Notes under the pieces: generated by a model
Told to the model about the DNA's origin: nothing
What the model saw: the letters and a program-made list of their open reading frames with translations, nothing else
The model's database searches: none
Translations under genes and position numbers: made by a program
In this document: piece after piece, positions 1-64,000 of the stretch
Layout: the number at the start of each line of letters is the position of its first letter
Position numbering within the stretch: position 1 is the first letter of the stretch
Assembly (NCBI GenBank): GCA_029008875.1
Contig: JAQXJP010000042.1
Location: 1 to 64,000, forward strand
Direction of reading: 5' to 3'
Length of the DNA: 64,000 bases
From: Lachnospiraceae bacterium
GTDB taxonomy: Bacteria > Bacillota > Clostridia > Lachnospirales > Lachnospiraceae

Positions 1-1731
1 ATGGACGCAGCAATAGTCAAACTCGATTCCCTGCCCGATACGGTTGGGTCCGCCGCCCAGAATCATCACCTTGGGCTTGTCGGATCTCACCGGATTTTTA
101 TCCTCGGCATTGTAGGTGGAGTAATAGTAAGCGCTGTCCGGCGTTCCGCTGACATGAACCCCTTCCCAGGACTCCTTCATGCCCAGTGCCAGCCGCTTCG
201 CGCGAACCTCATCCTCGGGAATCTCCAGAATCTGGCTCAAGTACTTGTCGGAAAAACCATCCTTCTTAGCCTGAATCAAGGCGTCATCCGGCAGGGCAGA
301 GCCCTTGCATGCAAGGAGTGCCTCTTCCTCCTCCACGAGCTCCTTCATCTGCTCCAGGAAGTAATGCTTCACCTTAGTAATCTCATGAATCTCGTCGGGG
401 GTTGCCCCTTTTCGCAGCGCCTCGTAGATGATGAAATAGCGCTCGCTGGACGGATAGAGAAGCATCTTGAGCAGCTCCTCCTTGGACTTCTTGTCAAAGT
501 CCTTGGCATGTCCCAGCCCGTAACGTCCGATTTCCAGACTTCGGATTGCCTTCTGGAAAGCCTCCTTGAAATTCTTGCCGATACTCATGACCTCGCCCAC
601 TGCGCGCATCTGAGTTCCCAGCTTATCCTCCACACCCTTGAACTTTTCAAAAGCCCAGCGGGCGAACTTGATGACCACGTAATCTCCGTCCGGCACATAC
701 TTGTCAAGGGTGCCGTACTTTCCGCAAGGGATATCTGCCAGGGTAAGTCCGGAAGCCAGCATGGCGGAAACCAATGCGATCGGGAATCCGGTAGCCTTGG
801 ATGCCAGTGCGGAGGAGCGGGAAGTACGTGGGTTGATCTCGATGATAATATCACGGTCTGTCACCGGGTCGTGGGCCCACTGCACGTTGGTTCCACCGAT
901 GACCTGAATTGCCTCAACGATCTTGTAGGATTTTTCCTGCAGGCGCTTCTGCACCTCCTCCGAGATGGTCAGCATGGGAGCGGAGCAGAAGGAATCCCCG
1001 GTGTGTACCCCGAGAGGGTCGATGTTCTCGATAAAGCAAACGGTAATCATGTTGTTGTCCGCATCACGGACAACCTCCAGCTCCAATTCCTCCCAGCCTA
1101 GGATGGATTCCTCCACCAACACCTGCCCTACCAGGCTGGCCTGAAGACCTCTCGCACAGACAGTCTGCAGCTCTTCCACGTTGTATACCAGGCCGCCGCC
1201 TGCACCGCCCATGGTGTACGCCGGGCGAAGCACCACCGGATAATGCAGACGGTCCGCAATCTCCATGGCCTGCTCCACAGAGTAGGCAACCTCGCTTCTC
1301 GCCATCTCGATGCCAAGGCTCTCCATAGTATGCTTAAACTCGATGCGGTCCTCGCCGCGCTCGATGGCATCCACCTGCACGCCGATGACTTTTACATTAT
1401 ATTTATCTAAGATTCCTTTTTGAGAAAGTTCGGAACAAAGGTTGAGTCCTGATTGCCCTCCCAGGTTCGGAAGAACAGCATCCGGGCGTTCCTTTGCAAT
1501 GATTTGCTCTAAACGATCCACATTCAGCGGTTCGATGTAAGTGACGTCTGCAATCTCCGGATCGGTCATGATGGTAGCTGGATTGGAATTTACCAATACA
1601 ATTTCATAACCTAATTTGCGGAGCGCTTTGCAAGCCTGTGTGCCGGAATAATCGAACTCACATGCCTGTCCAATGATAATCGGGCCGGAACCGATAATCA
1701 ATACTTTGTGAATATCTTTTCTTTGTGCCAT
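1..1731 (-). CDS. carB: carbamoyl-phosphate synthase large subunit, partial (N-terminal 577 residues)
   Basis: Makes carbamoyl phosphate from bicarbonate, ammonia (from the glutaminase subunit) and 2 ATP for pyrimidine and arginine synthesis in the cytoplasm. The minus-strand frame opens at ATG 1731 with MAQRKDIHKVLIIGSGP, reads without a stop to base 1, and is cut by the window edge. Seen: the first pre-ATP-grasp domain (GSGPIIIGQACEFDYSG), the first ATP-grasp domain with MGGAGGGLVYN and EINPRTSRSSALASKATG, the helical oligomerisation region, and the beginning of the second half (MILGGGPNRIGQGIEFDY). About 1070 residues are usual, so roughly 490 are missing. A GAAGGGGAT site precedes the ATG. 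No carA lies directly upstream; the next 1.1 kb is repeat-rich and non-coding, which is unusual because carA normally precedes carB. Confidence 0.97.
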   Translation of the reverse strand, partial: MAQRKDIHKVLIIGSGPIIIGQACEFDYSGTQACKALRKLGYEIVLVNSNPATIMTDPEIADVTYIEPLNVDRLEQIIAKERPDAVLPNLGGQSGLNLCSELSQKGILDKYNVKVIGVQVDAIERGEDRIEFKHTMESLGIEMARSEVAYSVEQAMEIADRLHYPVVLRPAYTMGGAGGGLVYNVEELQTVCARGLQASLVGQVLVEESILGWEELELEVVRDADNNMITVCFIENIDPLGVHTGDSFCSAPMLTISEEVQKRLQEKSYKIVEAIQVIGGTNVQWAHDPVTDRDIIIEINPRTSRSSALASKATGFPIALVSAMLASGLTLADIPCGKYGTLDKYVPDGDYVVIKFARWAFEKFKGVEDKLGTQMRAVGEVMSIGKNFKEAFQKAIRSLEIGRYGLGHAKDFDKKSKEELLKMLLYPSSERYFIIYEALRKGATPDEIHEITKVKHYFLEQMKELVEEEEALLACKGSALPDDALIQAKKDGFSDKYLSQILEIPEDEVRAKRLALGMKESWEGVHVSGTPDSAYYYSTYNAEDKNPVRSDKPKVMILGGGPNRIGQGIEFDYCCVH

Positions 1732-1956
1732 GGTTATCCCCTTCATAAAAAAGTAGTAAGTATATACTCTTATATCCTACCGAAAAAAGCGCCACGACAC
1801 AACAATTTTTTTCTGGGGACGTTCCTTTCGGCACGGCAATGTCATTTAGCCAGGATTTCAAGATAATACGCCCATACACTAGCCCAAAATGTACGGGTAC
1901 TATTTTTACAAGCAACTCCACAAACCGGAAGTTGTGGAGATGTTTGGAACAAGAGG

Positions 1957-1982
1957 AGCTACTTGCCTGAAGGTAAGTAGCT
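1957..1982. repeat. perfect 11-bp hairpin
   Basis: AGCTACTTGCC and GGTAAGTAGCT pair along 11 positions (one G-T) around a TGAA loop. There is no T-run on either side, so it is not a standard rho-independent terminator. It sits between the carB 5' end and the repeat array. Confidence 0.6.
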
Positions 1983-1994
1983 AGCTGGGAGGTT

Positions 1995-2375
1995 GGGGCT
2001 TGATTATTATGAGAATCTGTCCGTCTAAAATGGGGGCAAGTGCCAGAAACAGACTGACGGGAAAGCGGAATTTGAAGAACTTGTCAGTCTTAAACGAGAG
2101 GAAGTGCCAAAAGAGACTGACGGGAAAGCGGAATTTGAAGAACTTGTCAGTCTTAAACGAGAGGAAGTGCCAAAAGAGACTGACGGGAAAGCAGAATTTG
2201 GGTTGATTCAGAAGAATCTGTCAGTCTAGAATGGGGGCAAGTGCCAAAAGAGACTGACAGGAAAGCAGAATTTGGGCTGATTCAGAAGAATCTGTCAGTC
2301 TAGAATGGGGACAAGTGCCAGAAAAGACTGACGGGAAAGCAGAATTTGGGTTGATTCAGAAGAATCTGTCAGTCT
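1995..2375. repeat. tandem array of five hairpin units plus a decayed first unit
   Basis: Each unit begins AGACTGAC and ends GTCAGTCT, which are reverse complements, so each can fold into a hairpin or cruciform. Unit starts are 2051, 2114, 2177, 2251 and 2325 (periods 63, 63, 74, 74). Units 3-5 are 51 nt and carry a second inner hairpin, GATTC-AGAA-GAATC; units 1-2 are 40 nt and lack it. Between units stands a linker containing AAGTGCCA. A degenerate copy (GAATCTGTCCGTCT) precedes unit 1. Units 1 and 2 with linkers are almost identical, pointing to recent tandem duplication. Confidence 0.85.
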
Positions 2376-2438
2376 TAAATCAGGGAAAACGTCAAAATGG
2401 ACAGACACTCAGGTGGAACGCTACATATTAAGGAACGC

Positions 2439-2595
2439 CGGGAACGCCTATCTCTACATATACATTCTGTATTTTTGCTAATATATAGCCGGGAGCATGC
2501 CTCTACGGATACATTCTGCATTTCTGGAAAAATAACCGTAGTCGGGAACTCATCCCTACGGATATATTCTGCATTTCTCGAAATATAACCGTAAT
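2439..2595. repeat. three tandem copies of a ~52-bp hairpin repeat
   Basis: Copies start with CGGGA at about 2439, 2490 and 2543. All share a TACATTCTG or TATATTCTG core and end in an AT-rich stretch. Copies 2 and 3 carry CTACGG near the start and CCGTAG or CCGTAA near the end (2503-2508 with 2536-2541; 2556-2561 with 2589-2594), so each can form a stem. It is a different family from the array immediately upstream. Confidence 0.7.
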
Positions 2596-2886
2596 CAGCC
2601 TACCTAATACGTTAGCCAAACATCTCGACAAATTCCAGTTTTGAGGAGACCTACAATTCCGGTTTGTAAAATTCATAATGTGAGAATGTCCTTCTTACGA
2701 GAAATGGAGCGTTCTTTCCACTGTGATATCCATCAAAGAAGAAGGTATTGCCGCATTAACTGAATAGCAAGCTGAATTGCCACAAGAAATTGCAAATCAA
2801 ATTGCCACAAGAAATCCCCTTGAATATCGTGCCCTATATAGTGTAGAATCAAGAAAAAGGAACGGTTGAAATGGGAGAATCTCAAT

Positions 2887-3126
2887 ATGAAGAATAAATA
2901 TGTATCAGGAGTGCTGTTGGGTACCGCATTCTGTGCTGCGACAATGACGGCGTGCGGAGTTTACGGGGCCCCGGAGGAATATACGGAATACCAGGAGTCG
3001 AGTCAGCCGGATTCCCAAGAGGGTGAGGAGCGGGAGACGAAGAACTCAAAGGATGATAATTCGAAATATGATCCGAAAAAAGATCAGGGTCTTTGCGTGT
3101 ATGGACCTCCGGAAGATTTTGAGTAG
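2887..3126 (+). CDS. small lipoprotein with two VYGxPE motifs, probable radical SAM substrate
   Basis: A 79-residue protein: signal peptide with lipobox MTAC (Cys23), then an acidic Glu/Ser/Asp/Lys-rich linker, ending with the stop ten bases before the radical SAM gene. The motif CGVYGAPEEY follows the lipid-attachment Cys directly, and a near copy, CVYGPPEDF, forms the extreme C-terminus. Keeping the same Cys-Tyr-Gly-Pro motif at both ends of a low-complexity tail suggests sites recognised or modified by the neighbouring enzyme. Radical SAM/small-lipoprotein pairs are known in Bacteroidales; membership of that family is an inference. ATG 2887 has GGGAG upstream; TTG 2866 behind AAAAAGG is an in-frame alternative that adds seven residues. 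Confidence 0.75.
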   Translation: MKNKYVSGVLLGTAFCAATMTACGVYGAPEEYTEYQESSQPDSQEGEERETKNSKDDNSKYDPKKDQGLCVYGPPEDFE

Positions 3127-3135
3127 GGGCTTTAT

Positions 3136-4239
3136 ATGAGAGACAAATTTGCAGATATTCCCATAGAAATAAAACAACAGCACTTTGATCAATTGAATGC
3201 TTACAAAGAGGAGCTTAGGAGAAATCCTGAGCTTCGTTCTCTTTTTATTGAGATGACGCTGAACTGCAATGAGCACTGTCTGCATTGTGGGAGCAATTGT
3301 GGGGATGTTCGGATGGAGCATCCCTTAAGTGATTATGAAATCATTCGGGCGTTGACGGAATTGAAGGAGGATTTGAGCAGAGAGAAGAAGGGACTACCGT
3401 TTTTGAATATTACAGGCGGAGAACCACTGCTTCGGCCTCGGCTTTGTGAACTCATGAAGACCATCTCCTGCATGGGATACAAATGGGGAATGACCAGCAA
3501 TGGGGTTCTCATCACTCCTCAGGTTGCAAGAGAACTGAAGGAGGCGGGGATGTATTCCATCGGAATCAGTCTGGACGGATTAAAGGACACCCATGAGTGG
3601 TTTCGGCAGACTGCCGGCTCCTACGATAAGGCCCTTGCGGCGCTGGACAATCTACTTGCCGTGGGCATCGAAAAAGTGATGGTTACAACGGTTGTGCACA
3701 GGAGAAACCTTCAGGAACTGGACGCGCTCTATGAGGTGATGAAATCCCACGGCTGCAGGATGTGGCGGATTATCAATGTGGAACCCATCGGAAGAGCCTT
3801 GACCAATCCGGATTTGATGCTTTCTTCCCAGGATTACAAGAGCATCATTCACTATATTGCCGATCATCAGGATGATGAAATGGAGATCCTGTATAGTTGT
3901 AATCACTATCTGGGCCTGGAACTGGAGAGAAAAACCAGACCCTGGTATTATTTTTGCAGAGCAGGGCTGCAGGTGGGCAGCATCCAGTACAATGGAGATA
4001 TCAGTGCATGTCTGGATATTGAGAGAAGACCGGAGCTTACTTACGGAAATGTGAGAGAGCATCGTCTGTTGGATGTGTGGAAGAGGGAATTCCATATCTT
4101 CCGGGAGCACAAGGAAGAGAAATCCCAAAACTGCAGGGAATGTGAGCACAAAGAGAACTGTCAGGGCGGAGGATATCACACCTGGAACTTTGACAGAAAT
4201 GAACCGCGAATCTGCATGGTCAAGGAACTATTGAGATAA
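3136..4239 (+). CDS. radical SAM/SPASM peptide- or protein-modifying enzyme
   Basis: A 367-residue radical SAM protein. The [4Fe-4S]/SAM motif CNEHCLHC (CxxxCxxC, Cys44, 48 and 51) is followed by the GGEP motif (NITGGEPLLRP), the ISLDG strand and a C-terminal SPASM domain from about residue 270 with Cys in YFCRAG, SACLD, CRECEHKENC and ICMV, enough for auxiliary Fe-S clusters. SPASM enzymes usually modify ribosomal peptides or protein side chains (thioether, C-C or epimerisation chemistry). It starts ten bases after the VYGxPE lipoprotein gene, with AGGGG before ATG 3136, so the two form one transcription unit and the lipoprotein is the likely substrate. The reaction cannot be deduced. Confidence is high for the family, moderate for the pairing. 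Confidence 0.88.
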   Translation: MRDKFADIPIEIKQQHFDQLNAYKEELRRNPELRSLFIEMTLNCNEHCLHCGSNCGDVRMEHPLSDYEIIRALTELKEDLSREKKGLPFLNITGGEPLLRPRLCELMKTISCMGYKWGMTSNGVLITPQVARELKEAGMYSIGISLDGLKDTHEWFRQTAGSYDKALAALDNLLAVGIEKVMVTTVVHRRNLQELDALYEVMKSHGCRMWRIINVEPIGRALTNPDLMLSSQDYKSIIHYIADHQDDEMEILYSCNHYLGLELERKTRPWYYFCRAGLQVGSIQYNGDISACLDIERRPELTYGNVREHRLLDVWKREFHIFREHKEEKSQNCRECEHKENCQGGGYHTWNFDRNEPRICMVKELLR

Positions 4240-4320
4240 ACAATGGATACAATCCAACGGCTTCACCAAAAATTCGTCCGGGAGATTGATTATCTTGTCA
4301 CGAAAGAGAGGGTTATGAGA

Positions 4321-5058
4321 ATGAAAAGTAAAATATTATCTTTTATGCTAGTAGCAACCGTTGCTGCATCTACTTTGTTAGGTTGCGGACATAAGGCAGC
4401 GTCAAGTACACAAAATGGTGGAACTACTGTTGATGAGCAGGTGGACGCCGAGGAGAATGCTGGCGGGGAAAATACCAACGAAGGAAATGCTGATAGCATG
4501 CAACCATCTGACAATGGGGCAATGGAAGGTACCTTGAACACACAAGCTGATGGAGACGAAATCGGGGATACGGAAGAAACGAAGCAAGAACCCCAAGCAG
4601 ATTTTACGCCCCATGTGTTTACCCGCGCAGATTTTGACCTGGGAATTGCTCAGAACACTCCTGAGGGATACAGCAATATGGCAGAATTTTTCATGGACGG
4701 TTATTCTGCATTTGATTACAGTTGGATGGTGGCTCTGAATCCGGAAATGAGTGACGAGAATGAGGAGATCAGCATGGCGTGGGAAACACACCGCGGTATT
4801 TCCTTGGGGGATTCTCTGGAGGAGGTGTATGCAGCTTATGGAGAAAGTGGCACTCCGTCGAAAGGAAGCGATGCATGGAGCTATGGGGAGCGTATCTCCA
4901 CAAAGTGGTTTGGGTACGCTGTGGCGCTCCCAAATGGGATGGGATTGCAGTTGGAATTCATTACGGACCAAAATGACGAGGTGATTGCCATTTTTATGGA
5001 GGGAATTGATCAGCAATTTATGCATAAAGTGACGGAACCAGAGGAGTTTTCCTATTAA
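4321..5058 (+). CDS. lipoprotein of unknown function
   Basis: A 245-residue exported lipoprotein. ATG 4321 has AGAGAGGG at a good distance; an in-frame ATG at 4315 is too close to it. The signal peptide ends in lipobox LLGC. A long acidic Asn/Glu/Gly/Asp-rich linker follows (about residues 22-95), then a folded domain containing GISLGDSLEEVYAAYGE, a pattern found in small secreted domains of many Firmicutes lipoproteins, and an IFMEGID strand. No catalytic residues are recognisable. It lies 81 bases after the radical SAM gene on the same strand and may be a second envelope component of that system or of the Nudix gene behind it; this is inference. Confidence 0.7.
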   Translation: MKSKILSFMLVATVAASTLLGCGHKAASSTQNGGTTVDEQVDAEENAGGENTNEGNADSMQPSDNGAMEGTLNTQADGDEIGDTEETKQEPQADFTPHVFTRADFDLGIAQNTPEGYSNMAEFFMDGYSAFDYSWMVALNPEMSDENEEISMAWETHRGISLGDSLEEVYAAYGESGTPSKGSDAWSYGERISTKWFGYAVALPNGMGLQLEFITDQNDEVIAIFMEGIDQQFMHKVTEPEEFSY

Positions 5059-5087
5059 TAGGTATGAGGTCAGAGAGGGGCGGCTTT

Positions 5088-5942
5088 ATGGAGAAGTGGG
5101 ATTTGTACACGAGATATCGGCAGAAAACCGGGGAGGAATATATCAGACAGGACACATGCAGGATTCCGGAGGGGAGATACCATCTGGTGGTTCATGTGTG
5201 GATTCGAAACAGCAAGGGAGAATATCTGATTTCGCAACGGGCTGCAAACCGCCCCACATATCCTCTTATGTGGGAGTGCGTGGGAGGATCGGTTATCGCA
5301 GGGGAAACCAGCTTGGAGGGAGCGCTTCGGGAGACCTTTGAGGAGGTGGGAGTACAGCTTGACCCAAAGCGAGGAAAGATTCTTTTTTCCAAGATAAGGA
5401 ACGATTTCGATGGGAAAAAATTCAGGGATATCATGGATGTCTGGCTCTTTGAATATGATGGGAATGTGGACCTGAAAAACGCCACCACGGATGAAGTGGC
5501 CGACGTGAGATGGATGAAAACTGAGAAAATCAAAGCGTACTATGATATGGGAAAATTGGCGGAGACTTTAGATTATTTTTTCGATGTCATGGATTCTGAA
5601 GAGCCGGATTACTCCGACATTATCGGAAGGGAAGTTGCCGGAACCATCGACCGGCCACTTGGGTCAACGCACCCGAGGCACCCGGATATGGTGTATCCCG
5701 TCAACTATGGGTATGTGGATGGTGTTTTTGCGGGGGACAAAGCGGAGCAGGATGTGTATGTTCTCGGAACAAAGGAGCCCCTGCAGAGCTTTACCGGAAA
5801 GGTGATTGCGGTATATCACAGATTCAATGATATAGAGGATAAATGGATTGTATCCCTTACGGGAGCTGACATCCCGGATGATGCCATCCTGGGGGATATT
5901 ATGTTTCAGGAGCAGTTTTTCTACGGAAAATTGTATCGATAG
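5088..5942 (+). CDS. Nudix hydrolase fused to an inorganic-pyrophosphatase-like domain
   Basis: A 284-residue cytoplasmic protein of two parts. Residues about 30-165 form a Nudix domain of the IPP-isomerase/Nudix type, with the full box starting GGSVIAGETSLEGAL and ending RETFEEVGV (Gx5Ex7REUxEExGU). Residues about 180-284 (IGREVAGTIDRPLGS, YPVNYGYVDGV, VYVLGTKEPLQSF) resemble the core of family I inorganic pyrophosphatase, where the NYGY strand is typical, but most of its acidic metal-binding set is not evident, so this half may be non-catalytic. The substrate is unknown; release of PPi by one domain and its handling by the other is an attractive but untested idea. ATG 5088 has AGAGGGG eight bases upstream; ATG 5064 lacks a site. 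Confidence 0.8.
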   Translation: MEKWDLYTRYRQKTGEEYIRQDTCRIPEGRYHLVVHVWIRNSKGEYLISQRAANRPTYPLMWECVGGSVIAGETSLEGALRETFEEVGVQLDPKRGKILFSKIRNDFDGKKFRDIMDVWLFEYDGNVDLKNATTDEVADVRWMKTEKIKAYYDMGKLAETLDYFFDVMDSEEPDYSDIIGREVAGTIDRPLGSTHPRHPDMVYPVNYGYVDGVFAGDKAEQDVYVLGTKEPLQSFTGKVIAVYHRFNDIEDKWIVSLTGADIPDDAILGDIMFQEQFFYGKLYR

Positions 5943-6050
5943 GCATGAATTTCCTATGAATGTGTACTTGTAATTTGCGACAGAAAATGATATATAATGA
6001 GGTTATGTTGTATATTTATACAGAAAAAAGGAAAGGAAGAGGATAAAACT

Positions 6051-6857
6051 ATGAAAAAGATGAGAAAACAGGCCGCACTTGTGCTTGCGGCGGCAATGAT
6101 GGTTACAATGGCCGGATGTGGAAATTCTGTTCCGGAGAACACGGTGCATTCTGTGGATGATCTGGAGGGCAAGACAATCGGAGTACAGCTGGGAACCACC
6201 GGAGATATCTATGCATCCGACTATGAGGGTGACGAGGCGGGAACCGTCATCGAGAGATACAACAAGGGAACCGATGCTGTGCAGGCATTGAAGCAGGGCA
6301 AGATTGACTGCGTGATTATCGATGAGCAGCCGGCAATGGCTTTTGTTGAGAAGAATGATGATTTGGAAATCCTGGACGATGTATTCGCAGATGAAGAGTA
6401 TGCCATCTGCATTGCCAAGGATAACACGGAGTTGACCTCTGAGTTCAATCAGGCAATTGCGGAACTGAAGGAAGAGGGAACTCTGGATGCGATTATCAGT
6501 AATTATATCGGAGATGACACCAAGGGTAAGACCCCTTATGTGTCTCCGGCAGATGCAGATCATTCCAAGGGAACCCTGTGCATGGCGACCAACGCCGCTT
6601 TTGAGCCCTACGAGTTCTACGATGGGGACAAAATTGTGGGAATCGATGTGGATCTGGCAACTGCAATCTGCGATAAGTTGGGATATGCCCTTGAGGTGGA
6701 GGACATGGAGTTTGACTCCATCATCACTGCTGTTTCCAGCGGAAGAGCGGACTTCGGTGCAGCGGGAATGACCGTGACAGAGGATCGCCTGAAGAATATC
6801 GATTTTACAGAGACTTATACCACAGCGCGCCAGGTTATTATCGTTCGCAAAAATTAA
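6051..6857 (+). CDS. polar amino acid ABC transporter substrate-binding lipoprotein, circularly permuted
   Basis: A 268-residue lipoprotein (lipobox MAGC) that binds a polar amino acid outside the membrane for the permease and ATPase downstream. Its two halves are in reversed order compared with family 3 solute-binding proteins. Residues about 33-165 match the usual C-terminal part (DDLEGKTIGVQLGTTGDIYA up to LKEEGTLDAIISNYIGD). After a linker, about 185-268 match the usual N-terminal part (GTLCMATNAAFEPYEFYDGD, IVGIDVDLATAICDKLG, FGAAGMTVTEDRLKNIDFT), ending where the normal protein crosses the hinge. Total length equals one normal domain, so this is a permutation, not a duplication. ATG 6051 has AAAGGAAGAGG upstream. 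Confidence 0.93.
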   Translation: MKKMRKQAALVLAAAMMVTMAGCGNSVPENTVHSVDDLEGKTIGVQLGTTGDIYASDYEGDEAGTVIERYNKGTDAVQALKQGKIDCVIIDEQPAMAFVEKNDDLEILDDVFADEEYAICIAKDNTELTSEFNQAIAELKEEGTLDAIISNYIGDDTKGKTPYVSPADADHSKGTLCMATNAAFEPYEFYDGDKIVGIDVDLATAICDKLGYALEVEDMEFDSIITAVSSGRADFGAAGMTVTEDRLKNIDFTETYTTARQVIIVRKN

Positions 6858-6929
6858 TTTCAAGGTGGCTGACAGAGACGGCATCCATGCTCTTGTCCGG
6901 ATGGATGCCCATGAGAAGGAGAACGGAAC

Positions 6930-7616
6930 GTGGAGACACTCATACAAAAATTTGTGCAGAATTTTATAGAGAATCAAAGATACCTGTATCTGCTGCGCGG
7001 ATTGGGAAATACCATTATTATCACGGTCTTTGCACTGATTATCGGTGTGGTTATGGGCTTTTTGGTGGCGGTGATTCGCTCCACCCATGACAAGCGCGGT
7101 GGATTGAATTTTGTGAATTTCATCTGCAAGATTTTTCTGACCGTGTGGCGTGGAACCCCCACCGTTGTCCAGGTTATGATTATGTACTACGTGATTCTGG
7201 TATCCGTCAACAACAAAATTCTGGTGGCTGTCATTGCCTTTGGTTTAAATTCGGCTGCCTATGTGGCGGAAATTGTGCGTTCCGGTATCATGTCCATCGA
7301 TGAGGGACAGTTTGAAGCGGGAAGAAGTCTGGGGCTTAATTACGCCCAGACCATGCGGCTTATCATCCTACCCCAGGCATTCAAGAATGTCCTTCCGGCG
7401 CTGGGCAACGAGTTTATCACCTTGTTGAAGGAAACCTCCGTCAGCGGTTACATCGGAATGATGGATTTGACTAAGGGGGCGGATATTATCCGCAGCCAGA
7501 CCTATGAGCCGATCATGCCATTGTTAGGTTGTGCAGCGATTTATCTGGTTTTGGTTATGCTGTTGACCACAGTTTTGCAGAAACTGGAAGGGAGATTGAG
7601 AAACAGTGATAGATAA
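6930..7616 (+). CDS. polar amino acid ABC transporter permease
   Basis: A 228-residue inner-membrane permease of the HisM/GlnP family. It begins [13 protein letters not shown] and has about five membrane segments, the family signature [13 protein letters not shown] in the first half, and the EAA loop [21 protein letters not shown] that docks with the ATPase. The GTG start at 6930 is supported by AGAAGGAG. It lies 72 bases after the binding protein and overlaps the ATPase gene by 11 bases, which suggests translational coupling. A single permease gene implies a homodimeric pore. Confidence 0.95.
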
Positions 7617-8349
7617 GGGGCAAGTCTTAATTGAAGTAAAGAATCTAACCAAATCCTTTGACGGACAGATGGTGTTGAATGGAATTTCCACGCAGATTTG
7701 TCAGGGCGAAGTTGTGGCGATTATCGGTCCTTCCGGCTGTGGCAAGTCCACGTTTCTGCGATCCCTGAATTTGTTGGAGACACCCACGTCCGGCGAGATT
7801 TTGTTTGAGGGAACAAACCTCACTGACAAGAGTGTGGACATCAACAAGGTGCGTCAAAAAATCGGTATGGTGTTTCAGCAGTTTAACCTGTTTCCCAACC
7901 ATACTATCAAGGACAACATTACCCTTGCTCCGGTGACCCTTGGGCTTATGACCAAGGAAGAGGCGGACAAGAAGGCCATGGAACTTCTGGAGAGAGTAGG
8001 GCTCCCGGATAGGGCGAACAGCTATCCCTCCATGCTTTCCGGCGGACAGAAACAGCGCATCGCCATCGCCCGTTCCCTTGCCATGAACCCGGACGTGATG
8101 CTCTTTGACGAGCCCACATCCGCCTTGGATCCGGAGATGGTGGGGGAGGTTCTGGAACTGATGCGGGAGCTGGCTGCAGATGGCATGACCATGGTGGTTG
8201 TCACCCACGAGATGGGATTTGCGCGGGAAGTGGCAAGCCGGGTTATGTTTATCAATGAGGGCGTGATTCAGGAGGAGAATTCCCCCAAAGAATTCTTTGA
8301 AAATCCTCAAAATCAGAGACTGCAGGATTTTCTTTCCAAGGTCCTGTAA
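7606..8349 (+). CDS. polar amino acid ABC transporter ATP-binding protein
   Basis: A 247-residue cytoplasmic ATPase that powers the import complex. Seen: Walker [11 protein letters not shown]-loop [13 protein letters not shown] signature LSGGQKQR, Walker [14 protein letters not shown] and H-loop [10 protein letters not shown], all intact. Full length for the GlnQ/HisP family. GTG 7606 lies inside the end of the permease gene. A strong hairpin terminator at 8380-8411 closes the operon, which consists of binding protein, permease and ATPase. Confidence 0.96.
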
Positions 8350-8379
8350 ATTATACGATGGATTAAACTGTATATGATA

Positions 8380-8411
8380 AAAAGCGGGGCTGAGAAAACA
8401 GTCCCGCTTTT
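8380..8411. terminator. bidirectional rho-independent terminator
   Basis: AAAAGCGGGGCTG pairs with CAGTCCCGCTTTT over 13 positions around an AGAAAA loop. The A-run and T-run let it serve both the rightward ABC transporter operon and the leftward rubrerythrin fusion gene that converges on it. Confidence 0.85.
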
Positions 8412-8430
8412 GGATTTAGATATTTTCGGT

Positions 8431-8973
8431 TTAGTAGTTCTCCTCGTGAACTTCGAAGTAGCTCTGGGGATGGTTGCAGGTTGGGCATACATCCGGAGCC
8501 TTGGTTCCCACAACAATGTGTCCACAGTTGCGGCACTCCCAAATCTTTACCTCGCTCTTCTCGAAGACAGCGGCAGTCTCCACATTCTTGAGCAGAGCGC
8601 GATATCTCTCCTCATGATGCTTCTCGATTGCGCCAACCAGTCGGAATTTGGCAGCCAACTCCGGGAAGCCCTCCTCCTCTGCGGTTTTGGCAAAGCCCTC
8701 GTACATGTCTGTCCACTCGTAGTTCTCACCGTCTGCGGCAGCCTCCAGGTTGGCCTTGGTGTCGCCGATTCCGTTCAACTCCTTAAACCACATCTTGGCG
8801 TGCTCTTTCTCATTATCCGCGGTCTTCAAAAATAGAGCGGCAATCTGCTCATAGCCTTCCTTTTTCGCAACAGATGCAAAGTAGGTATATTTATTTCTTG
8901 CCTGTGATTCCCCGGCAAATGCTGCCTCCAAATTCTTCTCTGTCTGTGTTCCTGCGTACTTTCCTTTTTCCAT
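8431..8973 (-). CDS. rbr: possible internally started, stand-alone rubrerythrin
   Basis: Nested in-frame in the fusion gene. The ATG at 8973 ([15 protein letters not shown]) is the normal N-terminus of a 180-residue rubrerythrin and is preceded by AAGGAGGAA (bases 8980-8988) seven bases away, a near-perfect ribosome site in the middle of an open frame. Rubrerythrins detoxify hydrogen peroxide in anaerobes. The most economical explanation is that a separate rbr gene with its own ribosome site was joined by loss of the upstream stop codon. Whether both products are made cannot be told from sequence. Confidence 0.5.
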
Positions 8974-10449
8974 TTTAGGTTCCTCCTTCATGATATCTAA
9001 TGTCACATGTGGTGTGGGTGCTCCGCCTGCATGTGCAATATTCGTGTGTTCTGAAATATCTTCGCTGATGGTGCACAAATCATCCACGGATAGACCATGA
9101 ATATCTTTATTGCCCGTGATTCTTGCAAAGGTTCGCAACTCCTCCGCGGAGCATTTGAGATAATTCTCAATCCGCTTTGCTGCCGTGTCGATGTGTAATC
9201 TCGCCCGCAGGTTCTCATCCTGTGTGGCCACACCCACCGGACACATTCCGGTGCCGCAGATACGGTATTGCTGACAGGCAGCTGCCACCATGGCGGCAGA
9301 GGCAATGGCAACGGCATCGGCACCCATGGCAATGGCTTTGGCAAAATCGGAAGATACCCGAAGTCCGCCTGTGATGACCAGATCAATATCCGAGCCCACA
9401 GAGTCCAGATATTTTCTCGCGCGATAGAGCGCGTAGATGGTGGGGACACTGGTGGAGTCCCGGATGATGGCGGGAGATGCTCCCGTTGCGCCGCCTCGTC
9501 CGTCTATGGTGATGAAATCCGGTTTGGCATAGACGCAGAATTCCAAATCTCTCTCAATGCGTCCGGCAGCAATCTTGATACCGATAGGCCGGCCTTCGCT
9601 TCTTGTCCGAAGCTCCGCCACTAACTTCCGCAAATCCTCGGCATTGTCGATTCCGGGGAACTTGGAAGGGCTGATGACATCCTCACCCAGTGGTTTGTTT
9701 CGAATCTTCGCAATTTCCGGGGTAACCTTGCCGCCCGGCAGGTGTCCTCCCATTCCGGGCTTTGTTCCCTGCCCGATTTTTATCTCGATGGCATCGGAAG
9801 TTTTTAGATTCTCATCGGTTACGCTGTACAGATTCGGCACATACTCAAAGATGTATTTATATGCCGCTTCCTTTTCTTCCGGGAGAATGCCTCCCTCACC
9901 GCTGCACATTGCTGTGCCGGCCGCGGCGCTTCCCTTTGCCATAGCAATTTTGGTCTCCTTGGAGAGCGCGCCGAAGGACATGTGGGAGATATACACCGGC
10001 ATATCAAGCACCATGGGCTTTTGGGCGTGCTTTCCGATCACGGTCCTTAAAGATACCTCCTCATGCTCGCCCAGAGGCATGGGGTTTAATTGTGCCCCCA
10101 ACACAAGCACATCGTCCCAGTTGGGCATTTTCATCCGGGTGCCCATGGCCTCGATGGCTGACTTCCCGGTGACAGCCATCTCATGGATTTCTCTCATGTA
10201 ACGGTAGTCGCTGTCCGTCTTGCGGGTTTCCTTCGGGTAACTCAGATCCAAACCCTCGGCATTTATGGAAGCGGGCCTTTTATCGGGTTCCGGCGGAATG
10301 TCTGTCGCTTGTTTCGGCTTTTCCTGTTCCAGCGGTTCAAACCGCTCCGGCGGCTGTTTGCAGACAGGGCATTCTGTCAATTCGGAAAAGGGCTTGCCCT
10401 CCTTTTCTTCATCGTACACATACCCGCAGACGCTACATTTGTAAACCAT
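8431..10449 (-). CDS. rubredoxin / glutamate-synthase-type FMN domain / rubrerythrin fusion protein
   Basis: A 672-residue three-module redox protein. Residues 1-50: rubredoxin with CSVCGY and CPVCKQ. About 60-480: FMN/Fe-S domain of the glutamate synthase type ([42 protein letters not shown], then a 3Fe-4S cysteine cluster in [16 protein letters not shown]). From Met493: complete rubrerythrin with a diiron four-helix bundle ([28 protein letters not shown]) and its own rubredoxin tail (CRNCGH, CPTCNH). It could pass electrons from the flavin domain to the diiron peroxidase within one chain. A full Shine-Dalgarno AAGGAGGAA precedes Met493, so rubrerythrin may also be made alone. The gene lies next to two Fur-family regulators, as expected for peroxide control. 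Confidence 0.92.
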
Positions 10450-10461
10450 GCAATCCCTCCT

Positions 10462-10824
10462 TTATTTTTTCTCTCTGCATTTGGGGCAGAGGTAGAATAC
10501 TTTTAAATCGTAGGTGATAATTCCTTCTCCCAGCTGGCTTTCCAGGCCTCGTGTCAGATCAGAAAAAGTCACATCGGATACTGCCTTGCAGTTTTTGCAC
10601 ACAAGGTGGTCATGTCGCTTAGCAATATCATAGCGGTCGGGGGAGCCCTCGATGGACAGTTTCCGTATCAGTCCTTCCTGACACAGGGTATTTAGGTTGT
10701 TGTAGACCGTTGCCTGCACAACCTTCGGCTCGATTTTCTTCAGTTCCAGGAAGAGTTGTTCCGCAGTCATGTGCTCTCTGGACTGGCGGACCAATTCTAA
10801 TAGCAATTTTGCATATTTGGTCAC
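10462..10824 (-). CDS. Fur-family transcriptional regulator (PerR-like)
   Basis: A 120-residue metalloregulator with an N-terminal winged helix (TAEQLFLELKKIEP, VVQATVYNNLNTLCQEGLI) and a C-terminal dimer/metal domain with HDHLVCKNC and CPKC, the two CxxC pairs of the structural zinc site. Slightly short for the family because the C-terminal tail is trimmed. It starts 12 bases upstream of the rubredoxin-FMN-rubrerythrin gene on the same strand, so the two are co-transcribed. A Per-box-like site (10843-10857) lies 18 bases ahead of its start, consistent with autoregulation. Sensing of peroxide rather than iron is inferred from the neighbours. Confidence 0.88.
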   Translation of the reverse strand: MTKYAKLLLELVRQSREHMTAEQLFLELKKIEPKVVQATVYNNLNTLCQEGLIRKLSIEGSPDRYDIAKRHDHLVCKNCKAVSDVTFSDLTRGLESQLGEGIITYDLKVFYLCPKCREKK

Positions 10825-10842
10825 CCCACCACCACCTTCACT

Positions 10843-10857
10843 TTAGAATTATTTTAA
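10843..10857. promoter_or_regulatory. Per-box-like operator
   Basis: TTAGAATTATTTTAA matches the Bacillus Per-box consensus TTATAATNATTATAA at all but two specified positions. It lies in the divergent control region between the two Fur-family genes, next to the leftward one. Confidence 0.5.
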
Positions 10858-10916
10858 TTATAATACTTTTTTCTATTTTGTATAGCCGAATATTTTTCCT
10901 TTTTTGATAAAAAATA

Positions 10917-10945
10917 TTGACATAGGGAAGGAAAATGGTTATATT
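10917..10945 (+). promoter_or_regulatory. sigma-A type promoter for the rightward Fur-family gene
   Basis: A perfect -35 TTGACA (10917-10922), a 17-base spacer and -10 TATATT (10940-10945), 40 bases ahead of the ATG at 10985. The AT-rich partial palindrome AATAACAGTAACTATT follows and would cover the transcription start, a plausible operator position. Confidence 0.7.
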
Positions 10946-10984
10946 AATAACAGTAACTATTACTATTTTCGAAAGAGAACAGGT

Positions 10985-11374
10985 ATGGTAAAATATTCAC
11001 GTCAAAGAGAGTGCATATTGAACAATTTGCGGAGCCGCAGGGATCACCCCACCGCTGACATGGTCTACGAGAGTGTCAGGGAGGAACTCCCCAAGATTAG
11101 CCTGGGAACCGTCTACAGGAACCTTTCCCTCTTGGCCGAGAGAGGGCAGATTTTGAAAATTTCCGCAAATGCGGGGGCAGATCGTTTTGATGGCTTCATG
11201 GAGCCGCACAATCACTTTATCTGCAGATGCTGCGGAAAGGTGGAGGATATGGATTATGTACCGACGGAATCGATTACGGAGAATGCGTCCCAATCCTTTG
11301 ACGGAATCATTGACACGTATGAACTGCAATTTTTCGGCAAATGTCGAGATTGTATTTCAGATATAAGAGATTAA
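10985..11374 (+). CDS. perR: Fur-family transcriptional regulator, PerR type
   Basis: A 129-residue metalloregulator: winged helix with HPTADMVYESVREELPKISL and GTVYRNLSLLAERGQI, then FMEPHNHFICRCCGKVEDM and a final CRDC supplying the two CxxC zinc pairs. The regulatory-site histidines and acidic residues (HNHF, ADRFDG) match PerR proteins that sense peroxide by Fe-catalysed His oxidation. ATG 10985 (MVKYSRQRECIL) follows AAGAGAACAGGT; an upstream in-frame ATG would add an implausible Asn/Tyr-rich leader. It stands divergent from a second Fur-family gene and 22 bases ahead of a reverse rubrerythrin gene, so control of peroxide defence is likely. Confidence 0.85.
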   Translation: MVKYSRQRECILNNLRSRRDHPTADMVYESVREELPKISLGTVYRNLSLLAERGQILKISANAGADRFDGFMEPHNHFICRCCGKVEDMDYVPTESITENASQSFDGIIDTYELQFFGKCRDCISDIRD

Positions 11375-11396
11375 AATTATTTAGGAGGAATTTAAA

Positions 11397-11984
11397 ATGG
11401 CAAAATGGGTATGTCCTGTATGTGGTTACGTTCATGAAGGTGATGAGGCTCCGGCAGAGTGTCCGGTATGCCATGTGAGCGGAGATAAGTTCACAAAGGT
11501 GGAAGGCGAGATTAAGCTCGCTGCAGAGCATGAGTTCGGAGTATACGGAGCAACCGTAAAGAATAATCCGGATATCAGCGAAGAGGACAAGAAGTTCATT
11601 TATGAGCAGTTGAAGGCAAACTTCGAGGGTGAGTGCTCCGAGGTTGGTATGTACCTTTGCATGGCAAGAGTTGCGCACCGTGAGGGATATCCGGAGATCG
11701 GATTGTACTGGGAGAAGGCTGCTTACGAAGAGGCAGAGCACGCAGCAAAATTTGCAGAGTTGCTCGGATCTGACTTGGAGGGAAGCATGACCAATTCTAC
11801 CAAGAAGAACCTTGCTTGGAGAGTGGACTGCGAGTTCGGTGCAACCAAGGGTAAGGTAGACCTTGCTACCTGCGCGAAGAAGAATAACCTGGATGCTATT
11901 CATGACACCGTACATGAGATGGCTCGCGACGAGGCTAGACACGGAAAAGCTTTGGAAGGTTTCCTGAAGAGATACTTTGCATAA
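11397..11984 (+). CDS. reverse rubrerythrin (rubredoxin domain at N-terminus)
   Basis: A 195-residue NADH-peroxidase component of the anaerobic oxygen/peroxide defence. Unlike classical rubrerythrin, the rubredoxin domain comes first (CPVCGY, CPVCHV, residues 6-25) and the diiron ferritin-like bundle follows (FEGECSEVGMY, YEEAEHAAKF, EMARDEARHGKALEGF). This order defines the reverse rubrerythrins described in Clostridium acetobutylicum. AGGAGG lies seven bases ahead of the ATG. It is cotranscribed with the PerR-like gene and followed by a strong terminator. Confidence 0.93.
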   Translation: MAKWVCPVCGYVHEGDEAPAECPVCHVSGDKFTKVEGEIKLAAEHEFGVYGATVKNNPDISEEDKKFIYEQLKANFEGECSEVGMYLCMARVAHREGYPEIGLYWEKAAYEEAEHAAKFAELLGSDLEGSMTNSTKKNLAWRVDCEFGATKGKVDLATCAKKNNLDAIHDTVHEMARDEARHGKALEGFLKRYFA

Positions 11985-11987
11985 GCT

Positions 11988-12124
11988 ACAAGCCGAGTAA
12001 GGATAAAATAAAAAATAGCTGGAGGGCATTTATGCACTTCCAGCTATTTTTTATTTTAGACTTATTGGGCGACAGCCCGACAGCGAGAAGGAGCCGAAGG
12101 CGGATTCGAGCTGACTCGGCTTGT
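11988..12124. repeat. 137-bp element bounded by an 11-bp perfect inverted repeat
   Basis: ACAAGCCGAGT at 11988-11998 and ACTCGGCTTGT at 12114-12124 are exact reverse complements. Between them lie the rubrerythrin terminator, a GGGC-GACA-GCCC hairpin (12067-12078) and a second partner for the right arm (AGCCGA, about 12092). The GC-rich stretch 12067-12120 differs from the AT-rich surroundings. It could be a small miniature repeat element or alternative RNA pairing between the operons. Confidence 0.5.
12011..12055 (+). terminator. rho-independent terminator after reverse rubrerythrin
   Basis: AAAAATAGCTGGA pairs with TCCAGCTATTTTT over 13 bases around a 15-base loop and ends in a T-rich tail. 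Confidence 0.9.
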
Positions 12125-12231
12125 TAAAAAACATATCTTTATACCATCTTAATACCACAGAAAAATGCTTAACGCTGTCTTTTTTTTCAAAATTTTATAA
12201 TAAAAGCAGTAGGGGAAAGGAGATACCGGAA

Positions 12232-13569
12232 GTGAATCTATTGAAAAAAATAAGGGAAAAGCTGACTTCTTTTCAGATCATTATATTGGGTTTTGCCGGG
12301 GTGATTCTTATCGGAACCATTCTGCTTATGCTTCCTATTTCTTCCAGCGAGCATCTGTTTACGCCTTTCCATGAAGCTCTGTTCACCGCTACCTCGGCGG
12401 TTTGTGTAACAGGGCTTGTGCTGGTGGACACTGCCTCCCACTGGTCCTATTTCGGTCAGGCAGTGGTTCTGATTCTGATACAGATCGGCGGGTTGGGGGT
12501 GATTACGGTTGCATCCCTTCTGAGCATGATTGCAGGGAGAAAGATTTCCCTTATGCAGAGACAGACCATGCAAAGTGCCCTGTCCGCTCCCCAGGTGGGC
12601 GGAGTTGTGAGACTGACCAGGTTTATCTTTAAGACGGCCTTTTTGTTGGAGCTTTTGGGAGCGCTGGCGCTTCTGCCGCTCTTTTGCAAGAGGTATGGGG
12701 CGGAAGGAATCTGGATGGCGGTGTTCCACTCTGTCTCCGCATTCTGCAATGCGGGCTTTGACATCATGGGGACCAAGACCGGCGCCTTTTCTTCCCTCAC
12801 TTCGTTCCGGGGAAGTATTTACGGGACAGTGGTGTTTTCCATATTGATTGTCGCCGGAGGAATCGGATTTCTGACATGGGAAGATATCGCCACCAAGAGG
12901 ACCCGATTTAGGGAATATCGGATGCAGAGCAAGGTGATTATCTGCACAAGCATTCTTCTGATTCTGGTGCCGGCCTGTCTCTTTTTCTTCGCGGAATTTG
13001 AGGACTTTCCCATGAAGGAGAGGTTCTGTGCTTCGATTTTCCAGTCCGTGACACCGAGAACCGCGGGGTTTAACACGGCGGATTATTCCGGGATGAGTGA
13101 AAACGGATGGGGAATTACCATGATACTTATGTTGATCGGCGGTTCTCCGGGATCCACCGCAGGAGGAATGAAGACAACGACTATAGCCATCCTCTTTGCC
13201 AATGCTATCGCGGTGTTCCGCAAGAGAGACAACACCAATTACTTTGGAAGAAGAATCGGTGATTCCGTGGTAAAAAATGCTGCCACAATCCTCTTCATGT
13301 ACATCACTTTGTCCCTGCTGGGGGCGTTTGTTATCAGCGAGATTGAAAAAATATCTTTGATACAGTGTATGTTTGAGACCATGTCCGCAATCGGAACCGT
13401 CGGGTTGACGCTGGGAATTACACAGCAGCTTGGTATGGTGTCGCAGGTTGTGTTGATTTTGCTGATGTTCTTTGGAAGAGTGGGGGGACTGACCATCATA
13501 TATGCGGCCTTTTCCCACAAGGATACGTACGCATCAAAATACCCTGTTGAAAATATTATGGTGGGATAA
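12232..13569 (+). CDS. ktrB: potassium uptake membrane subunit, KtrB/TrkH family
   Basis: A 445-residue multi-spanning potassium channel-like subunit. Four pore repeats of the TrkH/KtrB superfamily can be seen, including TATSAVCVTGLVLVDTASHW, SVSAFCNAGFDIMG, VTPRTAGFNTADYSGM and MSAIGTVGLTLGI; the glycines of the selectivity filter are kept. GTG 12232 (VNLLKKIREKL) has AAAGGAG nine bases upstream; earlier in-frame codons would add a non-membrane leader without a ribosome site. KtrA, its cytoplasmic gating partner, begins 12 bases after the stop. Confidence 0.93.
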   Translation: MNLLKKIREKLTSFQIIILGFAGVILIGTILLMLPISSSEHLFTPFHEALFTATSAVCVTGLVLVDTASHWSYFGQAVVLILIQIGGLGVITVASLLSMIAGRKISLMQRQTMQSALSAPQVGGVVRLTRFIFKTAFLLELLGALALLPLFCKRYGAEGIWMAVFHSVSAFCNAGFDIMGTKTGAFSSLTSFRGSIYGTVVFSILIVAGGIGFLTWEDIATKRTRFREYRMQSKVIICTSILLILVPACLFFFAEFEDFPMKERFCASIFQSVTPRTAGFNTADYSGMSENGWGITMILMLIGGSPGSTAGGMKTTTIAILFANAIAVFRKRDNTNYFGRRIGDSVVKNAATILFMYITLSLLGAFVISEIEKISLIQCMFETMSAIGTVGLTLGITQQLGMVSQVVLILLMFFGRVGGLTIIYAAFSHKDTYASKYPVENIMVG

Positions 13570-13580
13570 AGGAGAGAATT

Positions 13581-14228
13581 ATGAAATCAGTATTGATTAT
13601 CGGTCTTGGAAATTTTGGAAAACTTGTAGCTAAGCAGGTGAGAGAATTGGGTCATGAAGTGTTGGCGGTGGATAAAAACGAGGAGAGAGTGAATGATATC
13701 CTCCCTGCCGTGACCAACGCGGTGATCGGGGACAGCACCAATGAGAGTTTGCTACACTCTCTTGGGGTCAATAATTTTGACGTGTGCATTGTAACCATCG
13801 CCAATGATTTTCAAAGCTCTCTGGAGACCACATCCCTTCTGAAAGAACTTGGAGCCAAATTTGTAGTGGCCAGGGCAAACCGGGAGGTGCAGGCAAAGTT
13901 TTTGCTGCGCAACGGTGCGGATGAGGTTGTGAATCCGGAGAAACAGATTGCAAAGTGGACAGCAATCCGGTATACCTCCGACCATATCTTAGACTACATT
14001 AAGTTGGACGAGAACCATGCAATTTTCGAGGTGGATGTTCCACCGGAATGGGTGGGGAAGACCATCAGCCAGATAGATATCCGGAAGAAGTACGGAATCA
14101 ATATCATGGCGACCCGGGAGAACGGGAAGATGAATATGTCCGTTCTCCCGGAGACGATGCTCACGGCGGAAAAGACTCTTTTTGTTCTGGGGGAACATAA
14201 GGCAATTCAAAAGTGCTTCCATATTTAA
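13581..14228 (+). CDS. ktrA: potassium uptake regulatory subunit, RCK/TrkA-N protein
   Basis: A 215-residue cytoplasmic protein. Residues 1-130 form a Rossmann RCK_N domain with nucleotide-binding loop IIGLGNFGKLVAKQV and acidic strand end AVDKNEE; residues about 135-215 form RCK_C (FEVDVPPEWVGKTISQIDIR). It gates KtrB in response to nucleotides and, in Firmicutes, often c-di-AMP. GGAGAG precedes the ATG. Its length fits KtrA (about 220 residues), not the double-length TrkA found at 52621-54018. Confidence 0.93.
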   Translation: MKSVLIIGLGNFGKLVAKQVRELGHEVLAVDKNEERVNDILPAVTNAVIGDSTNESLLHSLGVNNFDVCIVTIANDFQSSLETTSLLKELGAKFVVARANREVQAKFLLRNGADEVVNPEKQIAKWTAIRYTSDHILDYIKLDENHAIFEVDVPPEWVGKTISQIDIRKKYGINIMATRENGKMNMSVLPETMLTAEKTLFVLGEHKAIQKCFHI

Positions 14229-14248
14229 CTCTATGGGAGGTGAGCGCT

Positions 14249-14509
14249 TTGGAAAGTATTCTGCTTATCGGAATTATTATTTTCATTATGGCTGTCGGAT
14301 TTTATGTGTCAGGGAAGGCGGATTGTTTTATGGAGGAGGAAGAAACGGAAAAGAAGTCCAAAGAAGTGGAGTGTGAGTTCAGGGAGCCGGCCTGTGTGGT
14401 GATTTCGGGGGATAAGCCCCTCATGGAGATCGATGCGGAAATCGCCGAATTTCGCAGGAAGCACAAACACGTGCAAGTGATTCTGCGGGACGAGTCCATG
14501 CAGGAATAG
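14249..14509 (+). CDS. small single-pass membrane protein between ktrA and kdpD
   Basis: An 86-residue protein of unknown function. TTG 14249 (MESILLIGIIIFIMAVGFYV) has GGGAGG eight bases upstream. An N-terminal membrane helix (about residues 3-20) is followed by an acidic/lysine segment and a small domain with CVVISGDKPLMEIDAEI. It lies 20 bases after ktrA and ahead of the sensor kinase, so it probably belongs to the potassium operon, perhaps as an accessory or sensing subunit (inference). No family is recognised. Confidence 0.7.
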   Translation: MESILLIGIIIFIMAVGFYVSGKADCFMEEEETEKKSKEVECEFREPACVVISGDKPLMEIDAEIAEFRRKHKHVQVILRDESMQE

Positions 14510-14594
14510 GGATAACCCGCCGTCCTCGGAAAAAAATCAGATTGTGAGTCGTAAGATTGGGACAATCATGATAGAATAGTGGAAAAGGAGGCCG

Positions 14595-16187
14595 GTGAAA
14601 GTGAGCAAAGAATACAATTCCTACACAAGGATGAAGACGGATAACACCGGGAAATTTGTCCGCTATATCGTTCCCACCGGGAAGGATATTTTTCTGACTG
14701 CCCTGCTTTTGGGAATTTCAACAGCGCTGGGCATTTTGTTCGGCAAGCTGGGGTTCACGGAGGCCAACATCATTACCATATATATATTGGGAGTTTTATT
14801 CTGTGCCATCATCACCAAGAGTCATGCCTGCAGTCTTATCAGTTCCTTCAGCAGTGTATTGCTGTTCAATTACTTTTTTACGGAGCCGAAGCTGACTTTT
14901 CACGCCTACGAGGCGGGATACACCGTGACCTTCGTCATCATGCTGGTGGCGGCATTGATCACCGGAACCCTTGCCGCCAGACTCAAGGATAGTGCCAAGG
15001 AATCAGCCCAGGCGGCGTATCGGACCAAGGTGCTGTTCGACACCAACCAGTTGCTCCAGAAAGCCAGAAGCGAGGATGAAGTTATTCGGGTGATTGCCAA
15101 CCAGGTGTTGTTGCTTTTGGAAAGAAACGTGGTGATCTACCCCGTGGAGGAGGAAAGGCTCGGCAACGGGTATGTGTTTACCAAGGAAGGATATGGGAAG
15201 GATACTGTATTCCTGGAGGGAAGCGAGAAGAAGATTGCCGAATGGGTAATGGTCAACAAGAAGAAGGCGGGGGCGTCCACAAAGATGTTTCCCGAGGGCA
15301 AGGCCCTGTATCTGGCCATTCGAATCAATGAGTCGGTATATGGGGTCATGGGAATCCACATCGGGCACAATCCGCTGGATTCCTTCGAATACAGTATTTT
15401 GATTTCCATTCTGGGAGAGTGCGCTCTGACTCTTGAAAATATAAAAAACGAGAGGGATAAGGAGGCTGCCGCCCGTATGGCGGAGACGGAGAAACTCAGA
15501 GTCAATCTTCTGCGTACCATATCCCATGATCTGCGCACACCCCTCACCTCCATCTCGGGGAATGCCAGCAACTTGTGCAACCATTACAAACAGCTGGACG
15601 ATGAGACACTAAAGCAGATTTTTTCCGACATCTATGACGATTCGGAATGGCTGATCAATCTGGTGGAGAACCTGCTCTCGGTCACAAGAATCGAAAACGG
15701 TCAGATGCAGTTGAATTCCTCCATTGAACTGGTGGATGACGTGGTGGATGAGGCTATGAGGCATATTGACAGAAACAGTGTGAATCATAACATCGCGGTG
15801 AACCACAGCCAGGAGATGCTCTTTGCGGAGATGGACGCCAAATTGATCGTACAGGTGATTATCAATCTGGTGAACAATGCCATCAAATACACCCAGAAAA
15901 ATTCCGAGATCACCGTGGATGCGGGGGAGGAGGAGGGAAGAGTGTTTATCCGAGTGGCCGACAACGGGCCGGGGATGGACACTTACTCCAAGGAGCATGC
16001 CTTTGACATGTTTTTTACCGGGCAGAACAAGGTGGCGGACAGCAAGCGAAGCCTTGGCCTTGGTCTGGCTCTGTGCAAGACCGTTGTGGAGGCGCACGGC
16101 GGCAGTATCAAGTTGGAGGATAACATCCCAAGCGGGTGTGTGTTCACCTTCTATCTGGTGAAAGGAGACGTGGATATCCATGAGTAA
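14595..16187 (+). CDS. KdpD-like sensor histidine kinase lacking the N-terminal sensor
   Basis: A 530-residue membrane kinase. Residues about 30-130 hold four membrane helices of the KdpD/DUF4118 type, then a GAF-like region (about 140-290), a HisKA helix with the H-box LLRTISHDLRTPLTSI and a HATPase with N-box QVIINLVNNAIKY and G-boxes VADNGPGMD and LGLGLALC. The N-terminal KdpD and Usp domains of the long enzymes are absent, as in several Firmicutes. Two GTG starts (14595 and 14601) follow AAAAGGAG; either is possible. It overlaps the response regulator by eight bases. No kdpFABC pump genes are present, so it may regulate the adjacent ktr genes. Confidence 0.9.
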   Translation: MKVSKEYNSYTRMKTDNTGKFVRYIVPTGKDIFLTALLLGISTALGILFGKLGFTEANIITIYILGVLFCAIITKSHACSLISSFSSVLLFNYFFTEPKLTFHAYEAGYTVTFVIMLVAALITGTLAARLKDSAKESAQAAYRTKVLFDTNQLLQKARSEDEVIRVIANQVLLLLERNVVIYPVEEERLGNGYVFTKEGYGKDTVFLEGSEKKIAEWVMVNKKKAGASTKMFPEGKALYLAIRINESVYGVMGIHIGHNPLDSFEYSILISILGECALTLENIKNERDKEAAARMAETEKLRVNLLRTISHDLRTPLTSISGNASNLCNHYKQLDDETLKQIFSDIYDDSEWLINLVENLLSVTRIENGQMQLNSSIELVDDVVDEAMRHIDRNSVNHNIAVNHSQEMLFAEMDAKLIVQVIINLVNNAIKYTQKNSEITVDAGEEEGRVFIRVADNGPGMDTYSKEHAFDMFFTGQNKVADSKRSLGLGLALCKTVVEAHGGSIKLEDNIPSGCVFTFYLVKGDVDIHE

Positions 16188-16887
16188 AGTGCAGATACTG
16201 GTGGTGGAGGACGATATTCCGGTGAGGAATCTGATTACCACAACCCTCAAGACCCATGACTATCGCTATGTGGTGGCAGGGAACGGGGCGGAGGCGATTA
16301 TGCAGGCGTCCACCTGCAATCCGGATGTGTTATTTCTGGATTTGGGATTGCCGGACATTGATGGAATCGAAGTGATCAAACGGGTGCGGGAATGGTCCAA
16401 CATGCCAATCATTGTGATCAGCGCCAGAAGTGAGGATGAGGATAAGATTGAAGCCCTGGACGCAGGGGCGGATGACTATCTCACCAAGCCATTTTCCGTG
16501 GAGGAACTGTTGGCAAGACTCCGGGTGATGCAGAGGAGAATCGCGCTTCTGTCCTCCGACACAAAAGGTGGGGACAGTTCTGTGTACACCAACGGACAGC
16601 TCAAGATCGATTTTGCGGCGGGCTGTGCCTATATGAATGGGGAGGAGCTGAAGCTGACTCCCATCGAATACAAGATTCTGTGTCTGTTGGCAAAAAATAC
16701 GGGGAAAGTGCTGACTCATAAATACATCACGGAAAATGTATGGGGAAGCGCGTGGGACAACAATGTGGCGTCCCTTCGGGTGTTTATGGCCACATTGAGA
16801 AAGAAACTGGAGGTGGCATCCGATTCCCCCCAATATATTCAGACCCATATTGGAATCGGGTATCGCATGATGAAGATGGAGGGATAG
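16180..16887 (+). CDS. KdpE-like OmpR-family response regulator
   Basis: A 235-residue DNA-binding response regulator. The receiver domain has the acidic pair in VEDD, the phospho-acceptor Asp in VLFLDLGLPDIDG, the Thr/Ser site (IVISARSEDEDKIEAL) and Lys in YLTKPF. The C-terminal winged helix carries LKLTPIEYKILCLLAKN and a YIQTHIGIGYRM tail, typical of KdpE. It partners with the kinase just upstream, with overlapping genes. The terminator stem overlaps its stop codon. Confidence 0.94.
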   Translation: MSKVQILVVEDDIPVRNLITTTLKTHDYRYVVAGNGAEAIMQASTCNPDVLFLDLGLPDIDGIEVIKRVREWSNMPIIVISARSEDEDKIEALDAGADDYLTKPFSVEELLARLRVMQRRIALLSSDTKGGDSSVYTNGQLKIDFAAGCAYMNGEELKLTPIEYKILCLLAKNTGKVLTHKYITENVWGSAWDNNVASLRVFMATLRKKLEVASDSPQYIQTHIGIGYRMMKMEG

Positions 16888-16907
16888 ACCATATCCCTCC
16901 ATTTTTT
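16876..16907 (+). terminator. rho-independent terminator overlapping the kdpE-like stop codon
   Basis: ATGGAGGGATA pairs with TATCCCTCCAT and is followed by six T. The TAG stop at 16885-16887 lies within the stem. Confidence 0.88.
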
Positions 16908-16924
16908 GATGTGCTCTTTTTTGG

Positions 16925-18151
16925 TTAAGCTTCCTTGGCGGAAGCATCCTGCAACCAGCGGAGCGCCATGTGGGTGTAAGCTGCGCTTCCCTTGTACAGA
17001 ATGCTGTCGTCGAAACGAACCTTGGAATTGTGCTGACCGTAGAGATATCCCTCTTTCGAGTTGCCGGCGGTGATATAGAGGCCGATGGTGGGAACCTCAT
17101 GGCTGACGAAAGCAAAGTCCTCACTTCCACCTCCTGCTTTTCCACCGTTAATCTGGGCCATGTCGATTGCCAGAGGACCAAACATCTCCTTCATGATTGA
17201 GAAGGTATCCTTTGCCAGCTCCGGGTCGGTCAGCATGGACGGGCAGAAATCGGAGAACTCCACCTCCGCTTCACAGCGCATAGCAAGAGCAATCCCCTTT
17301 GTGATTTCCGTCATTCGGGTCTTGATCTGGTCATTGATCTTCCCCTCCGGGTCCAAGGTGCGGATGGTTCCCCACATCTGGGCGGTCTCAGGGAACACGT
17401 TGGAGGCGTTGCCTGCCTGGAATTTACATGTGGTGAAGACCGCATACTCCCCGGGATCGATCTCACGGCTGTTGATTTCCTGTAATGCCAGATGAATCTG
17501 TGCCGCGGCGGTGATTGCGTCCACGGCTGCGGCGGGCATGGAACCGTGACCGCTCTTTCCGGTGACGGTGATGTGATACTGCTCACAGGAGGTCATGGAA
17601 ATTCCACCCCCGGGGATCATGAGGGCGCCGGCGGGCATGGGGACACCGGCAACCACGTGGAGCATGAACGCGGCATCTACGTCCGGATTCTTGAGTAAGC
17701 CGTTTTGAATCATATCCTCCGAACCCCGGAAGATTTCCTCGGCAGGTTGAAATTCTAATTTGACCGTGCCCACAATCTCGTCCTCGTGTGACTTCAGCAG
17801 TTGGGCAGCGCCCAACAGCATAGCCGTGTGCATATCATGGCCGCAGGCGTGCATTTTTCCCTCGGTTTCACTCTTGAAATCCACTTCCGCTTCCTCATGA
17901 ATCGGAAGTGCATCCATATCGGCACGCAACAGAATGGTCTTGCCGGGGCGATTTCCACCGATGGTGGTGACAAGGCCCGCCTTTCCCATCTCCGTAACCT
18001 CATATCCCATTTCCTCAAGCTTTGCCTTGACGAAGGGTTTGGTGAACGTCATGTCAAAGCCAAGCTCCGGATGCCTGTGGAGTTCATGTCGGATTTTTGC
18101 CAATTCCGGTTGGAGCTTCTGTGCTTCCTGTAACAGTAAGTTTGTATCCAT
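16925..18151 (-). CDS. M20 family metallopeptidase/amidohydrolase (N-acyl amino acid hydrolase type)
   Basis: A 408-residue cytoplasmic zinc hydrolase that removes acyl groups from amino acids or cleaves small peptides. It has the N-terminal IRHELHRHPELGF, the metal sites LLRADMDALPI and MHACGHDMHTAMLLGAAQLL, the catalytic Glu in FQPAEE, the dimerisation insert with GHGSMP, and the final metal His in YGQHNSKVRFDD. All metal ligands are intact. ATG 18151 (MDTNLLL) follows GAAAGAAGGAC; ATG 18190 would add a lysine-rich leader. Related enzymes are hippurate hydrolase and indole-acetyl-amino-acid hydrolase; the true substrate is unknown. Confidence 0.93.
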   Translation of the reverse strand: MDTNLLLQEAQKLQPELAKIRHELHRHPELGFDMTFTKPFVKAKLEEMGYEVTEMGKAGLVTTIGGNRPGKTILLRADMDALPIHEEAEVDFKSETEGKMHACGHDMHTAMLLGAAQLLKSHEDEIVGTVKLEFQPAEEIFRGSEDMIQNGLLKNPDVDAAFMLHVVAGVPMPAGALMIPGGGISMTSCEQYHITVTGKSGHGSMPAAAVDAITAAAQIHLALQEINSREIDPGEYAVFTTCKFQAGNASNVFPETAQMWGTIRTLDPEGKINDQIKTRMTEITKGIALAMRCEAEVEFSDFCPSMLTDPELAKDTFSIMKEMFGPLAIDMAQINGGKAGGGSEDFAFVSHEVPTIGLYITAGNSKEGYLYGQHNSKVRFDDSILYKGSAAYTHMALRWLQDASAKEA

Positions 18152-18381
18152 CTTCTTGTCCTTCTTTCCTTTTGATTTACTTAATCCCACTTTGTATTAC
18201 AACAAATAATAATGAAGTAGTGAAAAAAAGTCAATTGACCTGCATACCTTTGGGGTTAGTATTTGCAGATTGCCTTGGATATAATCTTACCGAAAACAAG
18301 AAAAAAACGGGACGACCAAATTATGAGATTGCGCGCAAAATTCGGATATAGTGGTTAGCTTCCCGGATGACAGCGGGAGAG

Positions 18382-18410
18382 TTGCATATCCCGGGAGAAA
18401 GGAGTATAAT
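18382..18410 (+). promoter_or_regulatory. promoter of the GntR-GGDEF-EAL gene
   Basis: -35 TTGCAT (18382-18387), a 17-base spacer and consensus -10 TATAAT (18405-18410). Transcription should start near 18417, about 36 bases ahead of the TTG start codon. Confidence 0.7.
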
Positions 18411-18424
18411 TGGTAGTACCAGTC
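18408..18424. promoter_or_regulatory. FadR/PdhR-type GntR operator over the transcription start
   Basis: AATTGGTAGTACCAGTC contains the perfect palindrome TGGT-AGT-ACCA, the consensus TGGTNNNACCA for FadR-subfamily GntR regulators. It overlaps the -10 end and the predicted start point of a gene that itself encodes a FadR-subfamily regulator, pointing to autorepression. Confidence 0.65.
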
Positions 18425-18452
18425 GTCTGCACGGATGGAAGGGGATGGGGTT

Positions 18453-20468
18453 TTGAACAAGGAGTACGAAAAGGTAATTGAATATATTACGCATGGAATC
18501 AAGGACCGGCAGTTATTCAGCGGCTCCAAATTGCCATCGGAGAGGGCGCTGTCTGCGGAGTTGGGAATCAGCCGCAATTCCGTTCGGGAGGCCCTTCGTA
18601 CCCTGGAGTATATCGGGGTGATTGAGAGTCGGCAGGGATCCGGCAATTATCTCTCCACGAATCTGGAGAAGGCCTTTGCGTCCATGATGGACATGATGCT
18701 CAATCTGGAACAGTTCAGCAAGCGGGAACTGTTTGTCTTTCGCGCGAATATGGAAAAATTGGTTTGCAGTATGCTCATTGATGAATATGAGAATCTGGAG
18801 GAACTGGCGAACAGAGCGGAAGAAATTTTGAAGATAACTCCAAAGTCGCCGGAGGAGGAGACGGAGTTGGACCGCAGATTTCACTTTATGCTCATCGAGG
18901 CCACCGGAAATCGGATGTTGATTGCGCTGATGCAGTCGGCGTCCGGGGTGTTTGCCGACATGATCCAGTTGGTGCGCTCCGTGTCCGATGAGGTTGTGAA
19001 GCAACAGCTTTTGCACGCCCACAGAGGTATCGTTTTGGCGCTGCGGGACGGAAACAAAGCCCGGTGCAGCGAGGCGATTGATCTGCACTACCAGATTGTG
19101 GATGAGATTGTGGAGCGGGCCAGATTGGAAGAATATATGAAAAAGCAGGAGGTTTGCTTGCGGGAAGCCGGGGAAAAGGAAGGGGAGCAGTTCTTTGCGT
19201 ACTCGGATTCCCTGGAAAGGGATCGGCTGACAGGCATTCTATCCAAGAACAGCTTTTTCCAGGTGACGGAACATTATATCGCGGAGCACCCCGGCGAAAA
19301 GCTGATGATTTGGGCGTCGGATATTGAAGGCTTGCGCTACATCAATGAGCAAAACGGGATGGAATGCGGGGATAAGATACTGCAGGAGGTCGCCAAAGTG
19401 GGGCGCAACCTGCAGGGATATCTGTTCAGCGGAAGAACCGGAGGGGACAAGTTTTGTGCTTTGGTGAAGGACACCGGCGCTACGGCGATTCAGATGAGCG
19501 ATGTCCTGGAGACGGAATATGCCAAAGGGTTTTCCGTCGCCAATGTCAGGGTCAAAAGCGGTGTCTATCGCATTCGGGAAAATGATACGTTGAGCGCGGA
19601 GGCTATGTACGTTCGCGCAGTTCTCGCTCTGCAGAGTATTAAGAATAATTACGATGTCAGCGTGAAAGAGTACGATGACAAGATGCGGAAAGAACTGTTG
19701 ACCAACAAGCAGATTGTGGACGATGCTATGGATGCGCTCCTCGGCGGGGAGTTCTGCGTCTATTATCAGCCGAAGATTGATGTGGAGACGGGGAAGATCG
19801 CGGGGGCGGAGGCACTGGTCCGCTGGATTCATTCGGAGCTTGGTTTTTTGAGCCCCGGGCTTTTCATCCCGCTGTTTGAGAAAAACGGATTCATTACAAA
19901 ACTGGATCTTTTCGTGTGGGAGCAGGTGTGTCGTAACCTCGTGGAATGGAAAGCACAGGGACTTCCGGTGGTTCCCATTTCCGTGAACGTGTCCAAAAAC
20001 AGTTTTGAGGACGAGCATCTGGCAGAGAAAATTATCTACCTGGTGGATCAATACGGGGTGGACCACTCCCTCCTTGAGATTGAGGTGACGGAATACTCCT
20101 GCCTCGGCAACATGGAGGTCATACAACAAACCATTCGACAGCTCCACAAAGCGGGATTTTCCATCGCTCTGGATGATTTCGGAACCGGGTATTCCTCCAT
20201 GGTGGTGCTCAGCCGCCTGGATTTGGATATCATGAAGCTGGACATGAGCCTGATACAGAATGACAATGCGGGTTCCAAGAAAAATGCTTTGGAATTTTCC
20301 CTGCAGCTTGCCCATATGATGCAGCTTAAGACGGTTGCGGAGGGTATTGAGACGGAGGCACAGGTGGAGCGAATCCATTCCCTGGGCGGGGATTATGTAC
20401 AGGGGTATTTCTATTCGAAACCTCTGCCCGAGAGCGACTTTGTGTCGTATATGCAATCTAATTTCTGA
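18453..20468 (+). CDS. GntR/FCD transcription factor fused to degenerate GGDEF and EAL domains
   Basis: A 671-residue cytoplasmic fusion. Residues 1-70: GntR winged helix (LPSERALSAELGISRNSVRE, GVIESRQGSGNYLS). About 75-215: FCD ligand domain with the expected acid/His metal residues (DRRFHFMLIEATGN, HRGIVLALRDGN). About 245-400: GGDEF domain whose signature reads GGDKF, so cyclase activity is doubtful. About 415-668: EAL phosphodiesterase with AEALVRW, ISVNVSKNSF, EVTEYS, LDDFGTGYSSM and TVAEGIET, consistent with activity. It would couple metabolite-controlled DNA binding to c-di-GMP hydrolysis in one chain. TTG 18453 has AAGGGG eight bases upstream; ATG 18435 has no ribosome site. Confidence 0.9.
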   Translation: MNKEYEKVIEYITHGIKDRQLFSGSKLPSERALSAELGISRNSVREALRTLEYIGVIESRQGSGNYLSTNLEKAFASMMDMMLNLEQFSKRELFVFRANMEKLVCSMLIDEYENLEELANRAEEILKITPKSPEEETELDRRFHFMLIEATGNRMLIALMQSASGVFADMIQLVRSVSDEVVKQQLLHAHRGIVLALRDGNKARCSEAIDLHYQIVDEIVERARLEEYMKKQEVCLREAGEKEGEQFFAYSDSLERDRLTGILSKNSFFQVTEHYIAEHPGEKLMIWASDIEGLRYINEQNGMECGDKILQEVAKVGRNLQGYLFSGRTGGDKFCALVKDTGATAIQMSDVLETEYAKGFSVANVRVKSGVYRIRENDTLSAEAMYVRAVLALQSIKNNYDVSVKEYDDKMRKELLTNKQIVDDAMDALLGGEFCVYYQPKIDVETGKIAGAEALVRWIHSELGFLSPGLFIPLFEKNGFITKLDLFVWEQVCRNLVEWKAQGLPVVPISVNVSKNSFEDEHLAEKIIYLVDQYGVDHSLLEIEVTEYSCLGNMEVIQQTIRQLHKAGFSIALDDFGTGYSSMVVLSRLDLDIMKLDMSLIQNDNAGSKKNALEFSLQLAHMMQLKTVAEGIETEAQVERIHSLGGDYVQGYFYSKPLPESDFVSYMQSNF

Positions 20469-20480
20469 GGATTCTTTTTT

Positions 20481-21398
20481 ATGAAATCATTAAAAAATGT
20501 CATCTTTCTCCTGCTGGCGGACATCATCTGGGGCGCTGCCTTTGTGGCCCAGAGAACCGGCGGGGATGTGGTTGGCGCGTATAGTTTTAACTGTATAAGG
20601 TCCTTGATCGGATTTCTGGTATTGATTCCGGTGATATTAATCATGGGAAAGAGAGAGACCGGTGCAACAAAGAGAAGTGACCGAAGGACATTGCTTGTGG
20701 GCGGCATCCTGTGTGGTGTGGCCCTCGCTTTTGCCAGCAACCTGCAGCAGTTGGGGATTACTCTCGGCTCGTCGGTGGGTAAGGCAGGGTTTTTGACAGC
20801 CTGCTATATTCTGATCGTGCCTATTTTGGGTTTGTTTTTGCACAAGAAATGTGGGTGGAATGTGGCATTGGGCGTGCTGCTGGCGATGATTGGTCTGTAT
20901 TTTTTGTGTATGAAGTCAGGGGGATTTTCTCTGGAGAAATCGGACGTGCTGCTGCTATTGTGCGCTTTCGCTTTCGCGGTTCAGATATTGGCCATAGATT
21001 ATTTTGCGCCCAAGGTGAATCCGGTCAGCCTGTCCTGTGTGGAGTTTCTGGTCTGCGGCGTCCTTTCCGCGATTCCCATGTTTGCGGTGGATATGGGACA
21101 CTCCCGGGAGGGGATTGTGCTCTGGGCACAAAACCTCACCACCTGGGATGCATGGATTCCCATCCTGTATGCGGGGGTATGCTCCTGTGGAATCGGTTAC
21201 ACTTGCCAGATTATGGGGCAGCGCAATTTCAATCCCACAGTTGCATCCCTAATCATGAGCCTGGAGTCCGCATTTTCCGTCCTGTTCGGATGGCTGCTGT
21301 TGCAGGAGAGCCTGTCCAGGAGGGAACTGATGGGTGTTTTGCTGGTTTTTGCGGCAATCATTGTGGCACAAATCCCGGCAAGAAAAAAACTATTGTAA
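20481..21398 (+). CDS. DMT superfamily (EamA) transporter
   Basis: A 305-residue protein with ten predicted membrane helices in two EamA repeats (ADIIWGAAFVAQRTGGDVV in the first, NPTVASLIMSLESAFSVLFG in the second). Substrate unknown; relatives export amino acids or metabolites. It starts 12 bases after the GntR-EAL gene with GAGGATT as ribosome site, so it is probably co-transcribed and may be its regulatory target. Its 3' end overlaps the convergent DUF6273-like gene by nine bases. Confidence 0.9.
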   Translation: MKSLKNVIFLLLADIIWGAAFVAQRTGGDVVGAYSFNCIRSLIGFLVLIPVILIMGKRETGATKRSDRRTLLVGGILCGVALAFASNLQQLGITLGSSVGKAGFLTACYILIVPILGLFLHKKCGWNVALGVLLAMIGLYFLCMKSGGFSLEKSDVLLLLCAFAFAVQILAIDYFAPKVNPVSLSCVEFLVCGVLSAIPMFAVDMGHSREGIVLWAQNLTTWDAWIPILYAGVCSCGIGYTCQIMGQRNFNPTVASLIMSLESAFSVLFGWLLLQESLSRRELMGVLLVFAAIIVAQIPARKKLL

Positions 21399-22133
21399 TT
21401 TTCGGATGGAGGAGGACTTCATGTCCACGGTCACCGCGGGGCGGACGCCGTAGTCGGAGGCACCACAGTTGACGGATGCCACCGGGGCGTCCGTCTCGTT
21501 TTCCGTGACGGCGACGTAGACCTTGTTGATTTCCTCCCCAGCGTTATCTCTGAGCCACCAATAGTAGGTGTCGGTGTGGAACGCTTCCGCAAAGACCTCA
21601 AAGCTGTCGAGATACCCGTCGTGCTCCTTGCAACTTTCGGTGGGGGAGGCATAGGGCAGCATGCCCGCCTCCGAGAACCAATCCAGTTCCTCAGAGGACA
21701 GCAGATAGACCTTCTCATGGGAGGTGACGTAGCCATCCACGACACCCTCGCTGAAGCTGTTGGCGGTGGAGCAGTTTTCCACGGTCACAAGTGCATCCTT
21801 TTCCACCTGGGTGAACGCGTACAGAAAGCCGGGCTCGCTGCTGTAGAAGTTTTCCCCCACAGCGGAGTAGGTCGGAGCCTGATCCGGGTAGTTTACCACC
21901 TCGGTGTCGGAATTCAGCCAGGTTCGCAAATTGGATTTACTCCAATCGTTGTTGCCCCGTATCTTAATAATCAGATCTTCATCTTCCACATTATGATTCT
22001 CATAGCTCCAGTAATCCACCCCGTCGTATTCGTTGTAGGTTCCGAATCCCACCGTATCGCCCGCCTGATAAGTGATTCCGGGGTGGGTGCGAATATAGAC
22101 GATTCCTCCGCACAGCGCCATGGCGCAGAGCAT
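21390..22133 (-). CDS. membrane-anchored DUF6273-like domain, C-terminal part of an amber-split TIR gene
   Basis: From ATG 22133 this frame encodes a partial membrane helix and a secreted domain with EYDGVDYWSYENHN, LRTWLNSD, YYWWLRD and a final YGVRPAVTVD, the pattern of DUF6273-type domains. The frame continues upstream of 22133 without any start codon, through SWKKKALYLLLMLCAMALCG (a complete membrane helix) and a short linker, to a TAG at 22224-22226. That TAG is the stop of the TIR gene in the same frame. ATG 22133 lies within the helix and has no ribosome site, so independent translation is unlikely. This looks like the extracytoplasmic half of one TIR-linker-TM-DUF6273 protein whose gene carries an amber codon. 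Confidence 0.6.
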   Translation of the reverse strand: MLCAMALCGGIVYIRTHPGITYQAGDTVGFGTYNEYDGVDYWSYENHNVEDEDLIIKIRGNNDWSKSNLRTWLNSDTEVVNYPDQAPTYSAVGENFYSSEPGFLYAFTQVEKDALVTVENCSTANSFSEGVVDGYVTSHEKVYLLSSEELDWFSEAGMLPYASPTESCKEHDGYLDSFEVFAEAFHTDTYYWWLRDNAGEEINKVYVAVTENETDAPVASVNCGASDYGVRPAVTVDMKSSSIRKLQ

Positions 22134-22223
22134 GAGAAGGAGATAAAGAGCTTTCTTTTTCCAACTTGTTCTGTCCCGACCCGGCGCTTGGGAGTCACTG
22201 TTTGCCTTCGCGACAGGTGCCGC

Positions 22224-22664
22224 CTAATCCTGTGACGGAAGTGCATTATTTTTCGAAATAATCTGTCGGATTCCCTCCACCAGCTTTTGATCCCGGTCCG
22301 CGGTGTTGGTGATCCATTGATGGGTCATGAGGTAGTATTCCATGGATTTGCTTAACGATACTTCCTCCAGGGCATGCACGAGAATGGGAACCTTGTGGCT
22401 CACGGCATATTCTATCTCCCGCAGCACATGGGGAGAATTGTTGGAGTTGTTGCTCAATAGGAGAACAACCGCCTTCACCTCGTCGATATTCTGAACCAAC
22501 TGCTCCGCATATTCCCGGCCCGGAACAAGATCTCTGGTGGAGATAAAACAGGAAATATGATTTTGCTCCAGCAACTCACACACATGAATTGCTTCTGCGG
22601 TTTCCTTGGATGAAAATGAGATAAAAACATTTTCATGATATGCACACTCCTCTTTTGTTACCAT
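22224..22664 (-). CDS. TIR domain protein ending at an in-frame amber codon
   Basis: A 146-residue TIR domain of the bacterial TIR_2 type: ENVFISFSSKETAEAIHVCE (first strand and BB region), CFISTRDLVPGREYAEQL, VVLLLSNNSNNSPHVLREIE. Glu83 within SPHVLREIE fits the catalytic Glu of NADase TIRs. Such domains cleave NAD or make cADPR-type signals in phage defence. TAG 22224-22226 ends it, but the same frame resumes at once into a linker, membrane helix and DUF6273-like domain with no intervening start. No ribosome site is clear ahead of ATG 22664. It is either a pseudogene, a recoded stop, or a TIR protein freed from its membrane anchor. Confidence 0.8.
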   Translation of the reverse strand: MVTKEECAYHENVFISFSSKETAEAIHVCELLEQNHISCFISTRDLVPGREYAEQLVQNIDEVKAVVLLLSNNSNNSPHVLREIEYAVSHKVPILVHALEEVSLSKSMEYYLMTHQWITNTADRDQKLVEGIRQIISKNNALPSQD

Positions 22665-22789
22665 CTACAATATAAATCATGTATAATGAAATCACAATAA
22701 AGAAATAATGAAATAATGAAAGAGAAATGTGGCATATATGATGCCGGGAAACTTCAGTGAATTTTTTGTTGAGAAATGGAGGAAAAATG

Positions 22790-23353
22790 ATGAAAAAGAT
22801 TCTTGTCTGTCTGACGGCCGCAGTGATGATCTGTTCACTGGTAGCATGTGGGAGAAACGGAGGGAATACGGCTCCGTCGGATAATGCAAAGCCGGAGCAG
22901 GAAAACGTGAGTAGCGAGACGCAGACGGAGGTTTATGATGTGGCGGGGAAGACTCCGGCAGCAGTGCTCTTGGAGGTTTTTAAGGCGAAGGTGGACTCCG
23001 GAAAATACACCACCACGGAGGAGCTTGCCACAGCCATCGTGGGGAGCGATATCACGCCCTTTGATATGGGAGTCGCCCAGGTGGAACCGGGGTACTTGAA
23101 TGGGTTTACGGAGGAGATTCAGGGCTTTTCTTCCGGGACAAATTTTGGACCGTATATCGGAACCATCCCTTTTGTGGGTTATGTATTTCAGGTGGATCAG
23201 GATGCGGACGCGTTCGTGCAGCAGTTGAAGGACAAGGCTGACCTTCGCTGGAATGTGTGCACCCAGGCGGATGAGATGGTCTGTGAGGCATATGGGGACT
23301 TTGTATTCTTTGTTATGTCTCCCGATAGTTTTGATGATAATGGAGGGAAATAA
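22790..23353 (+). CDS. lipoprotein of the O-acetylation cassette
   Basis: A 187-residue lipoprotein: signal peptide MKKILVCLTAAVMICSLVAC (lipobox LVAC), short polar linker, then a domain with AAVLLEVFKAKVDSGKY, FDMGVAQVEPGYLNGF and FQVDQDADAFVQQLKDKADL. The shape resembles the DUF4358 lipoproteins that accompany MBOAT/DHHW genes in Lachnospiraceae (recalled, not checked). ATG 22790 has TGGAGG seven bases upstream; the adjacent ATG 22787 is also possible. The MBOAT gene starts three bases after its stop, so the two are translationally linked. Confidence 0.75.
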   Translation: MKKILVCLTAAVMICSLVACGRNGGNTAPSDNAKPEQENVSSETQTEVYDVAGKTPAAVLLEVFKAKVDSGKYTTTEELATAIVGSDITPFDMGVAQVEPGYLNGFTEEIQGFSSGTNFGPYIGTIPFVGYVFQVDQDADAFVQQLKDKADLRWNVCTQADEMVCEAYGDFVFFVMSPDSFDDNGGK

Positions 23354-23356
23354 AGG

Positions 23357-24745
23357 TTGCAGTTTTCCGGGCTCCCGTTTTTGTTCTGTTTTCTGCCGGC
23401 AATGCTATTAATCTATCTGCTGACGCCGAAAAAATTGAAAAATGCGGCTCTTTTTCTGGGAAGTATCCTGTTCTATGCATGGGGAGAAAAGAGGCTGGTG
23501 TTTTTGTTTCTCCTGGCCATTCTCCTCAATTACCTGTTTGGATTGTGGATCGGAAAGTACAGGGGCACCGGAAAAAGCAGGCTCTTTTTATGGATTTCCG
23601 TGGTGGGAGATCTGGGCATGCTGTTCTATTTTAAGTATGCGGACTTCTTTATCGGAAGCTTTAACCGGCTGTTACAGACATCGGTTTCCCTCCTTAAGGT
23701 GGCGCTTCCCGTGGGAATCAGTTTCTATACATTTCAGATGATCAGCTATCTGGCGGATGTGTATCGGGGCAGTGTGAAGCCCCAGAGAAATCTCATTACA
23801 TTTGGCACCTATGTGGCATTGTTCCCCCAGCTGATTGCAGGGCCTATTGTGCGGTACGCACAGCTTGAGGACCAGTTGGAGCACCGCACCCATTCTCTGG
23901 AAAAGGTTGCGGATGGAGCCCGCCGTTTTGTGGTGGGGCTGGGGAAAAAGGTGCTCATAGCGAATGCCATGGGGGAGGTGTGCACCCGGTTCCGGGCGAC
24001 GGGGGACGCGTCCGTTCTGTTTTACTGGATGTATGCGGTGGCATTTATGCTTCAGATTTACTTTGATTTTTCCGGTTACAGCGATATGGCAATCGGCCTG
24101 GGAAAATTGTTCGGCTTTACATTTCCGGAAAATTTTGATTACCCCTACATTTCGGGAAGCATCACGGAGTTTTGGCGAAGATGGCACATGTCCCTGGGAG
24201 GTTGGTTCCGGGACTATGTGTACATTCCGCTGGGAGGAAACCGGAAGGGGCAAAAACGGCAGTTGCTCAACATCTTTATCGTGTGGGCATTGACCGGGCT
24301 CTGGCACGGTGCCTCATGGAACTTTGTGCTGTGGGGAATCTTTTTTGCCGTTCTTCTGATTGTGGAGAAGCTTGGCTTTTTGCAATGGCTGAAAAAGCAT
24401 TCGACAGCGGGGCATTTCTATGTGCTGTTCTTTGTACTGTTGGGATTTGTGCTGTTTAACGCCGCGGACTTTGCCCAGCTGGGACAGGATTTGGCGGGGA
24501 TGTTTGGGCTTCTTTCCATTCCGTCGGTTTCGGTGGAGGCAGTGTATGTCCTGCGTTCTTACGGTATTCTCTTTGTGATAGGATGCGTGGGAGCAACTCC
24601 TCTGGCAAAGGTTCTGGCGGGAAAGATTTGTGAGCGAAGAGGACTGGGATGGCTGGAGCCCGCTTTTCTCTGCGGAATTTTTCTCCTGGTTACCTCGTAT
24701 TTAGTGGCTGGATCTTTTCAGCCCTTTTTGTATTTCCGCTTTTAG
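23357..24745 (+). CDS. MBOAT family O-acyltransferase (AlgI-like)
   Basis: A 462-residue multi-spanning enzyme that moves acetyl groups across the membrane for O-acetylation of an extracellular or wall polymer. It has the family signatures FYAWGEKRLVFLFLLAILLN, GISFYTFQMISYLADVYRG, PQLIAGPIVRY, YFDFSGYSDMAIGLGKLFG and the catalytic His in ALTGLWHGASWNFVLWG. TTG 23357 has GGAGGG nine bases upstream, inside the end of the preceding gene. The DHHW gene follows after 12 bases. The target polymer cannot be deduced. Confidence 0.93.
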   Translation: MQFSGLPFLFCFLPAMLLIYLLTPKKLKNAALFLGSILFYAWGEKRLVFLFLLAILLNYLFGLWIGKYRGTGKSRLFLWISVVGDLGMLFYFKYADFFIGSFNRLLQTSVSLLKVALPVGISFYTFQMISYLADVYRGSVKPQRNLITFGTYVALFPQLIAGPIVRYAQLEDQLEHRTHSLEKVADGARRFVVGLGKKVLIANAMGEVCTRFRATGDASVLFYWMYAVAFMLQIYFDFSGYSDMAIGLGKLFGFTFPENFDYPYISGSITEFWRRWHMSLGGWFRDYVYIPLGGNRKGQKRQLLNIFIVWALTGLWHGASWNFVLWGIFFAVLLIVEKLGFLQWLKKHSTAGHFYVLFFVLLGFVLFNAADFAQLGQDLAGMFGLLSIPSVSVEAVYVLRSYGILFVIGCVGATPLAKVLAGKICERRGLGWLEPAFLCGIFLLVTSYLVAGSFQPFLYFRF

Positions 24746-24757
24746 GAGGGAAGGTCT

Positions 24758-25843
24758 ATGCAGGGAAAGAGAAAACACATATGTATTGTCGCACCGCTGG
24801 CGTTCTTACTGTTCGGCCTGACCGTGGCGGGAATTCTGAAACCGGATGCCGCTTATTCCGAAACAGAGAGACGGGTGCTTCGGGGGTTTCCCGAAGTGAG
24901 CGGGGAGAGGTTGGATTCGGGAAAATTCATGTCGGAGTTTGAGGAGTACGCCCAGGACCAGTTCCCGGGAAGGGAGCTCTTTTTGAGGGTAAAAGCCAAC
25001 GGGATGCGCTACCTTTTCGGGCAGAAGGACAATGATGGCCTGTATAAGGCGGGGGGATATCTGTCCAAATTGGAGTATCCCATGAATGAGGCAAGGTTGA
25101 ACCGATCCATGACGGTTCAGCAGGAAATCTATGACGCTTATCTGGAAAATACCGATTGCCACATATATATGGCGCTGATTCCGGATAAGAATTTTTACTT
25201 GGCACCTGAATACGGGTATCCCACCATGGATTACGGGGATTACGTGGAGACGGTGAAGGCAAACACCTCCTACGCCACCTATATCGACCTCTTTGACTCC
25301 TTGAACTTGGACTGCTATTACAGGACGGATCCCCATTGGAGGCAGGAATGTCTGCTCCCGGCAGCGGAAGTTTTGAAGCGGGGGATGAATCTGTCGGGAA
25401 CTTTGCAATACGAGGTGGTGGAATTGCCCAATCCGTTTTACGGGGCCTACTACAGTCAGGTGGGGCTCTGTGTTGAGCCGGACACCTTGCGCTTCCTCAC
25501 CAACGAAACTCTGGAGAACTGCGTGGTCACCAGCTTCGATACCGGCACGGCGAAGGAGGCTCTTCTGTACGATATGGAAAAAGCGGGTGGAAGGGACCCC
25601 TATGAGATGTTTTTGTCGGGATCGGATGCGCTGCTTGTGGTGGAGAATCCCGGCGCGGAAACGGACCGGGAACTGGTTATTTTTCGGGATTCCTTCGGGA
25701 GTTCACTGGCACCGCTTCTGGTGGAGAATTATTCCAAGATTACGCTGGTGGATTTGCGTTATATGAGAAGCGAGGCACTGGAGGAATTTGTGGAATTTCA
25801 GAATCAGGATGTGCTGTTTTTGTACAGTACTTTGATCTACTGA
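24758..25843 (+). CDS. DHHW-type (AlgJ/AlgX-like) exported acetyltransferase partner
   Basis: A 361-residue protein with an N-terminal signal/anchor (CIVAPLAFLLFGLTVAGIL) and an SGNH-like extracellular domain. The DHHW-type motif appears as RTDPHWRQE and the C-terminal serine region as FRDSFGSSLAPLLVENY. It probably transfers acetyl from the MBOAT partner onto the polymer. AGGAGGGAAGG precedes ATG 24758. It forms an operon with the lipoprotein and MBOAT genes. Confidence 0.85.
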   Translation: MQGKRKHICIVAPLAFLLFGLTVAGILKPDAAYSETERRVLRGFPEVSGERLDSGKFMSEFEEYAQDQFPGRELFLRVKANGMRYLFGQKDNDGLYKAGGYLSKLEYPMNEARLNRSMTVQQEIYDAYLENTDCHIYMALIPDKNFYLAPEYGYPTMDYGDYVETVKANTSYATYIDLFDSLNLDCYYRTDPHWRQECLLPAAEVLKRGMNLSGTLQYEVVELPNPFYGAYYSQVGLCVEPDTLRFLTNETLENCVVTSFDTGTAKEALLYDMEKAGGRDPYEMFLSGSDALLVVENPGAETDRELVIFRDSFGSSLAPLLVENYSKITLVDLRYMRSEALEEFVEFQNQDVLFLYSTLIY

Positions 25844-25870
25844 TCGCAGGGGAGATATAGTACTTTTGTA

Positions 25871-25899
25871 TTGCACTTCTTGTCGGAAATCCTTATAAT
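25871..25899 (+). promoter_or_regulatory. promoter of the chemoreceptor gene
   Basis: -35 TTGCAC (25871-25876), a 17-base spacer and -10 TATAAT (25894-25899), 33 bases ahead of ATG 25933. Confidence 0.7.
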
Positions 25900-25932
25900 T
25901 TACCTATCATGTGATAACGGGAGAAGAAACTT

Positions 25933-27855
25933 ATGAAATTGAAGGGGAAACTAGGACTTGCATTTAGCGGAATCGCTCTGCTGTGTGTGCTGGCGGTTGG
26001 ATCTGTGGCGTACAATATGAGTTTTTCCATGGGGATGTCGGATGCGAAGCATACCATGCAGATATCCGCAGATCTGGCAGCGAAAGAAATCCGCGGAAAA
26101 GTGGAGGACTATCTGCGCATGGTGGCAGTGTCCGGAAATGACTCCGTGCTGGCCAATGAGACCAACGATGCGGCTGTCGCCGCATACATTGACAGTCTGG
26201 CGGAAGCGTACGGTTTTACCAGCGGAAATGTGTTGAATTCGGCGGGGGTAAGCCGCAAGGACGGCACAAGTTTTTCGGATCGGGAGTATGTGCAGGAAGC
26301 CCTTGCGGGCAATGTGAATTTTTCCGATTTGACGCTGAGCAAATACACAGGGAAGTATGGATTTAGCGTCGCCTCCCCCATCTATACCAACAAGAGGGTG
26401 AGCGGCGTGGTATATTACCGGATGGATGTGGATTTTGTCAGTGCGATACTGGACCAGATTGTGGTCAGCGACAACAGCTATACCTTTTTGGTGGATGGCA
26501 CGGGGCTTGTGATTGTGCATCCGGATCAGACGATGATCGGTACATACAATATCACCGACCCGGAGAATGGGTTGGGGGAAGCTGCCCAGACCATATTGTC
26601 GGGGGAGAACAGCTATACCGGCTTTAACGTGGACGGGGAAAACTATCTGTGCGGATTCAGCCCGGTTGAGGGGACGGATGGCTGGACCATCGTTGTGTGC
26701 GCGCCGGAGGATGACTTTATGGCGCCGATTCTCAATGCTATGAACAGCTTGATTGTCATTGATGTGATTGCACTTGTCATTGCATTTATTTTTGCCAACA
26801 TCTTTGCCGGGACAATCGGTGGCTCCGTGAGCCGGGTGAGCGATCAGCTGGCCTCTCTTGCGGTGGGTGACTTGAACCATGAGATATGTTCCACAAAGCG
26901 CAGGGATGAGATTGGAAAATTACAGAACAGTGCCCATGAGTTGCAACAGACATTCCAGCAGATTATTGAGGAGACCAACACCATTCTCGGAAGTATGGCG
27001 AACTATGATCTGACCAAAGCGGACATGCGGGATTATCCCGGGGACTTCAATCAACTGTCTGTGTCTGTAAACGAGATCAAGGCAATTTTGGGCAGATTGA
27101 TCCGAGAGGTTCAGGAGTCGGCATCCTCCGTGGGAATGGGATCCGGGGAGTTGGCGGATGCTGCGGATGCGCTGGCTGCGGGAACGGTTACTCAGGCTTC
27201 CTCCATCAGCCAGCTGGTCAACAATGTGGAAGACATGGCGGAATGCATATCAAGAAATTCCAAAAACGAGGAGCAGGTGGAAGAGCGCTTGCGGGAACTG
27301 GATAGCTTAATCAAGGACGGCGACAGTCAGATGAACCATCTCCGTGTCGTTGTGAAGCAGGTGGAGGCAATGTCTGCGGACATTCAGAATATCATCGGAA
27401 CCATCGATTCCATTGCGTTCCAGATCAATATTCTCGCACTGAACGCTTCCATTGAGGCGGCACACGCAGGGGAGAGCGGCCGGGGATTTGCGGTTGTGGC
27501 GGATGAAGTGGGATCTCTCGCAACCAAGACCAGCGAGTCTTCCAAGATTACAGCGGATTTGATTACCGGTTGCCTGGAGCAGATTGAGAATGCTATGACA
27601 TGCGCCGAGTCCACATCAGAGTGCCTGCGGGACATCGTCCAGAATTCGGATGCAATCTCAACGGCCTTTAAAGATATTGCGCTGGATACCAAGGAGCAGT
27701 CTAAAAAGGCAAGCCGCATTCGCGCCGAGATTGAAAATATCTCCGACGTGGTTCAGACCAACACGGCCACCGCACAGCAGACAGCGGCAGCCACGGAGGA
27801 ACTCTCGGATCAAGCCAAGAACCTGAGCGACCTCATCGCAAAGTTCCAAGTCTAA
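25933..27855 (+). CDS. methyl-accepting chemotaxis protein with dCache sensor
   Basis: A 640-residue chemoreceptor. N-terminal membrane helix (about 7-28), extracellular double-Cache-like sensor (about 35-275; FSVASPIYTNKRVSGVVYYR, TFLVDGTGLVIVHPD), second membrane helix (about 275-298), HAMP region (about 300-355), and cytoplasmic signalling tip with DSIAFQINILALNASIEAAH and GRGFAVVADEVGSLATK. It signals through CheA/CheW to flagella; no other chemotaxis genes lie in the window. It stands alone, with its own promoter and terminator. The ligand is unknown. Confidence 0.95.
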   Translation: MKLKGKLGLAFSGIALLCVLAVGSVAYNMSFSMGMSDAKHTMQISADLAAKEIRGKVEDYLRMVAVSGNDSVLANETNDAAVAAYIDSLAEAYGFTSGNVLNSAGVSRKDGTSFSDREYVQEALAGNVNFSDLTLSKYTGKYGFSVASPIYTNKRVSGVVYYRMDVDFVSAILDQIVVSDNSYTFLVDGTGLVIVHPDQTMIGTYNITDPENGLGEAAQTILSGENSYTGFNVDGENYLCGFSPVEGTDGWTIVVCAPEDDFMAPILNAMNSLIVIDVIALVIAFIFANIFAGTIGGSVSRVSDQLASLAVGDLNHEICSTKRRDEIGKLQNSAHELQQTFQQIIEETNTILGSMANYDLTKADMRDYPGDFNQLSVSVNEIKAILGRLIREVQESASSVGMGSGELADAADALAAGTVTQASSISQLVNNVEDMAECISRNSKNEEQVEERLRELDSLIKDGDSQMNHLRVVVKQVEAMSADIQNIIGTIDSIAFQINILALNASIEAAHAGESGRGFAVVADEVGSLATKTSESSKITADLITGCLEQIENAMTCAESTSECLRDIVQNSDAISTAFKDIALDTKEQSKKASRIRAEIENISDVVQTNTATAQQTAAATEELSDQAKNLSDLIAKFQV

Positions 27856-27865
27856 AACTTCCCAT

Positions 27866-27895
27866 GGGGGCTGTAGAAATACAGCCTCCTTTTTT
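27866..27895 (+). terminator. rho-independent terminator after the chemoreceptor
   Basis: GGGGGCTGTA pairs with TACAGCCTCC around a GAAA tetraloop, followed by six T. Confidence 0.92.
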
Positions 27896-27898
27896 ACA

Positions 27899-28741
27899 CT
27901 ACAATTCTTTTTCGGTGCGGGCGGTGTAGACGTTGTAGAAGGTGGCGGACACCAACACAATGACGGCTCCGATCAGGCTGATACCTCCTATGGTCTCCCC
28001 ATAGAATACAGCTACCAGAATGGGGTTCAGGATGGGCTCAATCATGGAGATTAGCGAGGCTCCCACAGGCGGGACCGTGTCCAATCCTTTGGATAGGAAG
28101 ATGTACGCCAATCCAATTTGGACAAATCCCAGAAGGAGGACGCTGAACAGGTTGGTTGCGGTTATGGTACTCTCATGGAAATAGAAGGGAATTCCGATGA
28201 GAAAGTTCAGCCCAAAGGAAAGGAGTGCTGAGGATTCAAAATCGGAATTCGGCATTTTTTTGATGAGGAAAACCACCGCATATAAAACCCCGGATAATAA
28301 GGCCAACAAATTGCCAATCATTCCCGCCGTGGACAGATTATCAAAGAAGAAAAAGAGAATCCCCACAAAGGAGGCAACGGCGGTGAGAATGGATAATCGA
28401 TCCGGCCTCTTTTTCCAAAAAATCCAAAGCATCAGGATAATGTAGATTGGGAGCGTAAATTGCAGGACAATTGCGTTTGCCGCAGAGGTGAGTTTGTTGG
28501 CAATCACAAAGGTTGCGGTCATTCCCGTGTTGGCCAGGGCTCCCAAAACCACGGTTTTGTTGTACACGAATTTGTGTCCGAGATGACGAAAATACAAAAA
28601 GAATATCAGGAAAGCAAAAATGGAACGAATTCCGTTGATGGTCATGGAGGACCAGGAATTTATTTTAATGAGAAGGCCGCCGGTGGCAAAGCAAACGGCG
28701 GATAGGAGAACGAAAAGGTACCCTTTGTTTTGTTGGTTCAT
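27899..28741 (-). CDS. DMT superfamily (EamA) transporter
   Basis: A 280-residue protein with ten predicted membrane helices and two EamA repeats (LLSAVCFATGGLLIKINSW; PPVGASLISMIEPILNPILV, the usual family signature near the C-terminus). AAAGGAG precedes ATG 28741. It is divergent from the thioredoxin-reductase-like gene and convergent with the chemoreceptor. Substrate unknown. It is a different paralogue from the transporter at 20481-21398. Confidence 0.9.
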   Translation of the reverse strand: MNQQNKGYLFVLLSAVCFATGGLLIKINSWSSMTINGIRSIFAFLIFFLYFRHLGHKFVYNKTVVLGALANTGMTATFVIANKLTSAANAIVLQFTLPIYIILMLWIFWKKRPDRLSILTAVASFVGILFFFFDNLSTAGMIGNLLALLSGVLYAVVFLIKKMPNSDFESSALLSFGLNFLIGIPFYFHESTITATNLFSVLLLGFVQIGLAYIFLSKGLDTVPPVGASLISMIEPILNPILVAVFYGETIGGISLIGAVIVLVSATFYNVYTARTEKEL

Positions 28742-28809
28742 GAAAGTAAAACTCCTTTGTATAAATTCCCATAATTATAGCATGATAATATCAAACAGGC
28801 AAAAAAGTG

Positions 28810-28837
28810 TTGACAGAAAAAATAAATTGTGTAAAAT
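28810..28837 (+). promoter_or_regulatory. promoter of the thioredoxin/OhrR operon
   Basis: Perfect -35 TTGACA (28810-28815), a 16-base spacer and -10 TAAAAT (28832-28837). Downstream, TTACAAAGATTGTG contains the short palindrome ACAA-AGA-TTGT and could be an operator for the MarR/OhrR-type regulator encoded in the operon; this is a guess. Confidence 0.65.
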
Positions 28838-28914
28838 CTAATTACAAAGATTGTGCACAACCTAATAGCAAACAATTCAAAGGATAATGTCAAAGAGAGA
28901 GCGGGGAATCATGT

Positions 28915-29784
28915 ATGGACAGATTCGACATTGCGATTGTGGGGAGCGGACCGGGAGGGGTTTCCGCAGCCATCACTGCCAAGATTCGGAAAAAGAGCAT
29001 TCTTTTTCTCGGGAAAAAGAATTTGAGCGAAAAAGTGTATATGGCCCATCGGATACTGAATTACCCGGGGCTTGCCAATATTTCCGGGGAGGATCTGGGC
29101 AGAGCCTATGAGAAGCAACTGGACTCTCTGGGGATTGAGATTACGGAGAGGCAGGTGAGTGGGGTCTATTCCATGGGCAATTACTTCGGAATACAGGCGG
29201 AGGGAGAGATGTACGAGGCTTCCACGGTCATCCTGGCAACCGGAATGTCCAACAGGAAACTCCTGGAGGGGGAGAATGTGTTTCTCGGAAGAGGGGTGAG
29301 CTATTGCGCCACCTGCGATGCACAGTTCTACCGGGGCAAGAAAATCGCGGTGGTGGGACAGACTGCGGAGGCGGAGCCGGAGGTGGCCTTTTTGGCTGAG
29401 GTGGCCGGCGAGGTGCTGTACTTTCCGGAATATGAGGAGGAGTTGGAAAGCCTGTCTTCCCTCGACAATGTCTCCGTTCTTCGGGAGAGGGCAGTACGGA
29501 TTCAGGGCGGCTTTCGTGCGGAAGCACTTGTCACGGAGGAAAACCGCTATGAGGTGGACGGCATATTTTTGCTGAGGGAAACTATTGCCGCAGAGCAGTT
29601 GGTTCCGGGATTGGCCATGGATGGCAATCACATTGCGGTCAATCTGCAGATGGAGACAAATCTGCCTGGATGTTTTGCCTGCGGGGATGTGGCGGGCAAA
29701 CCTTACCAGTATATCAAGGCTGCCGGCCAGGGAAATGTGGCTGCGCTGTCCGCGGTGGATTATCTGAACAAAAACAAATTATAA
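28915..29784 (+). CDS. trxB: thioredoxin reductase-like flavoprotein
   Basis: A 289-residue FAD protein of the thioredoxin-reductase fold. N-terminal FAD loop IVGSGPGGVSAAITAK, redox-active disulfide SYCATCDAQFY and C-terminal FAD motif CFACGDVAGKPYQYIKAAGQG. The second nucleotide loop reads VVGQTAEAEPEVAFL, not the classical GGGDSAxEEA, so NADPH specificity is doubtful and another electron donor, such as ferredoxin in clostridial flavin-thioredoxin reductases, is possible. It lies 16 bases ahead of a thioredoxin gene, its likely partner. Confidence 0.88.
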   Translation: MDRFDIAIVGSGPGGVSAAITAKIRKKSILFLGKKNLSEKVYMAHRILNYPGLANISGEDLGRAYEKQLDSLGIEITERQVSGVYSMGNYFGIQAEGEMYEASTVILATGMSNRKLLEGENVFLGRGVSYCATCDAQFYRGKKIAVVGQTAEAEPEVAFLAEVAGEVLYFPEYEEELESLSSLDNVSVLRERAVRIQGGFRAEALVTEENRYEVDGIFLLRETIAAEQLVPGLAMDGNHIAVNLQMETNLPGCFACGDVAGKPYQYIKAAGQGNVAALSAVDYLNKNKL

Positions 29785-29800
29785 TCAGGAGGAAATAATT

Positions 29801-30112
29801 ATGGTAACAAAGATTCACAACAACGATTTACAGGAAGCAAAAGGCAGCAAGGTGGCAGTGGTGGATTTTTCCGCACAGTGGTGCGGACCCTGTAACATGC
29901 TTGCGCCGATCATGGAAGAATTGTCGGAAGAACTGGAGGGCAAAGCCGCCGTATTCGGCGTAGATGTGGATGAGAATCCCGCCCTTGCACAGGAGTATCG
30001 CATTATGAACATTCCGGCGGTGGCAATTTTGAAGGACGGACAGTTGGTGGACATGTCTGTGGGATTTAAGCCCAAGGCTGCCATGCAGGAATGGATTGAG
30101 AAGTATCTGTAG
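29801..30112 (+). CDS. trxA: thioredoxin
   Basis: A 103-residue cytoplasmic thiol-disulfide carrier with active site WCGPC (FSAQWCGPCNMLAPI), the conserved cis-Pro in MNIPAVAILKDG and full family length. AGGAGG stands ahead of ATG 29801. It is in an operon with the reductase-like protein upstream and a MarR/OhrR-like regulator downstream. Confidence 0.96.
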   Translation: MVTKIHNNDLQEAKGSKVAVVDFSAQWCGPCNMLAPIMEELSEELEGKAAVFGVDVDENPALAQEYRIMNIPAVAILKDGQLVDMSVGFKPKAAMQEWIEKYL

Positions 30113-30142
30113 TTCACCAAAAAAGAAAATGAGGAAATGGTT

Positions 30143-30571
30143 ATGGAACCGGATTATGAATGTTTAAAACTGGAAAATCAATTATGTTTTCCCCTCTATG
30201 CCTGCGCAAAAGAAATCGTGCGCAGGTATAAGCCGTTTTTGGATCAGTTGGATCTGACTTATACCCAGTATATTGCCATGATGGTTCTGTGGGAGCACAA
30301 GAAACTTCATGTGAAAGAAATGGGTGAGTTGCTGTACCTGGATTCCGGTACCCTCACGCCGGTGTTGAAGAAGCTGGAGGGAAAGGGTTACCTGACCAGG
30401 GATCGGGATAAAAAGGATGAGCGGGTCCTAAATGTCATCATCACCAAAGAGGGGGAACTGCTCCGGGAGAAGGCGGCAGGGATTCCGGCTCAGATGGCGG
30501 GATGTGTAAAGCTGGATCCGGAAGAGGCTGCGGAATTATATCGATTATTGCACAAAATTTTGGGGGCATAG
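30143..30571 (+). CDS. MarR family regulator, OhrR-like
   Basis: A 142-residue winged-helix repressor. The N-terminal part LENQLCFPLYACAKEIVRRY keeps the reactive Cys of OhrR at the expected place, followed by the Tyr-containing helix LDLTYTQYIAMMVLWE and the wing LEGKGYLTRDRDKKDERVL. OhrR proteins sense organic peroxides by oxidation of this Cys. ATG 30143 has GAGGA seven bases upstream. It sits in the thioredoxin operon, which fits thiol-redox control. The following gene starts on its stop codon. Confidence 0.9.
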   Translation: MEPDYECLKLENQLCFPLYACAKEIVRRYKPFLDQLDLTYTQYIAMMVLWEHKKLHVKEMGELLYLDSGTLTPVLKKLEGKGYLTRDRDKKDERVLNVIITKEGELLREKAAGIPAQMAGCVKLDPEEAAELYRLLHKILGA

Positions 30572-31809
30572 TGAAGACGGAAATCGGAGTTGAATTTACC
30601 GTACAGGATAGGAAAAAGCGTACCATATATATACCGCAGATGCTGGAATACCACTCGCGCTTTTTGCAGGCTGCATTTGAGAAAAACGGATACCGGTTTG
30701 GAACGCTGCACAGCGACAAGCCCCCGCGCAGTGACGCTCTGCGCTACATCAGCAACGACTATTGTTATCCCAGCGTGCTGATTGTGGGGCAGATGATTGA
30801 AATGCTGCGCAAGAGTGAAAATACGGACACCATCGCATTCATGGAACCACAGGCGGGAGGCTCCTGCCGCGCGGGCAACATCTATCACACCATCGTTGAG
30901 GTGGTGGAAAAGCTTGGCTATGAGGTGCCGGTGCTCAGCCTAAACTTCCGCGGGCAGGAGAAACACAGCGGTTTTCATGTCACGCCGGGACTTGTAAACA
31001 GCGCGGCAACAGCAGTGTGCTGCGGAGATTTGCTGATGATGTTGTACCAGCAGACGAAGCCCTACGAGAAGCACCCGGGGGAGACGGACCGCGTGTACCG
31101 CCGGGTGGAGCAACTCATTTATGAAAAGCTTCGCAGGGGCGGTTGCAGGCGAACAGCCCTGTATCGCACCATGCTGGAACGGTTCAAAGAGGTTGAGTGC
31201 TGCGAAAAAGGTTCAAAGCAGCGCCGCGGAATACAGAAGGTAGGTGTGGCCGGGGAAATCTACATCAAGTTTTCCTCTATAGGCAACAACAATCTGGAGC
31301 GTTATCTGCGGGAGCAGCACTGTGAGCCCTATTTTGGCGGGTTTCTGAATTACTGTATTTTTGTGGCCGACTGCGAAAAGCGGATGACCCTGCTGGAGCA
31401 TCCCGGCAAATTGCCGGAGGCGGGATTTGATCAAGTGATTGCGCTGATGGAGCATTTGCAAAAACAAATGTATCGCGTTGTGTGGGAGGACGGAACCTAC
31501 ATGACGGATTTCCTCTTTTCAGAACTGAAGGCGAAGTTGGACGGCATCATCTCCACAGACTGCGTCACCGGAGATGGATGGCTGGTTGCGGCGGAGGTGG
31601 TTCAGGCCATCGAGAAGGGTGCAAAAACCGTGTTGATTGTGCATCCTTTCGGCTGCCTGGTAAGCCATGTGTGTGAGCGTGGAATCTTAAGAAAACTCAA
31701 GGAGCGGTACAAGGACATCAGTATTCAGACTATCGAATACGACTATGACTCCAGCGACACACTGCGGGAGAGCAGAATCCTTATGGCACTCCAGACAAAC
31801 GGAGGATAA
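30571..31809 (+). CDS. 2-hydroxyacyl-CoA dehydratase-related Fe-S protein (DUF2229-like)
   Basis: A 412-residue protein resembling the large C-terminal module of CoA-dehydratase activator/benzoyl-CoA reductase-like proteins. Seen: YISNDYCYPSVLIVGQMIE, MEPQAGGSCRAGNIYHTIVE, VCCGDLLMMLYQ and VHPFGCLVSHV; the spaced cysteines could bind an iron-sulfur cluster. The ATPase activator half that usually goes with it is absent, as is any dehydratase partner. GTG 30571 overlaps the stop of the OhrR-like gene, so it is co-translated with redox genes. Function unknown; a redox role unrelated to amino acid fermentation is conceivable. Confidence 0.65.
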   Translation: MKTEIGVEFTVQDRKKRTIYIPQMLEYHSRFLQAAFEKNGYRFGTLHSDKPPRSDALRYISNDYCYPSVLIVGQMIEMLRKSENTDTIAFMEPQAGGSCRAGNIYHTIVEVVEKLGYEVPVLSLNFRGQEKHSGFHVTPGLVNSAATAVCCGDLLMMLYQQTKPYEKHPGETDRVYRRVEQLIYEKLRRGGCRRTALYRTMLERFKEVECCEKGSKQRRGIQKVGVAGEIYIKFSSIGNNNLERYLREQHCEPYFGGFLNYCIFVADCEKRMTLLEHPGKLPEAGFDQVIALMEHLQKQMYRVVWEDGTYMTDFLFSELKAKLDGIISTDCVTGDGWLVAAEVVQAIEKGAKTVLIVHPFGCLVSHVCERGILRKLKERYKDISIQTIEYDYDSSDTLRESRILMALQTNGG

Positions 31810-31860
31810 AATGGAATAGTACATCTCCCCGGAGAATAAACTACCAGGGGGTGATTGATT

Positions 31861-32334
31861 ATGAGAAAAAAGTGTAAGGTATATGTGGGGTGCATTTTGT
31901 TGGTGGAAGCACTGGGAGCTTTGACCGGCTATTTTTTGCAAAGCGGGATTGACTACTACAACGCCAATGTGGTAAAACCGCCGTTTGCTCCGCCGTCGGC
32001 GTTGTTTCCCATCGTCTGGACCGTTCTCTATGCCCTGATGGGCTACGGGCTTGCCAGAATTCTGAGGGAGGAACCATTTGAACAAAAGACCAAGTGTGTG
32101 ATTCTTTTTATCATCCAATTGTTTTTAAATCTTTTGTGGTGTTTTATCTTTTTCGGAAAGCAGGAATTCGGACTGGCATTTTTTGTTCTGGTGGCACTCT
32201 GGCTTGCCATCTGGCTTATGTTCTTTGCATGGAAGGAGGCGGATAAGACGGCGGCCTACCTTCAAATTCCATACCTGCTCTGGGTTACATACGCGGGTTA
32301 TCTGAACTTCATGATTCGCATTTTCAATCCATGA
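31861..32334 (+). CDS. tspO: TspO/MBR family membrane protein
   Basis: A 157-residue, five-helix membrane protein that binds porphyrins in characterised relatives. Family marks: KPPFAPPSALFPIVWTVLYA, MGYGLARI, LNLLWCFIFFG and IPYLLWVTYAGYLNFMI. ATG 31861 follows AGGGGGTGATTGATT. It comes 51 bases after the dehydratase-like gene and ends with its own terminator. TspO is often tied to oxidative stress or tetrapyrrole handling, in line with the redox neighbourhood. Confidence 0.93.
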   Translation: MRKKCKVYVGCILLVEALGALTGYFLQSGIDYYNANVVKPPFAPPSALFPIVWTVLYALMGYGLARILREEPFEQKTKCVILFIIQLFLNLLWCFIFFGKQEFGLAFFVLVALWLAIWLMFFAWKEADKTAAYLQIPYLLWVTYAGYLNFMIRIFNP

Positions 32335-32345
32335 CATCAGATACA

Positions 32346-32373
32346 GGGGCTGCAAAATGCAGTCTCTTTTTTT
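32346..32373 (+). terminator. rho-independent terminator after tspO
   Basis: GGGGCTGCA pairs with TGCAGTCTC (two G-T pairs) around an AAA loop, followed by seven T. Confidence 0.85.
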
Positions 32374-32431
32374 ATCCCCCCAAATATGGTAAAATTGTTG
32401 TTAAATTATGAAAAAGGAAAGGGATAGACGG

Positions 32432-33457
32432 ATGTTGTCATTTGAATGTGATTATAACCATGGTGCCTGCAAGGAGATTCTTGACCGACTTGCGGCAGAA
32501 AATGAAAATGCCTATTGCGGCTATGGGGAGGATGAAATCTGCAATAGGGCGAAGGAAAAGATAAGAGCGGCGTGCGGCTGCCCGGAGGCGGACGTGTATT
32601 TTGCGGTGGGCGGAACCCAAACCAACCAGCTGGTGATCGACACCGCACTGGCAAATTACGAGGGGGTCATCGCGGCAACCACCGGACATGTCAGTGCTCA
32701 CGAGGCGGGTGCTATCGAGTTTACCGGGCATAAGGTGCTACAGCTTCCGGGGCATGAGGGAAAGATTGACGCCGGGGAATTGGATGCGTGGATCAAAAAT
32801 TTCTGGGAGGAGGACACAACGGAACACATGGTGTTCCCGGGAATGGTATATATCTCATACCCAACGGAATACGGGACCGTGTATACAAGAGAGGAGATGG
32901 AGGCAATCTCAAAAGTGTGCCATGCACACGGGATTCCCCTTTACCTGGATGGCGCCAGACTTGGATATGGATTAATGAGCGAAGCCTGCGACCTGACGCT
33001 TCAGGATATTGCCCGTCTGTGTGATATCTTCTACATCGGAGGTACCAAGGTGGGTGCGCTGTTCGGGGAGGCAATCGTCTATACGGGACGCAAAGCTCCC
33101 GCTCATTTTGTGGCGCAGACCAAGCAACACGGGGCACTCCTTGCCAAGGGATGGCTTCTGGGGCTGCAGTTTGATACCCTGTTTACCGATGAACTGTATT
33201 TTTCCATCAGCGGGCACGCCATCCGCCAGGCCAAGGTGCTGAAAAAAGCCTTGAAGGAAAAGGGATACTCCTTCTTTATCGATTCTCCCACCAACCAGAT
33301 TTTTGTGATTCTGGAGAATGAGAGACTGGAGCAACTGAAAAAAGAAGTGAATTGCAGCGTGTGGGAAAAGTACGACGATGCACATACCGTAGTGCGCTTT
33401 GCCACAAGCTGGGCAACCACGGATGAGGAACTTGAGCAGTTGATCTCCCTCTTATAG
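32432..33457 (+). CDS. threonine aldolase-like PLP enzyme
   Basis: A 341-residue fold-type I PLP enzyme of the beta-eliminating lyase/low-specificity threonine aldolase family, which splits beta-hydroxy amino acids into glycine and an aldehyde. Seen: YGEDEICNRAKEKIRAACG, VGGTQTNQLVIDTAL, TGHVSAHEAGAIEFTGHKV, PLYLDGARLGYGL and the PLP lysine in FYIGGTKVGALFGEA. ATG 32432 (MLSFECDYNHGAC) has GGAAAGGGAT upstream; the in-frame ATG 32408 lacks a ribosome site. It is a single-gene unit behind the tspO terminator. Confidence 0.9.
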   Translation: MLSFECDYNHGACKEILDRLAAENENAYCGYGEDEICNRAKEKIRAACGCPEADVYFAVGGTQTNQLVIDTALANYEGVIAATTGHVSAHEAGAIEFTGHKVLQLPGHEGKIDAGELDAWIKNFWEEDTTEHMVFPGMVYISYPTEYGTVYTREEMEAISKVCHAHGIPLYLDGARLGYGLMSEACDLTLQDIARLCDIFYIGGTKVGALFGEAIVYTGRKAPAHFVAQTKQHGALLAKGWLLGLQFDTLFTDELYFSISGHAIRQAKVLKKALKEKGYSFFIDSPTNQIFVILENERLEQLKKEVNCSVWEKYDDAHTVVRFATSWATTDEELEQLISLL

Positions 33458-33582
33458 GATGTGCAAAATTACCAAAATATGTATATTTTTTGTAAAGTTT
33501 ATGGTAAAATAGCCTTGAATATTATGAAAACGAAATAAAAAAGGAATCCGGCAGAGGTTTGCCGGGTGAAGTAGGAGCTGTT

Positions 33583-33870
33583 ATGAAACAATATGTACCA
33601 CATCCGATGGATACCTCGGATATCGAATTGGGGCAGGATATCGTGGAACTGGGAGAATTGCTGGCTCGGAACACGCATGAGGTATGGGCACAGTCGAGAG
33701 TAGAGCAGGGATGGGTTTTCGGAGAGAAAAGGGATGATGTGAGACGCGAAACACCCTGCCTGGTAGAGTATGAGGAACTCTCGGAAGAGGAGAAGGATTA
33801 CGATCGCCACACGGCTATGGAGACACTGAAGGTTATTGTGAAATTAGGATATAAAATAACGCGGGATTAG
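33583..33870 (+). CDS. RyR domain protein
   Basis: A 95-residue protein consisting of one RyR domain (named after ryanodine receptors): YVPHPMDTSDIEL, LLARNTHEVWAQSRVEQGW, TPCLVEYEELSEEEKDYDRH, TAMETLKVIVKLGY. In bacteria it appears in ion- or metabolite-linked proteins and as stand-alone copies; its molecular role is unknown. ATG 33583 has TAGGAG seven bases upstream. It ends 28 bases before the PTS-EIIC/EAL gene on the same strand, so it may be part of that signalling unit. Confidence 0.85.
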   Translation: MKQYVPHPMDTSDIELGQDIVELGELLARNTHEVWAQSRVEQGWVFGEKRDDVRRETPCLVEYEELSEEEKDYDRHTAMETLKVIVKLGYKITRD

Positions 33871-33898
33871 TTTGGGGAAGGGGTATTAGGTAAAGATA

Positions 33899-35962
33899 AT
33901 GCGGGATAGGATTAAGTTGTTAACCTTCAAATTGGAGGAAAGCTTTACGCTGACAGTTATTCGCCACGGGTTGGCGATGATGATACCATTCGTACTGACC
34001 GGAGCTATGACGAGTGCAATCTTGAATTTCCCGGTGGAGGCCTACCAGAATGCCATTGCGGGGAGCTCTTTTGCCGCAGTGCTGGAGACTATATACAACG
34101 GCACCTATGGGATTTTTTCTCTGGCTATGTTGATTATGCTGTGTGCAAGCTATTGCATGGAGCGTAACATGACGGTGGACAAGGCGGCTTTCTTCCTGGT
34201 GGTGGGTCTTGGCGCTTTCGGAGTGCAGCTGTACCCCAGCGGATGGGAATTCTGTGTGGATATGGTTGGCGTGAAGGGCTGCTTCTTTGCAATTTTCACG
34301 GCACTGATCGCGTGCAGACTGCTGGAATGGCTGCAGGATGTTCCACTGCTTCGCCTGCGAAAATATACCCACGGCATGGAGGGAATCTACTCCATCGCCA
34401 TCAGCAGAATCTTCCCTTCCATGGTGGTCATTGGGCTGTTTGCAATTGCCACCCAGCTGATTCTTGTGGGATTCCATGTGAATAATATGTATGATCTCGT
34501 TTCCGGATGCCTGTGTGGAATGTTTGATTATGTGTCAAGCGAGTTTGGCAAGGGCCTGCTCTATGCCATACTGGTTCATGTCATGTGGATATTCGGCCTT
34601 CATGGGAGCCATATTCTGGAACCGGTTGCCACAACCAACTTTGCGGTGGGAGTACCCGGCGAGATTTTCAGCAAGAGTTTCTTTGATATCTATGTGGTCA
34701 TGGGAGGATGCGGAACCACCATGTGTGTGCTTCTGGCACTTTTCCTTTTCTTCCGCAAAAAACGGATGCACAATCTGGCAAAGCTGGCATCGTTTACCGT
34801 GGTGTTCAACATCAACGAGATACTGACCTTCGGCATTCCGATTATACTCACGCCGGTTCTTGCAATTCCGTTTTTGCTGACCCCTGTTTTCTGTTATGTG
34901 ACGGCCTACGGAGCCACAGCCCTGGGGCTGGTTCCGCCGGTAACACAGGAGGTCATCTGGTCCACCCCGGTCCTGTTTAGCGGTTATCTGGCCACCGGCT
35001 CCATCCGAGGCAGCTTGCTTCAGCTCTTTATGATTGTGGTGGGAATTTTCATTTATCTGCCCTTCCTCAGGCTGAACATCAAGGTGCAGGAGCGATACGC
35101 CAAGGAGCAGATGGACAAGATTGTTCAGATTCTCCAGGAGAAGGAGGAGGCAAACGAATCGGTGGATCTGTTGTCTCAGTCCAACCGTGTGGGACAGATT
35201 TCCCGTGTTCTGTGCCATGATCTTGAGATGGCAATTGAGCAGGATAAACTGTTCATGTTATATCAGCCCCAGGTGGATTCGGACGGAGTCTGCATTGGTG
35301 CTGAGGCATTGTTGCGCTGGAATCATCCGCTGTACGGATTTATCTACCCTCCGCTGATCATTTATCTGGCGAAAGAGGGAGGCCTGCTGGAGGCGTTGGA
35401 ACGCCGCATTATCGACAAGACCGTGGCTTCCATCGCGGAGGTTCAGAAGGTTTGCGGTGGCGAATTCAAGATTTCCATGAATTTGACGGCAAAGTCCCTG
35501 CTGTGGGACGTGGAGGGTTGCATCGCAGAAACCCTGATCAAATATGATGTGCCGGCTTCCAAACTGTGGATAGAGATTACCGAGCAGGATGTCCTGTCCA
35601 AGACGGTTTCCATCGACGACAAGTTACAGCGCTTGAAGGATGCAGGACATGTGCTGATGATTGATGACTTCGGCATGGGACATACCTCACTGGTATATCT
35701 GCAGTCCAACCATTTCGGCGTTGTGAAATTGGACGGCTCCCTTGTCCGTGATATTTCGGAGAATAAGACCAACCAGGATATCGTATCTTCCATCGTAGAC
35801 CTGGGAGAGAAGCTGAATGTCCGTATCCTCGCAGAGTTCGTGGAGGGGGAGAAGCAAAGAGATAAGCTTCTGGAATTGGGATGCAAGTGGTACCAGGGAT
35901 ATTTCTACAACAGACCGATTCCCCTTGACGAATTTGAGACATATATGAAGGAACATCGATAA
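33899..35962 (+). CDS. PTS EIIC-like membrane domain fused to an EAL c-di-GMP phosphodiesterase
   Basis: A 687-residue fusion. Residues about 1-390 form a sugar-PTS EIIC membrane domain of the cellobiose/lactose type (LAMMIPFVLTGAMTSAIL, WIFGLHGSHILEPV, FNINEILTFGIPIILTPVL). A short coiled-coil-like linker follows (about 395-425), then an EAL domain (about 440-680) with AEALLRWNHPLYGF, ISMNLTAKSL, IEITEQDVL, IDDFGMGHTSLVYL and ILAEFVEGE. No EIIA or EIIB domain is present or adjacent. The membrane part therefore probably acts as a receptor for a sugar, with c-di-GMP hydrolysis as output. The motif DDFGMGHTS departs slightly from DDFGTGYSS, but the acidic residues are kept. A terminator follows at 35995. 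Confidence 0.9.
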   Translation: MRDRIKLLTFKLEESFTLTVIRHGLAMMIPFVLTGAMTSAILNFPVEAYQNAIAGSSFAAVLETIYNGTYGIFSLAMLIMLCASYCMERNMTVDKAAFFLVVGLGAFGVQLYPSGWEFCVDMVGVKGCFFAIFTALIACRLLEWLQDVPLLRLRKYTHGMEGIYSIAISRIFPSMVVIGLFAIATQLILVGFHVNNMYDLVSGCLCGMFDYVSSEFGKGLLYAILVHVMWIFGLHGSHILEPVATTNFAVGVPGEIFSKSFFDIYVVMGGCGTTMCVLLALFLFFRKKRMHNLAKLASFTVVFNINEILTFGIPIILTPVLAIPFLLTPVFCYVTAYGATALGLVPPVTQEVIWSTPVLFSGYLATGSIRGSLLQLFMIVVGIFIYLPFLRLNIKVQERYAKEQMDKIVQILQEKEEANESVDLLSQSNRVGQISRVLCHDLEMAIEQDKLFMLYQPQVDSDGVCIGAEALLRWNHPLYGFIYPPLIIYLAKEGGLLEALERRIIDKTVASIAEVQKVCGGEFKISMNLTAKSLLWDVEGCIAETLIKYDVPASKLWIEITEQDVLSKTVSIDDKLQRLKDAGHVLMIDDFGMGHTSLVYLQSNHFGVVKLDGSLVRDISENKTNQDIVSSIVDLGEKLNVRILAEFVEGEKQRDKLLELGCKWYQGYFYNRPIPLDEFETYMKEHR

Positions 35963-35994
35963 TCGAATAATTTACCTTGAGATGACACATACTA

Positions 35995-36023
35995 GGCTTC
36001 GGAGAATATCCGAAGCCTTTTTT
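35995..36023 (+). terminator. rho-independent terminator after the EIIC-EAL gene
   Basis: GGCTTCGGA pairs perfectly with TCCGAAGCC around a GAATA loop, followed by six T. Confidence 0.95.
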
Positions 36024-36027
36024 GTTG

Positions 36028-36502
36028 CCCGCGCCCTGCGCCCTCCCCCGCGCATCCCCCGGCACCCCGGCCCCCTGCTCGATGCCGTTCCTGAAATCTT
36101 GTTTTATAGTAGCTTGTCTGCACGTCTCCTTATTCTTACCGTGCGCCAAGACGTGGACACCCAGGGCACTCTGTTCGCCCGTGACGGAGTATTTCTGCAG
36201 AATGCCTAGGGGCTCTTATGTGTGTCATCCAACTGATACTGCCGCGGCGAGGACCTGTTTGACCGAAGGGAGTTCCACAGCCGCGGCCTTTCTCATAAAA
36301 AAAGTTGGATGACACTCTTAGAGCCCCTTGGTGTTCGAAGCCTTACTCCGCCATGGGCGGACAGAGTGCCCGGTGTGTTCACGTGTTTTTCGCACAGTAA
36401 AGAGACGTGCAGACTGCGCATATAAAACTACGATTTCACTCAAAGTCATCGAGCAGGGGGCCGGGGTGCCGGGGATGCGCGGGAGAGGGCGCAGGGCGCG
36501 GG
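36028..36502. repeat. 475-bp imperfect palindrome upstream of eno
   Basis: The left arm (36028-36234) and the right arm (36303-36502) are imperfect reverse complements over about 200 bases each. Exactly matching blocks include CCCGCGCCCTGCGCCCTC, GGCACCCCGGCCCCCTGCTC, GTCTGCACGTCTC, GGGCACTCTGT, AGGGGCTCT and GTCATCCAACT, arranged in mirror order. The 68-bp centre contains two copies of the self-complementary GCCGCGGC. The arms are far richer in GC at their outer ends than the flanks. It encodes nothing recognisable. The layout suggests a miniature inverted-repeat element or a very large RNA hairpin. Between it and the eno start codon only 46 bases remain, so the eno promoter lies in or next to it. 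Confidence 0.85.
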
Positions 36503-36545
36503 AATGTGAAGGTGTCGAAGATATTATTTTTATGGGAGGAAGTGA

Positions 36546-37883
<1,338 letters not shown>

Positions 37884-37893
37884 TTTGATATCG

Positions 37894-37950
37894 TACACGT
37901 TGTGTCATCATCCGGATAATATGGTATGATATACACAACGTGTATTTTTT
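37894..37950 (+). terminator. terminator-like long-loop hairpin after eno
   Basis: TACACGTTGTGT (37894-37905) and ACACAACGTGTA (37933-37944) pair perfectly over 12 bases around a 27-base loop, then six T. The unusual loop length leaves a dual role (operator plus terminator) open. Confidence 0.7.
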
Positions 37951-37975
37951 GTCAGGAAAAACGTGGAGGGATAAA

Positions 37976-38908
37976 ATGTTGGAGATATTGGAGACAGTAC
38001 TTCCGGTTCTTGTGATGCTGGGACTTGGGATGGTATGTAAGAAAAAGGTTTTTTTGAGCAGAAGCTGTATGGACGGAATGAAGTTTTTGGTGGTCAAAGT
38101 CATGCTGCCGATTGCGGTGTTCCACGGGCTAGCCACGGCGGAGTACGGGAGTTATACGGTCATCAGCGTGGGCATTATGTTTACGGTGATGGCACTGACT
38201 TTCGGCCTCGGTTTTTTGCTGCGGCCGGTAATCGGGAAGCCTTACAATAAGTATCTTCCCTTTGTGGTGAGTGTGTATGAGGGAGGAATGATTGCATATC
38301 CCCTGTACACCAGCCTTGTGGGAGTGGAGAATCTGTCTGTAATCGCAATGATTGATATCTCCGGCCTTCTGTTCTGCTTCGGAATTTTTTGTAATGTGCT
38401 GGTGCAGATGGAGGAACAGACGAAGGTAAGTGTGAGAAATGTCGTGGTAAACGCCCTGAAAAATCCTGCATTTATCGCCACGGTGCTTGGGGTGATTGTG
38501 GGGCTCACCGGGGTGGTAAACCGGATGCTGATGAGCCCGGTGGGACCGGTGTATATGAACGTCAAAGATATGCTTGTGGCCGCCATGTCCCCCATGATTT
38601 TGATGGTGGTGGGGTATGACTTTGAACTCAGCAAAGAACTGCTAAAGCCTTGCCTTAAGAGTATCGGACTGCGTGCGATAACACAGGGTGTGTTTGCAGT
38701 GGCGGTGATTTTTCTTCTGCACAGGATTGTGGGGGAAAATACGCTCCTTGACGTGGCGATTATCACTTATATGTCCGCGCCCGGGTCCTTCAGCGTACAG
38801 ACCTTTTTAAAGGATGAGAATGCCCAAAAATATATTGCAAGCTGCAATTCTCTCTACATGATTATCACCATTGCGGTCTATACGATACTTGCAGGAATTC
38901 TCGCGTGA
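37976..38908 (+). CDS. AEC family transporter (auxin-efflux-carrier type)
   Basis: A 310-residue membrane protein with about ten helices, N-terminal LETVLPVLVMLGLGMVCKKK and the central NALKNPAFIATVLGVIVGLT typical of the AEC/membrane transport protein family, which moves organic acids or amino acids in bacteria. ATG 37976 has GGAGGG seven bases upstream. It lies 25 bases ahead of the ABC-F gene and may be co-transcribed with it. Substrate unknown. Confidence 0.9.
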   Translation: MLEILETVLPVLVMLGLGMVCKKKVFLSRSCMDGMKFLVVKVMLPIAVFHGLATAEYGSYTVISVGIMFTVMALTFGLGFLLRPVIGKPYNKYLPFVVSVYEGGMIAYPLYTSLVGVENLSVIAMIDISGLLFCFGIFCNVLVQMEEQTKVSVRNVVVNALKNPAFIATVLGVIVGLTGVVNRMLMSPVGPVYMNVKDMLVAAMSPMILMVVGYDFELSKELLKPCLKSIGLRAITQGVFAVAVIFLLHRIVGENTLLDVAIITYMSAPGSFSVQTFLKDENAQKYIASCNSLYMIITIAVYTILAGILA

Positions 38909-38933
38909 TATTGGTACATAACGGGGAGGAAAA

Positions 38934-40754
38934 ATGTTATATCAGATTGTAAACGGCTCGGTTTCCATAGGCGGGCAGACAATTCTGTCCCATATCAATT
39001 TTGAGATAAAGGGCAGCGAAAAAATTGCTGTGGTGGGGAGAAACGGTGCCGGTAAGACCACACTGCTTCGCCTGATTGCGGGGGAGTTGGAGACGGACCG
39101 GGACGATAAATGCTCCCAACCCACGGTGCAGACTTCCAGGAATCTTACGGTGGGGATGCTGAGACAGGTGAGCGACGGGGACTTGGAGAAAACGGTGGAG
39201 GAACTGTTGTTGGAATCCTGCAGGGCGGAGGATCCTTACTCCCGGGAGCGGTTTTTGTATGAGGTGGAATATGACCGCATTTTTGTAGGGTTTGGATTTG
39301 CCAAGGAGGATAAGCAAAAGAAATTGCGGGAGTTCTCCGGCGGGGAACAGACGAAGATTCAGATGATTCGATTGCTGCTTCAAAAACCGGATATCCTGCT
39401 GTTGGATGAGCCCACGAACCATCTGGATGTGGAGTCGGTGGAGTGGTTGGAAGAATATTTCCGCAGGTACAACAAAGCGGTGGTTTTCGTGTCCCATGAC
39501 CGTTTTTTCCTGGATCGAGTGGTGAGCGTGGTCTATGAGCTGGAAGGGAAGAAGACGGTGCGGTATGTGGGAAACTACACCGCCTACAGAGAACAGAAAA
39601 GAGACAATATCAGAATACAGAAGAAAAAATATGAGAGCCAGCAGGCGGAGATTGCAAGGCTGAATGAGCTGATAGTCAAGTTCAAGAACAAGCCCAGCAA
39701 GGCCGCTTTTGCCAGATCCAGAAAAAGTATTCTGGAGCGGATGGAAAAGGTGGAGCCGCCCAGGGAAGATAACGTGCATATCTTTACAGGCCCCATCCAG
39801 CCGGAAGTGAGCGGGAGCAAATGGGTGCTGGAGGCAGAACATCTGAAGATCGGGTATGACAAGCCACTGTCGGAGATTTCTGCCCGAATTCGAAGGGGGC
39901 AGAAAATCGGAGTCGTCGGGGCAAACGGCGTGGGGAAGACCACTTTTTTGAAAACGGTTGCGGGACTTTTGGAGCCCTTGTCCGGAGATTATTCCATGGG
40001 CAACCATATTCTGATGGGCTATTTCGATCAACAGACCGCTGCGATGGATTCCACCGACAGGGTGATCGAACATTTCCGCCGGCTGTTTCCGGTCATGACG
40101 GAGAAGGATTGCAGACAGACCCTGGGGGCGTACCTGTTCCGGGGACAGGATTGCGCAAAGCGGGTGAAGGATCTCTCCGGCGGAGAGAAATCCCGACTGG
40201 TGCTCTGCGAACTGCTGACCAGCAAGCCCAACTTCCTGGTGCTGGATGAACCCACAAACCACATGGATATTCCGGCAAAGGAGACCCTGGAGTCCGCATT
40301 TCGCGCCTACACAGGGACCATGCTTTTTGTGTCCCACGACCGGTATTTTATCAGCAGGGTCGCAGATGCGCTCCTGATATTTGAAGACCAAAATGTGCTG
40401 TATTATCCCTTTGGATACGAACATTACCTCCAAAGGAAGAAACAGGGGCAGGGGGAGGATATGGCAGCGCTGGTCGCAGCCAAGGACCAGGCTCTGGTGG
40501 CGGATTTGAAAGCGGTTCCCAAGGCAGAGAGACATCGGCTGCGGGAGATGGGAACGGAGGAAGCCTACCGGGACTGGAAATTACGCCTGGCCAGGGAACC
40601 CATGGAGCGTGCGGCAGAAGAATATGAGAGACAATACGAAGAATGGATGTTTCTCATGGAGCCGACGGAGGAGGAGACACGCAAGGTGGAGCAGGCGCTG
40701 GATGCCTGGACCGAGGAATGTGTGCAGTGGTTTTCTATCTATAACACAATATGA
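38934..40754 (+). CDS. ABC-F family ATPase
   Basis: A 606-residue soluble protein with two ABC domains and no membrane part: first Walker A VVGRNGAGKTTLL and signature FSGGEQTKIQM with LLLDEPTNHLDVES; second Walker A VVGANGVGKTTFL and signature LSGGEKSRLVL with LVLDEPTNHMDIPA. Between them lies the charged linker (IRIQKKKYESQQAEIARL, with SKAAFARSRKSILERME) that reaches the ribosomal P-site tRNA in ABC-F proteins. A C-terminal extension of about 100 residues follows (about 505-606). Members act on stalled ribosomes or protect against ribosome-targeting antibiotics; resistance cannot be assumed. GGGGAGG precedes ATG 38934. Confidence 0.92.
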   Translation: MLYQIVNGSVSIGGQTILSHINFEIKGSEKIAVVGRNGAGKTTLLRLIAGELETDRDDKCSQPTVQTSRNLTVGMLRQVSDGDLEKTVEELLLESCRAEDPYSRERFLYEVEYDRIFVGFGFAKEDKQKKLREFSGGEQTKIQMIRLLLQKPDILLLDEPTNHLDVESVEWLEEYFRRYNKAVVFVSHDRFFLDRVVSVVYELEGKKTVRYVGNYTAYREQKRDNIRIQKKKYESQQAEIARLNELIVKFKNKPSKAAFARSRKSILERMEKVEPPREDNVHIFTGPIQPEVSGSKWVLEAEHLKIGYDKPLSEISARIRRGQKIGVVGANGVGKTTFLKTVAGLLEPLSGDYSMGNHILMGYFDQQTAAMDSTDRVIEHFRRLFPVMTEKDCRQTLGAYLFRGQDCAKRVKDLSGGEKSRLVLCELLTSKPNFLVLDEPTNHMDIPAKETLESAFRAYTGTMLFVSHDRYFISRVADALLIFEDQNVLYYPFGYEHYLQRKKQGQGEDMAALVAAKDQALVADLKAVPKAERHRLREMGTEEAYRDWKLRLAREPMERAAEEYERQYEEWMFLMEPTEEETRKVEQALDAWTEECVQWFSIYNTI

Positions 40755-40852
40755 ATGGACTCTTGACGACAGAGATTGGTGCATGAAGGACATACAAGAG
40801 GAAAAGTAATCATCCGTTTTCCATAAGTGTTGTCAGAAAAGTGAATATATTT

Positions 40853-40884
40853 CGGCGGTTTGAAAAATCAGACTGCCGTTTTTT
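40853..40884 (+). terminator. rho-independent terminator after the ABC-F gene
   Basis: CGGCGGTTTGA pairs with TCAGACTGCCG (two G-T pairs) around AAAA, followed by six T. Confidence 0.85.
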
Positions 40885-40892
40885 GATTTCTG

Positions 40893-40921
40893 TTGAAATA
40901 TACCCGGATGGGGTATATAAT
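40893..40921 (+). promoter_or_regulatory. promoter of the csoR-copA operon
   Basis: -35 TTGAAA (40893-40898), a 17-base spacer and a consensus -10 TATAAT (40916-40921). The spacer is filled by a CsoR-type operator. Confidence 0.8.
40900..40916. promoter_or_regulatory. CsoR operator 1
   Basis: ATACCCGGATGGGGTAT is a GC-rich palindrome of the copper-repressor type (TACCC...GGGTA arms). It occupies the promoter spacer between -35 and -10. Confidence 0.8.
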
Positions 40922-40924
40922 ACA

Positions 40925-40943
40925 AATACCCTGCGGGGGTATT
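40925..40943. promoter_or_regulatory. CsoR operator 2
   Basis: AATACCCTGCGGGGGTATT, a second palindrome of the same type, lies just downstream of the -10 over the transcription start, 19 bases ahead of the csoR ATG. The centres of the two operators are about 26 bases apart. Confidence 0.8.
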
Positions 40944-40961
40944 TTAAAAGGAGGGAACCTA

Positions 40962-41270
40962 ATGCCTGATAAAGAAATATGCGGATGTTGTGAAAAAACA
41001 ACAGCTCGCACCGTAGAAGAACGAAAGAAACTGATACATCGCCTGAACCGGATTGAAGGGCAGATTCGCGGGATTCGGGGGATGGTGGAAAAAGATGCTT
41101 ATTGTGCGGATATATTGGTGCAATCCGCCGCTGTGAACGCTGCGGTCAATGCTTTTAACAAGGAATTGCTGGCACATCACATCAAAGGTTGTGTTGCCAG
41201 AGATATCCGTGAGGGTAAGGATGAAGTAATCGACGAGTTAGTTGCTACTTTGCAAAAACTCATGAAATAG
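40962..41270 (+). CDS. csoR: copper-sensing repressor CsoR
   Basis: A 102-residue all-helical, DUF156-family repressor. The Cu(I) ligand pattern Cys-His-Cys is present: [12 protein letters not shown], then [11 protein letters not shown]. The N-terminus has an extra CGCC, and [19 protein letters not shown] is the family hallmark. Cu(I) binding releases DNA. ATG 40962 has AGGAGGG seven bases upstream. It lies 17 bases ahead of copA and below two matching operators, so it represses its own operon. Confidence 0.95.
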
Positions 41271-41287
41271 AAGGAAGTGAATCAATT

Positions 41288-43816
41288 ATGGAACAATATA
41301 CAGTAACCGGTATGAGCTGTGCCGCATGCACAGCCCGTGTGGAAAAAGCGGTATCAGGTGTGAAAGGAGTTACCTCCTGTTCGGTGAGCCTGCTGACCAA
41401 TTCCATGGGGGTGGAGGGAACAGCATCTGCCGAAGAAATCATAGCGGCGGTTCGTGATGCAGGATATGAAGCATCTCTGAAAAATGGAAATAAAGATCAA
41501 CGTACAGGTTTATCCTCTGACGAGGAAGCGCTGAAGGACAAGGAAACTCCCGTGTTAATAAAACGGTTAGTTGCCTCTCTCGGCTTTTGGATTGTACTTA
41601 TGTATGTTTCCATGGGGCATATGATGTGGGGATGGCCGCTACCGCCGTTTTTTGATGACAACCATGTGGCGATGGGACTTTTGCAGCTATTGTTAACGGT
41701 TATTATTATGGTGATCAACCAGAAGTTTTTTATCAGCGGCTTTAAGAGCCTGTGGCACCGTGCTCCGAATATGGATGCATTGGTTGCATTAGGCTCTGCG
41801 GCAGCTTTCGTCTATAGTACAGTTGCACTGTTCGCTATGACGGATGCCCAGGTTAAAGGCAACACAGATGTAGTGATGTCATATATGCACGAGTTTTACT
41901 TTGAATCTGCCGCAACGATCCTGACGCTGATAACTTTAGGAAAAATGCTTGAGGCACGTTCAAAAGGAAAAACCACCGATGCCCTGAAGGGGTTGATGAA
42001 GCTGGCCCCTAAGACGGCCACAGTCTTGCGGGATGGTGCAGAAATGACTGTATCCATCGAACAGGTGGCAAAAGGGGATATCTTTGTTGTACGTCCCGGT
42101 GAAAACATTCCTGTGGACGGAACCATCTTAGAAGGAAACAGTTCAGTAGATGAATCTACTCTGACGGGCGAAAGTATTCCGGTTGACAAAGTAGCAGGAA
42201 GCACAGTTTCCGCAGGAACTCTGAATCAATCAGGTTTTATTCGTTGTGAAGCTACAAGAGTCGGTGAGGACACTACTCTTTCTCAGATTATTCAGATGGT
42301 AAGTGATGCTGCTGCAACAAAAGCACCGATTGCAAAAGTTGCAGACAAGGTGTCCGGTGTCTTTGTTCCTGCTGTTATCATAATTGCGGCGATAACTGTT
42401 ATGGCATGGCTGGTCACCGGTCATACAATGGGTTTTGCTTTGGCAAGAGGAATTTCTGTGTTAGTGATTAGTTGTCCTTGTGCACTTGGGCTTGCTACGC
42501 CTGTTGCCATCATGGTCGGCAACGGAATGGGCGCTAAAAACGGTATTCTCTTTAAGACGGCTGTATCTTTGGAGGAAACGGGAAAAACACAGATTGTGGC
42601 ACTGGATAAAACCGGAACGATTACACAGGGACAACCAAAGGTTACGGATGTGATTCCGGTAAACGGCAGGAGCCCAAAAGAACTTTTGTCAATTGCCTAT
42701 TCGCTGGAGAAAAAGAGCGAGCATCCGCTGGCACGGGCAATCAATCAAAAGGCAGAACAAGATGGACTAGAGGCAAATGAGGTAGAGCAGTTCAAAGCCT
42801 TACCTGGAAATGGACTTACGGCATCTCTTGATGGTGCTGTTCTGTTTGGCGGCAGTTATAAGTTTATCAGTGAACAAATTCAAGTGACTGATGAGATAAA
42901 TGTAATGTCAGAGCATCTTTCGGAAGAAGGCAAAACGCCGTTGTTTTTTGCCTGTGATGGTGAACTTTTCGGTATTATTGCTGTTGCAGATACGATCAAG
43001 GAAGATAGTCCTCGGGCAATTAAAGAAATGCAGGATATGGGCATCCATGTTGTAATGCTGACCGGTGATAACGAACGCACGGCAAAAGCTATCGGGGAGA
43101 AGGCAGGTGTGGATGAGGTAATTGCCGGTGTTCTTCCTGATGGCAAGGAAAGTGTAATCCGTAATATGCAACAAAAAGGAAAGGTCATTATGGTCGGTGA
43201 TGGTATCAATGACGCTCCTGCACTGACAAGTGCCGATATTGGCATTGCCATTGGCGCAGGTGCCGATGTTGCAATTGATGCAGCAGATGTGGTGTTGATG
43301 AAAAGCTGCCTGTCCGATGTGCCTGCAGCTATACGTCTAAGTCGTGCAACTCTGCGTAATATTCACGAGAATCTGTTTTGGGCATTTATCTACAACATTA
43401 TCGGTATTCCATTAGCAGCGGGTGCATTTATCAGTGTTTTGGGCTGGCAGCTCAACCCAATGTTCGCTGCGGCAGCCATGAGCCTGTCCAGTTTTAGTGT
43501 AGTCACTAATGCACTGCGTTTGAATTTCTTTCGGATGTATGATTCCAAACGGGATCATAAAATAAAAAATAAAATTAATATGATAACAGAAAAGGAGACA
43601 AAAACTATGACAAAGACACTGAAAATCGAAGGTATGATGTGTGGGCATTGTGAGATGCACACAAAAAAAGCTCTCGAAGCACTTGATGGTGTGACGGAGG
43701 CTGACGTTAGTCACAAAACCGGAATTGCTATTGTAACGCTGGAGAAAGATATTTCGGATGATATCCTGAAGCAGGCTGTTACCGACCAGGGATATCAGGT
43801 AACAGATATTCAATAA
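41288..43816 (+). CDS. copA: Cu(I)-exporting P1B-type ATPase with an extra C-terminal CopZ-like domain
   Basis: An 842-residue copper efflux pump. N-terminal HMA with [12 protein letters not shown]; membrane metal site [11 protein letters not shown] (about residue 395); phosphorylation loop DKTGTIT (about 440); [11 protein letters not shown] motif; [12 protein letters not shown] hinge. After the last membrane helices a linker leads to a second HMA domain at the C-terminus (774-842; [19 protein letters not shown]) that looks like a copper chaperone CopZ. An AAGGAG site and ATG stand at this junction (43592-43609), so the chaperone may also be made separately. T-ending codons seem more frequent than in neighbouring genes, hinting at acquisition by transfer; this was judged by eye. 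Confidence 0.95.
43607..43816 (+). CDS. copZ: possible internally started copper chaperone CopZ
   Basis: A 69-residue HMA domain ([15 protein letters not shown]) in the same frame as copA. AAGGAG (43592-43597) lies nine bases ahead of ATG 43607 in an AT-rich linker, the layout of a normal gene start. Free CopZ carries Cu(I) to CopA and CsoR. No stop codon separates it from copA, so both a fused and a free form could exist. Confidence 0.5.
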
Positions 43817-43841
43817 TATTCGGAAGTTTTGTAAATTTCTT

Positions 43842-43869
43842 TTGCTATCCTGCGGATATATGCTATAAT
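43842..43869 (+). promoter_or_regulatory. promoter of thrH
   Basis: -35 TTGCTA (43842-43847), a 16-base spacer and -10 TATAAT (43864-43869), 39 bases ahead of ATG 43909. Confidence 0.65.
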
Positions 43870-43908
43870 CGGTTAGAAAAATAAACGGGAAAAGCGGAGG
43901 AAAAACGG

Positions 43909-44508
43909 ATGAATATTGTTTGCTTGGATTTAGAGGGAGTGCTGGTGCCTGAGATTTGGATTGCATTTGCGGAGGCCAGCGGAATTCCGGAACTGAAGAG
44001 AACTACTCGCGACGAGCCGGATTACGATAAATTGATGAACTGGAGACTTGGCATACTGAAGGAGCATGGGCTTGGCCTTAAGGAAATTCAGGAGACCATT
44101 GCAAAGATTGATCCAATACCCGGAGCTAAGGAGTTTTTGGATGAGCTTCGCGAGCTGACACAGGTAATCATTATCAGCGATACCTTCTCCCAGTTCGCAG
44201 GACCGTTGATGAAGAAACTGGGATGGCCTACGATTTTCTGTAATGAGCTGGTTGTTGCTAAGAGCGGGGAAATTACCGGATTCAAGATGCGCTGTGAAAA
44301 GTCGAAGTACACAACCGTCAAGGCATTGCAGTCCATAGGGTACGATACCATTGCAAGCGGGGACAGCCACAATGATCTGGGAATGATTCAGGCCAGCAAG
44401 GCAGGATTTTTGTTCAAGAGTACCGACCAGATTAAGGCGGATTACCCGGACATTCCCGCATACGAGGAATATGACGAGCTGTTGGCGGCCATCAAGGCTG
44501 TGCTGTAA
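43909..44508 (+). CDS. thrH: bifunctional phosphoserine phosphatase/homoserine phosphotransferase ThrH
   Basis: A 199-residue HAD-superfamily enzyme. The nucleophile motif reads CLDLEGVLVPEIWIAFAE, where Glu replaces the usual second Asp, a mark of ThrH. It also has IIISDTFSQFAGPLMKKLGW (motif II) and ASGDSHNDLGMIQASKAGF (motif IV). ThrH of Pseudomonas dephosphorylates phosphoserine and can pass the phosphate to homoserine. CGGAGG precedes ATG 43909. Single-gene unit with its own promoter and terminator. Confidence 0.93.
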   Translation: MNIVCLDLEGVLVPEIWIAFAEASGIPELKRTTRDEPDYDKLMNWRLGILKEHGLGLKEIQETIAKIDPIPGAKEFLDELRELTQVIIISDTFSQFAGPLMKKLGWPTIFCNELVVAKSGEITGFKMRCEKSKYTTVKALQSIGYDTIASGDSHNDLGMIQASKAGFLFKSTDQIKADYPDIPAYEEYDELLAAIKAVL

Positions 44509-44547
44509 TTTGCTGTAATCGTTTTGATTTCGTTGCAGGACAATAAG

Positions 44548-44596
44548 AAACACCGCAGGGAAAGCCCTTTTTGGGATATTTCCGTGCGGTGTTTTT
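44548..44596 (+). terminator. rho-independent terminator after thrH
   Basis: AAACACCGCA pairs with TGCGGTGTTT, with an inner GGAAA/TTTCC extension, followed by T residues. Confidence 0.88.
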
Positions 44597-44655
44597 GATA
44601 TGTAGAATAAGGTTTGCTCATCTCCACGTTGGAGGAGGTCAAATGACGATAGCAG

Positions 44656-45759
44656 TCAAAGGATGATGATGTTGGCACAGGATAAATCTTCGGCCAGATT
44701 GTACACCTGCCCGGTTTTTAAACTCACCACCGTGGGGCGCAACAGATAGTTGGGATTGTTGCGCAACACCCGGGCCTTTTCCCCGTTGGAAAGTTGTACG
44801 ATGGAATCCACCGGATACAGAATCATGGTGTGAAGGAATGCGTGCATGGCATCCATATCCAGTTCACCCGTCATGGACATAATCATCTCCACGGCGTCAC
44901 GCTGAGAGTAGGCCGATTTGTAAGGCCGCTCCGTGACCAGGGCATCGTAGATATCTGCCACAGACAATATCTTGGCAAACCGGTTGATTTGTCCCCCCAG
45001 AAGATGGAGGGGATAACCGGTTCCGTCCTTTTTCTCATGGTGCTGCAAAACGCCCAGAGCAACCTCCGGAGACACGTCGCTGTGCTCCTGCAGGGAGTGG
45101 TAGCCGATGACCGGATGGGATTTCATGACTTCAAATTCTTCCGTGTTCAGCCGCCCCGGCTTGTTCAGAATATCGAGGGGAATCTCCGCCTTGCCGATGT
45201 CGTGCAGCAGACCGGACACACCGATGTCGTAGACCTCCTTGCGGGTGAACCCCAGATGTTTGGCGAGAATCATGGCGATGGTGGCCACATCCACACTGTG
45301 CTTGAAGGTGTACTCGTCACTGGTCTTCAGCGTGGAGATATCGATAGCGACCGCATTGTTGGAGTTGATTGCCTTCATCAAATCGGAAGTGATGCTGTTG
45401 GCAGTATCGGTCAGTTCCTCGGAATGTATGTCGTTGTAGATAAATTGAATTCCCTCGGATACACGCTTGCGGACGCTGTCGGACAGAGTGACGGTGCTGG
45501 GATCGGAAACATGATACTGATCCAAAGCCTTCTGGATCAGGGAGTCGTCCGCCTCCGCCTCGGCTTCAATCTCATCATCCGGAATGTCTTCGCGAATATA
45601 TATGTTGGAAATTCCAAGTTTTTTAAGCCCCTCAATCAGCCTTTCGTCCAGGATGGCTCCGCTTGCAATCAGATTGCGGCCCAGCCGGTCATCGATGTCG
45701 CGGTCAGCCTGCATACCGGGAACCAGTTCTGATGTGGGAATGGATCTTCGTGTAATCAA
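44656..45759 (-). CDS. HD-GYP domain protein, probable c-di-GMP phosphodiesterase
   Basis: A 367-residue cytoplasmic protein. The N-terminal region (about 1-120; LITRRSIPTSELVPGMQADR) is of the type often preceding HD-GYP domains in clostridia. The HD-GYP domain spans about 135-330: HSVDVATIAMILAKHLG, SGLLHDIGKAEIPLDILNKP, HPVIGYHSLQEH and the hallmark HHEKKDGTGYP. Metal-binding residues look complete, so it may hydrolyse c-di-GMP. TTG 45759 has TTGGAGG six bases upstream. ATG codons farther upstream stay in frame but would run into the divergent citrate synthase promoter region and lack a comparable site. Confidence 0.9.
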   Translation of the reverse strand: MITRRSIPTSELVPGMQADRDIDDRLGRNLIASGAILDERLIEGLKKLGISNIYIREDIPDDEIEAEAEADDSLIQKALDQYHVSDPSTVTLSDSVRKRVSEGIQFIYNDIHSEELTDTANSITSDLMKAINSNNAVAIDISTLKTSDEYTFKHSVDVATIAMILAKHLGFTRKEVYDIGVSGLLHDIGKAEIPLDILNKPGRLNTEEFEVMKSHPVIGYHSLQEHSDVSPEVALGVLQHHEKKDGTGYPLHLLGGQINRFAKILSVADIYDALVTERPYKSAYSQRDAVEMIMSMTGELDMDAMHAFLHTMILYPVDSIVQLSNGEKARVLRNNPNYLLRPTVVSLKTGQVYNLAEDLSCANIIIL

Positions 45760-45939
45760 AAAAACCTCCAATGCAGTAGCAGAACTGCTTGTTTCTCTTT
45801 TCATTATACTATCAGTAAAAAACATATGCCAATCATTTTTTGTCATTTTTTGTAGATATTGCATTTTCTTGTAAAAAGATGTATATTTAAGCACAAAATT
45901 GTGTATAACGATACAATGGAATGAACGAGGAAGATGCGT

Positions 45940-47385
45940 ATGGCTGGAAAAGTGAATGAAGTGACGGATATGACGCTTATGACCGGTTTGACAGAGGAGC
46001 ATGAGCCGGTGGAGATGAAGGATTTGAATGAGATGGTGGTGGATCTTCGCCAGGACATTGAGGCGCTTCGGGCGAGCCTCTTGAACAATCGCCGCATCGA
46101 CCAGAATCTGTACATCGAGTATGACGTAAAGAGAGGACTTCGGGAATCCAATGGCAAGGGTGTGTTGACCGGGCTTACGGAGATTTCCGACGTGGTTGCT
46201 TTCGAACTGGTGAACGGGAAGAAGGTTCCCTGTGATGGAAGGCTGTATTACCAGGGAATTAACGTTTGGGACATTGTGAACGGGCTGGAAGGGCGCAAGT
46301 TCGGATTCGAGGAAACCATATATCTGCTGCTGTTCGGAAAGCTCCCCACGGAGGAGGAACTACAGCGCTTTTTGCGTGTGAGTTTGGGAATGCAGGAACT
46401 GACCAACCGCTTTGTCCGGGATGTGGTGATGAAGGCGAGCAACGGGAATATCATGAATGCGCTTCAGCGCTGTGTGCTTACTTTGTACACCTACGATTCC
46501 AATCCGGACGATATCTCCTCCATCAATGTGCTTCGTCAGTCCCTGGAGCTGATTAATAAGCTTCCGATTATTGCGGTGTATTCCTACCACGCCTACACCC
46601 ATTTCCGCAGGGAGGAGACTCTGATGATCCGCAATCCCAAGAAGGGCTTGTCCATCGCAGAGAATATTCTCCTGATGCTTCGCATGGACGGAAAATACAC
46701 CGACCTGGAGGCAAAGGTGCTGGATACAGCTCTGATTCTCCACGCGGAGCACGGCGGAGGCAACAACTCCACCTTTACCACCCATGTGGTTTCCTCCTCG
46801 GGGACGGATACCTATTCTTCCATCGCGGCATCCATCGGTTCGCTGAAGGGTCCACGCCATGGCGGTGCCAACCTTAAGGTCCAGAAAATGTTTGTCGACA
46901 TTAAGGAGCACGTATCCGACTGGAGCAATGAGGGAGAATTGACCGCATATCTGAAAAAGATACTGGATAAGGAAGCCTTCGACGGCTCCGGGCTGATCTA
47001 CGGTATGGGGCATGCGGTGTATACCCTGTCGGATCCACGTGAGGTGATATTGAAAAAGTACGCAAAGATGCTGGCGGAAGAGAAGGGTATGATGGAGGAA
47101 TTCAATCTGTATGAATCCGTGGAGCGCATTGCGGGAAGACTGATTATGGAGCAGCGCCATGTGGCCAAAAACGTCTGTGCCAATGTGGATTTTTACAGCG
47201 GCTTTGTCTATACCATGCTGGGAATCCCGGAGGAATTGTTTACCCCCATCTTTGCCATGGCCCGCATTCCGGGGTGGAGTGCCCACAGGCTGGAGGAGAT
47301 CATCAACGCAAATCGGATTATTCGTCCGGCATACAAATATGTGGGAACTCATTGCGATTATGTGAAAATCGAAGATCGTTCTTAA
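45940..47385 (+). CDS. gltA: citrate synthase
   Basis: A 481-residue enzyme that condenses oxaloacetate and acetyl-CoA, here probably for glutamate synthesis in an anaerobe with a partial TCA pathway. Catalytic segments: ILHAEHGGGNNSTFTTHV, GPRHGGANLKVQ, YGMGHAVYTLSDPRE and ARIPGWSAHRLEEI. An N-terminal extension of about 50 residues is present, as in related clostridial proteins. ATG 45940 has GAGGAAG eight bases upstream; ATG 45934 is too close to it. It ends with a strong terminator. Confidence 0.95.
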   Translation: MAGKVNEVTDMTLMTGLTEEHEPVEMKDLNEMVVDLRQDIEALRASLLNNRRIDQNLYIEYDVKRGLRESNGKGVLTGLTEISDVVAFELVNGKKVPCDGRLYYQGINVWDIVNGLEGRKFGFEETIYLLLFGKLPTEEELQRFLRVSLGMQELTNRFVRDVVMKASNGNIMNALQRCVLTLYTYDSNPDDISSINVLRQSLELINKLPIIAVYSYHAYTHFRREETLMIRNPKKGLSIAENILLMLRMDGKYTDLEAKVLDTALILHAEHGGGNNSTFTTHVVSSSGTDTYSSIAASIGSLKGPRHGGANLKVQKMFVDIKEHVSDWSNEGELTAYLKKILDKEAFDGSGLIYGMGHAVYTLSDPREVILKKYAKMLAEEKGMMEEFNLYESVERIAGRLIMEQRHVAKNVCANVDFYSGFVYTMLGIPEELFTPIFAMARIPGWSAHRLEEIINANRIIRPAYKYVGTHCDYVKIEDRS

Positions 47386-47420
47386 AAAACAGCGCAAAGT
47401 TTGGACTTTGCGCTGTTTTT
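47385..47420 (+). terminator. rho-independent terminator after citrate synthase
   Basis: AAAACAGCGCAAAGT pairs perfectly with ACTTTGCGCTGTTTT around a TTGG loop, ending in T residues. It begins at the stop codon. Confidence 0.95.
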
Positions 47421-47573
47421 ATGTCGAATCTTGTCAATTACTTTTTGGGGTTACATAGTGCAATTTCTATATTGTATGGTAAAATAGAACTAGAAAAAGG
47501 GGACGCACAGTAACAGAGAGGAAAGGGTAAAGAAAAAATATAACGAAAATAAGGGAAACAGAGGTAAAGCAAA

Positions 47574-48422
47574 TTGGATAACATGAAATTGGTTATGGAG
47601 GCTGTCTGGGAGAAGGCATACAAGGCAGCGGTCGTAAATGTGATTACAGGGGAGTATGAATTTGCTAAAGAATTGCCCGAGGAGAGGGAAGCCGGGTGCC
47701 TAAATGCGAAGAGGATTGAGGATTATGCGCAGTGTCTGGTAAACCACAATTTTGCGCATGAGCAGGATAAAAAACAGTATTTGTCTCTGATGAGAGCAGA
47801 CTATTTGAGGGAGAAGGTCTGTACCCAAAATATTTCCAGGGTTTACAGCTATCGGCGAAGAGAGGGAGAACAGTATGTGTGGGTCACCATTGAGATCATT
47901 GTCCCCTCAAAATATTCTCCGGAAGATCCCTGGGTGGTGCTTCTCTGGAGAAAGGCGGATACGGACACCACCGCCATGGAAGACAATCTCAAGATGATGT
48001 CAACCATCTACCACAAGGTGCTCAAGATTAATCTAACCACGGATTCCCATGAGGAGTTGAAGGTGTACGATGCCGAAATGGATATCAAATACGGACTGTC
48101 CCCGAGAATTTCCGAGTGGTTCCGCAGTTTTGCACTCTCCGGCAATGTGTATGAGATTGATCTGGAAAAATATCTGGAGTTTACCGAGATTCAGGGACTT
48201 CGCAGGAGGTTCCATGAGGATAAGAAAGAAGCTTCGCTGATATACCGTCGGTTGGTGGACGGAGAGTATCGCTGGGTATCCATGGAGATGATTCCCAGTG
48301 TGGAGTACGCGGAGGACAACCAGGTGGTGATGCTGTATATACGTGATATTCATGATGAATATATGTCCCGCCTTCGTATGCAGCGAGAGTTGGAATACTG
48401 GCGGGGGAAAAATAATCAGTGA
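47574..48422 (+). CDS. tandem PAS-like sensory protein without an output domain
   Basis: A 282-residue cytoplasmic protein with two repeats of similar design: each has an N-terminal helix region, an EYEFAKELP or ELKVYDAEM-type strand, a helix with DYAQCLVNHNFAHEQDKKQY or FRSFALSGNVYEIDLEKYLE, and a final strand pair (YVWVTIEIIVPSKYSPEDPW; YRWVSMEMIPSVEYAEDN). Such PAS-like pairs are typical N-terminal sensors of GGDEF proteins in Lachnospiraceae, but no GGDEF or kinase domain follows. The TTG 47574 start has GAGGT eight bases upstream; ATG 47583 is an alternative. Role unknown; perhaps a separated sensor subunit. Confidence 0.7.
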   Translation: MDNMKLVMEAVWEKAYKAAVVNVITGEYEFAKELPEEREAGCLNAKRIEDYAQCLVNHNFAHEQDKKQYLSLMRADYLREKVCTQNISRVYSYRRREGEQYVWVTIEIIVPSKYSPEDPWVVLLWRKADTDTTAMEDNLKMMSTIYHKVLKINLTTDSHEELKVYDAEMDIKYGLSPRISEWFRSFALSGNVYEIDLEKYLEFTEIQGLRRRFHEDKKEASLIYRRLVDGEYRWVSMEMIPSVEYAEDNQVVMLYIRDIHDEYMSRLRMQRELEYWRGKNNQ

Positions 48423-48459
48423 CCATAGGGAGGCAGTTGCATATGATGTAAGGAGGGGT

Positions 48460-48538
48460 AAAACCCAAATACACTGGATGCAGCAGAAGTAGGAGAGTGG
48501 CATGGGGCTGGATTCCCCGCCGCATCCGAAAGGGTTTT
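48460..48538 (+). ncRNA. candidate structured RNA with three nested helices
   Basis: Three helices nest in one 79-base stretch: AAAACCC (48460-48466) with GGGTTTT (48532-48538); GGATGC (48476-48481) with GCATCC (48522-48527); and GGC-AT-GGGG (48499-48507) with CCCC-GCC (48515-48521) around a CTGGATT loop. A purine-rich bulge CAGAAGTAGGAGAGT lies between helices 2 and 3. A separate GATGCGCC/GGCGCATT hairpin follows near 48565-48587 and a terminator at 48609. It does not match a known riboswitch core that could be recalled, and no gene follows on this strand, so a small RNA is more likely than a riboswitch. Confidence 0.35.
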
Positions 48539-48608
48539 GTTGAGGTACAAAAGGATAGATTGCAGGATGCGCCTTTTGGCGCATTCTGATCGGGAAAAAA
48601 TACATAAG

Positions 48609-48642
48609 AAAATCCCCGGGGCTTTGCACCTCGGGGATTTTT
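48609..48642. terminator. bidirectional rho-independent terminator
   Basis: AAAATCCCCG pairs with CGGGGATTTT around a GGGCTTTGCACCT loop; the A and T tracts serve the rightward PAS-like/ncRNA unit and the leftward TPM-domain gene. Confidence 0.85.
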
Positions 48643-48672
48643 ACGTTAAAAAGGATTTTGCGTTGAATCTGT

Positions 48673-49473
48673 CTAGAAACGGTGTCCGCCGCTGGAGTGA
48701 CCGCCGCCACCACCGCCGGAGCGACCGCCACCGCCGCCGCTGCCGCCGGAACTCTGCGGACTGTAGGTTTTGGTCTGGTTGATAAAATCCGCCCGGAAAT
48801 CCGAAGTGTTAACCTGTTGGAAAATTCCGGACAACACTTCCGAGTTGGAAGCCTTTTTCTTGCCACAGGAAATGCGCACAACGAAAAAGTTGATCAGCAT
48901 GGCAAGGACAATTGCCAAAAATACATTACAGATGTATTTCATCGGTTGAGCGATGCGGCGCCCGGCCAGAAGCGCTTGAATCTGGTCAAAGGTCTCGTAA
49001 GCGCAGGTGTAATAATCCTCATCGCTGGCATAACGGTAGACATTGTCGGTAATGGTATTGCAGTAGGAAGAAGTGATGGTTTTTCTGGTTGACCCCATGG
49101 AATCGATCAGAAGCATACGCTCATCCATATCGATCACAAAGATTACTGCATTGTTGGTGCTGGAGCCGAACAACTCCTCGTTCTTGTAGCGGGCATAGGA
49201 TTCCGTGGAGACGTACGGGTTATCGTCGATGGTCACGAGAGCCACGTTACAGTTGTCGGTAATTTCGTTCATCAGGCGCATCAAATCCTGCATCTCATCT
49301 TCCGTATTGTTTGAGAACAGTCCTGCCTCATCCTCGATGACAAAACGATATCCGGTGGTCTGGTTTTGGTAATCCACGCCGGCGAACACAACACCTGCGG
49401 AGCAGGTCAATAAAAATATCAGGCACAAAAAAGCGCAAAGCAGTTTTGTAACACGGGAAATCATCTTACGCAC
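48673..49473 (-). CDS. TPM domain protein with glycine-rich tail
   Basis: A 266-residue exported membrane protein. The signal peptide (LLCAFLCLIFLLTCSAGVVFA) leads to a TPM domain (about 35-165; VIEDEAGLFSNNTEDEMQDL, VALVTIDDNPYVSTESYARY, AVIFVIDMDERMLLIDSMGS), a membrane helix near residue 185 (FLAIVLAMLINFFVVRI), a cytoplasmic linker and a Gly/Ser/His tail (GGSGGGGGRSGGGGGGHSSG). Relatives include YgcG/Psb32-type proteins linked to membrane quality control. GTG 49473 has GGGAGG upstream and overlaps the preceding zinc-ribbon gene by eight bases, so the two act together. Confidence 0.85.
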   Translation of the reverse strand: MRKMISRVTKLLCAFLCLIFLLTCSAGVVFAGVDYQNQTTGYRFVIEDEAGLFSNNTEDEMQDLMRLMNEITDNCNVALVTIDDNPYVSTESYARYKNEELFGSSTNNAVIFVIDMDERMLLIDSMGSTRKTITSSYCNTITDNVYRYASDEDYYTCAYETFDQIQALLAGRRIAQPMKYICNVFLAIVLAMLINFFVVRISCGKKKASNSEVLSGIFQQVNTSDFRADFINQTKTYSPQSSGGSGGGGGRSGGGGGGHSSGGHRF

Positions 49474-51073
49474 GATCGTCACCTCCCTGCTTATCAAACT
49501 GTGGAAGTCTACGGGTTGACAGGATGTTGTATTCCTCCATGACATCCTTCAGGGTGAAGAATTCCGCAACCAAAGTGATGATGGTAACACCATAGTAGAT
49601 GAAATCGGAAGCGGGATTAATGAGAATGACAGTGACTCCGAGACCGATTCCCACAAGGGCGGTGATTAGGCCGACCAATCCTTTTTTCCCCGGAACTTTG
49701 TTCACCTTGTTCATACCGATGATGGAGACAACGATGGATGCCACCAGGATCACCAGCCAGATGATACCCAGGCCACTGCCGGAGGAGCTTGCCCCGGACA
49801 AAAGGGGAACTAAAATACATAGAAAGGCGATAACAAAGTAGACGCCAAGGCCGATTATCCAGCCGGGAGTTTTGACTTTCTTAGCTTTAGAAGCCTTTAA
49901 GGTCTTTGCATTGGCCTCCGCCAGCTTCTGGTGGTCACTCACGGCCATAACACCCTTGTCGTCCAGATTCCCCTCCTGCCGCACGATGCGTCCCAGCTCC
50001 ACGGTGGAGATGACGGATGCAACGACCGCAATCAGGGCACACAAAGTCAAAAGCACCCGGGGGGTTGCGGTAAAGCTCAGGCATAGAAGCAGGAAAATCG
50101 GGATTGCAAGAAGCAGGGATCCCAACATATATTTCTTGATATCCACCGGAAGGTCACTGACCACTTTTCCGGTCTGGCCGTTGACGGTGGCGTAGGCCAC
50201 ACGATCCTTGTTGCGGTAGGACATAAACCATACCGGGAACATGGCCTGATCTACATTCTCCACCTTGGTATGTAGGGATGACGGTGTGGTGGAAGAGTCG
50301 ATGGTGTATCCGGAGAACGTCTGCCGGATCTTTTTGATGGATTCGTCGTAGGCAAACTGCTCCGCCTCAGGCTGGTAGGCGAAGGAGCCTACATCCGGGG
50401 TATCCGCGTAGAAACCACTGAGATAAGCCGGGGTGAATGCCTTCATTCCCTTCACGTCATATGGGGCAATCGCCTGGCTGATGCTGTCCGCGAAGGAGGA
50501 GGAGGCATCGTAGGACAAGCCCTTGTAGTAGGCGTCCAGATCACCGTGAAGATTGAAGTGATCCGTGTAGATGTAATCGCCCTTTCTGTGGCTCTTGGTT
50601 CCCTTCAGGGATACGTGGCCCTTCTGGGTCAGGTAGAAAGCCCAGTATGGCATATAGATGCCGCGGAAACTGTCAATCTTGGCAGGATCCTTCAATTCCT
50701 TCGGTGCAAAGATTGCTTTCTTCATCATTGCGGAATAAGCGCGCTTACAGTCCTCCTTGGTTTTCTTGAAAGGAATGATGTAATTGGGGCGGTGCTCCTT
50801 GCTGATCCGGGTGTACAAAATGGTGGATGCACCACAGAAACTGCAAAATCCCGCAGCCGCATTGTCGGTGCTCAAGATTTCTCCGCCGCATTGCGGACAG
50901 GTAAATACGGTGACCTCATAATCGTTCTCATCGAAATCTTTGCCCTCGATTCCATCGCTGGTCTTGCTGTCGAAGGAGTAGGGATCATACTGATTGTGGC
51001 AGGCTTCGCATGCCATCATCTGTGATGCAATGTCGAACTTTAGATTCTCGCCGCAGCTGGGACACTGAATCAT
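49466..51073 (-). CDS. zinc-ribbon membrane protein, partner of the TPM protein
   Basis: A 535-residue protein. Residues 1-85 hold two zinc ribbons (CPSCGE with CEACHN; CPQCGG with CSFCGA). A soluble domain (about 90-305) contains IIPFKKTKEDCKRAYSAMMK, YMPYWAFYLTQKGHV and MFPVWFMSYRNKDRVAYATV. At least five membrane helices follow from about 315 (LGSLLLAIPIFLLLCLSFTA onwards). Proteins of this type commonly stand ahead of TPM-domain genes in Firmicutes; function unknown, perhaps a membrane-bound chaperone or protease adaptor. AAAGGAGG precedes ATG 51073. Confidence 0.8.
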   Translation of the reverse strand: MIQCPSCGENLKFDIASQMMACEACHNQYDPYSFDSKTSDGIEGKDFDENDYEVTVFTCPQCGGEILSTDNAAAGFCSFCGASTILYTRISKEHRPNYIIPFKKTKEDCKRAYSAMMKKAIFAPKELKDPAKIDSFRGIYMPYWAFYLTQKGHVSLKGTKSHRKGDYIYTDHFNLHGDLDAYYKGLSYDASSSFADSISQAIAPYDVKGMKAFTPAYLSGFYADTPDVGSFAYQPEAEQFAYDESIKKIRQTFSGYTIDSSTTPSSLHTKVENVDQAMFPVWFMSYRNKDRVAYATVNGQTGKVVSDLPVDIKKYMLGSLLLAIPIFLLLCLSFTATPRVLLTLCALIAVVASVISTVELGRIVRQEGNLDDKGVMAVSDHQKLAEANAKTLKASKAKKVKTPGWIIGLGVYFVIAFLCILVPLLSGASSSGSGLGIIWLVILVASIVVSIIGMNKVNKVPGKKGLVGLITALVGIGLGVTVILINPASDFIYYGVTIITLVAEFFTLKDVMEEYNILSTRRLPQFDKQGGDDRA

Positions 51074-51147
51074 AAAAACCTCCTTTAATTCTTTTGTATT
51101 TTATATGTTCTATGTTAATACTTTTTATGCCAAACGCAAAGCAAATA

Positions 51148-52608
51148 TTAAAACTTCTTATCCAGATGCAGTGCCTGCTTCCATAGGGTGGGGTGGAAGA
51201 GCATCAACATGGGGAACAATTCCAGTCGCCCTGCCAGCATATCAAACATAAGGACCAGTTTGCTGAAATCTGTGAAAAAACTAAAATTCTGGGATGGCCC
51301 TACCATGGCAAGACCCGGCCCCATGTTGTTGATGGTGGTGGCAACCGCCGTGAAGTTTGTGACCAGATCGTGATTTTCAAAGGAAATCAGGAACAGGGAC
51401 AGACAGAATACCACCAGAAACGTGATGAAATACACGTTCACGGAGCGAATCACCTCGTGTTCCACCGGCTTGTCATCAATTTGGATCTTCTTGACGCTCT
51501 TCGGATGGATGTAGGAGGACAACTCCTTGCGGACCGTCTTGAGCACCAGCAGAAATCTGGACACTTTGATACCGCCTCCGGTACTTCCGGCGCAGGCTCC
51601 CACAAACATGAGCATGACGAGAATGGTCTTGGAAATCGTCGGCCATGTGTCAAAGTCCACCGTGGAAAAACCGGTGCTGGATATCAGGGAGGCAACCTGG
51701 AATGCGGACTGGGTAATTGCATCGAAAATGCCCTTTGTGGTGTCAAAAATATTGATGGCAATCAGGATGGTTGAGGAGAGGATGATGAGAAAATAAACCC
51801 GAACCTCCTCAATGGAGAATGCCTTTTTGATTTGCCCGAAAATCAATAGATAGTAGGCGTTGAAGTTGACACCAAACAGAATCATGAACACGGTAACGAT
51901 CCACTGAACAGCTATCGAATAGTCGGCAAGGCTGGAGTTGAGCACGCCGAATCCACCGGTTCCGGCGGTGGCCAGAGCGATGTTCACAGCGTCAAACACA
52001 GGCATTCCGGCGACGATGAGGGCGATCATCTCAACCAAGGTAAGGCCGAAATAGATCACGTAGAGCATGCGGGCGGTGGTTCGAATCTTCGGAACCAGTT
52101 TTCCCACGGATGGTCCGGGGCTTTCCGCACGCATGAGGTTGATGTTGGAACCGCCGCTCATGGGGATGATGGCAAGCAGGAAGACCAGTACGCCCATGCC
52201 GCCGATCCAGTGGGTTAAGCTTCGCCAGAACAGCATGCAGTGGGACAATGCCTCCACGTCATTCAGGATGGTCGCCCCCGTTGTAGTAAATCCGGAGATG
52301 GTCTCAAACAAGGCATCAAAGATGTGTGGGATGGCACCGGACAGATAGAAGGGAAGGCAGCCAAGACAGGACATGACAATCCAGGAAAGTGCGGTGACGA
52401 TGCATCCCTCTTTGAGATAAAATACAGTGTTTTGGGGCTTCTTTCGACAGATCAGGCTCCCCAGCAGAAAACCGCAAAAGGCTACCACCAAAAAGTAGTA
52501 GCCGTCGGATTCCCGATAAATGAGTGAAACAAGGCCGGGCATCAGCATGAGAATGGATTCCAGGCGGATTACCTGCCCCAATATATATCGTATGATAGAA
52601 CCGTTCAT
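51148..52608 (-). CDS. trkH: Trk potassium uptake membrane subunit TrkH
   Basis: A 486-residue membrane protein of the TrkH/TrkG family: ETISGFTTTGATILNDVEAL, LATAGTGGFGVLNSSLADYS, LISSTGFSTVDFDTWPTISK and CAGSTGGGIKVSRFLLVLK represent the pore repeats and filter loops. It is longer than the KtrB at 12232-13569 and has the N-terminal helix pair of TrkH. TAGGAG, part of which is the trkA stop codon, serves as its ribosome site, so translation is coupled to trkA. Confidence 0.94.
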   Translation of the reverse strand: MNGSIIRYILGQVIRLESILMLMPGLVSLIYRESDGYYFLVVAFCGFLLGSLICRKKPQNTVFYLKEGCIVTALSWIVMSCLGCLPFYLSGAIPHIFDALFETISGFTTTGATILNDVEALSHCMLFWRSLTHWIGGMGVLVFLLAIIPMSGGSNINLMRAESPGPSVGKLVPKIRTTARMLYVIYFGLTLVEMIALIVAGMPVFDAVNIALATAGTGGFGVLNSSLADYSIAVQWIVTVFMILFGVNFNAYYLLIFGQIKKAFSIEEVRVYFLIILSSTILIAINIFDTTKGIFDAITQSAFQVASLISSTGFSTVDFDTWPTISKTILVMLMFVGACAGSTGGGIKVSRFLLVLKTVRKELSSYIHPKSVKKIQIDDKPVEHEVIRSVNVYFITFLVVFCLSLFLISFENHDLVTNFTAVATTINNMGPGLAMVGPSQNFSFFTDFSKLVLMFDMLAGRLELFPMLMLFHPTLWKQALHLDKKF

Positions 52609-52620
52609 TTAAAAAAACTC

Positions 52621-54018
52621 CTATTCATCCAAGATATCATGAATATCACGGAAACCAACATGTGTGGTCACGACCATGACATTGTCTCCCGGCTGTAGCG
52701 TATCCAGACCGGTTGGAATCAAAATGGATCCTTTGCGCGCGATAAATGCAATCAGGAGATTCTTCTCCAGTTTAAGCTCCTTCAAAGGAATATTGGTGAT
52801 GGAAGAGCACTCGGAAATATGGAACTCAATGGCTTCCGCCCGCCCGTTGAACAGGTGGAAGATGGTCTCGATATTGCTCTCCTCGGAGGCTGCCTGGCGC
52901 GCGCGCACATAGGCGATAATGGCTTCGGAGGCAATGTATTTCGGGTAGATTACACTTCCCAGATCCAACTGGTTAATCACATCCGTAAAGTTGATGCGGT
53001 TGATTTTGGTAATTACCTTGGCGTTAGCTTTAGATACCTGCTTCGCGTGAAGGGTGAGCATGATGTTCTCCTCATCGATTCCGGTGAGGGGAACGAAGGA
53101 ATCCGTCTCCTCGATGCCCTCCTCCTTCAACAGGTCGCGGTTGGTCCCGTCACCGTTGATGATGACGGCATCCGGAAGCAAAATGCTAAGCTGTTCGCAG
53201 CGGGCGCGGTCTGTCTCGATGATTTTTACATTGATGCCGGACTTTATCAGCTGGTCCGACAGGTAGTAGGCTGCTTTTCCTCCCCCCACAATCAGGGTGT
53301 TGCGCACCTGCTTGGTCTGAAATCCGATTTTCTTGAGGAAGTTTCGGCCCTGCCTGCGGGTCCCCACAAAGGAGATGATATCCCCGCCGTGGATCACAAA
53401 ATCGCCGGACGGAATGGTAAATTCCCCATCCCGCTCCACCGCGCAAATCAGGATGTTGTTGGTAATCTTTCGACCCAGATCCGCGATGCTCATGTTGTGG
53501 AGGATATTATCCTCCGGGATCTTGATCTTGATCATCTCCGCCTGTCCGTGGGCGAAGGTGCTGATCTCCAGGGCTGTGGGGAGGGACAGAACTCTTGCTG
53601 CCTCCTTGGCTGCCTCAAGCTCCGGGTTGATAATCATGGCAAGCCCCAGTTTTTCACGGAGATATCCGATTTCGTTGCTGTATTCGGGGGTGCGTACTCG
53701 GGCGATTGCGGCACATTGGCCTGCCCGGCGCCCGATGGTGCAGCAGAGCAGATTCAATTCGTCGGAGCCGGTGACGGCGATGATCAAGTCCGCGTCATCG
53801 ATTCCGGCTTCCTTTTGCACGTTGTAGCTGGCGCCGTTTCCGACAATCCCCATAATGTCGTACAGATTGGTGATCTCTGCGATTTTGTCCGGCTGTTGAT
53901 CGATGATGGTAATCTCGTGGCCTTCCTTGTCCAGACGCTCAATCAAAGTGGAACCGACCTTTCCGCAGCCCACGATGATAATCCGCAGTCCTTTTGCAGA
54001 GCGATTTGCATGTGACAT
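52621..54018 (-). CDS. trkA: Trk potassium uptake regulatory subunit TrkA
   Basis: A 465-residue cytoplasmic protein with two RCK units in tandem: first Rossmann loop IIIVGCGKVGSTLIERLDKE with RCK_C, second loop LIVGGGKAAYYLSDQLIKSG with RCK_C. This double arrangement is TrkA, unlike the single-unit KtrA at 13581. The second loop, GGGKAA, departs from GxGxxG, so nucleotide binding there may be weak. ATG 54018 (MSHANRSAKGL) has GGAGG six bases upstream; ATG 54072 would add an unlikely leader. Operon with trkH. Confidence 0.94.
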   Translation of the reverse strand: MSHANRSAKGLRIIIVGCGKVGSTLIERLDKEGHEITIIDQQPDKIAEITNLYDIMGIVGNGASYNVQKEAGIDDADLIIAVTGSDELNLLCCTIGRRAGQCAAIARVRTPEYSNEIGYLREKLGLAMIINPELEAAKEAARVLSLPTALEISTFAHGQAEMIKIKIPEDNILHNMSIADLGRKITNNILICAVERDGEFTIPSGDFVIHGGDIISFVGTRRQGRNFLKKIGFQTKQVRNTLIVGGGKAAYYLSDQLIKSGINVKIIETDRARCEQLSILLPDAVIINGDGTNRDLLKEEGIEETDSFVPLTGIDEENIMLTLHAKQVSKANAKVITKINRINFTDVINQLDLGSVIYPKYIASEAIIAYVRARQAASEESNIETIFHLFNGRAEAIEFHISECSSITNIPLKELKLEKNLLIAFIARKGSILIPTGLDTLQPGDNVMVVTTHVGFRDIHDILDE

Positions 54019-54164
54019 AACATTCCTCCATGTGCTCGATTTAAGCAAAGTGATTATAACATAGTTTCCCAACCATAGAAAGTAGCTTTATACACAAAAA
54101 GATGTTCCATTCCGTCGACAATCTGCTATATTTATAGTATTCGGAAAACAGATTGAGGTGAGTT

Positions 54165-56867
54165 ATGGATTACGGCAAAGTTTTGAAGTTTAAGGGAACA
54201 TGGAGGCAGTATCAGGCAAGGGTACTGAAAAATGCCGATAAGTATATTCAGGATGGAAAAATCCATATCGTGGCGGCCCCCGGATCGGGCAAGACTACGT
54301 TAGGAATCGAATTGATCGGGAGAATGGGGGAGGTGGCCCTGATTCTGACCCCATCCATCACCATCCGAGAGCAGTGGGTGAGCAGAATCCGGGAGGCTTT
54401 TTTGGAGGACGGCCTTAAGGTTGAGGATTATGTGTCTCAGGATTTGAAGAATCCCCGTTGCATTACGGTGATTACCTATCAGGCGCTGCACAGTGCCATG
54501 ACGAAATACAAAGGAATTATCGACGAGTCCGGAAATACGGCGGGAAGTCTCGAGACCGATGACAAACTGCAGAGGGAGTCCTCCCTGGAGGAAGCGGTGG
54601 ATTATTCGGAATTCGACGTGCTGACGGAGATGAAAAAGGCGAAGGTTGGATTGCTCTGCCTGGACGAGTGCCACCACTTGAGGAACGAATGGTGGAAAGC
54701 GCTGGAAGAGTTCCGGTCCGCGCTGGAAATTCCAAAGCTGATTGCGCTGACCGCAACCCCGCCCTACGATTCCACCCCGGCACTTTGGAAGCGATATATG
54801 GATATGTGCGGGGAGATTGATGAGGAAATCACAGTTCCGGAATTGGTGCGGGAGGGAAGTCTCTGCCCCCACCAGGATTTCGTCTACCTGAATTATCCCA
54901 CGGAGGAGGAAAGCGCAGAGATTGAGAAATTCAGAGTGCGAAGTGATGCTATGCAGAAGCGCTTGCTGGAGGACAGGGCGTTTTTGGATGCCCTCATGAC
55001 CCACCGGGGGTTGCAGGGGAAAATGACCCAGGAGGAATTGTTGGCGGAGGGGGATTTTCTTCCGGCGTTGCTGGTCTATCTGAACGCACGGCAGGTGGCA
55101 GTACCCGCGGGGCTTCGCAAATTCTGCACCTTTTCCCGGGTGCCGGAACTGAATACGGAATGGCTGGAGAGGATTGTGCAGGGCTTTTTGTATGAGGATG
55201 CGGACGCCTACGATTGCGATAAGAATTACCGTGAACAGCTGGAGAGCGAGATCAAGGCAGAGGGGCTGATTGAGAAGCGAAAAGTATCCTTTGCAGCCAC
55301 GGAGGCCATCGAGAAAATGCTCACCAGCTCCAAGGGGAAGTGCAACAGTATCCAGAAGATTGTGGCCAGCGAATACGAGAATCTGGGGGAGAAGCTTCGC
55401 CTCCTGATTCTGACGGATTACATTCGCAAGGAATACGAAAAGGCGGTAGGCGTCGAGGACAGCCAGGTGACGGCTCTTGGGGTGCTGCCGTTCTTTGAGC
55501 AGATACGGAGGCAGGGGATGAATGTCAAGCTTGGCGTTCTCTGCGGAACCATTGTCATTATCCCGGCGGACGCCAGGGATGCGCTGCTGGAGGCCATAGG
55601 GGATGGGGGTAAAGTGAATTTTGGTCCGGTGGGAAGCCTGCCCGAAACCGAGTATGTGAAGGTTACGGCGGTGGGGGATAACCACTTTCTGACCTCCGCA
55701 GTCACGGATATTTTCACGGCAGGTTACATGCAGGTGCTGATTGGAACCAAATCCCTTCTGGGGGAGGGATGGGATTCCCCCTGCATCAATTCCCTGATTC
55801 TTGCCAGCTTTGTGGGGGCATATATGTTGAGTAATCAGATGAGGGGCCGTGCCATCCGCGTGTTTAAAAGTGAGCCCGACAAGACCAGCAACATCTGGCA
55901 TCTGGTGTGCATGATGCCGCAGAATTTGGGGGCAAGCGGAGCATCGCACTTCGCCGTCGGTGCAGGTGATGAAGCAAGCAGCTCGGATTACAAATTACTC
56001 TGTCGGAGAATGGATAATTTCCTGGGACTTCACTACACCGAGGATGTGATTCAAAACGGAATCGACCGGCTCTCGATACTGAAGGAACCTTTTTCCAAGG
56101 AACATGTGGAGGAGATCAACGGGCAGATGCTTGCTCTGGCGAAGGAGCGCGGGAAGTTGAAGGAACGCTGGCAGACAGCCCTGGTAGATGCGAAAACCAT
56201 GGAGATTACCGATGTTACGGAGGTACCGGATGAGTTGGTTTCCCAGTCGGAATACCGAAAATCCAAGAGGAATCTAATTCTCTCCTGCGTGGGTGTCGCG
56301 GCTGGCCTGGGCATCTCTCTCACCCCGCTGGGATGGCTCGGCGGAGCGGTTGCGCTTGCTTCCGGAGTGTATGGGGTTACAAGGATTCCCAAGACCACAA
56401 AACTGTCCACGCCGGAGAACCGACTGAAAGCGGCGGGGGAGGGAGTGTTCTTTGCCCTTCGTGCCATTAATTTGCTGGAGGATCGGAAATGTGTCGTGAA
56501 AGTGGAAGCCGGAAAGGAGGAACGGCAGACCGTATTCCTGGACGGGGGAACCGGCCACGATAAGCTCCTTTTTGCAAAGTGTATGAGGGAACTGTTCTCT
56601 GCGGTGAATGACCAGAGATACCTGTTGGTGAAGGCGGGGAGCCGCAAGGATGAGGACAGCTTTTACTGCGTGCCGGAATGTTTTGGCAAGAGGAAAGAGG
56701 ATGCGGAAATGTTCTACGGCTATCTGAAGCCTTACATTGGTCAGTACGAGGTGATATACACCAGAAATGAGCGGGGAAAGGCGCTGCTTTTGGAGGGAAG
56801 GATGAAGGACGTTGCGGATGCGAAGGAGCGGAGTCTGAACCATAAGATGATGAGGACAAACAAATAA
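54165..56867 (+). CDS. SF2 DExH helicase-like protein with a predicted membrane segment
   Basis: A 900-residue protein. Helicase motifs: Walker A VAAPGSGKTTLGIELI, Walker B GLLCLDECHHLRNEWW (DECH), motif III LIALTATPPYD, and C-terminal motifs GTKSLLGEGWDSPCINSLIL and MLSNQMRGRAIRVFKSE. A non-helicase insert of about 180 residues separates the lobes. About 705-740 (LSCVGVAAGLGISLTPLGWL and following) is a hydrophobic hairpin that may insert in the membrane; a 160-residue unassigned domain follows. A membrane-tied SF2 helicase is unusual. It stands as a single gene next to trkA/trkH. Nucleic acid target and role are unknown; a defence role is conceivable but has no contextual support. Confidence 0.85.
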   Translation: MDYGKVLKFKGTWRQYQARVLKNADKYIQDGKIHIVAAPGSGKTTLGIELIGRMGEVALILTPSITIREQWVSRIREAFLEDGLKVEDYVSQDLKNPRCITVITYQALHSAMTKYKGIIDESGNTAGSLETDDKLQRESSLEEAVDYSEFDVLTEMKKAKVGLLCLDECHHLRNEWWKALEEFRSALEIPKLIALTATPPYDSTPALWKRYMDMCGEIDEEITVPELVREGSLCPHQDFVYLNYPTEEESAEIEKFRVRSDAMQKRLLEDRAFLDALMTHRGLQGKMTQEELLAEGDFLPALLVYLNARQVAVPAGLRKFCTFSRVPELNTEWLERIVQGFLYEDADAYDCDKNYREQLESEIKAEGLIEKRKVSFAATEAIEKMLTSSKGKCNSIQKIVASEYENLGEKLRLLILTDYIRKEYEKAVGVEDSQVTALGVLPFFEQIRRQGMNVKLGVLCGTIVIIPADARDALLEAIGDGGKVNFGPVGSLPETEYVKVTAVGDNHFLTSAVTDIFTAGYMQVLIGTKSLLGEGWDSPCINSLILASFVGAYMLSNQMRGRAIRVFKSEPDKTSNIWHLVCMMPQNLGASGASHFAVGAGDEASSSDYKLLCRRMDNFLGLHYTEDVIQNGIDRLSILKEPFSKEHVEEINGQMLALAKERGKLKERWQTALVDAKTMEITDVTEVPDELVSQSEYRKSKRNLILSCVGVAAGLGISLTPLGWLGGAVALASGVYGVTRIPKTTKLSTPENRLKAAGEGVFFALRAINLLEDRKCVVKVEAGKEERQTVFLDGGTGHDKLLFAKCMRELFSAVNDQRYLLVKAGSRKDEDSFYCVPECFGKRKEDAEMFYGYLKPYIGQYEVIYTRNERGKALLLEGRMKDVADAKERSLNHKMMRTNK

Positions 56868-56872
56868 TGTAC

Positions 56873-56908
56873 AAAAAAGGAGCTTGCCTGACGGCAAACT
56901 CCTTTTTT
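56873..56908. terminator. bidirectional rho-independent terminator
   Basis: AAAAAAGGAG and CTCCTTTTTT enclose a TTGCC/GGCAA stem with a TGAC loop. It separates the convergent helicase and DUF5692-like genes. Confidence 0.92.
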
Positions 56909-56917
56909 GAAATCAAA

Positions 56918-58021
56918 TTATTCGGCTCTCTCCATAGCCTCCACATAATCTCTGGTTCCTGCCCAGATGTCGTTGGAATATGGATTCTTGCCCAGCTTGA
57001 CAGCACGTTTGATGATGACCGCAATGCAGATTACGTTTGCTGCAATAGCGACAAATGCCACAACTCCCTGAGTGGTGGGGTTTGCGGTGATTCCGAAGGC
57101 TTCCATAGCCTCGCCGGCTGCTGCGGTCTTGCCCAGACCTGCGCTGTAGAGTTCAATAGCTTTGTCATACAGATCGATGGCTGCAAGATCTTTGCCAGCT
57201 CCGCCGTATACAGACGGCAGAACGGAGAAGGTTTTGCTGATCTGGAAAAGGGGAACAACCTGGGCAAACATGCACCACAATGCCAGTGTGTTGGCGCGGT
57301 TCTGAATCCAGGCACCCTTGTTCCACAGTGCGTTTGCAAAGGTAGGAGCAAGGAGAAGGGCAAATCCACAGTACCATGAATGTGTAGGAAGATTCAGGTA
57401 TGTGTACTCAAAGTTCCAGACATCGTATGCGATGATGAATGCAATGGTCATGTCAGGCCAAAGCATATCGCTCTTGTTCTTGTCCTTGGAGGTGTAGAGG
57501 TTGATGACACCGGTCATACAGAAAATGTTGATGACACCGGCGATTGCGTTGAGAATATTCCACCATCCTCCGTAGATGAATACGCCTTCGCTGGATGCCC
57601 ACCAAGCACCTGCGAAATCTCCGGTGATACGGAATGCTGCCAGCGCTGACTCCATGTCGGACACAACCGCGATCAAGATGTTGGCTGCAACGATGAACCA
57701 TGGGAACCAAGCAAACCATTTCTCCTTGCCGATGCCCCATTTGTACTTGATCATCATGAAGCCGACACATCCGATGTCCGCCGCATAGAGCTTAAAGTAG
57801 TGGAACCATCCGTCCATGTAAGCAACTGTTGGGTTGTTGGCCCCGCCGAACATTCCCACGTGAGCGAGAATGAAGTAGACGGTGAGAATGAGCGGAACAA
57901 TCACAAAGAGGAGAATTCCGCCGAACTTTGTGCGGCGGCCAATCTCGTTCATGATGATCAGCCCTGCAAATACAAGTACCCATCCAAGTATTTGCGACAT
58001 ACTGTTGACGTGAAATAACAT
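56918..58021 (-). CDS. multi-spanning membrane protein, DUF5692-like
   Basis: A 367-residue protein with about nine predicted membrane helices (ILGWVLVFAGLIIMNEIGRR, FGGILLFVIVPLILTVYFIL, WFPWFIVAANILIAVV, MTIAFIIAYDVWNFEYTYLN, VVAFVAIAANVICIAVIIKR). Many Trp and Tyr residues mark helix ends. The family name is recalled and not certain; no function is known. AGGAGGG lies eight bases ahead of ATG 58021. Single gene, divergent from the histidinol-phosphatase remnant. Confidence 0.7.
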   Translation of the reverse strand: MLFHVNSMSQILGWVLVFAGLIIMNEIGRRTKFGGILLFVIVPLILTVYFILAHVGMFGGANNPTVAYMDGWFHYFKLYAADIGCVGFMMIKYKWGIGKEKWFAWFPWFIVAANILIAVVSDMESALAAFRITGDFAGAWWASSEGVFIYGGWWNILNAIAGVINIFCMTGVINLYTSKDKNKSDMLWPDMTIAFIIAYDVWNFEYTYLNLPTHSWYCGFALLLAPTFANALWNKGAWIQNRANTLALWCMFAQVVPLFQISKTFSVLPSVYGGAGKDLAAIDLYDKAIELYSAGLGKTAAAGEAMEAFGITANPTTQGVVAFVAIAANVICIAVIIKRAVKLGKNPYSNDIWAGTRDYVEAMERAE

Positions 58022-58243
58022 ATTTATACTCCCTCCTATAAATATAAAATTTTTATAAAATTATTATAGGCTCTTTTTGAAAGCTTTTCAACGAATAAAT
58101 GTCGAAAATAAACGAAAACAGAAAAGCCGGTTTTCTCATTTTGCATATATTTGACCGAAAACTTACACAATATTCGTTACATTCATATAGAAACAATGTG
58201 CAAAATATGATAGAATAAGGGCGGATTTTAGGAGAGACGTATA

Positions 58244-58559
58244 ATGGAAGAGTTTTTGAAATGCAATTACCACACCCATACCCCAAGGTGCAATCATGCC
58301 TGGGGTACGGAGAGGGAGTATATTGAGACGGCTATCGGGGCAGGAATAAAGCGCTTGGGCTTTTCGGATCATGCGCCCTATCCTCAGGAGCCGGGATTTC
58401 AATCAACTATCCGCATGCCCATGGATATGATTGCGGATTATCGGGATGGATGCCCATGAACCCCGGCAGTTGGTTGACCGGGATGCATACGAAGGATGTG
58501 TTGCCATGGCACGAAGGCTGGGGCTTCACTTGATAGACGGAGGGGGATTATTACAATGA
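58244..58559 (+). pseudogene. hisJ: histidinol-phosphatase (PHP family) with a large internal deletion
   Basis: The first 66 codons encode a normal PHP-family start: NYHTHTPRCNHAWGTEREYI with metal-binding HTH and the next FSDHAPYP. At about 58444 the frame shifts and ends in CP-stop. In another frame the sequence continues as MDAHEPRQLVDRDAYEG and MARRLGLHLID, matching the C-terminus of such enzymes (DAHxP metal motif). About 160 of the usual 260-270 residues are missing between, so an internal deletion with frameshift has destroyed the gene. The good ribosome site (TAGGAGAG) shows it was once expressed. Its end overlaps the MFS start codon (ATGA). Confidence 0.85.
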
Positions 58560-59887
58560 AACTGAACATGAAGCAGACAATCTTAATCGGATTTGCATTT
58601 CTATCCATCTGCGCATTTTGGCAGATGTACAACAGTGTCATTCCGCTGATGCTGACCAACACCTTTCACATGAATGAGACATGGTCCGGGGCAATCATGG
58701 CGGCGGACAATGTGCTGGCACTTTTCCTGTTGCCGCTGTTCGGAGGAATCTCTGACAGATGCTCTGCAAAAATCGGAAAGCGAAAGCCTTTCATCATGTG
58801 CGGAACGGTGGCTGCGGTTTTTTTGATGCTTCTGATTCCTTTTATGGACAATCGTTTTTTTGAAAATCCATCCACCGGCCTGGAGGTGGTCTTTGTGATT
58901 ATTCTGGGATGCCTGCTGGTTGCCATGGGAACCTACCGGAGTCCTGCGGTTGCCCTGATGCCGGATGTGACTCCGAAGCCGCTTCGAAGCAAGGGAAATG
59001 CGATCATTAACCTGATGGGGGCTCTGGGCGGAATCATTTATCTCGGGATTGCCGCGGTTTTGTATTCATCCGCCAAGACAGAAGGGCTGGAGCATGTGGA
59101 TTACTTCCCACTTTTTATGATTGTTGCGGGAATTATGATTCTCTCGCTGATCATCATCATGTTTGCGGTGGATGAGGTGAACTTGAATACCCAAATGCTG
59201 GAGTACGAGAAGGCGCACCCGGAGGAGAACCTGGCGGAGGAGACCTCCGACGGGGGGGAAGTCCTGCCGGGGGAGGTTAAGAGGAGCCTTGGATTTCTGT
59301 TGGTTTCCATCGCTCTATGGTTTATGGGGTACAATGCCATTGAGACCTGGTTTACCACATTTGCAAACCGCATGTGGTCCATGAGTCTCGGCGATGCCTC
59401 CACGTGCCTAACCATCGCCACGGGGGGAGCCATTCTGTCCTACATACCATCCGGAATTGTTGCGAGCAAAGTAGGGAGAAGAAAGACCATTATGGGTGGG
59501 GTTCTCCTCCTTGCGGCATGTTTCTTCGGAGGACTTTTATATACCTGTTTCTTCGATTATTTTCAGTGGCCGCTGTATGTGCTGTTCTTTTTCGTGGGAC
59601 TGGCGTGGGCCTTTATCAATGTGAACAGTTTACCCATGGTCCTGGAGATGTGCAAGGGTAGCGAGGTGGGAAAATTCACAGGATATTACTACACATTCAG
59701 TATGGCGGCACAGATTGTGACTCCGATACTGGCGGGGACACTGCTGAATCGAATCGGTTATCTGAGTCTGTTTCCGTATTGTGCGCTCTTTGTTTTAGCG
59801 TCCTTTGTGACCATGTTTTTTGTGAAGCATGGGGATGACAAAGTGGAGGCGAAACGGGGGCTGGAAGCCTTCGACGTGGAGGATTGA
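58556..59887 (+). CDS. MFS transporter
   Basis: A 443-residue transporter with twelve predicted helices. MFS loop 2-3 signature appears as GGISDRCSAKIGKRKPFIMC, and the second-half counterpart as GIVASKVGRRKTIMGGVLLL. The overall pattern, with the N-terminal half beginning FLSICAFWQMYNSVIPLML, resembles SLC45/sugar-type MFS proteins. ATG 58556 has GGAGGGGG upstream and overlaps the stop of the decayed hisJ frame. It is first in a run with the glycerophosphodiesterase; uptake of a lipid head-group derivative is a possible but unproven role. Confidence 0.9.
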   Translation: MKLNMKQTILIGFAFLSICAFWQMYNSVIPLMLTNTFHMNETWSGAIMAADNVLALFLLPLFGGISDRCSAKIGKRKPFIMCGTVAAVFLMLLIPFMDNRFFENPSTGLEVVFVIILGCLLVAMGTYRSPAVALMPDVTPKPLRSKGNAIINLMGALGGIIYLGIAAVLYSSAKTEGLEHVDYFPLFMIVAGIMILSLIIIMFAVDEVNLNTQMLEYEKAHPEENLAEETSDGGEVLPGEVKRSLGFLLVSIALWFMGYNAIETWFTTFANRMWSMSLGDASTCLTIATGGAILSYIPSGIVASKVGRRKTIMGGVLLLAACFFGGLLYTCFFDYFQWPLYVLFFFVGLAWAFINVNSLPMVLEMCKGSEVGKFTGYYYTFSMAAQIVTPILAGTLLNRIGYLSLFPYCALFVLASFVTMFFVKHGDDKVEAKRGLEAFDVED

Positions 59888-59944
59888 CGGGCGAAGTGCC
59901 AAGCGGGAGCAAAAACTGGAAGAATCATTAATGAGAGGTGGAAT

Positions 59945-60700
59945 ATGAGTTTTAAGAAAACGGACAGACCTTTGGTCTGGGCACACAGAGGCGCCAGCGG
60001 ATACGCGCCGGAAAATACATTGGAAGCATTTCAGCTTGCGGTGGAGATGGGAGCCGACGGGGTGGAGCTTGATGTACAGCTCACCAAGGACGACCAGATT
60101 GTGGTCATCCATGACGAGACCATTGATCGCACCAGCGATGGCAAGGGCTGGGTCAAGGATTATACCCTAGAGGAGCTTCGGAGATTCAATTTTAACAGGA
60201 CCCGGACAGAGTGTGAACACGCAGATATTCCAACCCTTCGCCAGGTGTACGAATTGCTGAAACCCACCGGACTCACCATCAATGTGGAACTGAAGACGGG
60301 GATTGTCTTTTACGAGGAATTGGAGCGCAAGGTGCTTGCACTTACCAGAGAGATGGGGATGGAAGACATGGTTCTCTACTCCTCCTTCAATCATTATACC
60401 TGCGTGAAGCTTCACGAACTGAACCCGGAAGCGTACGTGGGATTTCTGTATGCGGACGGACCTATAGATATGGCAGAATATGCGAAAAAGCACGGAGCGA
60501 ATGCCCTTCATCCGGCACTGTACAATCTGCAGTATCCCAACTATATGCAGGATGCTGCGTGCCGTAATCTGGACGTGAATGTGTGGACAGTGAACGAGGA
60601 AATATACATGCAGATGTGTTGCCAGTTTGGGGTAAACGCCATCATCACCAACTATCCGGATAAGGCTCTCGCCATCGCAAAGCAGGCGGGACAAAAATAG
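59945..60700 (+). CDS. glycerophosphodiester phosphodiesterase
   Basis: A 251-residue TIM-barrel enzyme that splits glycerophosphodiesters into glycerol-3-phosphate and an alcohol. Catalytic segments: AHRGASGYAPENTLEAFQLA (His-Arg and Glu), GADGVELDVQLTKDDQIVVI (Glu/Asp metal ligands), HDETIDRTSDGKG (second His), INVELKTG and the C-terminal VNVWTVNEE. No signal peptide, so it is cytoplasmic. GAGAGGTGG precedes ATG 59945. The alpha/beta hydrolase gene follows after four bases. Confidence 0.95.
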   Translation: MSFKKTDRPLVWAHRGASGYAPENTLEAFQLAVEMGADGVELDVQLTKDDQIVVIHDETIDRTSDGKGWVKDYTLEELRRFNFNRTRTECEHADIPTLRQVYELLKPTGLTINVELKTGIVFYEELERKVLALTREMGMEDMVLYSSFNHYTCVKLHELNPEAYVGFLYADGPIDMAEYAKKHGANALHPALYNLQYPNYMQDAACRNLDVNVWTVNEEIYMQMCCQFGVNAIITNYPDKALAIAKQAGQK

Positions 60701-60704
60701 GGAC

Positions 60705-61679
60705 ATGGACTATTCGGAATTGTTTCTCGGGGAAGATAATTTCATAGAGATAATGGAAGGGGAGCTTTCCACCTTTCGGCGGGAACACTACAGGGAGGGA
60801 TACTGTAAAAACAGTCAGGGAAAGTCACTCCATTACACTTACCTGGAACACCCCTATGCCAGAGGAATTATTGTAATCTGTCACGGGTTCTGCGAATTCG
60901 TGCGCAAGTACGATGAGGCAATTTATTACTTCTACCAGCTTGGATATTCCATCTATTTTCTCGACCATATGGGGCACGGTTTTTCCTACCGTCTGGTGGA
61001 GGAATATGATAAGGTACATGCAAAGGATTTTTCGGTCTACATCGAGGATTTCCATGCGTTTGTGGAGGAGGTTGTGGCAAAGCGGCAAGGTGGATTGCCG
61101 CTGCTTTTGTTCGCACATTCCATGGGCGGAGCCGTCGGCGCAGGTTTTTTGGAGCGCTATCCCAAGTATTTTCGGGCGGCAGTCCTGAGCTCACCCATGC
61201 TGGCCATGTCCGTGGGCAAGGCGCCGGAATGGGCGATTCTTCTGTTGGCGGATGTGGCGCAAATGTTCGGACGGGATACGAAATTTGTGCCCTCCAAGCA
61301 CGGGTTTGACAATATCTATGATTTTTCCGGCAGCAGCATGCTCTCGGAGCAGAGATATTCCTACGTGTTCCGATTGCGGCAGGAGACTCCCCAGTATCAG
61401 ACCTACGGGGCAACCTACGGGTGGACAGCGGCCTCTGTTCGCGGGCTGCGCCGCATCCGAAGGGAGGCAAAGAAGGTGGAAATTCCGGTACTGCTTATGC
61501 AGGCAGGAAAAGACCACATGGTTCTCCCCGAGGCTCAAGAGGAGTTTGCAAGAAAGACAAAGAACACGCAGGTTGTTCGTTTTGCTGAGTCCAAGCACGA
61601 GATTTTTAACGCACAGGAGAAGGATCGGAATTTGTTTTTTACAAAAATATTTGAGTTTTTTAAGGAGTATTCACGATGA
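60705..61679 (+). CDS. alpha/beta hydrolase, monoacylglycerol lipase/lysophospholipase type
   Basis: A 324-residue serine hydrolase of the Hydrolase_4 family. The oxyanion strand is GIIVICHGFCEFVRKYDEAI, the next block DHMGHGFSYR, the nucleophile elbow FAHSMGGAVGAGFLERYP, the acid LLMQAGKDHMVLPEAQEEF and the final His ESKHEIFNAQEKDRN; the triad is complete. Such enzymes release fatty acids from mono-acyl lipids. Upstream is the glycerophosphodiesterase, so the two could act in sequence on phospholipid fragments. The MATE gene overlaps its stop codon. Confidence 0.92.
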   Translation: MDYSELFLGEDNFIEIMEGELSTFRREHYREGYCKNSQGKSLHYTYLEHPYARGIIVICHGFCEFVRKYDEAIYYFYQLGYSIYFLDHMGHGFSYRLVEEYDKVHAKDFSVYIEDFHAFVEEVVAKRQGGLPLLLFAHSMGGAVGAGFLERYPKYFRAAVLSSPMLAMSVGKAPEWAILLLADVAQMFGRDTKFVPSKHGFDNIYDFSGSSMLSEQRYSYVFRLRQETPQYQTYGATYGWTAASVRGLRRIRREAKKVEIPVLLMQAGKDHMVLPEAQEEFARKTKNTQVVRFAESKHEIFNAQEKDRNLFFTKIFEFFKEYSR

Positions 61680-63067
61680 CAGAGGAGATGACACAACGCA
61701 GGCGTGAGACCATGGATTTTACGCGGGGCAGTATTTTTCGGAAACTGCTGAAATTTATGCTTCCGATTCTGGGAGCGCTGATTCTTCAGACTATGTACGG
61801 AGCGGTGGATATTTTGGTGGTGGGCTGGTTCGGAACAGGGAGCAGCATCTCCGCCGTGTCCACCGGAAGCAGCACCATCAATATGGTGGTTTTCATTCTG
61901 AACGGGTTGGCCATGGGAGTCACAGTCCTGATGGGGCGCTATCTGGGGGAGGGCAATGAAAGGCGCTTAAGCAAAGTGGTGGGCGGAGCAATTCTGGTAT
62001 TTTTGATTCTGTCAGCGGTGACCACCGTGTTATTGCTGGCTTTTTCCCCGGAGATTGCAAGGCTGATGCAAGCCCCGGAGGAAGCCATGGATGGAACCGT
62101 CCTTTACATTCGAATCTGTGGCGGAGGAATCGTCTTTATCATCGGATATAATCTGATCAGCAGCATTTTCCGTGGGATGGGGAATTCCAGGTTACCGCTG
62201 ATTTTTGTGGGAATCGCCTGTGTGATCAATATCTTTTTGGATTTGTTGTTTGTGGCGGCATTTCGTATGGATGTGGCAGGCGCCGCGCTGGCGACGGTGA
62301 TTGCCCAGGCTTTCAGCCTAATCATGTCCCTTGGGATGTGCAACAAAATACAGTTGCCCTTCTCCCTGCACCGGGAGGACATCTGTTTTTCCCCTGAAAT
62401 TGGCAGGTTCCTGTGGATGGGACTCCCCATTGCATTCCAGGAATTGCTGACACAGTTTTCCTTTCTGTGTCTTCTGGCATTTGTCAACGGAATGGGCTCT
62501 ACGGAGGCGATACGGCTGGCCTCCTCCTCCGGGTATGGAATCGCCAACAAGGTCACCGCGATTGTTATGCTGGTGCCCGCGGCACTGATGCAGTCCATGT
62601 CCTCCTTCATCGCCCAAAACGTGGGAGCGGGGAAGGAGCGGCGCGCACAGAAGGCCATGGGTTACGGGATGCTGATCGGAGGAGGAATCGGTGTGCTGAT
62701 GACCTTCGCCGCATTTTTCTTCGGGCGGGAGCTGGCTGCAATCTTTACGCCGGATGCCGTATACCAGTTGAAGGCTGCCGAATATCTGCAGGGATTTAGT
62801 CTGGAGGCCATTCTTACCTCAGTTTTGTTTTCGTTTATCGGATATTATAACGGGCACAATCAGACCCTGTTTGTCCTGTTTCAGGGGACGTTGCAGTCCT
62901 TTTTGGTTCGCCTTCCCGTGGCGTATATCATGTCGAAAATGTTTACCGATTCCCTGGTGTACATAGGTGCTGCGGCCCCGGCTGCCACGGTGTTTGGAAT
63001 CATCATCAATTTGATTTATTTTCAGATATATACCGGGAAACTGAAAAAGTTGGAGGTTGAGGGATGA
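61676..63067 (+). CDS. MATE family efflux transporter
   Basis: A 463-residue transporter with twelve predicted helices in two MatE repeats (LMLPILGALILQTMYGAVDI with VVGWFGTGSSISAVSTGS; IPIAFQELLTQFSFLCLLAF-like second repeat, then SFIAQNVGAGKERRAQKAM). It exports cationic compounds or metabolites using ion gradients. AAGGAG lies eight bases ahead of ATG 61676, which overlaps the preceding stop; its own stop overlaps the next ATG (ATGA). Substrate unknown. Confidence 0.93.
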   Translation: MTEEMTQRRRETMDFTRGSIFRKLLKFMLPILGALILQTMYGAVDILVVGWFGTGSSISAVSTGSSTINMVVFILNGLAMGVTVLMGRYLGEGNERRLSKVVGGAILVFLILSAVTTVLLLAFSPEIARLMQAPEEAMDGTVLYIRICGGGIVFIIGYNLISSIFRGMGNSRLPLIFVGIACVINIFLDLLFVAAFRMDVAGAALATVIAQAFSLIMSLGMCNKIQLPFSLHREDICFSPEIGRFLWMGLPIAFQELLTQFSFLCLLAFVNGMGSTEAIRLASSSGYGIANKVTAIVMLVPAALMQSMSSFIAQNVGAGKERRAQKAMGYGMLIGGGIGVLMTFAAFFFGRELAAIFTPDAVYQLKAAEYLQGFSLEAILTSVLFSFIGYYNGHNQTLFVLFQGTLQSFLVRLPVAYIMSKMFTDSLVYIGAAAPAATVFGIIINLIYFQIYTGKLKKLEVEG

Positions 63068-64000
63068 AAAAAGGCATTTTATTCCTATTGAAAGGAATCG
63101 GGATTCTGCTTCTGGCGTTTGTGGTGGTGTTTATAGCAATCATCGGAGTTTTGACAGTTACCGAGTATAAGCCGGAGGATGTGGAAGAACTTGCCCTGCA
63201 AGGGGAGAGTACTTCCGGGGTGACACCGGGGGAAACCCTCACCGTGATGACGTGGAATATCGGTTACGGAGCCTTGGGCGAGAACGCGGACTTCTTCATG
63301 GACGGTGGAAGTCATGTGAGCACGGCGGACGAGGAAGAGGTCTATCACAATCTGGATGGAATCCTTGAGACTGTGGCCGGGGCGAATCCGGACATCGTGC
63401 TCTTCCAGGAGGTGGACAGAAAGGCCAAGAGATCCCATTTTATCGACGAGGAAGCCTATCTGTACAGCATGTCCGGAATGGATGGGATGGAGAGCTTCGC
63501 CTACAATTACAAGACCCTGTATGTGCCTTATCCCATTCCGACTATAGGCAGAGTGGAGGCAGGGCTCATGACGTTGAGTAGGTATCAGGTGGACAGCGCC
63601 CGGAGAATTCAGCTCCCCTGTCCTTTTTCCTATCCGGTTCGCCTGGCCAATTTGAAGAGATGCCTCATGGTGGACCGAATTCCGGTGGAGGGAAGTGACA
63701 AGGAACTTGTGGTGGTAAATCTGCACCTGGAAGCATATGATTCAGGGGAGGGAAAAATCGCACAGACTGCCATGCTCAAGGAACTGCTGACTACGGAGGC
63801 GGAAAAAGGGAATTACGTCATCGCAGGCGGCGACTTCAACCAGACTTTTTCCAACGTGGACACCGGCATGTACCCTACCGTTTCCGATGAGATGTGGGTG
63901 CCGGGGAAAATCGATGTGAGTGAGTTCGGAAACTCTTTGGAGTTTGTGGCGGACAATTCTGTCCCCACCTGCAGGTCTCTGGATCGGCCATACGCGGGAA
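63064..64000 (+). CDS. endonuclease/exonuclease/phosphatase family membrane protein, partial
   Basis: The frame opens at ATG 63064 (ATGA overlap with the MATE stop, GGAGG upstream) and runs off the window after 312 codons. An N-terminal membrane helix (ILFLLKGIGILLLAFVVVFI) anchors an extracytoplasmic EEP domain: VMTWNIGYGALGEN (Asn), PDIVLFQEVDRKAKRS (metal Glu), LVVVNLHLEAYDSGEGKIAQ (His region) and VIAGGDFNQTFSNVD (Asp/Asn pair). Such domains cleave phosphodiesters of nucleic acids or phosphoinositides/sphingolipids; with lipid genes upstream, lipid head-group hydrolysis is plausible. The C-terminal His motif lies beyond the edge. Confidence 0.88.
   Translation, partial: MKKGILFLLKGIGILLLAFVVVFIAIIGVLTVTEYKPEDVEELALQGESTSGVTPGETLTVMTWNIGYGALGENADFFMDGGSHVSTADEEEVYHNLDGILETVAGANPDIVLFQEVDRKAKRSHFIDEEAYLYSMSGMDGMESFAYNYKTLYVPYPIPTIGRVEAGLMTLSRYQVDSARRIQLPCPFSYPVRLANLKRCLMVDRIPVEGSDKELVVVNLHLEAYDSGEGKIAQTAMLKELLTTEAEKGNYVIAGGDFNQTFSNVDTGMYPTVSDEMWVPGKIDVSEFGNSLEFVADNSVPTCRSLDRPYAG

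Follow-up and report, generated by a model that had tools for sequence, protein, structure and literature searches.

A predicted amino-acid receptor with a circularly permuted chain in an ABC importer operon of Lachnospiraceae

The gene at positions 6051-6857 of the window, the 64,000-nucleotide stretch of Lachnospiraceae DNA analysed here, most probably encodes a functional receptor, circularly permuted, that serves an ABC importer for amino acids, a reading to which we give a probability of roughly 0.85. Segments are set by the two crossings of the chain between the lobes: N is the first part of lobe 1, M is lobe 2 and C is the last part of lobe 1. Canonical family-3 proteins run N-M-C, with lobe 2 splitting lobe 1, whereas the window protein runs M-C-N with a continuous lobe 1. 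M-C-N and C-N-M alike leave both lobes uninterrupted, with one crossing between them. Independent comparisons with Pfam, NCBIfam and PDB sequences, together with segment HMMs, confirm the original prediction that the two halves stand in swapped order within one domain-length protein (Table 1).

Table 1. Features of the permuted receptor gene and its operon in the window.
Feature	Position	Strand	Details and basis
Permuted family-3 (SBP_bac_3) amino-acid-binding lipoprotein, M-C-linker-N	6051..6857	+	268 aa; Pfam, NCBIfam, PDB, segment HMMs
Signal peptide and lipobox-like MAGC	6051..6119	+	Cys is residue 23; read from translation
Segment M (lobe 2), canonical middle, first here	6150..6356	+	residues 34-102; segment HMM E 3.5e-35
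Segment C (C-terminal part of lobe 1)	6360..6512	+	residues 104-154; segment HMM E 9e-26
Linker, old C-terminus to old N-terminus	6513..6566	+	residues 155-172, 18 aa; junction lengths
Segment N (N-terminal part of lobe 1), last here	6567..6848	+	residues 173-266; segment HMM E 3.5e-46
Cognate ABC permease, polar-amino-acid type, GTG start	6930..7616	+	PF00528 79.8 bits; TIGR01726 above cut-off
Cognate ABC ATPase, GlnQ-like, GTG start	7606..8349	+	PF00005 137.9 bits

The frame is open from the ATG at 6051 to the stop at 6857. An alternative in-frame ATG lies at 5997; 6051 was taken as the start because the signal peptide begins there and a purine-rich stretch lies upstream. The Pfam SBP_bac_3 profile (PF00497) matches at 121.7 bits against a cut-off of 26.4, the match being split into two stretches with the start of the profile mapping to residues 178-268. 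In the PDB sequence search residues 6-104 of the AncQR chain align with residues 170-267 of the query and residues 107-232 with residues 30-154, and the NCBIfam search likewise returns swapped segment pairs. The protein has the profile score, the pocket arginine and aspartate and the operon with a PAAT-type permease and an ATPase that go with PF00497 membership, and it departs from the family in its segment order. Arg246 and Asp91 are invariant in the 40 sequences of the alignment; we take these to be the pocket arginine that follows T-x-x and the lobe-2 aspartate, both with roles in the pocket. The equivalog cut-offs of GlnH, ArtI, ArtJ, ArgT and HisJ in NCBIfam are not reached (112.3 against 303 for GlnH, 88.9 against 510 for ArtJ), a test that is biased against permuted members since these models were built in canonical order. 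The ATPase scores 319.9 bits with the GlnQ model, below the cut-off of 379. The only Pfam families returned for the receptor were SBP_bac_3, Lig_chan-Glu_bd and NMT1, with no class I (Peripla_BP) family among them, and no OpuAC/betaine-binding family of Pfam or NCBIfam matched at E up to 0.001. A confident predicted model and half-wise structural matches suggest that the fold is kept; as the pocket residues and the permease partnership are kept too, capture of a polar amino acid is the most likely function. Also within the window are a Nudix hydrolase (5064-5942), whose C-terminal stretch resembles inorganic pyrophosphatase at 20.4 bits, short of the 23.5-bit cut-off, and a 672-residue protein on the minus strand (8431-10449) in which an N-terminal rubredoxin-like, a glutamate-synthase-like and a C-terminal rubrerythrin-like part can be read by eye.

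In the 1,825 stop-to-stop stretches from the six frames of the window, searched with segment HMMs at E up to 10, there is one M, one C and one N and no second copy of any segment; the undetected duplicate of either half on which a truncated tandem would depend was thus sought in all six frames and not found. A repeat search reported no direct or inverted repeats for 5900-7000, and neither search revealed a remnant of the supposed tandem duplication at the locus. Each segment therefore occurs once and in rotated order, and canonical homologues with the same segments exist, one of them (L110) 67% identical to the permuted protein over the re-ordered segments. This supports the proposal of a circular permutation. 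The break had been placed at the inter-lobe hinge, and it does fall at the first crossing: canonical relatives have 6-8 residues between N and M, whereas here M opens the mature chain and N closes it. Segment C begins one residue past M, a spacing also seen in many canonical relatives. The segment E-values and the identical order in all 80 relatives described below exclude chance.

A genome-contig scan found 224 relatives, of which 80 were kept, nearly all from Lachnospiraceae or other Clostridia. One alignment covers the query's own order in all 80, and M-C-N is also what the segment HMMs give for each of the 81 proteins that these loci encode (L046 has two copies). The permutation event is neither unique to the window gene nor recent. 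An assembly artefact is ruled out by the same order in 80/80 relatives, and gene decay by pN of 0.053-0.147 against pS of 0.65-0.93, which indicates constraint on both halves. In 79 of the 80 a permease gene follows that of the permuted protein or is fused to it, and an ATPase is present in 70 of the loci. Six relatives (L036, L041, L048, L054, L058 and L067) have a permease and no ATPase match despite a full flank; their ATPase may be shared or lie elsewhere. The stand-alone form of 260-300 residues is the rule, and five relatives (L066, L069, L072, L078 and L080) have receptor and permease fused in a single frame of 507-521 residues. The lipobox pattern matches 56 of the 80; by eye, 12 of the other 24 have no lipobox cysteine and one is ambiguous, so the permuted architecture does not depend on a lipid anchor. 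These 12 (L012, L020, L028 and nine other loci) carry AxA-like cleavage sites instead and seem to be cleaved by another peptidase. The linker is near-constant in length, with a median of 18 residues in 126 M-C-N proteins and 15 in 26 C-N-M proteins.

A permuted member was found in at least 42 of the 120 genomes sampled from the family. The window protein's own family accounts for at least 22 of the 120 (at least 24 full-length rows, E below 1e-98), while distant or fused M-C-N proteins (L113, L128, L129, L130) occur in at least four further genomes, one of them already counted. In the order sample 7 of 116 genomes have full-length rows (E 2.4e-68 or better), and in the class sample the figure is 16 of 291 (E 4.2e-72 or better); all newly fetched loci, six and thirteen respectively, read M-C-N. 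In the phylum sample 10 of 249 genomes gave a match at E 1e-40 or better: three M-C-N (two of them genomes G000 and G160), one M-C-N twice with a permease, one C-N-M, one with a third order and four canonical. The 188 distinct proteins read comprise 126 M-C-N, 35 N-M-C, 26 C-N-M and one M-C-N-M-C-N, a tally that is not an estimate of frequency since it was drawn from searches with permuted queries.

The source genome (2.63 Mb, 93% complete) was found to have two PF00497 proteins, both of them M-C-N. With the second as query a further weak match was obtained (C11:25384-25932, E 2.6e-4, 23% identity). Full-length relatives of this second protein, here called group 2, occur in at least six of the 120 family genomes, and the 16 loci added by the group-2 search (L141-L156) are all canonical N-M-C. 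Over the re-ordered segments, identity between these canonical kin and the permuted proteins reaches 75%. In a tree of 98 rows, what was left of 185 after thinning on identity, the five permuted group-2 rows form a supported group nested among canonical rows (support 98), and a single clade for all M-C-N rows is rejected (p-AU 1.7e-58, 93 rows). The M-C-N order of group 2 arose separately from the permutation of the window protein. Compared with the group-2 permease of the source genome, the permeases of permuted members are 66-85% identical and those of canonical members 59-68% (no permease was found for L143 and L155), and thus the rearrangement took place inside one operon family.

The family also contains the order C-N-M, cut at the second crossing with the first intact. 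At least 14 genomes of the family sample have rows starting near query residue 100, and all 14 loci fetched are C-N-M; the class sample added twelve more. The first crossing is six residues long in L107, L191, L194 and L198, as in canonical sisters, and longer in the remaining C-N-M proteins, most of which end 2-4 residues past lobe 2. L191-L198, except L195 and L196, are 75-77% identical to the canonical L202, with which L191, L193 and L194 group at 100/100 in a second, more careful tree. Identity to the window permease is 60% for the permease beside L202 and 59% for the ones next to L107, L191 and L194; no permease was found in the L198 locus. This second tree needs four label changes for C-N-M, and starred branches force at least three of them; in the AU test, however, neither a single C-N-M clade (p 0.101) nor, without group 2, a single M-C-N clade (p 0.452) is rejected. 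For this reason only two origins, both of M-C-N, are claimed as established. Five long-branch rows (L113, L129, L170, L127 and L133) were left out of this second tree and the AU test, and the group-2 kin were also left out of the second tree. One suspected C-N-M protein (L127 of genome G069, search row 125-264) proved canonical on reading.

A third order was met in the phylum sample, where L212 reads second part of M, C, N, first part of M. Close relatives occur in 14 of 97 genomes of its class, a different one (E 6.5e-88 or better); all 12 complete relatives have the same lobe-2-cut order and two more are interrupted by contig ends. A permease match is present in 12 of 12 of these loci and an ATPase match in 11 of 12. 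The cut lies within lobe 2, and so not every permutation separates whole lobes. The permeases that accompany differing receptor orders are homologous. Long frames with several matches (600-1,150 residues) were counted as permuted only once their sequences had been retrieved and read, because canonical domains in tandem yield identical search rows. Among those read, a frame of 1143 residues (L128:3106-6537) contains M-C-N twice, a permease and an ATPase, the latter with Walker A and signature motifs by eye, and would be an ABC amino-acid importer half in one polypeptide. Another of 754 residues (L209:688-2952), from the same phylum and outside the sampled class, has two permuted units fused to a permease.

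It would seem likely that the permutation began with tandem duplication of a canonical N-M-C gene, and that the two copies were then fused in frame, with the first N and the last M and C lost and one signal peptide kept. The product would keep the second inter-lobe crossing, lose the first and bridge the old termini through a linker of 17-18 residues. The group-2 linker starts after an intact old C-terminus and continues into what, in canonical sisters, is the spacer ahead of the old N-terminus (L136 compared with L144). Such a composition fits a tandem duplication that then lost material at either end; no duplication intermediate was seen among the proteins compared. The SBD1-SBD2 tandem of GlnPQ (6h30), in which M-C of one domain is followed by N of the next, illustrates what an intermediate on the way to M-C-N might look like, although it consists of two complete canonical domains and the window protein of one. 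The permuted receptor would capture a polar amino acid in the usual Venus-flytrap way and pass it to the permease, with transport driven by the ATPase. It would be tethered through lobe 2 at the hinge, and the permutation may affect how it opens or, as first suggested, how ligand is offered to the permease.

Permutation may have recurred in Clostridia and relatives through at least four separate events (M-C-N twice, C-N-M at least once, the lobe-2 cut once), within homologous importer operons, and the hinge-cut orders, with their two continuous lobes and one crossing, may have been kept as useful, through hinge dynamics, folding, tethering or permease fusion. We hold this whole reading only tentatively, at clearly less than even odds. 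The chances are slightly better than even that permutation at the hinge is simply tolerated, without functional effect, and recurs since tandem duplications are common: canonical and permuted forms serve homologous permeases, their kept segments diverge little, and the working of three distinct cut sites suggests tolerance more than one tuned design. However, long retention, strong selection and near-constant linkers point to the permuted form being maintained, which does not by itself make it adaptive.

The working receptor could also be a domain-swapped dimer, in which lobe 2 closes on lobe 1 of another chain. A single remaining covalent crossing would presumably ease swapping, and the arginine-binding protein of T. 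maritima, a swapped dimer, is among the closest solved relatives. This seems unlikely, however, as an AlphaFold model of one chain, computed from an alignment in which every sequence was permuted, is confident between the lobes (pTM 0.81), and permease fusion, found in 5/80 relatives, would constrain swapping. That the protein is a remnant of a two-domain, GlnP-like tandem, with a second copy of one or other half lying undetected close by, is very improbable: although the best structural match is a real tandem (6h30), and permuted tandems exist in L128 and L209, the window holds each segment once, relatives are usually stand-alone and the single-copy model is confident. With many LysR-type, betaine- and methionine-binding structures the two lobes line up in chain order at 3.4-5.5 Å and low identity; most of these matches are taken to reflect the likeness between the fold's own two lobes and were set aside as permuted relatives.

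The permuted receptor shares its profile family, segments, pocket residues and operon type with the canonical GlnH, ArtJ, TmArgBP and AncQR. Natural permutation of binding proteins is known. According to the accessible text of PMC4990184, TpMglB-2 (Tp0684), of 'Type Ic / Cluster Bc', is a naturally permuted, tethered binding protein of an ABC importer with homologues in Gram-positive gut bacteria. It is a class I sugar receptor in which permutation adds a fourth crossing, whereas in the window protein one of two is removed, and its permuted part is poorly conserved in sequence, whereas family-3 permutants are 67-77% identical to canonical sisters. Within class II, OpuAC is permuted relative to ProX and molybdate-binding proteins (CPSARST, PMC2395249); as described in the accessible part of that paper, it belongs to the betaine family, its partners are under 24% identical and the permutation was recognised by structure only. 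Permuted halves of the T. maritima ribose-binding protein can fold, as reported in the accessible text of PMC9815098, but these are engineered class I pieces and the window protein is a natural gene. The accessible parts of PMC9732360, PMC12667903 and PMC2861598 contain nothing on permuted family-3 proteins, and no prior report of a permuted family-3 amino-acid-binding protein was found in the open-licence PubMed Central literature. The novelty seems to lie in the amino-acid family, in the recurrence with several cut sites and in the close canonical sisters.

As a rule, circular permutation is either deduced by comparing distant structures or engineered in the laboratory. Here a single receptor family has canonical and several permuted orders, 67-77% identical over the kept segments and working with homologous importers. 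With sisters this close, one can study directly what each hinge crossing, the nesting of lobe 1 and the place of the tether contribute to a Venus-flytrap receptor, and how permutations come about in genomes. For annotation, models in canonical order see the permuted proteins as two pieces that fall under equivalog cut-offs. The separate swaps at different cut points amount to a natural experiment on how far a protein tolerates rewiring, and, should the recurrence be borne out, textbook accounts that treat natural permutation as a rare and ancient accident would have to be modified for this fold.
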